NCBI GenBank assembly: GCA_016931995.1
Contig: JAFGDS010000078.1
Coordinates: 1 to 35,096, forward strand
DNA from: Pirellulales bacterium
Lineage (GTDB): Bacteria; Planctomycetota; Planctomycetia; Pirellulales; Thermoguttaceae
Length of the DNA: 35,096 nt
Direction of reading: 5' to 3'
In this document: piece after piece, positions 1 through 35,096 of the stretch
Numbering within the stretch: position 1 is the first letter of the stretch
Layout: each line of letters starts with the position of its first letter
Translations under genes and position numbers: made by a program
Notes under the pieces: generated by a model
The model's database searches: none
What the model was told of the DNA's origin: nothing
Seen by the model: only the letters and a program-made list of their open reading frames with translations

Positions 1-47
1 GCCCCCAGCCCCCAGCCCCCAGCCCCCAGTCCCCAGTCCCAAGTCCC
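1..47. repeat. 7-bp tandem repeat tract
   Basis: The window opens inside a tandem array of a CCCCCAG-type heptamer, perfect at first and then decaying to CCCCAGT and CCCAAGT. It lies in a spacer and has no coding potential. Its left edge is outside the window. Such low-complexity tracts can vary in copy number by slippage. Confidence 0.85.
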
Positions 48-162
48 GCGCGAACCGCACGAGCCTGACTACCCCCCTGGAGGGGAAAGTGGCCACGGCC
101 TACACTGGCAAGGGCGGCCGTCGCCGCAATAATCTCCAGGTCGGTCCGTTTGTGTTATTGAG

Positions 163-696
163 ATGACCCTGCCGAGCCCAGCCCTTGGTCAACAGGAGCG
201 GTTCGCCGAGTGGGACCGTGAGCACGGGCCCGCGGTGCGGGGATATCTGTTGGCCATGACGCGCCGGCCCGACGTGGCGGACGACCTCGCGCAAGACGTT
301 TTTTGCCGCGCGTGGGAAGCCCGCGAGCGATACCGCGAGCAGGGAAGCTTTCGGGCGTACTTGCTGCGGATCGCCGATCGGCTGCTGGTGGACCGGAGCC
401 GCCGGGCGCGGCGCGAGGTCACGCTCGACCCAGAGGATTGGCAATACGTGGAGCCCGCCAGCGGCGCGCGCGGCCCGGCGCGGGCGGCGGCCCACGGCGA
501 GCAGGTGCGGCGGCTGAACGACGCCTTGCAGGCGCTGAGCCCCGTGCAACAACGGGTGTTATTGCTCCGTTACTACGGACAGCTCCGATTCGCGGAGATT
601 GCCGAGGCGATCGGGTGTCCGCTGGGCACGGTGCTGAGCCATTGCCATCGGGGGCTCGGCGCGCTGCGCGCGCGGCTCGTGGAGGATGCCGGATGA
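163..696 (+). CDS. ECF-type RNA polymerase sigma factor
   Basis: This 177-residue protein has the two-domain layout of extracytoplasmic-function sigma-70 factors. Region 2 spans about residues 17-85, with a DVADDLAQDVFCRAWE stretch typical of region 2.2 core binding. Region 4 spans about residues 118-172, with LSPVQQRVLLLRYYGQL and a helix-turn-helix ending in GTVLSHCHRGL. There is no region 1.1 or 3, as expected for this class. It should direct RNA polymerase to a small regulon in response to an envelope or stress cue; the signal cannot be read from sequence. The start ATG has no clear Shine-Dalgarno. Its stop overlaps the start of the next gene (ATGA), so the two are translationally coupled, as is usual for a sigma/anti-sigma pair. 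Confidence 0.93.
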   Translation: MTLPSPALGQQERFAEWDREHGPAVRGYLLAMTRRPDVADDLAQDVFCRAWEARERYREQGSFRAYLLRIADRLLVDRSRRARREVTLDPEDWQYVEPASGARGPARAAAHGEQVRRLNDALQALSPVQQRVLLLRYYGQLRFAEIAEAIGCPLGTVLSHCHRGLGALRARLVEDAG

Positions 697-1235
697 ACCC
701 GGATAGGAAACAACTCGAACGGCGGCTCGAACGCGCCACCGCGGCCCGGCTCGCGCCCGGCGAAACGCTCGATCCCGAGACGGCCGCCCTGCGCGAAGGC
801 TGGCTCGCCTGGACCCGGCTGCTGGACGGCGCCTGTCCCGATCTTCGCGCCAGCGAAAAGGGGACTGTCCCCCTTGCCCGCGCCAACGGCTTCTCCAGTC
901 GCCGATTCCGCGGAGGGTGGCAGACGTTCGTGGCGGCCGCCGCGGCGGCTTCGATCGCGGCGGTGCTCGGCGTGACGGGCTTGGTGACGCCAAATCGTCA
1001 GGCCGGACCGGTCGGCCCCGCGGCGGAGACATTCACCGGATCGCCCGGCGCGACGGCGGCCACGCCCGCGGCGAGCGATCTGGCCTGGGACGACGGGCTG
1101 GACGACGCGATTGCCTCGTTCGGCCAGGCCTTGATCGAGGCCCGGCGAAGCCCCTCGCGGCTCGACGGCTCGTTCGACGCCATCCAGCGCCGTCTCCAAC
1201 AGATGGAACAAGACCTATCGGATCAGGAGTTATAG
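693..1235 (+). CDS. putative membrane anti-sigma factor
   Basis: This 180-residue protein starts at the ATG that overlaps the stop of the ECF sigma gene. A charged cytoplasmic N-terminus of about 75 residues is followed by a hydrophobic Ala/Val-rich segment near residues 75-95 (VAAAAAASIAAVLGVTGLV) that could span the membrane. The rest is a low-complexity Ala/Gly/Thr linker and an acidic, glutamine-rich tail (RRLQQMEQDLSDQEL). I see no zinc-binding HxxxCxxC motif, so it is not a classical ZAS-type anti-sigma. The role is inferred from position and topology. A repeat-derived stretch (ASEKGTVPLA) lies in frame just before the membrane segment; see 851-877. Confidence 0.6.
   Translation: MNPDRKQLERRLERATAARLAPGETLDPETAALREGWLAWTRLLDGACPDLRASEKGTVPLARANGFSSRRFRGGWQTFVAAAAAASIAAVLGVTGLVTPNRQAGPVGPAAETFTGSPGATAATPAASDLAWDDGLDDAIASFGQALIEARRSPSRLDGSFDAIQRRLQQMEQDLSDQEL
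851..877 (+). repeat. GGGACTGTCCC-type repeat inside a coding region
   Basis: The bases around GCGAAAAGGGGACTGTCCCC match, with a few substitutions, the left half of the palindromic element at 34987-35030 when read on the minus strand. Here it lies inside the putative anti-sigma gene and is read as SEKGTVPL. In the YfhO-like gene the same DNA is read in the same phase as SENGTIPL. No frameshift results in either gene. Confidence 0.6.
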
Positions 1236-1381
1236 GCCGTATTGGAGACGAAAGGAATGGGGTGAGGAGTTGCTGAGAAGGCTTTGCGGGAGGGAATGTC
1301 ATCTCGTCTCTCTTCGTGTCATTCGTGGTTAGATCATCGTGGTTGCGTTTCTGTGCCGCTTTTTCCTCATTCAGTCATTTT

Positions 1382-1538
1382 TCGTGTTTTCGTCCTTTCG
1401 TGTTTTCGTGAGAAATCGGCCGACCAGCGTTGCCGCCAAACAGTGCTCGATGGGCCGAAACGGGTAGGTCAACACCCGCGCCGAGAGCGTGAGTCTCCGA
1501 CGAAGGGATCACGAAAACACGAAAGGACGAAAGCACGA
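1382..1538. repeat. 30-bp inverted repeat around a 97-bp spacer
   Basis: The arms at 1382-1411 and 1509-1538 are reverse complements at 29 of 30 positions and are built from short CGTGTTTTCG/CGAAAACACG units. They bracket 97 bp of non-coding DNA. The element fills most of the 341-bp gap between the anti-sigma gene and the next secreted protein. It could be a small non-autonomous mobile element or form a long hairpin in transcripts. I see no convincing promoter elsewhere in the gap (1236-1576). Confidence 0.8.
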
Positions 1539-1576
1539 TACGTTGCGACGTTTCCCGTAGCCAAGGAGGATTGACC

Positions 1577-2386
1577 ATGCGATGGCGAATGTTGTGTGTG
1601 GGATTGTTGGGCGTGGCCTTGGTGTTGGCCTGTGGTTGGGCGATGGCCGAGGAGGATTGGGACGCGGCGCCGGCGTCGTCGGACCAGGGGCCCGATCTGT
1701 TGGCCCAGGGCCCGCCCCCGCCGGGCCCGCCGCCGGCCGCGGGACCTCGCGAGGAGCCGCGTCCGCCCGAGCGGCCCGGCGATCGCCCGCCGCATCCGGA
1801 AGGCGACTACCCGAGGCCGGACGAAATGGGTCCGCCGCCGGGCGGACCGGGCGCGGGACCGATGGGACCCGGCGTTCCGGGCCCGGGCGGTCGACCCGGG
1901 TTTGGCCCAGGCGCCCCGTACCCCGTTCCCGGGGCGATGGGACCGGAAGGCATGCGGAGAGGTCGTGGGGGATCGCGTCGGGCCGAAGGGCGTGACGAGC
2001 CTCGCCCCGGCATGCCCGGCATGGGGCCAGGAGGTCCCATGAGACACGGTATAGGCGTTTATGGTCCTTCGTTCGGCGATCCGGATCCGGAGATGGCCGA
2101 GATCGCCGCGGCCGACGCCGAATTGGACGCCCGCAGCCGCGAATTGGCGGCGCAGGTGCAACGGACTCCAGAGGACAAGCGGCCCGAGCTGCGCGAGAAG
2201 CTCGTCAACACGGTGCGCGAGCAGTTCGAGCTGCGCCAGAGGCGTCGCGTGCTGGAGTTGGAGCGGCTCGAAGCCGAACTGAAGCGTCTCCGCGAGGCGA
2301 TCGACCGCCGCGCCGAAGCCCGCGACGCGATCATCAACAAGCGCGTCAACCAGCTCGTCGGCGAATCCGACGAATTGGAGTTCTGA
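1577..2386 (+). CDS. secreted Pro/Gly-rich protein with C-terminal coiled coil
   Basis: This 269-residue protein has three visible parts. First comes a signal peptide (MRWRMLCVGLLGVALVLACGWAMAEE, given here in pieces: hydrophobic residues 5-22, likely cleaved after AMA). A low-complexity Pro/Gly/Arg region follows at about 30-165, with repeated GPGGPG, PPPGPP and RPGFGPG patterns. The last part is a charged helix-forming segment at about 170-265, rich in Glu/Arg/Leu, likely a coiled coil. The ATG at 1577 was chosen over an upstream in-frame TTG (1571) because AGGAGG at 1564-1569 sits 7 nt before it. No catalytic domain is recognisable. It may be a structural envelope protein. It ends toward the minus-strand genes, with a hairpin repeat in the convergent spacer. 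Confidence 0.8.
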   Translation: MRWRMLCVGLLGVALVLACGWAMAEEDWDAAPASSDQGPDLLAQGPPPPGPPPAAGPREEPRPPERPGDRPPHPEGDYPRPDEMGPPPGGPGAGPMGPGVPGPGGRPGFGPGAPYPVPGAMGPEGMRRGRGGSRRAEGRDEPRPGMPGMGPGGPMRHGIGVYGPSFGDPDPEMAEIAAADAELDARSRELAAQVQRTPEDKRPELREKLVNTVREQFELRQRRRVLELERLEAELKRLREAIDRRAEARDAIINKRVNQLVGESDELEF

Positions 2387-2418
2387 CCGCCGCGAGCGTT
2401 AAAGACGAAATTCGTGAG

Positions 2419-2446
2419 TGCCATGGCCACGCTTGTCGTGGCCATG
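2419..2446. repeat. hairpin repeat, half copy of the GTGCCATG family
   Basis: CATGGCCACG at 2422-2431 pairs perfectly with CGTGGCCATG at 2437-2446 across a 5-nt loop, preceded by GTGC. It is one half of the longer palindrome seen at 9275-9348 and 16743-16820. It lies between two convergent genes and could act as a bidirectional transcription barrier. A short copy of another repeat, CGAAGCCGCAAGCG, follows at 2484-2497. Confidence 0.75.
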
Positions 2447-2529
2447 CGCGTTCTTGGGGTGTCGGGAAGACCGCCCGTCGTCGCGAAGCCGCAAGCGATT
2501 GGTGGCGTCCAGCAATCAACGACTAGCGC

Positions 2530-3231
2530 CTACTGGCCGAAGAGGCTCAGGAAGCCGCCGCCGGGCTTGCTTTGGGCGGTCTCCTCGGGACGTTCGATTT
2601 CGAGATCCACGTGGAACCGCCGATGGGGCTGGTCGGCCTTGACCACGCCGGCCGGCCGGATCCGCAGCACGCTCCGCACGCCGCCGCCGTCGCGATTGGG
2701 CACCTCGTAGACGAACAAGCCCCCGTCGTTGGCCAGCCGCCGCGCGAAGCCGAATCGCGTCGCGAGATACCGCACCAGCTCCGTCGGGTCGCCGGTCGTG
2801 CCGTTGAAGGCGATCTTTTGCACCTGCTGCTGGGGGTTGAAGTAGTACGTCAGCGAGCCGGCCAAATCGTCCCGCGCCGCGCCGGTGACCAACAGCACGC
2901 GATAACCCTGCAGCTTGAGTTGGGCCATGCCCGTGGACACGCGGGTCCAACGGCTCATGATCCAATGGGGCGAAACGTCAAAGCGGAGCACTTCCTCGAA
3001 GCCATGGACGGGCGCCCCTTCCAGCGGCACGGGCCGCGCGACGGTCACCGGCGTCGGCGCCGACGCCGGCGGAGCCACGCTGGCCAGATCGGTCGTCTCC
3101 TCGACCGTCGAATTGGTCACCGCGGCGATCGTTTTCTTCACGCCGGCGACGACGTCCGACATGCGAAAAAACAGCATCGGCCCGCCCACGGCGGCCGCCA
3201 GCACGATCGCGCGTATGAGCAGCTTGATCAT
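2530..3231 (-). CDS. membrane-anchored protein of unknown function
   Basis: This 233-residue protein begins with a hydrophobic segment (residues 3-23, LLIRAIVLAAAVGGPMLFF) that looks like an uncleaved anchor or signal. A Pro/Ala/Thr linker reaches about residue 70. A compact C-terminal domain of about 150 residues starts near GFEEVLRFDVSPHWIMSRW and includes YFNPQQQVQKIAFNGTTGD and LEIERP. The domain looks like a planctomycete-conserved extracytoplasmic module; I recognise no catalytic residues. It is the last gene of a minus-strand run after nadK and the 290-residue exported protein, from which it is separated by 126 bp, so co-transcription is possible but not shown. Confidence 0.75.
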   Translation of the reverse strand: MIKLLIRAIVLAAAVGGPMLFFRMSDVVAGVKKTIAAVTNSTVEETTDLASVAPPASAPTPVTVARPVPLEGAPVHGFEEVLRFDVSPHWIMSRWTRVSTGMAQLKLQGYRVLLVTGAARDDLAGSLTYYFNPQQQVQKIAFNGTTGDPTELVRYLATRFGFARRLANDGGLFVYEVPNRDGGGVRSVLRIRPAGVVKADQPHRRFHVDLEIERPEETAQSKPGGGFLSLFGQ

Positions 3232-3357
3232 CGTGCGTCACCCACATTCCCACTTCTCCAGATCGGCGCGCACGCGGCGGCGGGCTTGGCCGACGTTGGG
3301 AAACGCCCGTTGGCGCGGGTGGGGAAAAGAAGGGGGACGCCCTGATCGGCGCAAGCG

Positions 3358-4230
3358 TCACGACCGGTCGCGCCGGGCCAGGCCGCCCTCGACCGGCAAC
3401 AGTTGCTCGGTGAACCGCGTGAGGTAGTTCAGCGCGCTGCCCGCCCCGCGGAATCCGACCACCCGCTTGTCCAGGTCCATCCGCTGCGACAAGACCCGGC
3501 CCGCGTCCACGTCGAACCGCACGGTCCCCCGCGAGCCCCGCTCGATGAGCTTGGCTTCGATGGCCGGGTCGTCGATCGGCGTGAGGATCTGGGTGGCCAC
3601 CTCGATTGTCGCCACGCCCGTCCGAACGTCCTTGAGCGCGTACTTCTGCAGCGTGAGGATCTTTTTGACTCCGCCGGTCTCCAGCGGGACGGTCACGTCG
3701 TGCTTCTCGGACCAGGTCTGTCCGACGGCCACCGGGTCCTCGGGCAGCGGCATGGTGATCTCGCCCTCGGAAACCTTCGCGGGGCCGACGATCAGCTCCT
3801 TGCGGCCGAGGATCTTGCCGCGGTTGTCCAGCGTGATCTGGCACAGCGGCTTGCCCACCCGCTGGGCGGCCTGCTCGAACGCGCGGGGCGGCTTGGCGTC
3901 CTTGCGGCTGTCGTAGCGGACCGGCGCGCAATCGGTCAGCCGGTGCCACATATCGACGTACTCGACGGAATGTTCGAACACGGCCGAGCCGTCCGGGGTA
4001 ATCTCCTTCACCCGCCAGGCCTTGATCGATTTACTGACCGTTTCGGTGGTCTTGGTCGAGCCGGAGACGGTGGCGTCGATGCGGCCGCGATGAACCACGT
4101 CCCAACGGAGCGTTTCTCCCTGCGTGAACTTGTACCGCAACAGATACGTCGCCGGTTCCTCGCCGGCGGCAAGCGACGTCGCCAGAACCGAAACCAGAGC
4201 CGCCGAGCCGGACAGGGAGAATCGCATCAT
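3358..4230 (-). CDS. exported beta-rich protein of unknown function
   Basis: This 290-residue protein has a signal peptide (MMRFSLSGSAALVSVLATSLAAGEE, likely cleaved after LAAG) and a beta-rich body. Motifs such as YLLRYKFTQGETLRWDVVHR near the start and GTVRFDVDAGRVLSQRMDLD near the end recall planctomycete families in which an exported protein measures or binds a lipophilic or polymeric ligand, but no function is established. There are only 30 bp between this gene and nadK upstream, which suggests co-transcription. MM at the start gives two adjacent possible start codons; the difference is trivial. Confidence 0.78.
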   Translation of the reverse strand: MMRFSLSGSAALVSVLATSLAAGEEPATYLLRYKFTQGETLRWDVVHRGRIDATVSGSTKTTETVSKSIKAWRVKEITPDGSAVFEHSVEYVDMWHRLTDCAPVRYDSRKDAKPPRAFEQAAQRVGKPLCQITLDNRGKILGRKELIVGPAKVSEGEITMPLPEDPVAVGQTWSEKHDVTVPLETGGVKKILTLQKYALKDVRTGVATIEVATQILTPIDDPAIEAKLIERGSRGTVRFDVDAGRVLSQRMDLDKRVVGFRGAGSALNYLTRFTEQLLPVEGGLARRDRS

Positions 4231-4260
4231 GCTCGCATCCTTTCGAGACGACGTGTGTTT

Positions 4261-5157
4261 CTAGCAAGGCTTGCCGTCCAATGGCAGCCGTCCGCTCCAG
4301 TGGAGCTTTTCGCGAAGCGTTTGGTAGTAGCTGTGCCCCGGCGCGGTCACGAGCTTGAACTGCTCGTTCGCCCGCACCACGCGCACCCGGTCGCCCGGCG
4401 CGAGCGTGCCCAACACCCGGCCGTCCACCACGACGGAAGTCTGCCGGCTGGGCCGGTTCACCACCAACTCGTACACGCGATCGGCCGCATCCACGACCGG
4501 CCGGTGCGTCAACGTGTGTGGACTGATCGGCGAGACGACCACGGCCTGCAAGTCCTTCCGCAGGATCGGTCCGCCGGCCGACAGGCTGTGCGCCGTCGAG
4601 CCGACCGGCGTGGCCACGATCAGGCCGTCGCAACTATACGTGGTTACCAATTCTCCGTCAACGTAAAGATCCACGTCGAGAATGGTGAATGGCTCGCCGC
4701 CGAACACGGCCACTTCGTTGAGCCCCAACTGCTTGGCAAGAATCGCTCCGTCGCGCCACAACTCGCAGTGAAGCATCAGGTGCTCGACCACCGCGAGCCG
4801 GCCGGCGCCGAAATCGGCCAAAACGCCAGGCACCTCCTCGGGCTTGAGGTCCGCGAGAAATCCCAGCTTGCCCAGATTGACGGCGATCACGGGCAGTTGG
4901 CGATTGCCCATCTGGTGGGCGGCCCGAAGGATCGAGCCGTCGCCCCCCAGCACGACGGCCACGTCGGCCTCGATCCGGCTCAGGTCGGCCGCGCCGGCCA
5001 GGTCCGAGGCCACGATGGTGGCCGCCGGCCGGATGAGCCGGGAAAGCCGATCCGCCTGCTCGCGGACGCCGTCCCGTCCGGCAAACCCCAGAAGCACCAC
5101 CCGCAGCGGTGAGTCCAAACCCCTATTCGAAACCGGGCTGTTCATCATGCCAATCAT
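4261..5157 (-). CDS. nadK: NAD kinase
   Basis: NAD kinase phosphorylates NAD to NADP with ATP or polyphosphate in the cytoplasm. At 298 residues the protein is the usual size. Family motifs are in order: GGDGS at about residues 71-75 (phosphate binding and catalysis), NLGKLGFL at 94-101, LNEV at 146-149, and the glycine-rich DGLIVATPVGSTAHSLSAGG at about 177-196, which binds the nicotinamide nucleotide. Several Met codons lie close together at the start (5157, 5148, 5145); the first is used here, but homology begins only around SPLRVVLLG, so a slightly shorter protein is possible. It heads a likely minus-strand unit with the two exported proteins downstream. Confidence 0.95.
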   Translation of the reverse strand: MIGMMNSPVSNRGLDSPLRVVLLGFAGRDGVREQADRLSRLIRPAATIVASDLAGAADLSRIEADVAVVLGGDGSILRAAHQMGNRQLPVIAVNLGKLGFLADLKPEEVPGVLADFGAGRLAVVEHLMLHCELWRDGAILAKQLGLNEVAVFGGEPFTILDVDLYVDGELVTTYSCDGLIVATPVGSTAHSLSAGGPILRKDLQAVVVSPISPHTLTHRPVVDAADRVYELVVNRPSRQTSVVVDGRVLGTLAPGDRVRVVRANEQFKLVTAPGHSYYQTLREKLHWSGRLPLDGKPC

Positions 5158-5284
5158 ACCGCCCGGGGCTGGGGAGAGGAAGATCCAACGAGAAGGTCGG
5201 ACGGGAAGAAACCGCGGATGAACGCGGATAACGTGAGACGTGGGGAAGTAAGAGCCTATCCCAGAGCCCTTATCATCCCGACAC

Positions 5285-5357
5285 GTCTATCCTGAGCGCA
5301 GCGAAGGATCTCGTTGGCGCGAGACGATTTGAGATGCTTCGCTTCGCTCAGCATGAC
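5285..5357. repeat. 72-bp palindromic repeat, copy 1
   Basis: This is one of four copies (others at 13821-13892, 22606-22677 and 34894-34965). The ends form an imperfect palindrome: one arm contains CCTGAGCGCAGCGAAGGATC and the other GATGCTTCGCTTCGCTCAGC. This copy carries one extra base (73 bp). It is flanked further out by an inverted pair related to TCCCAGAACCC (about 5263-5274 and 5368-5377), hinting that the full element is longer. It fills the 334-bp gap 5158-5491, which also holds a GATGAACGCGGAT-type repeat (about 5209-5230) and a GCGAAGCCGCAAGCGG copy (5424-5442). No gene is seen in the gap. Confidence 0.85.
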
Positions 5358-5491
5358 GGCGCTGGACGGGTTCTGGGATGTTCGTTCGCACTTCGTCCGG
5401 AACGTTCCTGCCGGCTTCCTTCGTTGCGAAGCCGCAAGCGGCCCCGTCCCCCTATCCGCGGTTCCTTCCGTCTTCTTCGAAAACACGCTCA

Positions 5492-6979
5492 CTACTTGAT
5501 CGTGAACTCGATCGACGACTCGCCCACCTTCTTGCTCTTCTGATCCTCGACGGTGAGCTTCAGCGTGTGCTTGCCGGGGTAAATCCGCTTGGGCAGACAG
5601 AAGTCGCAGCCGAGGAAGTAATCGCGCCGCGGATTCTGGCAATACTCCTCCGTGGTCCGCGGCTCCTGCTGGTCGACGCGGCGGCCCGCGGCGTCGAAAA
5701 TCTGGTAGCTGCTCGACAGGGCCGTGTGATGGCCCTTCGGGGTATCCTCGCTCTTGAAGTTTTCCACCTCGGCGTACAGCAGCACGCGTTGCCCGGGCGC
5801 GAACTCGTATTTCTCGAACCGCTTGACCGCGCCGTAGCTTTGCACCTCGCTGCAAAACGCCAGGTTGCGGACCTCGAGCGACGCGACCTCGCCCAGGCTC
5901 GCGAGCGATTCGGCCAGGTGACGGCGCGCCTCCGACGCGCGGCGCTGCGGCTGGGGCGTCCGCTCGGCGTCGAGCAGAACGTCCATCGCGAAGAGCTGCT
6001 TCGACCAGAAATCCACCATCGCCGCGTCCGCGCCGGGAATGGACTCCAGCGCCTCGTCGCGCCGGCCGGCGGCCAGGCGCAACAGCCGCAGCCGGGCGTG
6101 ATCGGTGGCATGGGCCTCGGAGGTGGACCCGTGGGCCAGCTCGGTTTCCAGCCCGGCAATCGCCTGGTCCAACGACGCCCGCCAGCCGTCCGAGGCCGCG
6201 GCCGCGTACGCGGCAGGCACCACGTCACCGTCTCGCTGGAGCTTCGCCGCGACGCGCGCTTGCACGGGCGATTCTGGTTCGATGTCCGGCGCGTCTGCGT
6301 TCTGCGAGAACCTCCCGCCCGGAACCATCGGCGCGCCGGGCGGAGGCGGTTGGATCGGTTGGCCCTGCCCAGCGCCTTGCGGCGGCGGAAGCGCGGCGTC
6401 GTTGGCCACCGGCAGCCGCGCCATCTGCGGAACCGGACCGCCGGGCTGAACGTTCGGTCCTCCAGGACCCATCGCGCCTGCGCCCATCGTTCCACCCGCG
6501 CTCTGGGCGGCCTGAAGTTGCGCCGGATCGGGCCACGGGGTCGCGCGCGCCAAGGACGAATTCTGCGCGAGAGCCTCTTGCGTCTGAAGCTGACGGCTAT
6601 ACGCCACACGAGAACGGAAGTTCTGCGCGACCATCGGCCACAACCCCGGCTCCGCCTGGCGCAGCTCGGCCACGAGCCGCGCCTGCAGCGCCGGATCCGT
6701 CCGGCCCAGCGCGTCGACCTCGGCCATGACTTGGCTCATCGCCTGCGGGTCGGGCTGTCCCGCCGGCGCCGTGGGCGTCCGCGCCGGTTGCGCATCGGGT
6801 TGTCCGATCGCGCCTGTCCCTTCCGCCGGGCCGGCCGCGCTCGACGGCAGCGCCGGTGGACGAGGCGCCGACCACGGCGACGTGTGGCACCCGCACACCG
6901 CCACCCCGACCGCCACGACCCAGCCCGCGGCCCCGCGAACCGCCTCGCGTTTGCCAGCAACCCGCCGACTGCCCATCAA
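5492..6979 (-). CDS. putative lipoprotein with conserved C-terminal domain
   Basis: This 495-residue protein has a basic N-terminus and a hydrophobic stretch (WVVAVGVAVCGC, residues 20-31) ending in a Cys that fits a lipobox. Next come Pro/Ala-rich low-complexity regions (about 35-60 and 150-235) and Gln/Ala-rich helices. A C-terminal domain of about 150 residues starts at LEVRNLAFCSEVQSYG, contains FAPGQRVLLYAEVENF, and ends LTVEDQKSKKVGESSIEFTI. That last part looks like an immunoglobulin-like beta sandwich. The CQNPRRDYFLGCDFC stretch holds three Cys. No enzymatic motif is seen. It probably sits at the outer face of a membrane. Function unknown. Confidence 0.75.
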   Translation of the reverse strand: MMGSRRVAGKREAVRGAAGWVVAVGVAVCGCHTSPWSAPRPPALPSSAAGPAEGTGAIGQPDAQPARTPTAPAGQPDPQAMSQVMAEVDALGRTDPALQARLVAELRQAEPGLWPMVAQNFRSRVAYSRQLQTQEALAQNSSLARATPWPDPAQLQAAQSAGGTMGAGAMGPGGPNVQPGGPVPQMARLPVANDAALPPPQGAGQGQPIQPPPPGAPMVPGGRFSQNADAPDIEPESPVQARVAAKLQRDGDVVPAAYAAAASDGWRASLDQAIAGLETELAHGSTSEAHATDHARLRLLRLAAGRRDEALESIPGADAAMVDFWSKQLFAMDVLLDAERTPQPQRRASEARRHLAESLASLGEVASLEVRNLAFCSEVQSYGAVKRFEKYEFAPGQRVLLYAEVENFKSEDTPKGHHTALSSSYQIFDAAGRRVDQQEPRTTEEYCQNPRRDYFLGCDFCLPKRIYPGKHTLKLTVEDQKSKKVGESSIEFTIK

Positions 6980-7078
6980 TTCGCCACCTCACCCAGAACC
7001 CACAAAAGAGGGGGCGAATCATAGCGGAAGCCGAAAGCGAGTGCAAGAGCTATCGGGCGTTTAAGATGCGATAGATGC

Positions 7079-7110
7079 GTAGGGTGGGTCGAGCGCAGCG
7101 AGCCCCACCA
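7079..7110. repeat. GGTGGG...CCCACC hairpin repeat
   Basis: GGTGGG at 7083-7088 pairs with CCCACC at 7104-7109 around a TCGAGCGCAGCGAG core. It lies directly 3' of holA, whose stop is at 7117, and upstream of the lipoprotein gene. Position suggests it could end or stabilise the holA transcript. Similar elements are common as dispersed repeats in planctomycetes. Confidence 0.65.
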
Positions 7111-7116
7111 AATCGT

Positions 7117-8157
7117 CTACTTCAGCTCCGCCGCCGAAAGCCGGACGAGCAGGGTCTCGAGCACGAGGCGGGGCGGGAGGCGGCTGTCGCCTTTCAGGGC
7201 GAGGTCGGTCTGGAGGAGCCAGCGATACAACCGGGCGCCGCGGCGGCGGCCCAAGCGACGGAGTTGCTGTTGGGACTTCTCCAGGACGAAACGTTTGACT
7301 CCGGCTTGCTCGAGCGCCGCGCCAAGCACGGGCCGGCGGCCGGACGCTTCCGTCTGGAGAATCAGTCGCGTCGCCGCGGCCAGCCGCCGCAACGAGGCGG
7401 AGATTTGGGCCAACAGGGCGATGGGGTTTTCGCCGGCCAAGAGAAGACGATCCAACTGCGTCAGGGCGTCGCGCGGTTTGCCGTCCAGCGCCGCGTCGAG
7501 CATGTCCCACGTGGTCTTCGCCCGCCAGGTGCCCACCATCTGGGCGACCGTCTCCGGGGAAATCCGGCCGCCGGGCGCCGAGGCGACGGCCAGCTTGGCC
7601 ACCGCTTGGTCGAGCAGGCCGAGTTCGGGCCCGATCATCTCGACGAGCAACTCGGCGACCGCTCCGGTCAGCTCGACCCGATGGACCCGTTTGGCCCAGG
7701 CCGCCAGCCACCGGGTGAGCTTGCCCGCGGTCGGCGCCGTGCAGGCGATGGCCACGCCGGCGGCGTCCACGGCCTTGAACAGGCGCGTATTGGACGGCCA
7801 GGACTTGACCTGCAGCACGAGCGCGCCCGTGGGGCTGGGCCGCGCCACGTAGTCCTCCAGTTCCGGTCGGTAGCGGGTGACGAAGTCGTCGGCGTCTTCA
7901 ACCACGACGAGCCGCCGCTCGGCGCCGAACATCGCCCGCGTGGCCAGCTCCTCGAACACGTCGGCCAGCGCCGCCCGCGGACCCTCGAACACCGTGAGCG
8001 AAAACTCGCCGTCTCCCGCGCCGAGCACCCCGCGGCGAAGCTCGGCCAGCGCCTCGCGGTGCAGAAACGCCTCGTCGCCAAAGAGCACGCACACGGCCGG
8101 GCAGGGGTGCTTCTTCGGATCGGCCAGATAGTCAACGGCGTCGAGCGGCTTGGACAT
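7117..8157 (-). CDS. holA: DNA polymerase III, delta subunit
   Basis: The 346-residue protein is the clamp-loader delta subunit, which opens the beta sliding clamp during replication. The family's N-terminal AAA-like fold is visible: VCVLFGDEAFLHREALAEL at residues 22-40 (degenerate P-loop region), LFGAER-type MFGAERRLVVVEDADDF, and a segment equivalent to ALVLQVKSWPSNTRLFK. The helical C-terminus follows (DALTQLDRLLLAGENPIALLAQISASLRRL). Length is normal. The open frame extends upstream to 8520, but homology begins at MSKPLDAVDYL, so the ATG at 8157 is chosen. A -10/-35 pair lies so close to this ATG that the mRNA may be leaderless. Confidence 0.92.
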   Translation of the reverse strand: MSKPLDAVDYLADPKKHPCPAVCVLFGDEAFLHREALAELRRGVLGAGDGEFSLTVFEGPRAALADVFEELATRAMFGAERRLVVVEDADDFVTRYRPELEDYVARPSPTGALVLQVKSWPSNTRLFKAVDAAGVAIACTAPTAGKLTRWLAAWAKRVHRVELTGAVAELLVEMIGPELGLLDQAVAKLAVASAPGGRISPETVAQMVGTWRAKTTWDMLDAALDGKPRDALTQLDRLLLAGENPIALLAQISASLRRLAAATRLILQTEASGRRPVLGAALEQAGVKRFVLEKSQQQLRRLGRRRGARLYRWLLQTDLALKGDSRLPPRLVLETLLVRLSAAELK

Positions 8158-8163
8158 GCCGTC

Positions 8164-8191
8164 AGTATAGCGGACAGGCGGGCGGCGGCAA
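8164..8191 (-). promoter_or_regulatory. candidate holA promoter (possibly leaderless)
   Basis: On the minus strand TTGCCG (8191-8186) and TATACT (8169-8164) are separated by 16 bp. The -10 box ends 6 nt before the holA ATG at 8157, so transcription would begin at or next to the start codon. There is no Shine-Dalgarno before that ATG. This is a motif match only. Confidence 0.45.
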
Positions 8192-8296
8192 CGTGTACCA
8201 CGTCCGCTGGATGCGAGAATCGACATGGGTGGGCCGTCTTGGGTGGTTTTGTTCCAAGCCCAACCGAGGGCAGTCGAGGCCGCAACGACGTTTGCC

Positions 8297-8324
8297 TTGA
8301 CCGAGGGTACGGGCTGGATAGAAT
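8297..8324 (+). promoter_or_regulatory. candidate sigma-70 promoter for the Cys-rich gene pair
   Basis: TTGACC (8297-8302) and TAGAAT (8319-8324) are separated by 16 bp, each one mismatch from consensus. It lies about 50 bp upstream of the start at 8375. It is divergent from the holA promoter in the same 217-bp spacer. Confidence 0.5.
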
Positions 8325-8374
8325 TCAGTGCTCTTGTCCGCCGTCGGTGGGCAAACCCAACCGCGAGGCCGGCC

Positions 8375-8830
8375 ATGCGATCCGTTCGAGGAACAGCCGT
8401 TGTGCTCGTGTTGCTCGGGCAGTTGGCCCTGTTGGCCGGCGGGGCGATGGCTTCCACGTGCGCCTGTTGCGCGACGCCGTCGGTTGTGCCCGTCGCAGAG
8501 CCCGCCGAGGATGCGTCCACGTGCCCTTGTTGTCGATCGCAACGAGCGGCCGTCCATCACGGCGACATTCGCCCCGCGGCGTGTCCATGCGGCTGCGACG
8601 GCTTCGGGCTTTGCCAGTGCCGGCGTCTGCCGGGCCGCGGGGACGAGCCGGCCCTGCCCGCCGTCACGCCGCCCCGATGGCAGTGGGCGCCCCTTGATGC
8701 GCCTGGCGCCGACGCGGCACGGCCTATTGGGTTGCCCGATTTTGAATCCTTCGCAGACACGGCTTCCCCCGTGCCTTTGCTGGGTACTTCCTGTCGGCTT
8801 CACAGCCGGTATTGCGTCTGGCTGGATTGA
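8375..8830 (+). CDS. exported cysteine-rich protein
   Basis: This 151-residue protein has a signal peptide (MRSVRGTAVVLVLLGQLALLAGGAMAS, hydrophobic core residues 8-22, likely cleaved at AMA). The mature N-terminal half has clustered cysteines: STCACCATP, STCPCCRSQ and CPCGCDGFGLCQC. The C-terminal half is Pro/Ala-rich with two more Cys. The paired CxCC units suggest metal or redox chemistry outside the cytoplasm. I do not recognise a family. The frame stays open upstream to 8225, but the signal peptide fixes the start at 8375. It is followed after 64 bp by a still more Cys-rich exported protein on the same strand. Confidence 0.68.
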   Translation: MRSVRGTAVVLVLLGQLALLAGGAMASTCACCATPSVVPVAEPAEDASTCPCCRSQRAAVHHGDIRPAACPCGCDGFGLCQCRRLPGRGDEPALPAVTPPRWQWAPLDAPGADAARPIGLPDFESFADTASPVPLLGTSCRLHSRYCVWLD

Positions 8831-8894
8831 ATCGCGGCCGCGGCGCGTTCGTTATGGAAGTACTCGTTTTGAGATCCTTTCGAGGAGATATCCC

Positions 8895-9173
8895 ATGTTT
8901 GCCGTTGTTCTGGGCCTCACGATGGCCCTGTTCCCCGTGGTCGGCGACGCGCCGAAGGCGTGTTGCGACTGTTGCGGACCGGTGTGCGAATGCTCGCCGT
9001 GCACGTGCGCGGCGGCCGAGGCCACGTGTTGCGAAAGCGGCGCGGCCACTGCGGCATGTTGCTGTGGCCCTGCGTGCGGCTGCGAGTCGTGCGCGTGCGA
9101 CGAAGGCTGCGCGTGCTGCGCCGGCGGTCCTTGCACCTGCCAGCGCGGCTGCCAATGCGCGTGCTGCCGCTGA
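8895..9173 (+). CDS. exported metallothionein-like cysteine-rich protein
   Basis: This 92-residue protein has 26 cysteines (28 percent) after a short hydrophobic leader (FAVVLGLTMALFPVVGDAP). The cysteines come as CC, CxC and CCC groups (ACCDCCGPVCECSPCTC, then ACCCGPACGCESCAC, then GCACCAGGPCTC, then GCQCACC). This pattern is like metallothioneins, but no known bacterial family (SmtA type) is matched and the leader suggests export. No His clusters are present. The start is supported by GAGGAGAT at 8882-8889, 5 nt before the ATG. An 11-bp hairpin lies 13 nt after the stop. Metal binding is inferred from composition only. Confidence 0.75.
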   Translation: MFAVVLGLTMALFPVVGDAPKACCDCCGPVCECSPCTCAAAEATCCESGAATAACCCGPACGCESCACDEGCACCAGGPCTCQRGCQCACCR

Positions 9174-9186
9174 CCGTAGACGTTTG

Positions 9187-9212
9187 ACGCGAGGCGCAAA
9201 CGCGCCTCGCGT
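9187..9212 (+). terminator. hairpin terminator-like element
   Basis: ACGCGAGGCGC (9187-9197) and GCGCCTCGCGT (9202-9212) form a perfect 11-bp stem with an AAAC loop, 13 nt after the stop of the Cys-rich gene. No U-tract follows, so it may work with Rho or as an mRNA 3' stabiliser. Confidence 0.55.
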
Positions 9213-9274
9213 TGAATGAACCCCAAAGGGCTCCCCGCCGATCTCGGCGCGGGGGCCCTGTTGTTTGTACCTGG

Positions 9275-9348
9275 GTGCCATGTCCACGCTTGCGTGGACA
9301 TGCGCTGCCAAGATCGTTCACATGTCCACGCAAGCGTGGACATGGCAC
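9275..9348. repeat. GTGCCATG palindromic repeat, full copy
   Basis: This 74-bp palindrome runs from GTGCCATGTCC to GGACATGGCAC. Each half is itself a hairpin: CATGTCCACGC/GCGTGGACATG with TT or AA in the centre. It can therefore fold as two small hairpins or one long one. It sits between convergent genes, 9 bp from the stop of the subtilase gene. Other copies: 16743-16820 and a half copy at 2419-2446. Confidence 0.85.
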
Positions 9349-9356
9349 TCTGCGCG

Positions 9357-12125
9357 TTAGCTGTTGAGCAGATCCAGCACGTAGTCGAGCGTGTTGGTTT
9401 CGCGGGTGCATCGGGCGCCGTTGACGATTTGGGCCCGAACGCCCTCGAATCCGTAGATCTCGGCGGTGGTCGTCTCGCCCAGGAGACGCAGCAGGGCCGC
9501 GGCCGCTTCCAGCCGGGTGGTGCGGCCGCTGGCGACGATTTGGGCGGTGTCGCGGCCTCCGGCGGTAGCCTCGACGGCCAGATGCTCGAAGTACTTCGCC
9601 CGGTTGTCGAACCCTTGCCCGCGCAAGCGGCCCTCGCCGACGCCCAGCGCGAGCGCATCGTTGCCGGCCGAGTCGAGCATTCGCGCGACGTCGCGACCGC
9701 CGTCCAGTGCGTAGGCCCAGACCTCTTCGAACGAATCGACGCGGAAGGAGAATCCGCCGCCTTCGAGCGTGGTGTATTGGGGCGCGGCCACGAGCACGTC
9801 GTCGCCGGGCGTGTCGCGAACGTACGCCCGGTCGCGTCCGCCGGCGCCGGCGCTGGCCCGGACGGTGTGGAATCCTTCGGCCCGCAAGTAGAGGCTTGCA
9901 TTGTACAGCTTGGCATAGGCGGTGGTGACCACGAAGACGTCGTTTCCGGCGGAGTCGTGGAATTGGGCGACGTCGTTTCCGCCCGCGGTGGCCACGGCGT
10001 AGACCTTCTCAAAACCCTCGGCGCGGTTGGAGAACCCCAAACCGATGAACGTGGCCCACGCCGGCGCCGCCGTGAACGCGTCGTCGCCGGCCGAGTCGTA
10101 AAACACCGCGGTATCGGCCCCGGCGCCGCCCTGGACGGTGTGAGCCTCGATGTTTTTCGTGTTCACTTGGTATCCGCTGCCGCGGAGCCGGGCGCTGGTC
10201 GCGCGAACGGCGGCCGATTCGGCGGCGGCCGTGCCCACCAGCGTGGCCCGATCGGCCCCGCCCCGGCCGTCGATCTGGACGTTGCCCACGGCCGCGGCGT
10301 CGAACGAATACGCGGCGCCGTTGACGTTGATTTGATGGGTTTTTCCCGCGGCGAAGTGGAAGACGTCGTCGCCGGCGGTGCCGCGAACGTAGACCACGGC
10401 GCCGATTTGCGAGACGAGGTTGGTCACGCGGAAATCGACCTGGCCGCTTGTTCCGCGTCCGGTGTACACCGCGCGGACGAGGATCTGGTCGCCCGCCGCG
10501 ACGCGGACGTCGACTCGCCCGCTGCCGCCGTCCTCGCCCAACAATCGGTTTTGTGCGTCGTAGACCTCGAACCGCGCGTTGCCGGCGTCTTTGCCGGCGA
10601 ACGCCTCGACGGTGAGGATGCCGGTTTGCGACGCGGTCAGGGAGAACCACGATCCGGCGGCGGCCGCCCGCGCGGCGAACGTGGCCTGATCGACCTTTCC
10701 CCAGGCGACGGTTTCGGGTCCCGCGGCCTTGAGTTCGGCGGTAACGGTGTAATTACCGATGCCGGCCGAGGTTCCCAACGCGATCGAATAAGTACGGCCA
10801 GCCACGACGTCGAGCATGGCGACGCCGTCTTGGATCGTCAGTCCGGCGCCCCCGCCCGCCTGCCACGCGGCGTCCATCGCGTGCGTGCCTTCGACGGCGA
10901 AGGACACGACGCCGGTGCGTCCGGCCGTGAAGCGGAACCAATCCTGATCGCCGAGCCGCTCGATCGAGCCGGAGACGGCGCACGTATCGGTGATTGTGCC
11001 CAGCGCATGCGCCGAGGCGGCGGTCGAGCCGAAGTCGTCGGCCGGCATGATCGCGTCGATGGCCCGGGCGAGGTTGAGCCGGTAGTAGCTCTGCCCGGTG
11101 ACGGAATCGAAGACCGTGTCGGCCGTCTGGCACATCAAATCGTAAAGCCGCGCCGGCAGGACGTTGGAGACGCCGACGAACTCGTAGGCCTCGCGCAACA
11201 GCACGCTGGCCGCGGCCACGTAGGGCGCGGCCATGCTCGTGCCGGAGTACTTGGCGAAGTCGTCGTCCAGGCCGTTTTTGTTTCCCAACGCGTCGGGCAC
11301 GGTGCTCGTGATACCGCGGCCCGGCGCGGCGATCACCCGCGCGTCGCGCTGCGAATAGTAACTAAGCTGCCCGCTCGGATCGACCGAGGCGACCGGCACG
11401 ACGTGGGGGCTGGCCGCGGGATAGGCCAGGCCCGGCGCGTTGTAACTGGTGAAGCTGTTGCCCGCCGCCACCGCGACGAAGATCCCGTCGGCCTCGAGTT
11501 GGGCGAACTCCTCCTCGAGCGTGGCCCAATTGGGCGGCGCGGAGCCGTTCCACGCGACGCCCAAGGAGAGGTTGACCGTGGTGATGGGGTTGGCGAAGTC
11601 ATTGCGGTGGTCGTGGACCCAGCGCAGGGCCTCTTCGACCCGCGCGAGACTGCTTTGTCCGTTGCTGTCGAACACCTTCAGCGCGACCAGATCGACGCCC
11701 GGCGCGACGCCCGCATGCGTCGGATCCGCGCTGGCGATGATGCCGGCGACGTGGGTGCCGTGCGAGGCCCGGGCGCTGTCGTCGTCGGGGTCGGCGTCGC
11801 GGTCGCCGAAGTCGTATCCGCCGACGACGCGGTAATCGGCGCCCAACCCGCCGCCCAGCGCGACGTGTTCGTAGGCAATGCCCGTGTCGATCACGACGAC
11901 CGTCTGTCCGGCTCCGGAGAATCCGTAGTCGGTTCGGACCGAAGTCAATCCGGTCAGCTCGTCGACGCCCACCAACGACACCTCGACGTCGTCGAGCGAG
12001 GTCCCCTCAACCACGTAGTCCAGGGCGAGTTCGTCGAGCCCGTCGGCCGACATGAGCAGCCGCGGCTCGACCGATTCAACCCGGGTCGCGCGCAGCGCGC
12101 GACGCCCGCGTCGTGATCGCGACAT
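9357..12125 (-). CDS. secreted subtilisin-family (S8) serine peptidase with 47-residue repeats
   Basis: This large extracellular protease has 922 residues. The N-terminus has no ordinary signal peptide but a basic stretch and VEPRLLMSADG at 19-29, matching the planctomycete LEPR-XLL export/anchoring motif. The S8 domain spans about 60-360 with Asp80 (VVVIDTG), His122 (SHGTHVAG), oxyanion Asn223 (AAGNS) and Ser297 (SGTSMAAP). A PPC-like beta domain follows at about 361-467 (GDQDWFRFTAG), with a second similar module to about 570. The C-terminus carries five units spaced exactly 47 residues from about residue 670, each with a DSAGND-like and an RAEGFE-like motif. ATG 12125 was preferred to 12134 because GAGGAG (12140-12135) sits 9 nt before it and directly abuts the other. 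Confidence 0.93.
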   Translation of the reverse strand: MSRSRRGRRALRATRVESVEPRLLMSADGLDELALDYVVEGTSLDDVEVSLVGVDELTGLTSVRTDYGFSGAGQTVVVIDTGIAYEHVALGGGLGADYRVVGGYDFGDRDADPDDDSARASHGTHVAGIIASADPTHAGVAPGVDLVALKVFDSNGQSSLARVEEALRWVHDHRNDFANPITTVNLSLGVAWNGSAPPNWATLEEEFAQLEADGIFVAVAAGNSFTSYNAPGLAYPAASPHVVPVASVDPSGQLSYYSQRDARVIAAPGRGITSTVPDALGNKNGLDDDFAKYSGTSMAAPYVAAASVLLREAYEFVGVSNVLPARLYDLMCQTADTVFDSVTGQSYYRLNLARAIDAIMPADDFGSTAASAHALGTITDTCAVSGSIERLGDQDWFRFTAGRTGVVSFAVEGTHAMDAAWQAGGGAGLTIQDGVAMLDVVAGRTYSIALGTSAGIGNYTVTAELKAAGPETVAWGKVDQATFAARAAAAGSWFSLTASQTGILTVEAFAGKDAGNARFEVYDAQNRLLGEDGGSGRVDVRVAAGDQILVRAVYTGRGTSGQVDFRVTNLVSQIGAVVYVRGTAGDDVFHFAAGKTHQINVNGAAYSFDAAAVGNVQIDGRGGADRATLVGTAAAESAAVRATSARLRGSGYQVNTKNIEAHTVQGGAGADTAVFYDSAGDDAFTAAPAWATFIGLGFSNRAEGFEKVYAVATAGGNDVAQFHDSAGNDVFVVTTAYAKLYNASLYLRAEGFHTVRASAGAGGRDRAYVRDTPGDDVLVAAPQYTTLEGGGFSFRVDSFEEVWAYALDGGRDVARMLDSAGNDALALGVGEGRLRGQGFDNRAKYFEHLAVEATAGGRDTAQIVASGRTTRLEAAAALLRLLGETTTAEIYGFEGVRAQIVNGARCTRETNTLDYVLDLLNS

Positions 12126-12804
12126 GGGATCCATCTCCTCGATCGGGTCAGGCGGACGACGAAGGGAAGCCGCCGCCAGCGTCCGGCGATGGGCCGGAAT
12201 GCGGAAAAGGTTTGTCCCGGCGCATCCTTCGCCGGAATTCAGAACAAAAAAGAATAGGTCACGCTCCGCGAGGAGAATCGCGCCGCGCGCTCACGGCGCC
12301 GGCGGAATCGACTTGGGCAGGTCGTTACAATCAGGTAGCCCCGCCGAACAGTCCCCTCCATTGGACTTCACGCGCCCCAATCGCAACGCCGCCCGTGGCG
12401 AAAGGGCAACGCGTTGCCTTGGGGCAACCTGACGACGGTACGCAGTGGACCAGAAAACGGATCGCGCGAAAAACCCAGTCCGGCCCGTTTGCACGAACCT
12501 CGGCCGTGGGGGAAATCGCGCCGACGGATGCCCTCCCTTTGCGCAGACAGCCCAGATTGCACGGCGTTTCTATTGCTCGCCGAAACGCCCGGAGGCACGG
12601 AGGAAACTGCGGAAGCAAAGGGGCGAGAGGCGGGAATCGGGACTCGGGGATTGGGGATCAAACGGCTATTCGCTTCCCGATGGCCGCTTGCGGCTTCGCG
12701 GCCCAGAACGTCAATTCGGACGCCGTGGCGGACGCGCTCCCCCTATCTCATCCGCGTCCATCCGCGTCCATCCGCGGTCCCTTCCCTCCCGTCCTTTCGA
12801 TCCT
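12126..12804. other. gene-free spacer with repeats
   Basis: Frames here are open only because of high GC and match nothing I know. The spacer holds a GGCAACGCGTTGCC palindrome (12407-12420), a GCCGCTTGCGGCTTCGC repeat copy (12683-12699) and a run of CATCCGCGTC units (about 12749-12778), the same repeat type as at 25224-25292. It contains the 5' leader of the subtilase gene on its left. Confidence 0.6.
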
Positions 12805-13728
12805 TCACCGCACCGCCAGCGGCTCGTCGTTGACCGGCTCGTCCTTGGCCGGCTCCGGCTTGGCCGCGGGGCGATCGAAGACGCTCGCCACGCCCACCGC
12901 GTCGCACCGCGTGCAATCGAGACACCGGATGCAGCGCAGGTCGCTGGCCCGATCGCGCGGAGAGCCGCCGTACCGGCACAGCGACCGGCACGCCCCGCAC
13001 TCGTTGCAGTCGTCCTTGCGAACGCGGACGTAGAAGAATGAAACGGCGTTCGACAGACTGTACATCGCCCCCAACGGGCAGAGCACCGCGCACCACGGAC
13101 GCCACGTGAAGAGCATGGCCATCAGAAGCACGCCGAGGATCGAAAGCTTCACGGTCGAGGGCCAGGCGATCGGCCCGCCGGCCATCGCCTGCTGGGCCAC
13201 CATCGGCACCGCCCCCTCGATCGCGCCGGCCGGACACAAGCTGCAAAAGAACCACGGGCTGCCCTCGCCCAACCAGTACGGCACGACGAGCACGAGACCC
13301 ACCAGCACCACGTACCGAAAATAACCCGTCCAGCCGGGCAGGGTGAACTTCGGCGTCGGGATCCGGCCGATCAGGTCTTGCAGAAACCCGAACGGGCAAA
13401 TCCACCCGCAGATGAACGCCCCCAAAAGCGCCCCCGTCGCCGCCAACACGCCCAACGCCACGAAGGGGTACATGTGCAGCGCGCCGAAATGCGCCAACAC
13501 GCCAATCGGGCAGGCAAACAAGGCGTACGGACACGAGTGGCAGTGGAACACGGGCGAGCATATCCCGTGCATCCGCAGCATCAACGGATCCAGCCAGATC
13601 GCGAGAAACGCCACCTGAACCCAAATCCGTTTCGCCGCCAGACGCGGCGCCCACGACAGCGATTTCTTGCGGATGGCGGACAACGGCGGGAAGACCTCTT
13701 CTCGGGAAGCCGCTCGCGGCTTCGCCAC
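12805..13728 (-). CDS. NapH/CcoG-like polyferredoxin membrane protein
   Basis: This 307-residue electron-transfer membrane protein has four to five hydrophobic segments and cysteine clusters on both sides. CSPVFHCHSCPYALFACPIG (about 58-77) and CGWICPFGFLQDLIG (about 109-123) are typical of the NapH/NosR/RdxA family, with CSLCPAGAIEG and CAVLCPLGAMYSL further on. Two C-terminal ferredoxin-type [4Fe-4S] motifs follow: CNECGACRSLC, then CIRCLDCTRC. The family moves electrons between the quinone pool and periplasmic or cytoplasmic partners; the partner is unknown here. The start is uncertain: GTG at 13728 begins inside a GAAGCCGC-type repeat, so the first 12 residues (MAKPRAASREEV) may be repeat-derived or not translated; a TTG at 13683 is an alternative. 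Confidence 0.88.
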   Translation of the reverse strand: MAKPRAASREEVFPPLSAIRKKSLSWAPRLAAKRIWVQVAFLAIWLDPLMLRMHGICSPVFHCHSCPYALFACPIGVLAHFGALHMYPFVALGVLAATGALLGAFICGWICPFGFLQDLIGRIPTPKFTLPGWTGYFRYVVLVGLVLVVPYWLGEGSPWFFCSLCPAGAIEGAVPMVAQQAMAGGPIAWPSTVKLSILGVLLMAMLFTWRPWCAVLCPLGAMYSLSNAVSFFYVRVRKDDCNECGACRSLCRYGGSPRDRASDLRCIRCLDCTRCDAVGVASVFDRPAAKPEPAKDEPVNDEPLAVR

Positions 13729-13820
13729 GCATAAAAACCGACGCGAACTCTCTCGAAAACCTACAAACGTGTGAAGCCGGCTAGCGGAGTTGGAGCATAT
13801 CCCGGAACCCGGGCAACACC

Positions 13821-13892
13821 GTCATGCCGAGCGAAGCGAAGCATCTGGACTCCTTCAACGCCAACGAGATCCTTCGCTGCGCTCAGGATGAC
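13821..13892. repeat. 72-bp palindromic repeat, copy 2
   Basis: This copy starts GTCATGCCGAGCGAAGCGAA and ends CTTCGCTGCGCTCAGGATGAC, in the opposite orientation to copies 1 and 4. A TCCCGGAACCC flank lies just upstream (about 13800). It occupies the 264-bp spacer 13729-13992, where I see no gene. Confidence 0.88.
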
Positions 13893-13992
13893 GCGCGATT
13901 GGGATGGAATTTTCGACAGCCTCTCAGTGTGATGTCAACGAGCGGAGTGGTTCTCTGGCCATGGCCACCATGGCCCGGGGGGGCTAGTGCGT

Positions 13993-14421
13993 TCACGTAG
14001 GGCACAATGACGGCGGCTCGCCCGTGTACGTCCGCTTGAGTTCGCCCGACTCGAGCCGGGCCAGCCCGCCGACGGTCACGTCGCGGACCAGGCGCATCTC
14101 TGGCTCCTGAATGCCGACGAGGATGATCTGCTTGATCTTGCGGAGCTCGGGCGGCAGCGCCGGCGGTCCAAACGCGCCCGGCGGGCCAAAATCCGAAGGC
14201 TCCCCGAAGCCCGGCGGCCCCCCGAACTCGTCCGCCCCCGGCGGCCCGCCCATGTCCTCCGGCGGCACGTCGGGCGGCATCTCCGGCGGCATCACGTCGA
14301 TCTCGATCTCTTGCTCCTCGAGCACCTCCCGCCGATGATACCCCACCCCATAGGCCAGCGAGGCAATCCCCACCGCCAACAGCACCACCGGCAACAACCC
14401 CCGCTGGAGAATCCGTCTCAT
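13993..14421 (-). CDS. small membrane-anchored Pro/Gly-rich protein
   Basis: This 142-residue protein has one N-terminal hydrophobic segment (residues 8-26, GLLPVVLLAVGIASLAYGV). An acidic stretch (EVLEEQEIEIDVMPPEMPPD) and a Pro/Gly-rich region (about 48-92, GGPPG and FGPPG units) follow. The C-terminal piece of about 45 residues (IKQIILVGIQEPEMRLVRDV) looks folded. Function unknown. Codon use and GC match the neighbours. It stands alone, 86 bp downstream of the tRNA-Sec gene on the same strand. Confidence 0.65.
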   Translation of the reverse strand: MRRILQRGLLPVVLLAVGIASLAYGVGYHRREVLEEQEIEIDVMPPEMPPDVPPEDMGGPPGADEFGGPPGFGEPSDFGPPGAFGPPALPPELRKIKQIILVGIQEPEMRLVRDVTVGGLARLESGELKRTYTGEPPSLCPT

Positions 14422-14506
14422 GCCTCCTCACTCCCGTTCCGGCCTCAAAAGCCCCCTCCGCACCGCGGCTCGCCTCCCGCATCCGCCCACGTCACCAACA
14501 AAAAAA

Positions 14507-14602
14507 TGGCGGAGGCGAATGGGAATTGAACCCACCCGGGATCGTTTCGGACCCCACACTGGTTTTGAAGACCAGGGGCGCCACCAGGCACCAGTCGCCT
14601 CC
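14507..14602 (-). tRNA. selC: tRNA-Sec (UCA anticodon)
   Basis: The minus strand folds as a bacterial selenocysteine tRNA of 96 nt with encoded CCA. It has an 8-bp acceptor stem (GGAGGCGA with TCGCCTCC, then G-CCA) and a 6-bp D stem (GGTGCC/GGCGCC) with a 4-nt TGGT loop. The 5-bp anticodon stem (CTGGT/ACCAG) carries the loop CTTCAAA, so the anticodon is UCA. A long variable arm and a 5-bp T stem (GTGGG/CCCAT) follow. The 8+5 acceptor/T geometry and 6-bp D stem are diagnostic and exclude serine tRNA. It lets the cell insert selenocysteine at UGA, with SelA, SelB and SelD, none of which is in this window. A possible -10 (TATACT at 14681-14676) lies about 75 nt upstream. Confidence 0.95.
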
Positions 14603-14816
14603 GCATAAGTCCTCATCGGGATGTTGGGTTGCGGAGCTTGCGTCCCGCGGGGCGGGACAAAGGCGCGATTGCCTCAGTATACCCGGACGGGAGGACCGTG
14701 GTCGAGGCTTCCGGCCGGCACGTGCCTCCCGAGAGGGGCTTTGCGGGGCGGACGTCGCGACGGCGACCGGGACCGCTCGTGGCACTGTACCGTTCCCTGG
14801 GTCCATCCACGGCGTC

Positions 14817-15312
14817 GAAGGGGTCGGGACCAATCCTGTTCGGCACGGGATTTGCGCATCGGTACGTACCCCGCGCAAGCGGTATTGCGCGATTGTTTGG
14901 GGCGCACATAATGGGCGGGCATGGCAGGCAGGAAGCGGGAGGACGTGCGCGAAGAGGACGTGACGGGCTTGAAGTATTTCGACAAGCTCGCGCCGCTTTT
15001 GGCGCGTCTGCGCGAGGTGGGCTGTCAACGCGACAAGGCCGGCAACCGCACGCTGCATTTCGACCAGTGACGAGTTGCTCGCCCACCTGGCGAAGCTCAA
15101 GGAACAGGCCGCGTGATCCACCCGACGCCCCGGCGCGCGCCGTCGCGTCGGAGGCCGATCGCCGCCGCGCGGTGGTTGCGATCAACCTGCCGCCCCGTCG
15201 CCCCCTCCACCGCCGATTCGTCCCGCACCCTCCCACCCCGCCGCATCACCCGCCCCCCAACCCCGCCCGTGCAACAATCGAGCCGAACAGGATTGGGTCA
15301 GGTCCCTTTTCG
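14817..15312. mobile_element. internally deleted insertion sequence (MITE-like)
   Basis: A perfect 15-bp inverted repeat, CCAATCCTGTTCGGC at 14830-14844 and its complement at 15282-15296, is extended outward by imperfect similarity (CGAAGGGGTC on the left, GGTCCCTTTTCG on the right). Between the ends lies a transposase with only its first and last parts. The element of about 500 bp has no functional transposase and could only move if an intact relative supplies it in trans. Target-site duplications were not identified. Confidence 0.65.
14921..15116 (+). pseudogene. remnant of an IS transposase
   Basis: The frame from 14921 gives 49 residues (REEDVTGLKYFDKLAPLLAR, then LREVGCQRDKAGNRTLHFDQ) like the N-terminus of IS4-type transposases common in planctomycetes. 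It stops at TGA 15068-15070. In the next frame, from 15063, TSDELLAHLAKLKEQAA runs to a stop at 15114-15116 and looks like a transposase C-terminus. The catalytic DDE core, roughly 1 kb, is missing. The family assignment is from memory of similar sequences. Confidence 0.6.
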
Positions 15313-15333
15313 CTCTGCTCCATCCTACATTTT

Positions 15334-15362
15334 GCGGCTCGGCGGGAGTCTCGCCCTCCCGG
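15334..15362. repeat. GGCTCGGCGGGAG repeat, short copy
   Basis: This 29-bp sequence is identical at 28 of 29 positions to 16700-16728, which is one arm of an 80-bp palindrome. It lies just downstream of the fliA-like gene's stop and beside the deleted insertion sequence. Confidence 0.75.
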
Positions 15363-15393
15363 CAGCGGCCCACGCGGCGGCTTCGTCGGCCGG

Positions 15394-16185
15394 CTAAAGA
15401 GACGCGAACTCGGGCCGGCGGTCGGCCAGTTGGGCACGGAGGCGCTCGACGAGGCTGCTGTGCATCTGGCTGACGCGGCTCTCGCTCAGGTCGAGCGTGG
15501 CGCCGACTTCCTTCATGGTCAGCTCTTCGTAGTAGTAGAGGATGAGGATGAGCCGTTCCTTGCGGTTAAGGCCTTTGGTGACCAGACGCATCAGGTCGGT
15601 CCGCTGCACGCGGCGAGTCGGATCCTCGCCCTTGCGGTCCTCGAGAATGTCGATCTCGCTGACTTCCTTGGCGCTATCCGTTTCGTTCCACTTCTTGTTA
15701 AGGCTGATGAGGTTGACCGCCCGGGCGTCGAGCATCATCTTCTCGACCTCGAAGACGCTCATGCTCAGATGCTGAGCCAACTCCTTCTCGGTGGCGCGGC
15801 GGCCCAGCTCGTCCTCGAGCGTCTTCGAGGCTTCGTTGAGCTTCCTGGCCCGGGAGCGAACCAGCCGGGGCACCCAATCGGTATTGCGAAGCTCGTCGAG
15901 CATGGCGCCGCGGATGCGGGGTACGCAATAGGTCTCGAACTTCACGCCCCGCGCGAGATCAAAGGCGTCGATGGCGTCCATCAGGCCGAACACGCCCGCC
16001 GAAACGAGATCGTCCAGCTCGACGCCCTGCGGCAGCCGCGACCAGACGCGCTCGCCGTGGTAGCGGACCAAGGGCATGTAGGCTTCGACGAGAAGGTTGC
16101 GCAGGTGTGGATCAGGTTCGTCCGACTTCTTGTAGGTTTCCCAGAGCTTGGCGAGATCCTCGGCGGACGCCATCGCGTTGACCAT
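15394..16185 (-). CDS. FliA/WhiG-family alternative sigma factor
   Basis: This 263-residue sigma-70 factor has regions 2, 3 and 4. Region 2 spans about 20-110, with LVRYHGERVW, DDLVSAGVFGLMDAIDAFD, and GVKFETYCVPRIRGAMLDELR. The following WVPRLVRSRARKL is the sigma-28 hallmark. Region 3 covers LGRRATEKELAQHLSMSVFEVEKM. Region 4 has LNRKERLILILYYYEELTMKEVG and a recognition helix in LSESRVSQMHSSLVERL. Sigma-28 factors drive flagellar or developmental genes; no flagellar gene is nearby, so the regulon is open. The start at 16185 is set by AAGGAGG just upstream; the frame is open to 16233. Confidence 0.93.
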   Translation of the reverse strand: MVNAMASAEDLAKLWETYKKSDEPDPHLRNLLVEAYMPLVRYHGERVWSRLPQGVELDDLVSAGVFGLMDAIDAFDLARGVKFETYCVPRIRGAMLDELRNTDWVPRLVRSRARKLNEASKTLEDELGRRATEKELAQHLSMSVFEVEKMMLDARAVNLISLNKKWNETDSAKEVSEIDILEDRKGEDPTRRVQRTDLMRLVTKGLNRKERLILILYYYEELTMKEVGATLDLSESRVSQMHSSLVERLRAQLADRRPEFASL

Positions 16186-16648
16186 GCAATCCTCCTTGAT
16201 TGAACGGTGCGACTTTTGATGAGTACCTGGCAAAATCCTTCGTTTGCCCCCTCTCCCAAGGCGAGAGGGGAGTCGTTGGCCAGTCGTGGTCTGCGCAGAA
16301 CGCGCAGTTTGCGCACCTTGTTCCTATGCCGTCTATACCGATAGAGCCGTACCCGTATCGACATTTCTAGTCGGGAAGTTGAACGCAAAGGGGCAGAGCC
16401 GGTGGGAAAGTGCCCGAGTGCCCCTGGGGCGTGAGCGGATGGACGCCCGTTGGGAGGCAGAAAGAAAGGGTCATCCAACGGGAAAATACGCCACCCCAAG
16501 TGGTGATGCTGGTGCGGCTGCGCCACAGGATTTTTTATCGACGTCCCGTCACCCGTGCCATTGGACACCGGAGCTATGCCTCGGAAAATCCCGGGGGTGC
16601 GGGGGCGGAGCCCCTGCGCATTCTTATGTCGGATGAACCCAAAAAAGG

Positions 16649-16728
16649 GGGAGGGCGAAGCGCCTGCTGGTGGGCGCGTCCTGGACGAATCGCGGACGCG
16701 CGGCTCGGCGGGAGCCTCGCCCTCCCGG
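16649..16728. repeat. 80-bp palindromic repeat (GGGAGGGCGA...TCGCCCTCCC)
   Basis: The left arm (GGGAGGGCGAAGCGCC) and right arm (CGGGAGCCTCGCCCTCCC) are imperfect reverse complements around GCGTCCTGGACGAATCGCGG. It shares a 29-bp arm with 15334-15362. It lies in the 659-bp gap 16186-16844 upstream of the sigma-28-like gene. The left part of that gap (16186-16640) holds no gene or clear promoter that I can see. Confidence 0.75.
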
Positions 16729-16742
16729 GGGGAAATGACAGG

Positions 16743-16820
16743 GTGCCATGCCCACGCTTGTCGTGGGCATGTCGTGAAGTGAAGACGCGGCGCATGGCCA
16801 CGCAAGCGTGGCCATGGCAC
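16743..16820. repeat. GTGCCATG palindromic repeat, full copy
   Basis: This 78-bp copy of the family at 9275-9348 starts GTGCCATGCCCACGC and ends GCGTGGCCATGGCAC. The two halves differ (CCCACG versus GGCCACG) but each keeps its own hairpin by compensatory changes. It sits just 3' of pnp. Confidence 0.85.
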
Positions 16821-16844
16821 CCGCCAGATTATTGGATGGACGCG

Positions 16845-18959
16845 TTACCCTTGGCCGTTACCCTTCTCGGTCTTGGCCAGTTCGGCCATGGCGGCGCGGC
16901 GGCTGAGCTTGACGCGGTCCTGCTCATCGACGGCGATGACCTTGACCTTCATCGGGTCGCCGACCTTGCAAACGTCCGCCACACTCGAGACGTACTCGTT
17001 GGCCAGCTCGCTGATGTGGCACAACCCGTCCTTGCCGGGCAGGATCTCGATGAACGCGCCGAAGTCCTTGACGCTGGTGACGCGGCCGTCGTAGATGCGG
17101 CCCACCTCGACCGCGGCCGTCAGGGCCTCGACTTGGCGCAGGGCCGCCTGGGCCGACTCGAGGTTCGAGGAAGCGATCATCACCGTGCCGTCGTCGTCCA
17201 CGTCGATCATCGCGCCGGTTGTCTCCTGGATCGCACGGATGGTCTTGCCGCCCGGTCCGATCAACAGCCCGATCTTCTCCGGGTCGATCTTTGTCCGCAA
17301 CAGGCGTGGCGCCCAGCTTGAGATGTCGTCCTTGGGCCGCGGAATGGCCGTGAGCATGGTGCGGAGGATTTCGATGCGGGCCTCGCGCGACTGTTTCAGG
17401 GTCGCGTGGATGATCTCCTCGCTGATGCCGGCGATCTTCAGGTCGAGTTGGATGCCGGTGATGCCGTTTTGCGTGCCGGCGATTTTGAAGTCCATGTCGC
17501 CGTAATGGTCTTCCTCGCCGATGATGTCGGTCAGGAGGACCCATTTCTCGTCGCGGGTGACCAGGCCGACGGAGATGCCGGCCACGGGATTCGAGATGGG
17601 CACGCCGGCCGCCATCAGTCCCAGCGTGGCGGCGCAGACGCTGGCCATGGAGCTCGATCCGTTCGATTCGAGAATGTCGGAGATGATGCGGATCGTGTAG
17701 GGAAATTCCTCCGGGTCGGGCAGCACGGGCTTGACGCTCCGCTCGGCCAGGGCCCCGTGGCCGATCTCGCGGCGTCCGGGTCCGCGGATCGGGCGGCACT
17801 CGCCGACCGAGAACGGTGGGAAGTAATAGTCGAGCATGAACTTTTTCGTGTACTCCTCGACCAGCCCATCCACGCGCTGCTCGTCGCGCCCCGTGCCCAA
17901 CGTCACGGTCACCAGGGCTTGCGTTTCGCCCCGTTGGAACAAGGCGGAGCCGTGCACCCGCGGCAACACGTCCGTCCGGCACGTGATCGGCCGCAGCGTC
18001 GTGTAGTCGCGTCCATCCGAACGCCAGCCGGAGAGGATCTGATCGCGAACCACGCCGGATTCCATCTCGTGCCACGTGGAGTTGAAATGGTCGGCCGTCA
18101 TCGCGCCGTCCGCGGTCGGATCGGGAATCTGCTCGGCCAGGGCCGCCAGACGGAGGTTGTTGCACGCCTCGTTGCGGGCGAGCTTGCCCTCGGTCCGCTT
18201 CGCCTGGCTGAGCGGCTCGTAGTACTTCTCCTTGAGCGTCTCCAACAAGCCGTCGGACTCGGGGGCCTCGTATTGGGCCTTTTGAGCGCCGGCCTTCTCG
18301 GCCAATTCAACCTGGAGCCGGCAAAGGTCCCTGATGTATCCGTGGGCGGCCATGATCGCCTCGCCCATGCGATCCTCGGACAACTCGCGGGCGAAGCCCT
18401 CGATCATGAGGATCGCCTCGGCGCTGCCGGAGACGATCAAGTCGAGATCGCTGGCCTCGAGATCGTCGTGCGTGGGAAAGGGGACGAACTGGTCGTCGAT
18501 CAGGCCGAGCCGCACCGACGCGATGGGCCCCTGAAAGGGCAGCGGAGAGACCGTCAACGCGGCCGACACGCCGTTCATCGCCAGCACGTCGCCGTCGTGC
18601 TGCCGGTCGCTGGCCAGGACGAACGCCTGGCACTGCACTTCGTCGTGATACCAGTCGGGGAACAGCGGGCGGATCGGCCGGTCGATCAGCCGCGAGGTAA
18701 GGGTCTCCTTCATCGTGGGGCGGCCCTCCCGCTTGAGGAACCCGCCCGGAAACTTCCCCGCCGCCGCGACGCGCTCGCGGTAGTCGCAATTCAAGGGGAA
18801 GAAGTCGATGCCGGGACGCGGCGGACCGGTCGTCGCCGTGCACAGCACCACGGTGTCTCCATACTGCACCAGACAGCTCCCGGCCGCCTGCTTGGCCAAC
18901 TCGCCGGTCTCCATCGAAAAAACCTTGCCGCCAATTTCTCTTTCTACACGTACTTTCAC
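16845..18959 (-). CDS. pnp: polyribonucleotide nucleotidyltransferase (PNPase)
   Basis: This 704-residue phosphorolytic 3'-5' exoribonuclease of the RNA degradosome has every family domain in order. The first RNase PH domain is at about 10-140 (FPLNCDYRERVAAAGKFPGG). A helical linker and the second RNase PH domain follow at about 315-455 (SDGRDYTTLRPITCRTDVLP and DIIGEEDHYGDMDFKIAGT). The KH domain starts near 559 with GPGG at 568-571. The S1 domain is at about 620-690 (GRVTSVKDFGAFIEILPGK). The frame is open to 19238, but homology starts at VKVRVEREIGGK, so the GTG at 18959 is chosen, preceded by an AAGGAAGGTAGGA purine tract. It follows rpsO on the same strand, the classical rpsO-pnp arrangement, with a 287-bp spacer that may hold a regulatory leader. 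Confidence 0.97.
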   Translation of the reverse strand: MKVRVEREIGGKVFSMETGELAKQAAGSCLVQYGDTVVLCTATTGPPRPGIDFFPLNCDYRERVAAAGKFPGGFLKREGRPTMKETLTSRLIDRPIRPLFPDWYHDEVQCQAFVLASDRQHDGDVLAMNGVSAALTVSPLPFQGPIASVRLGLIDDQFVPFPTHDDLEASDLDLIVSGSAEAILMIEGFARELSEDRMGEAIMAAHGYIRDLCRLQVELAEKAGAQKAQYEAPESDGLLETLKEKYYEPLSQAKRTEGKLARNEACNNLRLAALAEQIPDPTADGAMTADHFNSTWHEMESGVVRDQILSGWRSDGRDYTTLRPITCRTDVLPRVHGSALFQRGETQALVTVTLGTGRDEQRVDGLVEEYTKKFMLDYYFPPFSVGECRPIRGPGRREIGHGALAERSVKPVLPDPEEFPYTIRIISDILESNGSSSMASVCAATLGLMAAGVPISNPVAGISVGLVTRDEKWVLLTDIIGEEDHYGDMDFKIAGTQNGITGIQLDLKIAGISEEIIHATLKQSREARIEILRTMLTAIPRPKDDISSWAPRLLRTKIDPEKIGLLIGPGGKTIRAIQETTGAMIDVDDDGTVMIASSNLESAQAALRQVEALTAAVEVGRIYDGRVTSVKDFGAFIEILPGKDGLCHISELANEYVSSVADVCKVGDPMKVKVIAVDEQDRVKLSRRAAMAELAKTEKGNGQG

Positions 18960-19246
18960 GGGTTTGATCCTACCTTCCTTCAAAAATGCCGTTCCAGCCG
19001 GAACACGGCGCGGGGCGGACCCGGGGCGGGCGATTGATTCGACGGGAACCACCCCTGTCTGACGCGCAGGTCGGTTCCCGAACCGCCGAGAGACTCGACG
19101 TTCGCCCATCACGAGCATCATGCCACGGGCGAGGCACACCGCGGGCGGCAGAGAACCGCCGAAACGAATAGGACCGCCGCCACGCCATCCCTGCTGGCAC
19201 ACGTCGTGGTTGCCACCGCGGCCGCAATGGACCGCCACGCGGCGGG

Positions 19247-19516
19247 CTACTTGCGGATGTTCAGACGGCGGATGATGTCCAGATAACGTTGGGGACCTAC
19301 CTCCTTGAGGTAGTCCAACAAGCGGCGGCGGCGGCTGACCAACTGCAACAACCCCCGACGACCCGCGAAGTCCTTCCCGTGGGCCCGCAGGTGCTCCGTC
19401 AGCCCGTTGATTCGGGTGGTCAAGATCGCGATCTGCACCTCCGGACTGCCGGTGTCGTTCGCGTCAAGCTTGAACTGGCCGATTACTTCCGTCTTCCGCT
19501 CTCTGGTAATAGTCAT
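19247..19516 (-). CDS. rpsO: 30S ribosomal protein S15
   Basis: This 89-residue protein is the standard length for S15, which binds the central domain of 16S rRNA early in 30S assembly. It shows [49 protein letters not shown] and [12 protein letters not shown]. The start at 19516 ([10 protein letters not shown]) fits the family; an upstream in-frame GTG at 19537 would add seven residues. It is transcribed with pnp, as in many bacteria. In E. coli S15 represses its own translation by binding its mRNA; whether this occurs here cannot be seen. Confidence 0.97.
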
Positions 19517-19917
19517 CTGTCCCCGCAAATCCTCCACGTCACCGGCACGAGACGCTTCTCCCGAAGCACGATCCCCTCACCGTGTCAACTAGAACTTCCA
19601 CCTAACAAAACAGTTTCCAAATGGCACCAAAAACGCCAGTCTAGCACTTCTTGCGGGGATTGCAACGGCTATTCGATCCTGGCCGACCAATTGGCTGAGT
19701 TTGCCGACCGCCGTCTCCCCTCTTCCTCTGGGGGAGGGTCCAGAGGTGAGGGTGTGACTAAATGATGGCGTGCCACTGGCTCTGCCAGTGCTCTGTCCGT
19801 TGCCGCAGGCACTGGCAGAGCCAGTGGCACACGATATCCTCGGCCTCACCCCAACACTCTCCCGGGGGGAGAGGAGACTGCTTTCTTGCCCTTTGCCCCC
19901 ATTTTCCCTGTTCTACA
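19517..19917. other. gene-free spacer upstream of rpsO
   Basis: I see no coding region. On the minus strand a TTGACA lies at 19588-19583, about 67 nt before the rpsO start, but no good -10 follows at 16-18 bp, so a promoter is only possible. The spacer also holds the palindromic repeat at 19770-19830 and a GGGGGAGAGG-type stretch toward comEC. Confidence 0.5.
19770..19830. repeat. GTGCCACTGGC palindromic repeat, copy 1
   Basis: This 61-bp palindrome runs from GTGCCACTGGCTCTGCC to GGCAGAGCCAGTGGCAC. It has nearly perfect arms of about 21 bp and a centre of CTCTGTCCGTTGCCGCAGG. The second copy is at 26739-26802. Confidence 0.88.
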
Positions 19918-22401
19918 TCAGTGGCTCCCGCTGATTGAGACCCCCTCCGGTCCCAACCGGACCTGCACGGCCCCGAGCCGGCCGGTGTGCAGGACCTCGG
20001 CGCCCGCGCGGCGGTAGGCGGTCTCGGCGGGGGCCGGTCCGCGGGCGACCGACCCGCTGACAATCGCCACCTCGGGGCGGCACCACGCAGCCAGGCCCGG
20101 CGGGTCGCTGTTCCGGCTGCCGTGGTGGGGCACCATCACCACGTCGCAGTCCAACGGCTCCTCGGCCAGCAGCTCGTCCAGGCCCGGCGACTCCAGATCG
20201 CCCAAAAGCAACAGCCGCCGGCCATGCGCCTCGACCAACAGCACCACGCTCTGGGCATTGTCCTCGCCCAGCGACCCCTGCTCGGGTGGATGGAGCGCCT
20301 CCAGCCGGCACCCACCCTCCAGGTCCAGGTGGTCGCCCGCGAGGATCTCCCGTCGGACGATTCCATGCCGGTCGATCGCCTCGCGCAGGGTCCGCAGCGG
20401 GTAGCTCTCGTTGTCGAACATCATCGGCGAAACGTAGACCGCGCCCACGGAGAAACGGTCCAATAGTTCGGGCAGGGCGTTGTAGTGGTCGGCGTCGGCG
20501 TGGGAGAGCACCACGGCGTCGATGTGGGTGCGTCCGCGCGACCAGAGAAATCCGGCCACGGCCTCGGCCGCCCGGCGCGGCGAGGTCATGCATCCGGCGT
20601 CGTAAAGCACGGTCTGCCCGTTGGGCAGCTCCATCACGACCGCGCAGCCGTGGCCCACGGACAAGAACGTGCAGTCCAACGATTCCCGACCGTCCGGCCA
20701 GCCGGCCGCGGCCAAGCCGACGCCGGCCCAGCCGCACAATAGCGCCGTGCCCCAGCGCCGCGGAGGACGCAGCCGCGGCAGCGCCGCCCAGGTGCCCAGC
20801 GCCCCGTAGAACCCAGCCAGCCACCAACCCGCCGGGCCGGGCGCCCAAAAGTGGCCCAACGGCACGTCGCGGGCCCCATTCACCGTCGCCTCGACCAGCC
20901 CAAGGCTGCCGTCGCACACCCGGGCGGCAAGCTGCGCAAGCGGCGGGCACACCCAACCCAGCGCGAGCACCGCAAAGCCCGACCAAAGCACCACGGCAAT
21001 CGGCGCCCACAAGAGCGTGTTGAGCACCACCGCGATCGGCGTGACCAGGTGGAACCGGGCCATGACCAGCGGCAACGTGATGAGCCAGACAAACGCGCTT
21101 ACAAGCGTCAGCCGCCAGGCGAACCGGGACAATCCCCAGGTCGCCCGGGCCGGCCATGGGCGGCTCTCGTCGATCAGCCGTTCGATCGGGTCGCCCTGGG
21201 TGCCCGTCCTGCCGAACCACGTCGGCGCGTACCACATCAGCACGGCCGTGGCCAGAAACGACAGTTGCGGGCCGACGCGGAAGAGATCGGCGGGGTTGAT
21301 GGCAAGGATCACCAGCGCGGCGGCGGCCAGCGAGTTGAACGACCACGCGCGGCGTCCCCAAAGGATCGCTCCGCAGGTGACCAGTACCAGGATCATCGCC
21401 CGCACGGCCGGCGGTTGCGCGTCGGCCAAAAGCGTATAGAACGCGGCGGTCGCGGCCGTGACCACGGCGGCGCGCCGGCGAGAAAGGCAGGCCACGCGGC
21501 ACAAACCCCACGCGGCCATCACGATGATGCCCACGTGCAACCCGGACACCGCAAGCAGGTGGATCGTGCCGGTCTCAAAGAACGCCTCGCTCCGCTGCCA
21601 CGTGAGTTCTTCCCGATCGCCCAACAAGAGCGTGGCGGCCAGGCCAGTCTGTCGATGATCGAGATAGCGCCAGAGCATGGCGCCGGCGCGGGATTTCGCT
21701 CGCTCGATCCAATGGCGGGGATTCCAGGGGCTTGCCCGCTGGACGATCGATACGCAATCGGGACACTCCGCGCGGAGCGCGCAGCACCGGCGGTCGGCCC
21801 GCATATGCGCGGCGTAGTCCCGCTCGCCGGGATTCTGGGCGCCGCGGGGCCGGGAGAGCTGGCCAAACACGCGGAGCCGGTCGCCGCCGTGGACGCCCGG
21901 CAGATGGCCGTCCACGTCGAGCGTGACTCGGCCCGAGGCGGATCGCCAGCTTGCCCCATCGCGAATGCCGTGGACGGACAGGATGAGTCGCGACTTGTCG
22001 CCGCGGGGAATCACTTGCATGGGGTCCGGCGGGGGGGCCGGAACTTCGCGCGTGCCGGAGAGGGCAACGACCTCGACGCAGACGGGCCCGGCCTCGTCGC
22101 GGGCGAAATGGCCCAGGTCGTCCGCCGGGAAGAGCGACCATCGCTGGTGGTGCCAGCCGCCGGCCAGGGCCGCCACGGCCGTCAAGATGGCCAGCGCCGC
22201 GGGCCGATCCCGCCTGGTCCGACGAAGGCCCACCCAAACCAGACACGCTCCCCCGGACAGACACCACCAGACACTCCATTCGAGCCCCCAGATCCCATCC
22301 GCGGCGATTCCCGCGGCGGCCGCCGCCAGCACGGCGACCAGCGGCTGGTAGCGGGCGGACGGGCCGCGCGGCGAAGGCTCTCCGACCGGGGTGGTGGTCA
22401 T
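19918..22401 (-). CDS. comEC: ComEC/Rec2-family DNA uptake channel
   Basis: ComEC is the inner-membrane channel that takes up single-stranded DNA during transformation. This 827-residue protein has N-terminal membrane segments (about 20-90), an OB-like DUF4131 region (about 105-215) and the Competence domain with HLLAVSGLHVGIIV at 281-294. Multiple membrane helices follow. The C-terminal metallo-beta-lactamase-like domain has LSHADADHYNALPELLDRF (the HxDxDH metal motif) and VMVPHHGSRNSD. The domain set is complete, suggesting function. The frame is open to 22713 through a palindromic repeat, but the ATG at 22401 gives the normal N-terminus. No other competence genes are in the window. Confidence 0.94.
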   Translation of the reverse strand: MTTTPVGEPSPRGPSARYQPLVAVLAAAAAGIAADGIWGLEWSVWWCLSGGACLVWVGLRRTRRDRPAALAILTAVAALAGGWHHQRWSLFPADDLGHFARDEAGPVCVEVVALSGTREVPAPPPDPMQVIPRGDKSRLILSVHGIRDGASWRSASGRVTLDVDGHLPGVHGGDRLRVFGQLSRPRGAQNPGERDYAAHMRADRRCCALRAECPDCVSIVQRASPWNPRHWIERAKSRAGAMLWRYLDHRQTGLAATLLLGDREELTWQRSEAFFETGTIHLLAVSGLHVGIIVMAAWGLCRVACLSRRRAAVVTAATAAFYTLLADAQPPAVRAMILVLVTCGAILWGRRAWSFNSLAAAALVILAINPADLFRVGPQLSFLATAVLMWYAPTWFGRTGTQGDPIERLIDESRPWPARATWGLSRFAWRLTLVSAFVWLITLPLVMARFHLVTPIAVVLNTLLWAPIAVVLWSGFAVLALGWVCPPLAQLAARVCDGSLGLVEATVNGARDVPLGHFWAPGPAGWWLAGFYGALGTWAALPRLRPPRRWGTALLCGWAGVGLAAAGWPDGRESLDCTFLSVGHGCAVVMELPNGQTVLYDAGCMTSPRRAAEAVAGFLWSRGRTHIDAVVLSHADADHYNALPELLDRFSVGAVYVSPMMFDNESYPLRTLREAIDRHGIVRREILAGDHLDLEGGCRLEALHPPEQGSLGEDNAQSVVLLVEAHGRRLLLLGDLESPGLDELLAEEPLDCDVVMVPHHGSRNSDPPGLAAWCRPEVAIVSGSVARGPAPAETAYRRAGAEVLHTGRLGAVQVRLGPEGVSISGSH

Positions 22402-22605
22402 GCCCCCGATTGTTGCCGCGCCGGGCGGCCCTGGCAAGCGTCGGCCCCACCCCAACGGCGAATTGCGTCTCGACCGGTCCGCTACTAGGATGGCGGGTAT
22501 GGAGCCGTCCGGGGGCCGGTTGACTCCAAGATGGCGTCCCGCGCGGCGAATAGAGGCGGGGGAGGATTCTGGATCTCTGGGCAATCCCAGAACCCGACCA
22601 CCCTC

Positions 22606-22677
22606 GTCATGCCGAGCGAAGCGAAGCATCTCCATTCCTATCAGATCAACGAGATCCTTCGCTGCGCTCAGGATGAC
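22606..22677. repeat. 72-bp palindromic repeat, copy 3
   Basis: This copy starts GTCATGCCGAGCGAAGCGAA and ends CTTCGCTGCGCTCAGGATGAC, in the same orientation as copy 2. A TCCCAGAACCC flank precedes it (about 22586-22596). It sits in the 342-bp divergent spacer between comEC and the NfeD-like gene, where both frames remain open across it. It would be read as PSEAKHLHSYQINEILRCAQ if translation began upstream of the assigned NfeD start. No other gene is seen in this gap. Confidence 0.9.
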
Positions 22678-22743
22678 GTGGCGGAGCAGAGCGGGCATGG
22701 AACTACGCTCCAAACCTTTGGCAATCTCGGAGAGATCCTGGCC

Positions 22744-23424
22744 ATGATGACCGTCTACGTAATCACGGCGGCCGTGGGCGGAACGATCCTGGTTATCCAG
22801 CTCGTCATGACGCTCATCGGCCTAAGCAGCGAGGCGATGGATATCGACGTCGGGCACGACTTCGACGTCGGACACGATTTTGACGCCGGACATGGCATGG
22901 ACGTGGGCCACGATATGGACGTTGGCCACGATATGGATGCCGGACACGGCGCCGACGTGGGCCACGACGCCGACGTGCACGGGGACCATCACGTCAACTC
23001 CACGTGGTTCTTCGGAATCGTCTCGTTCCGCACGGTCGTGGCCGCGCTGGCCTTCTTCGGCGTGGCCGGCATGATCGGCGAGTCGGGCGGCGCGGGAACG
23101 CCGATGAGCCTCGGCATGGCCATCGGCGCCGGCGCGGTGGCCATGTACGCGGTCTATCGGGTCATGCAATTACTCAAGTCGCTCCGTGCCGACGGCACCG
23201 CGCGGATCGAGAGCGCGATCGGCGAGCACGGCACCGTGTACGTCACCGTGCCGGCCAACGAATCCGGCGCGGGCAAGATCCAGTTGAACGTCCAGGGCCG
23301 GACCATGGAATACCTGGCCCTCACCGCCGGCCACGCCCTCGCGCCGGGCACCAAGGTCGTCGTGGCCGACGTGCTCGGCTCCGACACGGTCGCGGTGGAA
23401 CCATTTTTGGAGTCCGAGGAATAG
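22744..23424 (+). CDS. NfeD-like membrane protein with His/Asp repeats
   Basis: This 226-residue protein has an N-terminal membrane segment (VYVITAAVGGTILVIQLVMT). Residues about 33-79 are a run of six-residue units of the form (D/M)VGHD(F/M), for example VGHDFD, AGHGMD and VGHDMD, ending in VHGDHH. Three more hydrophobic segments and a small C-terminal beta domain of NfeD/OB type (about 155-225, IGEHGTVYVTVPANESGAGK) follow. It precedes a flotillin gene by 145 bp on the same strand; the NfeD-flotillin pair is well known and acts in membrane microdomain organisation. Start: GGAG at 22729-22732 precedes ATG 22744. The His/Asp run could bind metal, which is an inference. Confidence 0.85.
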   Translation: MMTVYVITAAVGGTILVIQLVMTLIGLSSEAMDIDVGHDFDVGHDFDAGHGMDVGHDMDVGHDMDAGHGADVGHDADVHGDHHVNSTWFFGIVSFRTVVAALAFFGVAGMIGESGGAGTPMSLGMAIGAGAVAMYAVYRVMQLLKSLRADGTARIESAIGEHGTVYVTVPANESGAGKIQLNVQGRTMEYLALTAGHALAPGTKVVVADVLGSDTVAVEPFLESEE

Positions 23425-23569
23425 ACCACAATAGACCGTAGCCGCGTGCCTCCCCTCGCCCGCTTGCGGGAGAGGGGCCGGGGGTGAGGGGATGCGGCCA
23501 TTTGACTTCCTATCACGGAACGCACACAAGGCATTTCGCCACAACGTTCTTTTTTGACGAGACCCTACG

Positions 23570-25201
23570 ATGAACCACCTTTTGCTGGCGGCCGGCCCAT
23601 CTCCCACCAATGACCCCTTCTACATGTGGCTGGGGATTGGGACCATCCTCGTTGTTGTCCTGCTCTTCTCCATCGTGCTGTTTCTCATGAAGCAGTACAA
23701 GCGTTGCCCCAGCAACAAGGTGCTGGTGATCTTCGGCAAGGCGGGCCGGGGCGACACCGCCGCGTGCTGCGTGCACGGCGGCGCCCGGTTCATCGTGCCT
23801 TTGGTCCAGGATTACGCCTGGCTGAGCCTCGAGCCGATGCAGATCGCCATTCCGCTGCGCGACGCGCTGTCGAGCGAGAACATCCGGGTGAACGTGCCCA
23901 GCGTGTTCACCGTGGCCGTCGGCACCTCGCCCGAGCTGATGCAGAACGCGGCGATTCGCTTGCTGGGCCTGTCGGTGGCCGAAATCGAGAAGCAGGCGGC
24001 CGACATCATCTTCGGCCAGCTTCGCCAGGTGATCGCGTCGATGCCCATCGAGGACATCAACCGCGACCGCGACAAATTCCTGGCCAACATCCAGAATTCG
24101 CTCGAGCCGGAGCTCCGCAAGATCGGCCTGGTGTTGATCAACGTGAACATCACGGACATCACCGATGAGTCGGGCTACATCGAGGCGATCGGGCGCAAGG
24201 CGGCCTCCGAGGCCATCCAGAACGCCCGCGGCGACGTGGCCGACAACGAGCGGATGGGCGAGATCCGCGTGGCCGACGCCCAGCGGGAGAAGGACGTCCA
24301 GGTGGCCAACGCCCAGAAGCTCCGCGAGATCGGCACCCGCGAGGCCATGCGCGAGCAGGCGGTTCGCGTGGCGGAACTGGAGAAGGAGCAGCAGGTTGGC
24401 GAGCAGACCGCCGGCTTCGAGCGCGAAGCCCAGGTGAAGCAGGCCGAGCGCGACATGCGCATCCAACTGGCCGACGCGGACGCCCGGGCGATCGAGGGCG
24501 AGAACCGCGCGAAGGCCGACGTGGCCGCGTCGATGGCCGAGTTGCAGGTGAAAAAAGCCACGGCCTACCAGCTTGGCGAGACGAAGAAGGTGCAGGCCGA
24601 GGCCGCGGTGGTCGAGGCCGAGCACCTTGCCCGGGCGAAGGCCGCGCTGGCCGAGGCCACGCGTGTCGAAGCCAAGCGCCGCGCCGAGCTGGAAGCTCCG
24701 GCCAAGGCCGAGAAGGCGAAGATCCTGGTCGAGGCCGAGGCCGAGGCGCAGAAACGGCGGATCGAGGCCGAGGGCGAGGCGGCCGCCATCTTCGCCAAGC
24801 TCGAGGCCGAAGCCCGCGGACAATTCGAGATTCTCGCCAAGAAGGGCGAAGGTCTCCAGCGGATCATCGACGCCTGCGGCGGCTCGCAGCAGGCGTTCCA
24901 GATGCTCATGCTCGAGCATTTCGACAACCTGGTCGAGGCCTCGGCCAAGGCCATCTCGAACATCAAGTTCGACAAGGTCGTCGTCTGGGAAGGCGCGGGC
25001 CAAAACGGCACGAGCAGCACGGCCAACTGGCTGCACAACATGGCACGAACGCTGCCCCCGATGATGCAGGTGATGAAGGACATCGGCGGCGTGGAAGTGC
25101 CGGAGACCCTGGCCAACCTGGCCGGCAGTGCCGGGCACGGCGCGAAGAGCCACGAAAAAAAGAAGGAAGAGGGGGAAGGAACCACGGATGAACGCGGATA
25201 A
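23570..25201 (+). CDS. flotillin-family (SPFH) membrane scaffold protein
   Basis: This 543-residue protein has an N-terminal membrane segment (about 18-40, LGIGTILVVVLLFSIVLFLM), an SPFH/Band 7 domain (about 45-215, with VLVIFGKAGRGD and GLVLINVNITDIT) and a long Ala/Glu-rich coiled coil (about 215-425, with repeated EAEA and KAE patterns). The C-terminal tail includes QQAFQMLMLEHFDNLVE. This is the FloA/YuaG class that organises membrane microdomains. It is paired with the NfeD-like gene just upstream. The last residues, TTDERG and the stop, come from a dispersed ACGGATGAACGCGGATAA repeat, so the natural C-terminus has been replaced or extended by repeat DNA. Confidence 0.94.
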   Translation: MNHLLLAAGPSPTNDPFYMWLGIGTILVVVLLFSIVLFLMKQYKRCPSNKVLVIFGKAGRGDTAACCVHGGARFIVPLVQDYAWLSLEPMQIAIPLRDALSSENIRVNVPSVFTVAVGTSPELMQNAAIRLLGLSVAEIEKQAADIIFGQLRQVIASMPIEDINRDRDKFLANIQNSLEPELRKIGLVLINVNITDITDESGYIEAIGRKAASEAIQNARGDVADNERMGEIRVADAQREKDVQVANAQKLREIGTREAMREQAVRVAELEKEQQVGEQTAGFEREAQVKQAERDMRIQLADADARAIEGENRAKADVAASMAELQVKKATAYQLGETKKVQAEAAVVEAEHLARAKAALAEATRVEAKRRAELEAPAKAEKAKILVEAEAEAQKRRIEAEGEAAAIFAKLEAEARGQFEILAKKGEGLQRIIDACGGSQQAFQMLMLEHFDNLVEASAKAISNIKFDKVVVWEGAGQNGTSSTANWLHNMARTLPPMMQVMKDIGGVEVPETLANLAGSAGHGAKSHEKKKEEGEGTTDERG

Positions 25202-25223
25202 ACACGGATGATGGGGAAGAGAG

Positions 25224-25292
25224 GAACCGCAGATGAACGCAGATGGAATTGACAGACAACCATCTGCGTCCATCTGCGTTCATCTGCGGTTC
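25224..25292. repeat. 23-bp inverted repeat after the flotillin gene
   Basis: GAACCGCAGATGAACGCAG (start of the left arm, 25224-25246) is the exact reverse complement of the right arm at 25270-25292, giving a 23-bp perfect stem with a 23-nt loop. A direct repeat of CCATCTGCGT lies in the loop. It belongs to the same family as the ACGGATGAACGCGG stretch at about 25180-25214, and to 5209-5230 and 12749-12778. It could act as a transcript end for the nfeD-flotillin unit. Confidence 0.85.
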
Positions 25293-25404
25293 TCTCCGCG
25301 TATTTCTTTTGAGTGAATTGAGTATCTTCCGCGACGGTCCCCGTTTGGTAGAATAGGGCAGCGACTTTCCGATCTTCACAAGCCGCTATCCCGACGGGCT
25401 TGCC

Positions 25405-26712
25405 ATGCCGCGGAAGCGATTAGCCCTGCACTGGCGGATCCTGCTCGGTCTCGTGGTCGGCGCCGCGCTGGGCGTGGGGGCCAATGCCCTGGCCGCCCGG
25501 CAGCTTATCCCCGATCTCGACGGCTTCGTCCGCAACGTCGTCGATCCGCTGGGCAAGGTCTTCCTCCGGCTGATCTTCATGGTCGTCATCCCGCTGGTGT
25601 TCTCCGCCCTGGCGCTGGGCGTGGCCGAACTGGGGAATGTCCGCAAACTGGGCCGCGTTGGGCTGCGGACGCTGTGGTTCACCATTGGGCTCTCCGCCTG
25701 CGCGGTGGTGCTGGGCGTGTCGCTGGTCAACGTGATTCAGCCCGGGCGGTATCTGTCCGAAGAGCAACAAACAGCCCTCAACGAGCAATACGGCGGTGGA
25801 GCGCAGCAGGCGGTGCTGGCCGCCAAGCAGGCCAAGCCGCTGGCCAACGTGCTCTTGGACATCATTCCGGAGAACCCGCTGCAGGAGATGGTCGGCGCGG
25901 TCGATGGCTCGTCGAAGGGCGACGGGATGCTCGCGGTGATGTTCTTCGCGCTGGCCTTCGGGGTGGCCATGATCGCCGTGCCGGAGAAGACGCAAACACT
26001 CAAGAGCGTCTTGGACGGCGTCTTCGCCGTGTGCATGGCGATCATCGGCTTTGCCATGCGGCTGGCGCCCTATGGCGTGGCGTGTCTTGTGTTCGCGATG
26101 ACCTCGCGACTGGGGCTGGCGCTGGTGCCGCCGCTGGTGGGCTTCATCGCGACGGTGCTGGTGGGCTTGGCGATTCAAATGGCGGTCGTGTATCCGGTCG
26201 TGTTGTGGTTGTTCGCCCGGCGGTCGCCCTGGGCGTTTTTTCGCGATATCTCGGACGCGGTGGCGACGGCCTTCGGCACGTCGTCGTCCAACGCCACGTT
26301 GCCCACGGCGCTGCGCGTGGCCGAGGAAAACCTTCGCTTGCCGCGCGAGGTGTCGCGTTTCGTGCTCACCATCGGCGCGACGGGCAACCAGAACGGCACC
26401 GCGCTGTTCGAGGGCGTCGTCGTGCTCTTCCTCGCCCAGGTGTTCCACGTCGAACTTACAATCACGCAGCAGATCACCGTCGTGCTCATGTCCATGCTGG
26501 CTGGGGTGGGCACGGCGGGCGTGCCCGGCGGATCGCTGCCGCTGATCGTCGTGGTGATGCAATCGGTCGGCGTGCCGGGCGAGGGCATCGGCATCATCCT
26601 GGGCGTGGACCGCCTTCTGGACATGTGCCGCACCACGCTCAACGTTGCCGGCGACCTGACGATCGCCGCCTGCGTGGCGCCTAGGGAAGCCAGTGTGGTT
26701 CGTCAGAATTGA
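25405..26712 (+). CDS. dicarboxylate/amino acid:cation symporter (DAACS family)
   Basis: This 435-residue secondary transporter takes up dicarboxylates or acidic amino acids with Na+ or H+. Family signatures are present: eight or more hydrophobic segments, the serine-rich SSSNATLPT loop of HP1, TIGATGNQNGTALFEG (the conserved NMDGT-like motif of TM7), GVGTAGVPGGSLPL (HP2), and DRLLDMCRTTLNVAGD (TM8, with the substrate-binding Asp and Arg). A TAGAAT-like -10 sits at 25349-25354, about 50 nt upstream, with no clear -35. A non-family insertion, PGRYLSEEQQTALNEQYGGG, lies in the loop before LLDIIPENPLQ. Substrate cannot be set from sequence. Confidence 0.95.
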   Translation: MPRKRLALHWRILLGLVVGAALGVGANALAARQLIPDLDGFVRNVVDPLGKVFLRLIFMVVIPLVFSALALGVAELGNVRKLGRVGLRTLWFTIGLSACAVVLGVSLVNVIQPGRYLSEEQQTALNEQYGGGAQQAVLAAKQAKPLANVLLDIIPENPLQEMVGAVDGSSKGDGMLAVMFFALAFGVAMIAVPEKTQTLKSVLDGVFAVCMAIIGFAMRLAPYGVACLVFAMTSRLGLALVPPLVGFIATVLVGLAIQMAVVYPVVLWLFARRSPWAFFRDISDAVATAFGTSSSNATLPTALRVAEENLRLPREVSRFVLTIGATGNQNGTALFEGVVVLFLAQVFHVELTITQQITVVLMSMLAGVGTAGVPGGSLPLIVVVMQSVGVPGEGIGIILGVDRLLDMCRTTLNVAGDLTIAACVAPREASVVRQN

Positions 26713-26738
26713 GGGATCGCGTTGAAGGACCGTTCTGA

Positions 26739-26802
26739 GTGCCACTGGCTCCGCCAGCGCTCGGAAACACAGGCGAATCCGCACTGGCGGAGCCAGTGGC
26801 AC
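26739..26802. repeat. GTGCCACTGGC palindromic repeat, copy 2
   Basis: This 64-bp palindrome starts GTGCCACTGGCTCCGCCAG and ends CTGGCGGAGCCAGTGGCAC. The changes relative to copy 1 (CTCCGCC versus CTCTGCC) are compensated on the other arm, so the hairpin is kept. It lies between the symporter gene and the glycosidase gene. Confidence 0.9.
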
Positions 26803-26854
26803 GCGCTGGATGAGGTCACATCCGCATGACGCCCTACACTAGCGAGGTGACGTG

Positions 26855-29518
26855 ATGTTCTCTACCCGATTGTCGTGGGCGGTTGCGTCCGTGTTGTTTG
26901 TGGTCGGCGCTGCCGCGGGGGCGGACGACCTGCTTTGGATCGAGGGCGAAAGCGCAAAGAGCCACACGATGAAGCCGCACGGCTGGTACGATAGCGTCGT
27001 GAAGGACAACCTCTCGGGCGGGCAGTGGCTCTCGCATTTCGCCGAGGGCGAGCCGCCCGTGGCCGAGTTCCGGTTCGACGCGGCCACGCCGGGCGCGCAT
27101 TTCTTCTGGGTCCGGGCGAATTCGGTGGCTGGGCCGCGGTTGTCGTATCAACTGGACGACGGGCCTTGGATCGAGGTGGACACGAGCAAGGCGGTGGGCA
27201 ATCTGAACATCGCCGCCGACGGCAAGCCCGACATGCGGTTCATCTCGTGGATTAACGCGGGCAAGCTCGACCTGGCGCGGGGGCCGCACGCGATGCGGTT
27301 CAAGTTTCATAGTCCCAACAACAACCACGGCGGGCTGGACTGTTTCGTGCTCAGCCGGCGGCCGTTCGTGCCGCGCGGGGCCCTGAAGCCCGGCGTCCGC
27401 TCCGGCAAGGCCCGGCCCGGCTATCACGCCTGGGAACCCGACGCGGACGAGTTCCGCGCCGACGCCCTGGTCGATCTGGCCTATCTGAACGAAGACGTGG
27501 CCGGCCAGCACGGCTACATCAAGGCCGAGGGTAATGATTTCACGCTGGCCACCGGCGAGAAGGTCCGATTCTGGGGCGTCAACTGTGGGCCGGGCGCGTG
27601 GGAACTGGACCACGCCTCGCACGTCCACTTGGCCAAGAGCCTGGCCAAGCGCGGGGTGAACCTCGTGCGGCTGCACGGCGCGCTTTTCGGCCAGCGCGAT
27701 CCGGCCGTGAATCGAAAACGCCTTGACGATCTGCACCACCTGGCCTTCGCCCTGAAGCAGGAGGGCATCTACGTCGCGCTGAGCTTCTATTTCCCCCTGT
27801 GGTTTCATCTCGATGGCGACCAGCCGTCGTTCAGCTTGCTCTTCTTCGACCGGCAGATGCAGGAGCACTACTTCAACTGGGCCGACGCCTTGTTGAACAC
27901 GCCCAATCCGTACGCGGGCATGCCGCTGGGCAAGGATCCGTGCGTGGCCATGGTCGAAGTGGTCAACGAGGACAGCCATTTCTTCTGGACGTTCGGCAAG
28001 AAGAACGTGCCCCAGCCGCGTTGGCAGGAACTCACCCGGCTCTACGGCGACTGGCTCAAGGCCAAGCACGGCTCGCTCGACGGCGCGATTGCCGCCTGGG
28101 GCGGCGTCCGCGAGCCCGGCGACGAGCCCGAACGGGGACGCGTGGACCTCTACGACGCGTGGATGATGACCACCGACGGGCTCGCGGCCAATGGCCCCAA
28201 GCGGAAGCGGATCGCCGATCAAATCGAGTTTCTCTCCGGCAACATGCGGGACTTCCACCGGCGGGCGATCGATCACTTCCGCGCGCGATGCGGCTACGCC
28301 GGGCTGGTATGCTGCGGCAACTGGCACACGGCCGACCCGCGCACGCTCGACGCCCTGGAACGCCACGGCTACACGGCCGGCGACGTGATCGACCATCACG
28401 GCTACTTCGACCACGGCCACCAGGGCGAGGCCGCGTCGTGGTCCGTTCGCCCGGGGCAGACGTTCGAGAGCCGCTCGGCGCTCCACCTTCGCGACGCGAA
28501 TCCGCTGCCCTACGTCGAGACCGACGGCTATCCGCATATCGTTTCGGAGATTGGCTGGCCGCGGCCGAACGCCTATCGGGCGGAAGGCGTCTTCCTCACC
28601 GCGGCCTACGGCTCGCTTCAAGGATTGGACGGGATCATGCACTTCGCCATCGACGGGGCGGGCTGGAGCGAGACGGTCGGCAAGTTTTCGCTGAACGACC
28701 CCGTGGCCCTGGGCAGCTACCCCGCCGCGGCGCTGGCCTACCGACGGGCGTACATCCAGGAGGCGCCGGCCGTCGTGGTCGAAAACCTCCGGCTGGAAGA
28801 CCTCTACGCCGGCAAGGGCAGCAAGGCCTACGTGGGGGCGGCGATGGACGCGCTTCGGGTCGTGCAGGTTCCGGAGGGCGACGCGAAGCCAGGCGACCAG
28901 AGGCGAGGACCCATCGCGGGCGTCGATCCGCTCACATTCTACGTCGGCCGCGTGGCGCGCCGGTTCGGCCAGAAGCCCGAGGAGTCGATGCAACAGGACG
29001 TCCGTCGCCTGGCGGACCGCGAGGCGAAGACCATTACCAGCGTCACGGGCCAGCTCGCGTGGGACTACGGCGCCGGCTGCGCGACGGCCAACGCGCCGAA
29101 GTTCCAGGGCGCGGCCGGTTTCCTAGGCAAACGCGGCCCGGTGCAGCTTGCCGACGTTTGCATCGAGATGGCCAACGAGTACGGCGCCGTCATGGTCGTT
29201 GCCCTGGACGACCGGCCGCTGGTCCAGTCGAAGCGCCTGCTCATCCAGTGCACGACCATCGACGAGTTGTATGGTTGGACAACCTCCGATGCCGGCGGCA
29301 AACGGGGCACGATCCAGAGTCTCGGCTCCGCGCCTTGGAACGTGGAGGACATCAAGACGGTGGTACGCTTGAAATGGGCCGGCCCCCCGCCCGCCCGGGT
29401 CGTCGCCTGCGACGAGAACGGCTATGCCACCGATCGCCCCGTGGACGCGCGGACCACCTCCGGCGGCCTTGCGGTCACGATCGACCCGTCGACGGCTTGC
29501 ACCGTGATCGAGCGATGA
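26855..29518 (+). CDS. secreted clan GH-A glycoside hydrolase
   Basis: This 887-residue exported enzyme has a signal peptide (SWAVASVLFVVGAAAGADD). A beta-sandwich-like N-terminal module at about 25-165 starts WIEGESA and resembles a carbohydrate-binding fold. A TIM-barrel region spans about 220-640. Catalytic residues fit clan GH-A: acid/base Glu372 in VEVVNEDSHFF and nucleophile Glu565 in HIVSEIGWPRPN, with early strands RFWGVNCG and GVNLVRLHGAL. The C-terminal 230 residues are beta-rich. It likely cleaves a polysaccharide or oligosaccharide outside the cytoplasm; the GH family (5-, 42- or 2-like) and substrate are not clear. GTG 26852 directly precedes ATG 26855; both follow GAGGTGA closely. 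Confidence 0.87.
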   Translation: MFSTRLSWAVASVLFVVGAAAGADDLLWIEGESAKSHTMKPHGWYDSVVKDNLSGGQWLSHFAEGEPPVAEFRFDAATPGAHFFWVRANSVAGPRLSYQLDDGPWIEVDTSKAVGNLNIAADGKPDMRFISWINAGKLDLARGPHAMRFKFHSPNNNHGGLDCFVLSRRPFVPRGALKPGVRSGKARPGYHAWEPDADEFRADALVDLAYLNEDVAGQHGYIKAEGNDFTLATGEKVRFWGVNCGPGAWELDHASHVHLAKSLAKRGVNLVRLHGALFGQRDPAVNRKRLDDLHHLAFALKQEGIYVALSFYFPLWFHLDGDQPSFSLLFFDRQMQEHYFNWADALLNTPNPYAGMPLGKDPCVAMVEVVNEDSHFFWTFGKKNVPQPRWQELTRLYGDWLKAKHGSLDGAIAAWGGVREPGDEPERGRVDLYDAWMMTTDGLAANGPKRKRIADQIEFLSGNMRDFHRRAIDHFRARCGYAGLVCCGNWHTADPRTLDALERHGYTAGDVIDHHGYFDHGHQGEAASWSVRPGQTFESRSALHLRDANPLPYVETDGYPHIVSEIGWPRPNAYRAEGVFLTAAYGSLQGLDGIMHFAIDGAGWSETVGKFSLNDPVALGSYPAAALAYRRAYIQEAPAVVVENLRLEDLYAGKGSKAYVGAAMDALRVVQVPEGDAKPGDQRRGPIAGVDPLTFYVGRVARRFGQKPEESMQQDVRRLADREAKTITSVTGQLAWDYGAGCATANAPKFQGAAGFLGKRGPVQLADVCIEMANEYGAVMVVALDDRPLVQSKRLLIQCTTIDELYGWTTSDAGGKRGTIQSLGSAPWNVEDIKTVVRLKWAGPPPARVVACDENGYATDRPVDARTTSGGLAVTIDPSTACTVIER

Positions 29519-29805
29519 GGCAGTTCGTGCCAGGTGCTTTTCTGGCTGTTGCACCCATGCCGCCCAAGGGGGGCCTGCTCCCCCGCTGGTCAGTCGTCCC
29601 AAAGGCTGGACCCATGGCCGCGACGCGTGATCCCGCGCATTTTCTTGCGACCTAAATCCGAGGTTGCGTCGTCCAAGACGAATAGAGCGTTGTCGATGCC
29701 CCGTTGTATCCCGCGGGGAAAACCGCCTGGGGGGTGCAAGATGCGGGCCCGGGCGGCAACCAATCGGGCATGAGAGGCAACGGCTCGCAGACCACGGTGA
29801 GCCTT
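29519..29805. other. gene-free spacer upstream of sigma factor leader
   Basis: I see no gene here. A weak hairpin (GGGGG...CCCCC near 29569-29586) follows the glycosidase gene and could be a terminator. No good -10/-35 pair was found for the downstream sigma gene. Confidence 0.45.
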
Positions 29806-29879
29806 CTCCCGCGCGATGGCCGGCGATAACCTCCCTTCGGAGATGCCCGGGGCGTCTCCGGCCGGCTGTCGCGGGGGAG
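29806..29879 (+). promoter_or_regulatory. strong nested hairpin leader of the sigma gene
   Basis: The inner hairpin is CGGAGATGCC (29838-29847), loop CGG, GGCGTCTCCG (29851-29860), 10 bp with one G-U. An outer stem pairs 29806-29823 (CTCCCGCGCGATGGCCGG) with 29862-29879 (CCGGCTGTCGCGGGGGAG) at 15 of 18 positions. It ends 31 nt before the ATG at 29911. It may be a regulatory leader or a processed or attenuated structure; the sequence does not match a riboswitch I know. Confidence 0.55.
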
Positions 29880-29910
29880 TGGCTCGACTCCATTACCCTC
29901 GGAACTCCCC

Positions 29911-31314
29911 ATGAGCCCTCACGATTCGGAAGCGGTTGAACTCTACCTGCAACAGATGGGCGGGATCCCGATGCTCGGCCGGGCCGAGGAGATCGCCGCC
30001 GCGCGGCGCATCAAGTCCGCCCGCGCTCAATTTCGTCGCGCCTTGCTGGCCACCGACCATGCTCTGGCGTCGGTGGCCGGCCTTTTTCAATCCGTTCTGG
30101 ACGGCCGCACGCGGTTGGACAGCGTCGTCGAGGTGGCCCTGGGCGACGTGTCCGCCAAACGCCGTATCCACCGCCGGCTCGTGCCCAATCTCCAGACGCT
30201 CCGCCATCTTCTGGCGGAGAACCGACGTGACTTCCGCCGCGCGATCGACCGCTCGTTGAACCTGGCCTCGCGTCGCGATGCGTGGCGGCGGATCGCGCGG
30301 CGCAGGATCAAGGCCGTCCGCCTCGTCGAGGAACTCAACCCGCGGATGCCGCACCTGTTGGCCATCTGGAAGGACCTGTGGCGGCTTTCCGCGCGGATGG
30401 ATCGGGCCGAGCGTCGCGGGGGCACGGCGCGGCGGCGCGAACTGGGGCGGCTCGCGCGCCGCGCGGTGGAAAGCCCGGCCACGCTGCGGCGGCGGCTGGC
30501 TCGGCTCGAGCGGCGGCACGCCGCCTATGTTGCCGCGCGGCAAACCCTGGCGGCCGGCCATCTGCGGCTGGTCGTGTCCATCGCCAAACGCTACCGCGGC
30601 CACGAGATCGGGCTGGCCGATCTCATTCAGGAAGGCAACGCGGGCTTGATGTGGGCGGCCGACAAGTTCGACCACCGCCGCGGGTTCAAATTCGCCACCT
30701 ACGCGACCTGGTGGATCCGCCAGGCCATCACCCGAGCGATTGCCGACCAGAGCCGCACGATCCGCGTGCCCGCCCACATGTCCGAGCGTATGAACAAAGT
30801 TCGCCAAACCCGGGCCGCGCTCGTGCAGGAGCGCGGACGCGACGTGGACGTCGAGGAGACGGCGGCGGCCGCGGGCTTGCCGGTCGAGAAGACGCGCGTC
30901 GCGTTGGCCATGTGCCGGCGGCCCTGCTCGCTGGACGAGCGGATCGAGGACCGCGGGCGGAGTCATCTGGGCGAGATCCTGGAGGATCCCAACCCGTACG
31001 ACCCCTCGATCGAAGCCCACCAATCACTCGTGCAATCGCACATCCGCGACGCGTTGGCCGCGTTGAGCCCTCGCGAGCGGGAACTCATTCGTCTGCGCTA
31101 CGGTCTGGCGGACGGTTCGGCCCATTCGTTGCGGAGCGTGGGCGAGGCGTTTCAGGTGACGCGGGAGCGGGTGCGCCAGATCGAGGCCGGCGCGATGCGC
31201 AAGCTCCGCCAGCCCGGCTGCTTCGACCGGCTGCTCGCTCTCTTGGACCCGCAAACCGCGCGGTTCGACGCCGCGGCAGTTCCCGCCAAGGCGGCGCTGG
31301 TGCGTTCGGCATGA
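29911..31314 (+). CDS. RpoD-like (group 1/2) sigma-70 factor
   Basis: This 467-residue sigma factor has region 1.2 at about 5-30 ([20 protein letters not shown]) and region 2 at about 214-290 ([60 protein letters not shown]). Region 3 is at about 293-350. Region 4 is at about 380-435 ([15 protein letters not shown]), with the recognition helix in [17 protein letters not shown]. The Arg-rich insert at about 100-200 between regions 1.2 and 2 is larger and more basic than usual. Region 1.1 is missing, so group 2 (RpoS/RpoH-like) is as likely as the housekeeping factor. A long structured leader lies before it. Confidence 0.93.
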
Positions 31315-31336
31315 GACGGCGCGCTGATATCTTCCC

Positions 31337-31356
31337 TTTGCGAAGCCGCAAGCGGC
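31337..31356. repeat. GCGAAGCCGCAAGCGGC repeat
   Basis: This short hairpin-forming repeat (GCCGC-AA-GCGGC) is also seen at 2484-2497, 5424-5442, 12683-12699 and 13707-13726. It lies between the convergent sigma gene and the thioredoxin-like gene. Confidence 0.7.
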
Positions 31357-31369
31357 ATCACGGTTTCTC

Positions 31370-31690
31370 CTACCACGGCGGCGCCTCGAAGGCATAGGCC
31401 AGAACGCCGGCCACGAGAAGCACGGGCACGGCCGTGCCGACGCCGTAGACGAGCGGCAGAACGACCGTCGCGCCCGGAAGGATCGCCTGGGGCAGGATGA
31501 GTCCCATCTTCGCCAGGAAGATCGGTCCCAGGGCTGGCGTGGCCATGACGCCAAAACCGACGATCGCGTTGATGTCGGTGATCTTCTCCACGGTGGCCTT
31601 GACGCCGGCTTGGGTCACGGCCTCCTCGGCATTGTGCTTGAGCTTTTCGCACTTGGGGCAACCCGGTCCCAACACCTGAATCAGTTTCAT
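31370..31690 (-). CDS. thioredoxin-like/CcdA-like chimera
   Basis: This 106-residue frame begins as a normal small redox protein: MKLIQVLGPGCPKCEKL with the CPKC active site (residues 11-14), then DINAIVGFGVMATPAL to residue 54. In the intact family, about 25 more residues of the thioredoxin fold follow. Here the sequence switches to a hydrophobic membrane-type tail, GPIFLAKMGLILPQAI, then VVLPLVYGVGTAVPVLLVAG. That tail resembles the C-terminal part of CcdA/ArsG-type membrane proteins. The simplest reading is an in-frame deletion that fused two neighbouring genes. A good ribosome site (GGAGAAAGAGAC) precedes the ATG at 31690. The product may be made but is unlikely to be functional. Confidence 0.65.
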   Translation of the reverse strand: MKLIQVLGPGCPKCEKLKHNAEEAVTQAGVKATVEKITDINAIVGFGVMATPALGPIFLAKMGLILPQAILPGATVVLPLVYGVGTAVPVLLVAGVLAYAFEAPPW

Positions 31691-31730
31691 GTCTCTTTCT
31701 CCGGAAGTCAATGGCGTCTCTCGCGTCATC

Positions 31731-32420
31731 CTAGGGATACATCCATCCAAAAGCCATCCCCACCGCGGCGCTCATCAGCACCGTCAACAGGCAGAACGTG
31801 AACGTCTTCTTGAACCCGATGACGCTGTAGATGACCGCGATGCTCGGCAGCGACAGGGCGGGACCCGCCAGCAGCAGGGCCAGCGCCGGTCCCCGGGCCA
31901 TGCCCAACCCCCGCAGGGCCTCGATGATCGGAATCTCCGTGAGCGTGGCGAAGTATCACATCGCCCCGATCAACGACGCCACGAGGTTCGACAGAAAACT
32001 ATTATCGCCGACGAGTCTGGCCACGTACTCCTCGGGTATCAACGCCCCGCGAAGTACCAGCGATGATGGAACACCCAGGCGACCCACCCGTAGCCCTCGG
32101 GCGTGAAGTCCTCCTCCGAGGCGATATCGACCCGGTCGAGCATGAGCTTCGCGCCCTTCTTGATGTCGCCCAGCGGCTCCTCGATCTGCACTCGATAAAC
32201 CTCGGCGGCGCGAATCAGCACGGCCACCCGCATCGTCGTGCCGTCGGTCTTCGTGATCGTGGTCTGGCTGGGGTTGGTCCAGTCGCTGAACGCGAGAAAC
32301 GCGATCGCGCCCGCGATGAACATGGCCGGCACGACGCAGGCCAGGGTGTGGAACCGGACGTACCACTGGAGCATGTGGAACGCTTCGACGATGGCGTTCC
32401 GACAACCGCGGGTTTCCTCC
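31731..32420 (-). pseudogene. decayed COG0701-type permease
   Basis: Three permease-like segments lie in order on the minus strand. From about 32415 to 32040 one frame reads NAIVEAFHMLQWYVRFHTL to EGYGWVAWVFHHRWYFAGR. In another frame from about 32050, GALIPEEYVARLVGDNSFLS continues to SLIGAM and meets TGA at 31958-31956. The same frame continues as YFATLTEIPIIEALRGLG, then GPALALLLAGPALSLP, to TAG at 31733-31731. Compared with the family, the N-terminal membrane helices and roughly 60 residues between FAGR and GALIP are missing, and a frameshift marks that deletion. With these lesions the gene is almost surely dead. The UGA could be Sec only if the gene still functions. Confidence 0.7.
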
Positions 32421-32723
32421 TCTGCGTCTTTGCGGCTCCGCGCGAGATTCGTCTACCTTCATTATTTTCGCGCGGAGGCGCGGAGACGCAGGGGGGTGAT
32501 TACGGACGAAGCGTCGAACTCGATGATCGGCGGGACGGCTATTCCATCTTCCACCTTCCACGCGCGTCTCGACCGGGCTTCCTCCAACGTAGATCCGTAT
32601 CGACGCCGAATACTTTGTGGTTTAGCCAAATGCCCAAATAAGTCAAGCCCGATTGTCGGGACAACCCCCGCGCGGTACACTTCGGCCGTTTCCCGACACC
32701 CCCCGCGTGGATCGCGCCGCCCG

Positions 32724-32982
32724 ATGCACCTCAAAACGCTCCTTCTCATCTTCCTCGCCGGGGGGTGGCTCCGTGTTGCGATACGCGGTGGCGGGCTGGG
32801 CCCAGCGGCTCTGGCCCGGCACGTTTCCCGTCGGCACGCTAACGGTGAACCTCGTCGGCTGCGCGGCCATCGGCTTTCTGGCCATGATCCTTACCGGCCC
32901 CGTGCTGGTGCGCGAGGAATACCGGCTCGCCCTCATGATTGGTTTGCTCGGCGGATTCACCACCTTCTCGGCGTACTCGTGA
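32724..32982 (+). pseudogene. crcB: truncated, frameshifted CrcB/FluC fluoride channel
   Basis: MHLKTLLLIFLAGG starts at 32724 and is typical of CrcB, which exports fluoride. A run of six G at about 32760-32765 then shifts the frame, and the family sequence resumes as GGSVLRYAVAGWAQRLWPG, then FPVGTLTVNLVGCAAIGFLA, MLVREE-type loop and GLLGGFTTFSAYS. It stops at TGA 32980-32982, where the family normally continues with W/Y-E. TGG GAG (W-E) does follow the TGA, but the frame closes six codons later. The last 40 or so residues, including the fourth helix, are missing. No crcB-type fluoride riboswitch is seen upstream. Confidence 0.72.
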
Positions 32983-32999
32983 TGGGAGATACCCCGGGC

Positions 33000-33119
33000 A
33001 TGATGAAAATTCCCGAGCAGGGCCGTTTGCTCCGCATCTTCATCGGCGAGATGGTCGCCGAGGGGCTGGTCACGATGGAGAAGGTCCGCGTCATCAAATA
33101 CCGGGCCAACGGCGGGTGA
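33000..33119 (+). pseudogene. internally deleted DUF190 protein
   Basis: This open frame of 39 residues keeps both ends of a DUF190 protein (about 110 residues): MMKIPEQGRLLRIFIGE, then directly MVAEGLVTMEKVRVIKYR. The middle, about 70 residues, is gone in frame. DUF190 genes commonly follow crcB, as here. A GGGAG at 32983-32987 could still start translation. Confidence 0.7.
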
Positions 33120-33216
33120 GGCGGGAAGAGAGAAGATCACCACGGAGGCACGGAGACGGATTTAGGACGGGCCGCAACGACCCCCTGCCGCAAGTCCGCT
33201 CCGTTGTTTTGGCGTG

Positions 33217-35096
33217 TCACCGCCATCGTCGCCGCGTCAACGCGAAGCCGACCAGGCCCAGCCAACCCAGCCCGCTGAGGGTGGCGCCACACGCGAGGGC
33301 CGTCGAGAGCCGAGCCCGAAGCACCGAGTTGTTCGGCAGCGCCGCGGCGGCGCGTGGGTCGTGCGTGGCGTCGCGATACCAGAGCGAGACGTCCTTCGCC
33401 TCCTCGCTCACGGGCCGGCCGCCGGGCAGGGTTTCGCCGGGTGGAAGAATGGCGTACTCGGCCCCGGTGGCGGCCATGATCTCGTCGGGCGAGTGCTCGG
33501 CCAGAAACCGCCGGTACGCGGCCGGCATCATCGAGCCGTAGACCTCGACGCCGCCGATCCGCTCGGGCAGGTTGTACTTCGGACGCAGCGTGTCGCGGTC
33601 CCACGCGACGCTCTCGGCCAGCCGATCGGGCGAACCGGCGGCCTTCCACGACGTTGGGAGCCAAGTGGGATGTCGCCAAACCCGCACGGGGCCGGTCTCG
33701 CCCCGGCGGGCCCGGTCGGCGCGGATCGCCTGGACCAACCGCGACGGCGCGCGCCACAGTTCGGCTGGCGCGGCGACCACCATCCAGCCGTTGGCCACTG
33801 CCAGATCGACGCACACCAGCGCCAACATCGCCGCCGGAATCCAACGCCGCCGGTTTGCGGGAGCACCGGGCGCCACTGCTGGCTCGTCCAGCAGTGCCGG
33901 AGCACAACCGCTCGCCCACCGCAGTGACAAGAGCCACCATGCCAGCCCGCAGACGACCGCCGTTTGCAGCAGACCGAACGACAGATCGGCGGCCGCGCCG
34001 GACGCGTCGAGGGGGCCAAACAGGACGTCGGGCTCGGCCGCGGCGAACCAGCCGGGCCACCACGGCCGCGTCGCGAACGCCGCCGCCGCGCCGACCAGAC
34101 TGATCCCGCCCAGCGCGGCGAAGGCGCGCCTCGGCCGCGGCGAGTCATGCCGAAACGCCGCGTCCCAACCACGGGCGGCCAGCACGCCCAAGGCCAGCGC
34201 GGCCACGACCAGCAGCTTGGCCGGGTAGCGAAAATAGACGTAGCCGGGCAGGAGCACCGTCATGAGCCAGTAGAGTCCTCCGACCGGATAGCCCAACGTG
34301 CCGCCGTCCGCGGTTATTCCACAAGCCGCCCGGCACTCCGCCGCGAGCCAGCCGAGGCCGTACCATCCCAGCGCCGCGAGCACGGCCAGCACGGCCGTCC
34401 AGCTCATCCACGCGACCGCCGGCCGGCCGCGCCGCGGCCGCAGCGCCGACAGGGCTAGCAGCAACGGAACCACGCCCATGTAGAGCGACGGCGTCCACAC
34501 GCGGCCCTCGGCCGGCACGGCGGCGATCCACCGACGATGGATCGGGAATTGCCGGCCCGAGAAGTTGGGCCAGACGTATTCGGCCCAGCGCCACGGGCCG
34601 ACGCTGAAGTGATACGCGTGCCGCGCGTGCGACTCGCCGTCGAGCCGCCGGCACAACAGGCCATCGGCGATGCGTTTCGCCGGGTCGTCCAAATGGAACG
34701 CCGAGGGGATTTCCCAAACGCTCCGCGGCGCGGTCGCGTCCGCCCGGTTGGATAGACGCGCGAACACGGCGGAGGGAAAGACCTGGATCGCCGAGAGGAC
34801 CAGGGCCGTCGCGGCGGCAAGGGCGAGGAGGAGTGGGGCGGGGTGTCGGGGACGATGAAACAAACAACGACGGTTATCATGGGCCAAGCCACCGTCATCC
34901 TGAGCGCGGCGAAGGATCTCGTCGGGATTTGGGTTCGCCAGATGCTTCGCTTCGCTCGGCATGACGGGCTTGCTATCGGGAGAAAGGGGGATAGTCCCAT
35001 TTTCGCTGTGCGAAAATCGGGACAGTCCCCGGCGCGTGAATCGGGACAGTCGCCGGCGGCATTGCCAGAGGATCAGGGCGTCCAGGGCGGCCAGGA
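33217..35096 (-). CDS. YfhO-like large membrane protein, 5' part beyond the window
   Basis: The reading frame runs without a stop from the window edge to 33217 (about 625 residues visible), so the N-terminus is missing. Ten or so hydrophobic segments alternate with soluble parts. VLLPGYVYFRYPAKLLVVAA is typical of YfhO-type proteins, as are HFSVGPWRWAEYVWPNFSGR and the C-terminal soluble region with SVAWDRDTLRPKYNLPERIG. Such proteins are thought to act in envelope glycan or lipid modification, but this one is untested. Two palindromic repeats (34987-35030 and 34894-34965) lie in the frame and are translated. A start at 34962 inside the repeat is possible but unlikely, because hydrophobic coding sequence (LAALDALILW) continues upstream. 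Confidence 0.7.
   Translation of the reverse strand, partial: LAALDALILWQCRRRLSRFTRRGLSRFSHSENGTIPLSPDSKPVMPSEAKHLANPNPDEILRRAQDDGGLAHDNRRCLFHRPRHPAPLLLALAAATALVLSAIQVFPSAVFARLSNRADATAPRSVWEIPSAFHLDDPAKRIADGLLCRRLDGESHARHAYHFSVGPWRWAEYVWPNFSGRQFPIHRRWIAAVPAEGRVWTPSLYMGVVPLLLALSALRPRRGRPAVAWMSWTAVLAVLAALGWYGLGWLAAECRAACGITADGGTLGYPVGGLYWLMTVLLPGYVYFRYPAKLLVVAALALGVLAARGWDAAFRHDSPRPRRAFAALGGISLVGAAAAFATRPWWPGWFAAAEPDVLFGPLDASGAAADLSFGLLQTAVVCGLAWWLLSLRWASGCAPALLDEPAVAPGAPANRRRWIPAAMLALVCVDLAVANGWMVVAAPAELWRAPSRLVQAIRADRARRGETGPVRVWRHPTWLPTSWKAAGSPDRLAESVAWDRDTLRPKYNLPERIGGVEVYGSMMPAAYRRFLAEHSPDEIMAATGAEYAILPPGETLPGGRPVSEEAKDVSLWYRDATHDPRAAAALPNNSVLRARLSTALACGATLSGLGWLGLVGFALTRRRWR
34894..34965. 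repeat. 72-bp palindromic repeat, copy 4 (in frame in a gene)
   Basis: The copy is in the orientation of copy 1 on the plus strand; on the minus strand it reads GTCATGCCGAGCGAAGCGAA. It is exactly 72 bp, 24 codons, and lies in frame in the YfhO-like gene, where it encodes VMPSEAKHLANPNPDEILRR followed by AQDD. The frame continues on both sides. Confidence 0.9.
34987..35030. repeat. GGGACTGTCCC palindromic element (in frame in a gene)
   Basis: GGGGATAGTCCC and ATTTTCGC pair with GCGAAAAT and GGGACAGTCCCC across a short TGT-type loop, giving a 44-bp imperfect palindrome. A second GGGACAGTC follows at about 35042. On the minus strand it is read as LSRFSHSENGTIPL in the YfhO-like frame. A related half lies in the anti-sigma gene at 851-877. 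Confidence 0.8.

Follow-up and report, generated by a model that had tools for sequence, protein, structure and literature searches.

A selenocysteine tRNA gene lies beside a predicted selenoprotein gene of an undescribed family in uncultured Planctomycetota and Verrucomicrobiota

The analyzed sequence (hereafter the window, 35,096 nt, the whole of contig C120) contains a canonical bacterial tRNA-Sec at positions 14507-14602 on the minus strand. The short gene located 85 nt downstream of it appears to belong to an undescribed family of selenium-containing membrane proteins, encoded next to this tRNA in many uncultured Planctomycetota and Verrucomicrobiota. We refer to this gene as cptU. The product is a predicted membrane-anchored selenoprotein with a C-terminal CxTU tail. 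The selenocysteine (Sec) reading is very likely, while the redox role of the protein together with a neighboring NapH-like protein is inferred, and neither has been shown by experiment.

The first-pass annotation had described a canonical tRNA-Sec in a planctomycete-like genome in which the sel genes are dispersed, with Sec use patchy across bacteria and present only in some planctomycetes. These points were confirmed. ARAGORN called one tRNA in the window, tRNA-SeC with anticodon tca. Rfam RF01852 matched 14511-14602 with 80.4 bits (gathering score 47, E 3.2e-15), and this was the only Rfam match at gathering score in the window. The sequence shows the 8-bp acceptor (GGAGGCGA/TCGCCTCC), a 6-bp D stem with a TGGT loop (one U-G pair), the CTTCAAA anticodon loop, a long variable arm, a 5-bp T stem (one G-U pair), discriminator G and an encoded CCA. 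A run of seven T at 14500-14506 (minus strand) directly follows the CCA, and T runs are also found at this position in several relatives; we infer a processing or termination signal. A weak promoter-like site, TCGACC-N18-TATACT (9 of 12), is located upstream of the tRNA at 14676-14705 (minus strand). Two such sites were found in 13700-15400 against a mean of 0.2 in shuffles, but the assignment rests on the consensus match only. The only other RF01852 hit over the cut-off in the genome (49.9 bits, contig C24) is tRNA-Ser(tga) according to ARAGORN.

The Sec machinery of the genome (5.43 Mb, 99.13% complete, 153 contigs, planctomycete as judged from the record titles of relatives) is complete but dispersed. 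SelA (531 bits, contig C133), SelB (316 bits, C58) and SelD (367 bits, C10) are each over their NCBIfam cut-offs, and no sel gene is adjacent to the tRNA. In relatives, however, selD often lies directly upstream of the tRNA, so the dispersal is a local state. SelD of this genome (958-2670 of a stretch of C10, minus strand) is a 570-aa fusion consisting of a Cys-rich N-terminus (CICDPKKPCPCD...CPCAGE), SelD (365 bits against a cut-off of 125 for TIGR00476) and a C-terminal AhpD/CMD domain. The tblastn alignments of relatives run through the AhpD end in both phyla, whereas the SelD fusions that we saw named in PMC2398784 are only Ndh-SelD and NifS-SelD. A second SelA-like PLP protein (1480-2892 of a stretch of C121), beside a phosphoglycerate mutase gene, scored 253 bits, just under the SelA cut-off of 268. 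Sec use is indeed patchy, since 45 of 146 genomes of the order have an RF01852 hit at E<=1e-9, two of them (genomes G084 and G111) at only about 54 bits. In the family the count is 20 of 119, or 18 with 65 bits or more after two 54-bit hits (G084 and G159) were dropped.

Which protein uses this tRNA was then examined. No formate dehydrogenase was found, as the only PF00384 match in the genome is a NuoG-like protein. Two CMD hits, examined as possible AhpD-type selenoproteins, contain no TGA; other selenoprotein families were not searched in this genome. In tRNA-Sec loci of the same family, however, orthologues of the NapH-like protein of the window (12805-13728, minus strand) were located downstream of the tRNA in three loci (L026, L028 and L031). 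Reading the intervening ORF with TGA marked gave the key result. The 142-codon ORF of the window (13993-14421) ends LCPT-TGA-Thr-His-TAG, and its orthologues end LCPT-TGA-Val-Lys-TGA, ACPT-TGA-Val-Lys-TAA and FCPT-TGA-Val-Lys-TAA. This gene had been missed in the first-pass annotation. As predicted here, cptU spans 13984-14421 on the minus strand and encodes 145 residues, with Sec at residue 143 (TGA 13993-13995) followed by Thr-His and the stop TAG at 13984-13986. A copy of a roughly 74-bp repeat (13820-13893) lies between cptU and the NapH-like gene, and a blastn search found copies with 85-88% identity to it at 5289-5359, 22605-22678 and 34893-34967. Elsewhere in the window, the ORF at 31370-31750 (minus strand) is chimeric, the first half matching MTH895/ArsE thioredoxin and the second half weakly matching the C-terminal part of the ArsG permease, and looks like a rearrangement or an assembly join. 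A candidate 92-aa peptide at 8895-9173 (plus strand) has a hydrophobic N-terminus and 26 cysteines, metallothionein-like in composition.

A profile of four sequences detected cptU in 5 of 146 genomes of the order. In the 119 family genomes it gave hits in 15, of which one (G155, a low-complexity hit) is spurious. The C-terminus is readable in 13 of the 14 true cases (in G212 the contig ends before it), and all 13 have C-P-[T/S]-TGA, two codons and a second stop, with TAA, TAG and TGA all used as the second stop. The tRNA-Sec gene lies directly upstream in 11 of the 14, and in G158 it lies about 2.1 kb downstream on the same contig. In total, 12 of the 14 cptU genomes have tRNA-Sec, against 6 of 105 others (Fisher 1.6e-10). 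The two exceptions, G168 and G171, are 72-73% complete and show no tRNA-Sec and only below-cut-off matches to the SelB model.

To examine the spread beyond the family, relatives were fetched through the NapH-like protein, so that retrieval did not depend on the motif. Of 115 relatives, the best 80 were kept. All 80 record titles are MAGs, and most name Planctomycetota or Verrucomicrobiota groups; four are unplaced (L114, L143, L148 and L150) and one is titled Candidatus Nealsonbacteria (L127). C-x-[T/S]-TGA, one or two codons and a stop was found in 78 of the 80 loci, 76 with two codons and 2 with one. In the other two (L107 and L132) the NapH-like match begins at the contig edge. Eleven of these loci are contigs already counted in the family set, so that cptU is conserved in 13 family genomes and 67 further loci. 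The three residues before the TGA are CPT in 59 loci, CAT in 10, CST in 4, CPS in 2, CET in 2 and CLT in 1. As controls, only 8 of 634 other TGA-ended frames of at least 150 codons in these loci (counted mechanically, spurious frames included) have the next in-frame stop after exactly two codons, and the motif with at least 25 open codons before it occurs nowhere else in 585,384 bases in six frames. It is worth noting that no Cys form was found in that frame in the 78 readable loci, so the classical Cys/Sec pairing test is missing; since only the best 80 of 115 relatives were kept, distant Cys forms may exist. Cys-type motif hits in L090 and L105 lie in another frame and are not CptU homologues.

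A SECIS-like hairpin, GGCCATGG-TGG-CCATGGCC, is located at 13957-13975 (minus strand), and its loop begins 25 nt after the UGA. An 8-bp stem with a 3-nt NGN loop follows the UGA in 13 of 13 family sequences, the window included, with 104 of 104 cells paired and two pairs changed on both sides. These sequences fit what is probably the usual geometry of a bacterial SECIS, with the loop about 16-37 nt from the UGA and a G in the first two loop positions. Over 79 sequences, 94.3% of 617 cells pair, 7 of 8 pairs have double changes, and double-change cells number 69 against 23.4 +/- 3.6 in shuffles. The count of further pair types, however, is not above shuffles (210 of 500 reach it). Slid versions reach at most 43.6% paired, and RNAalifold predicts five of these pairs on the same alignment, all with double changes. 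In some Verrucomicrobiota the stem is GGCCACA/TGTGGCC with a TGG loop instead of GGTCATGG/CCATGGCC, in the same place. A simple scan found a hairpin scoring 14 or more in 64 of 78 loci, against 13.6% of shuffles. In the other 14, about two thirds of them Verrucomicrobiota-type, it found no such stem, although the alignment shows a stem in many of these.

The Sec machinery was also examined in 50 further genomes. Of these, 42 have tRNA-Sec (one hit, in G245, is cut at a contig edge), and 5 of the other 8 have a SelB over its cut-off. The remaining three, G243, G268 and G281, have neither. G243 (L076, CP070806.1) is the clearest exception. It is a closed chromosome; its SelB match ends at residue 214 of the SelB of the window genome, no tRNA-Sec trace lies in the fetched flank, and its hairpin has one mismatch. 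A lineage losing Sec or an assembly fault could explain this case. In 52 of 53 loci with both, tRNA-Sec is upstream of the motif on the same strand, at a distance of 240-677 nt. In 25 of the 78 loci no tRNA-Sec lies in the fetched stretch, which is short in many of them but includes nearly 4 kb upstream in some. A SelD-AhpD relative lies in the same locus in 28 of 80 loci, SelB in 9 and SelA in 6.

CptU has a predicted N-terminal membrane helix at residues 2-28, a Pro-rich linker (57-87, low confidence) and the C-terminal CPTU-TH. The helix and the linker were taken from an AlphaFold model of modest quality (mean pLDDT 69.7, pTM 0.42). Searches of Pfam and NCBIfam 20.0 with 11 family members (E<=0.1) and 9 wider members (E<=0.01) gave only a few weak hits, none to a selenoprotein family. 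For the NapH-like protein, which matches Fer4_5 (PF12801, 53 bits), the AlphaFold model was not used (mean pLDDT 43.6), and hydropathy gave no clean topology. Interestingly, a deiodinase-like Sec protein (SSYT-TGA-PPF in 8 of 8) is encoded in eight loci (L075, L085, L091, L092, L093, L095, L098 and L121; for example L095:4027-5733, plus strand). It follows the NapH-like gene on the same strand in seven and lies on the other strand in L091. The two scanned with Pfam also carry a C-terminal multihaem cytochrome-like region (T4_deiodinase plus MtrC/MtrF-type domain, both over cut-off). A recurrent protein without a clear Pfam domain (YLDLNHNGDL / LYFDINGNGDL type) also lies downstream of the NapH-like gene in a number of loci (for example L072:5034-6725, L106:1207-2943 and L120:4944-6509); the similarity cluster that contains it spans 29 loci but is mixed in strand.

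These results are best explained by a functional tRNA-Sec gene (selC) that forms one conserved gene set with a new selenoprotein gene, cptU, and a NapH-like polyferredoxin gene, and we regard this explanation as very likely. In this scheme, SerRS charges the tRNA with Ser, SelA converts Ser to Sec with selenophosphate from SelD, and SelB delivers it to the UGA of cptU, which in the window and most relatives is followed, 19-25 nt on, by the loop of a SECIS hairpin, usually of 8 bp. Sec insertion itself is inferred from the sequences. Most likely, the Cys-Sec pair of the C-x-T-U-x-x tail is a redox centre on a flexible, membrane-tethered arm outside the cytoplasm, reduced through the NapH-like protein and passing electrons to extracytoplasmic partners. 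The topology and the electron flow are inferences, and the deiodinase-like Sec protein encoded next in some relatives is one candidate partner.

There are other possible interpretations of these results, all of which seem unlikely. The TGA might be an ordinary stop after ...CPT, with the downstream stop and the hairpin acting as translation-initiation or coupling signals of the NapH-like gene, or the UGA and SECIS might act mainly as a selenium or SelB sensor that gates translation of this gene, the CptU tail itself mattering little. Both receive some support from the fact that an in-frame start codon of the NapH-like gene lies inside the hairpin in 50 of 78 loci (ATG in 37 of them), including some Verrucomicrobiota (L124, L144 and L146, with an in-frame ATG). 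Part of the hairpin conservation could therefore serve that gene, and the overlap weakens this conservation as evidence on its own. For the first, TGA is also the commonest stop in these loci (638 of 1,128 other frames, counted mechanically), and for the second, a SelB-binding SECIS-like element appears to regulate selAB in E. coli. In 13 of 78 loci and in the window, however, the NapH-like frame is closed before it reaches the hairpin and cannot start there, and 11 of these 13 still score 14 or more in the hairpin scan. An ordinary stop is also hard to reconcile with a TGA in 78 of 78 readable loci and a second stop after one or two codons in all of them, with all three stop codons used and the intervening residues varying within a narrow set, and with the strong co-occurrence with tRNA-Sec. 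As for the sensor hypothesis, the protein is conserved beyond the tail in the family (membrane helix, VTVGG...RTY segment), and the C-x-T-U tail is kept across two phyla although the rest of the protein differs. Least likely of all, the tRNA might be a relic or a tRNA-Ser variant in a genome that does not use Sec, as the absence of a detected formate dehydrogenase might suggest. The intact fold, the presence of SelA, SelB and SelD and the adjacent cptU as a client speak against this.

A broader hypothesis is not excluded but remains tentative, and we consider it less likely than not. In this view, selD-ahpD, tRNA-Sec, cptU and the NapH-like gene would form a self-contained selenocysteine cassette, the core and main reason of Sec use in many Planctomycetota and Verrucomicrobiota, in which CptU carries electrons from an Fe-S protein to extracytoplasmic acceptors. 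Where the SECIS overlaps the start of the NapH-like gene, it would also couple translation of that gene to selenium supply. Apart from this hypothesis, tRNA-Sec next to one unknown gene in so many lineages points to a selenoprotein that the family libraries searched here do not hold, and whose Sec, three residues from the end, is easily read as a plain stop. It offers a client for the Sec machinery in a genome where no formate dehydrogenase was found, and CxT-TGA-xx-stop plus a hairpin beside tRNA-Sec gives a simple marker for finding Sec use in these phyla.

The tRNA itself agrees with RF01852 in score, stems, anticodon, variable arm and encoded CCA, and differs only in its neighborhood, since here and in relatives it sits directly before cptU and the NapH-like gene. 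Among the 119 selenoprotein families and subfamilies listed in PMC13188914, we saw none described as CptU-like, and literature searches, which covered only openly licensed PubMed Central papers, listed nothing that describes it (other papers consulted: PMC9312934, PMC5330540, PMC1794560 and PMC8124441; a search within PMC12013277 gave no hit). The UXX-star families (NF041114, NF041211) and, by name, SaoC (NF040734), KCU-star (NF033934) and the CC/Se motif family (NF041239) share with CptU a Sec close to the C-terminus, if "star" denotes the stop codon, as the names suggest. None of these models matched the CptU sequences searched, and CptU has a predicted membrane anchor, a CxTU motif and a NapH-like neighbor. 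The eukaryotic selenoproteins K and S, which seem to be small membrane-anchored proteins with Sec near the C-terminus, and the C-terminal GCUG tail of thioredoxin reductase, probably a flexible Cys-Sec redox arm, are similar in outline; CptU has a bacterial SECIS next to the UGA and CxTU rather than CU, and no sequence relation is claimed. Sec genes have been reported in planctomycetes P1, P2, G. obscuriglobus and I. pallida (PMC4807772), and in P1 and P2, as here, sel genes and selenoprotein genes are not always co-localised. FdhA and FmdB are named there as selenoproteins; the window genome has no FdhA by PF00384, and a CptU-type protein is not named in the text consulted, which did not include the tables of candidates. 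Finally, the neighboring protein resembles the NapH/MauN ferredoxin-type proteins (TIGR02163) in being a Cys-rich polyferredoxin membrane protein with Fer4_5 domains, but it scores 47.2 bits against a cut-off of 213 and carries an additional conserved Cys cluster, C-x5-C-x2-C-x6-C (PVFHC..C...FACPIG, residues 57-73), outside the stretch that the NapH model matches (residues 100-278).
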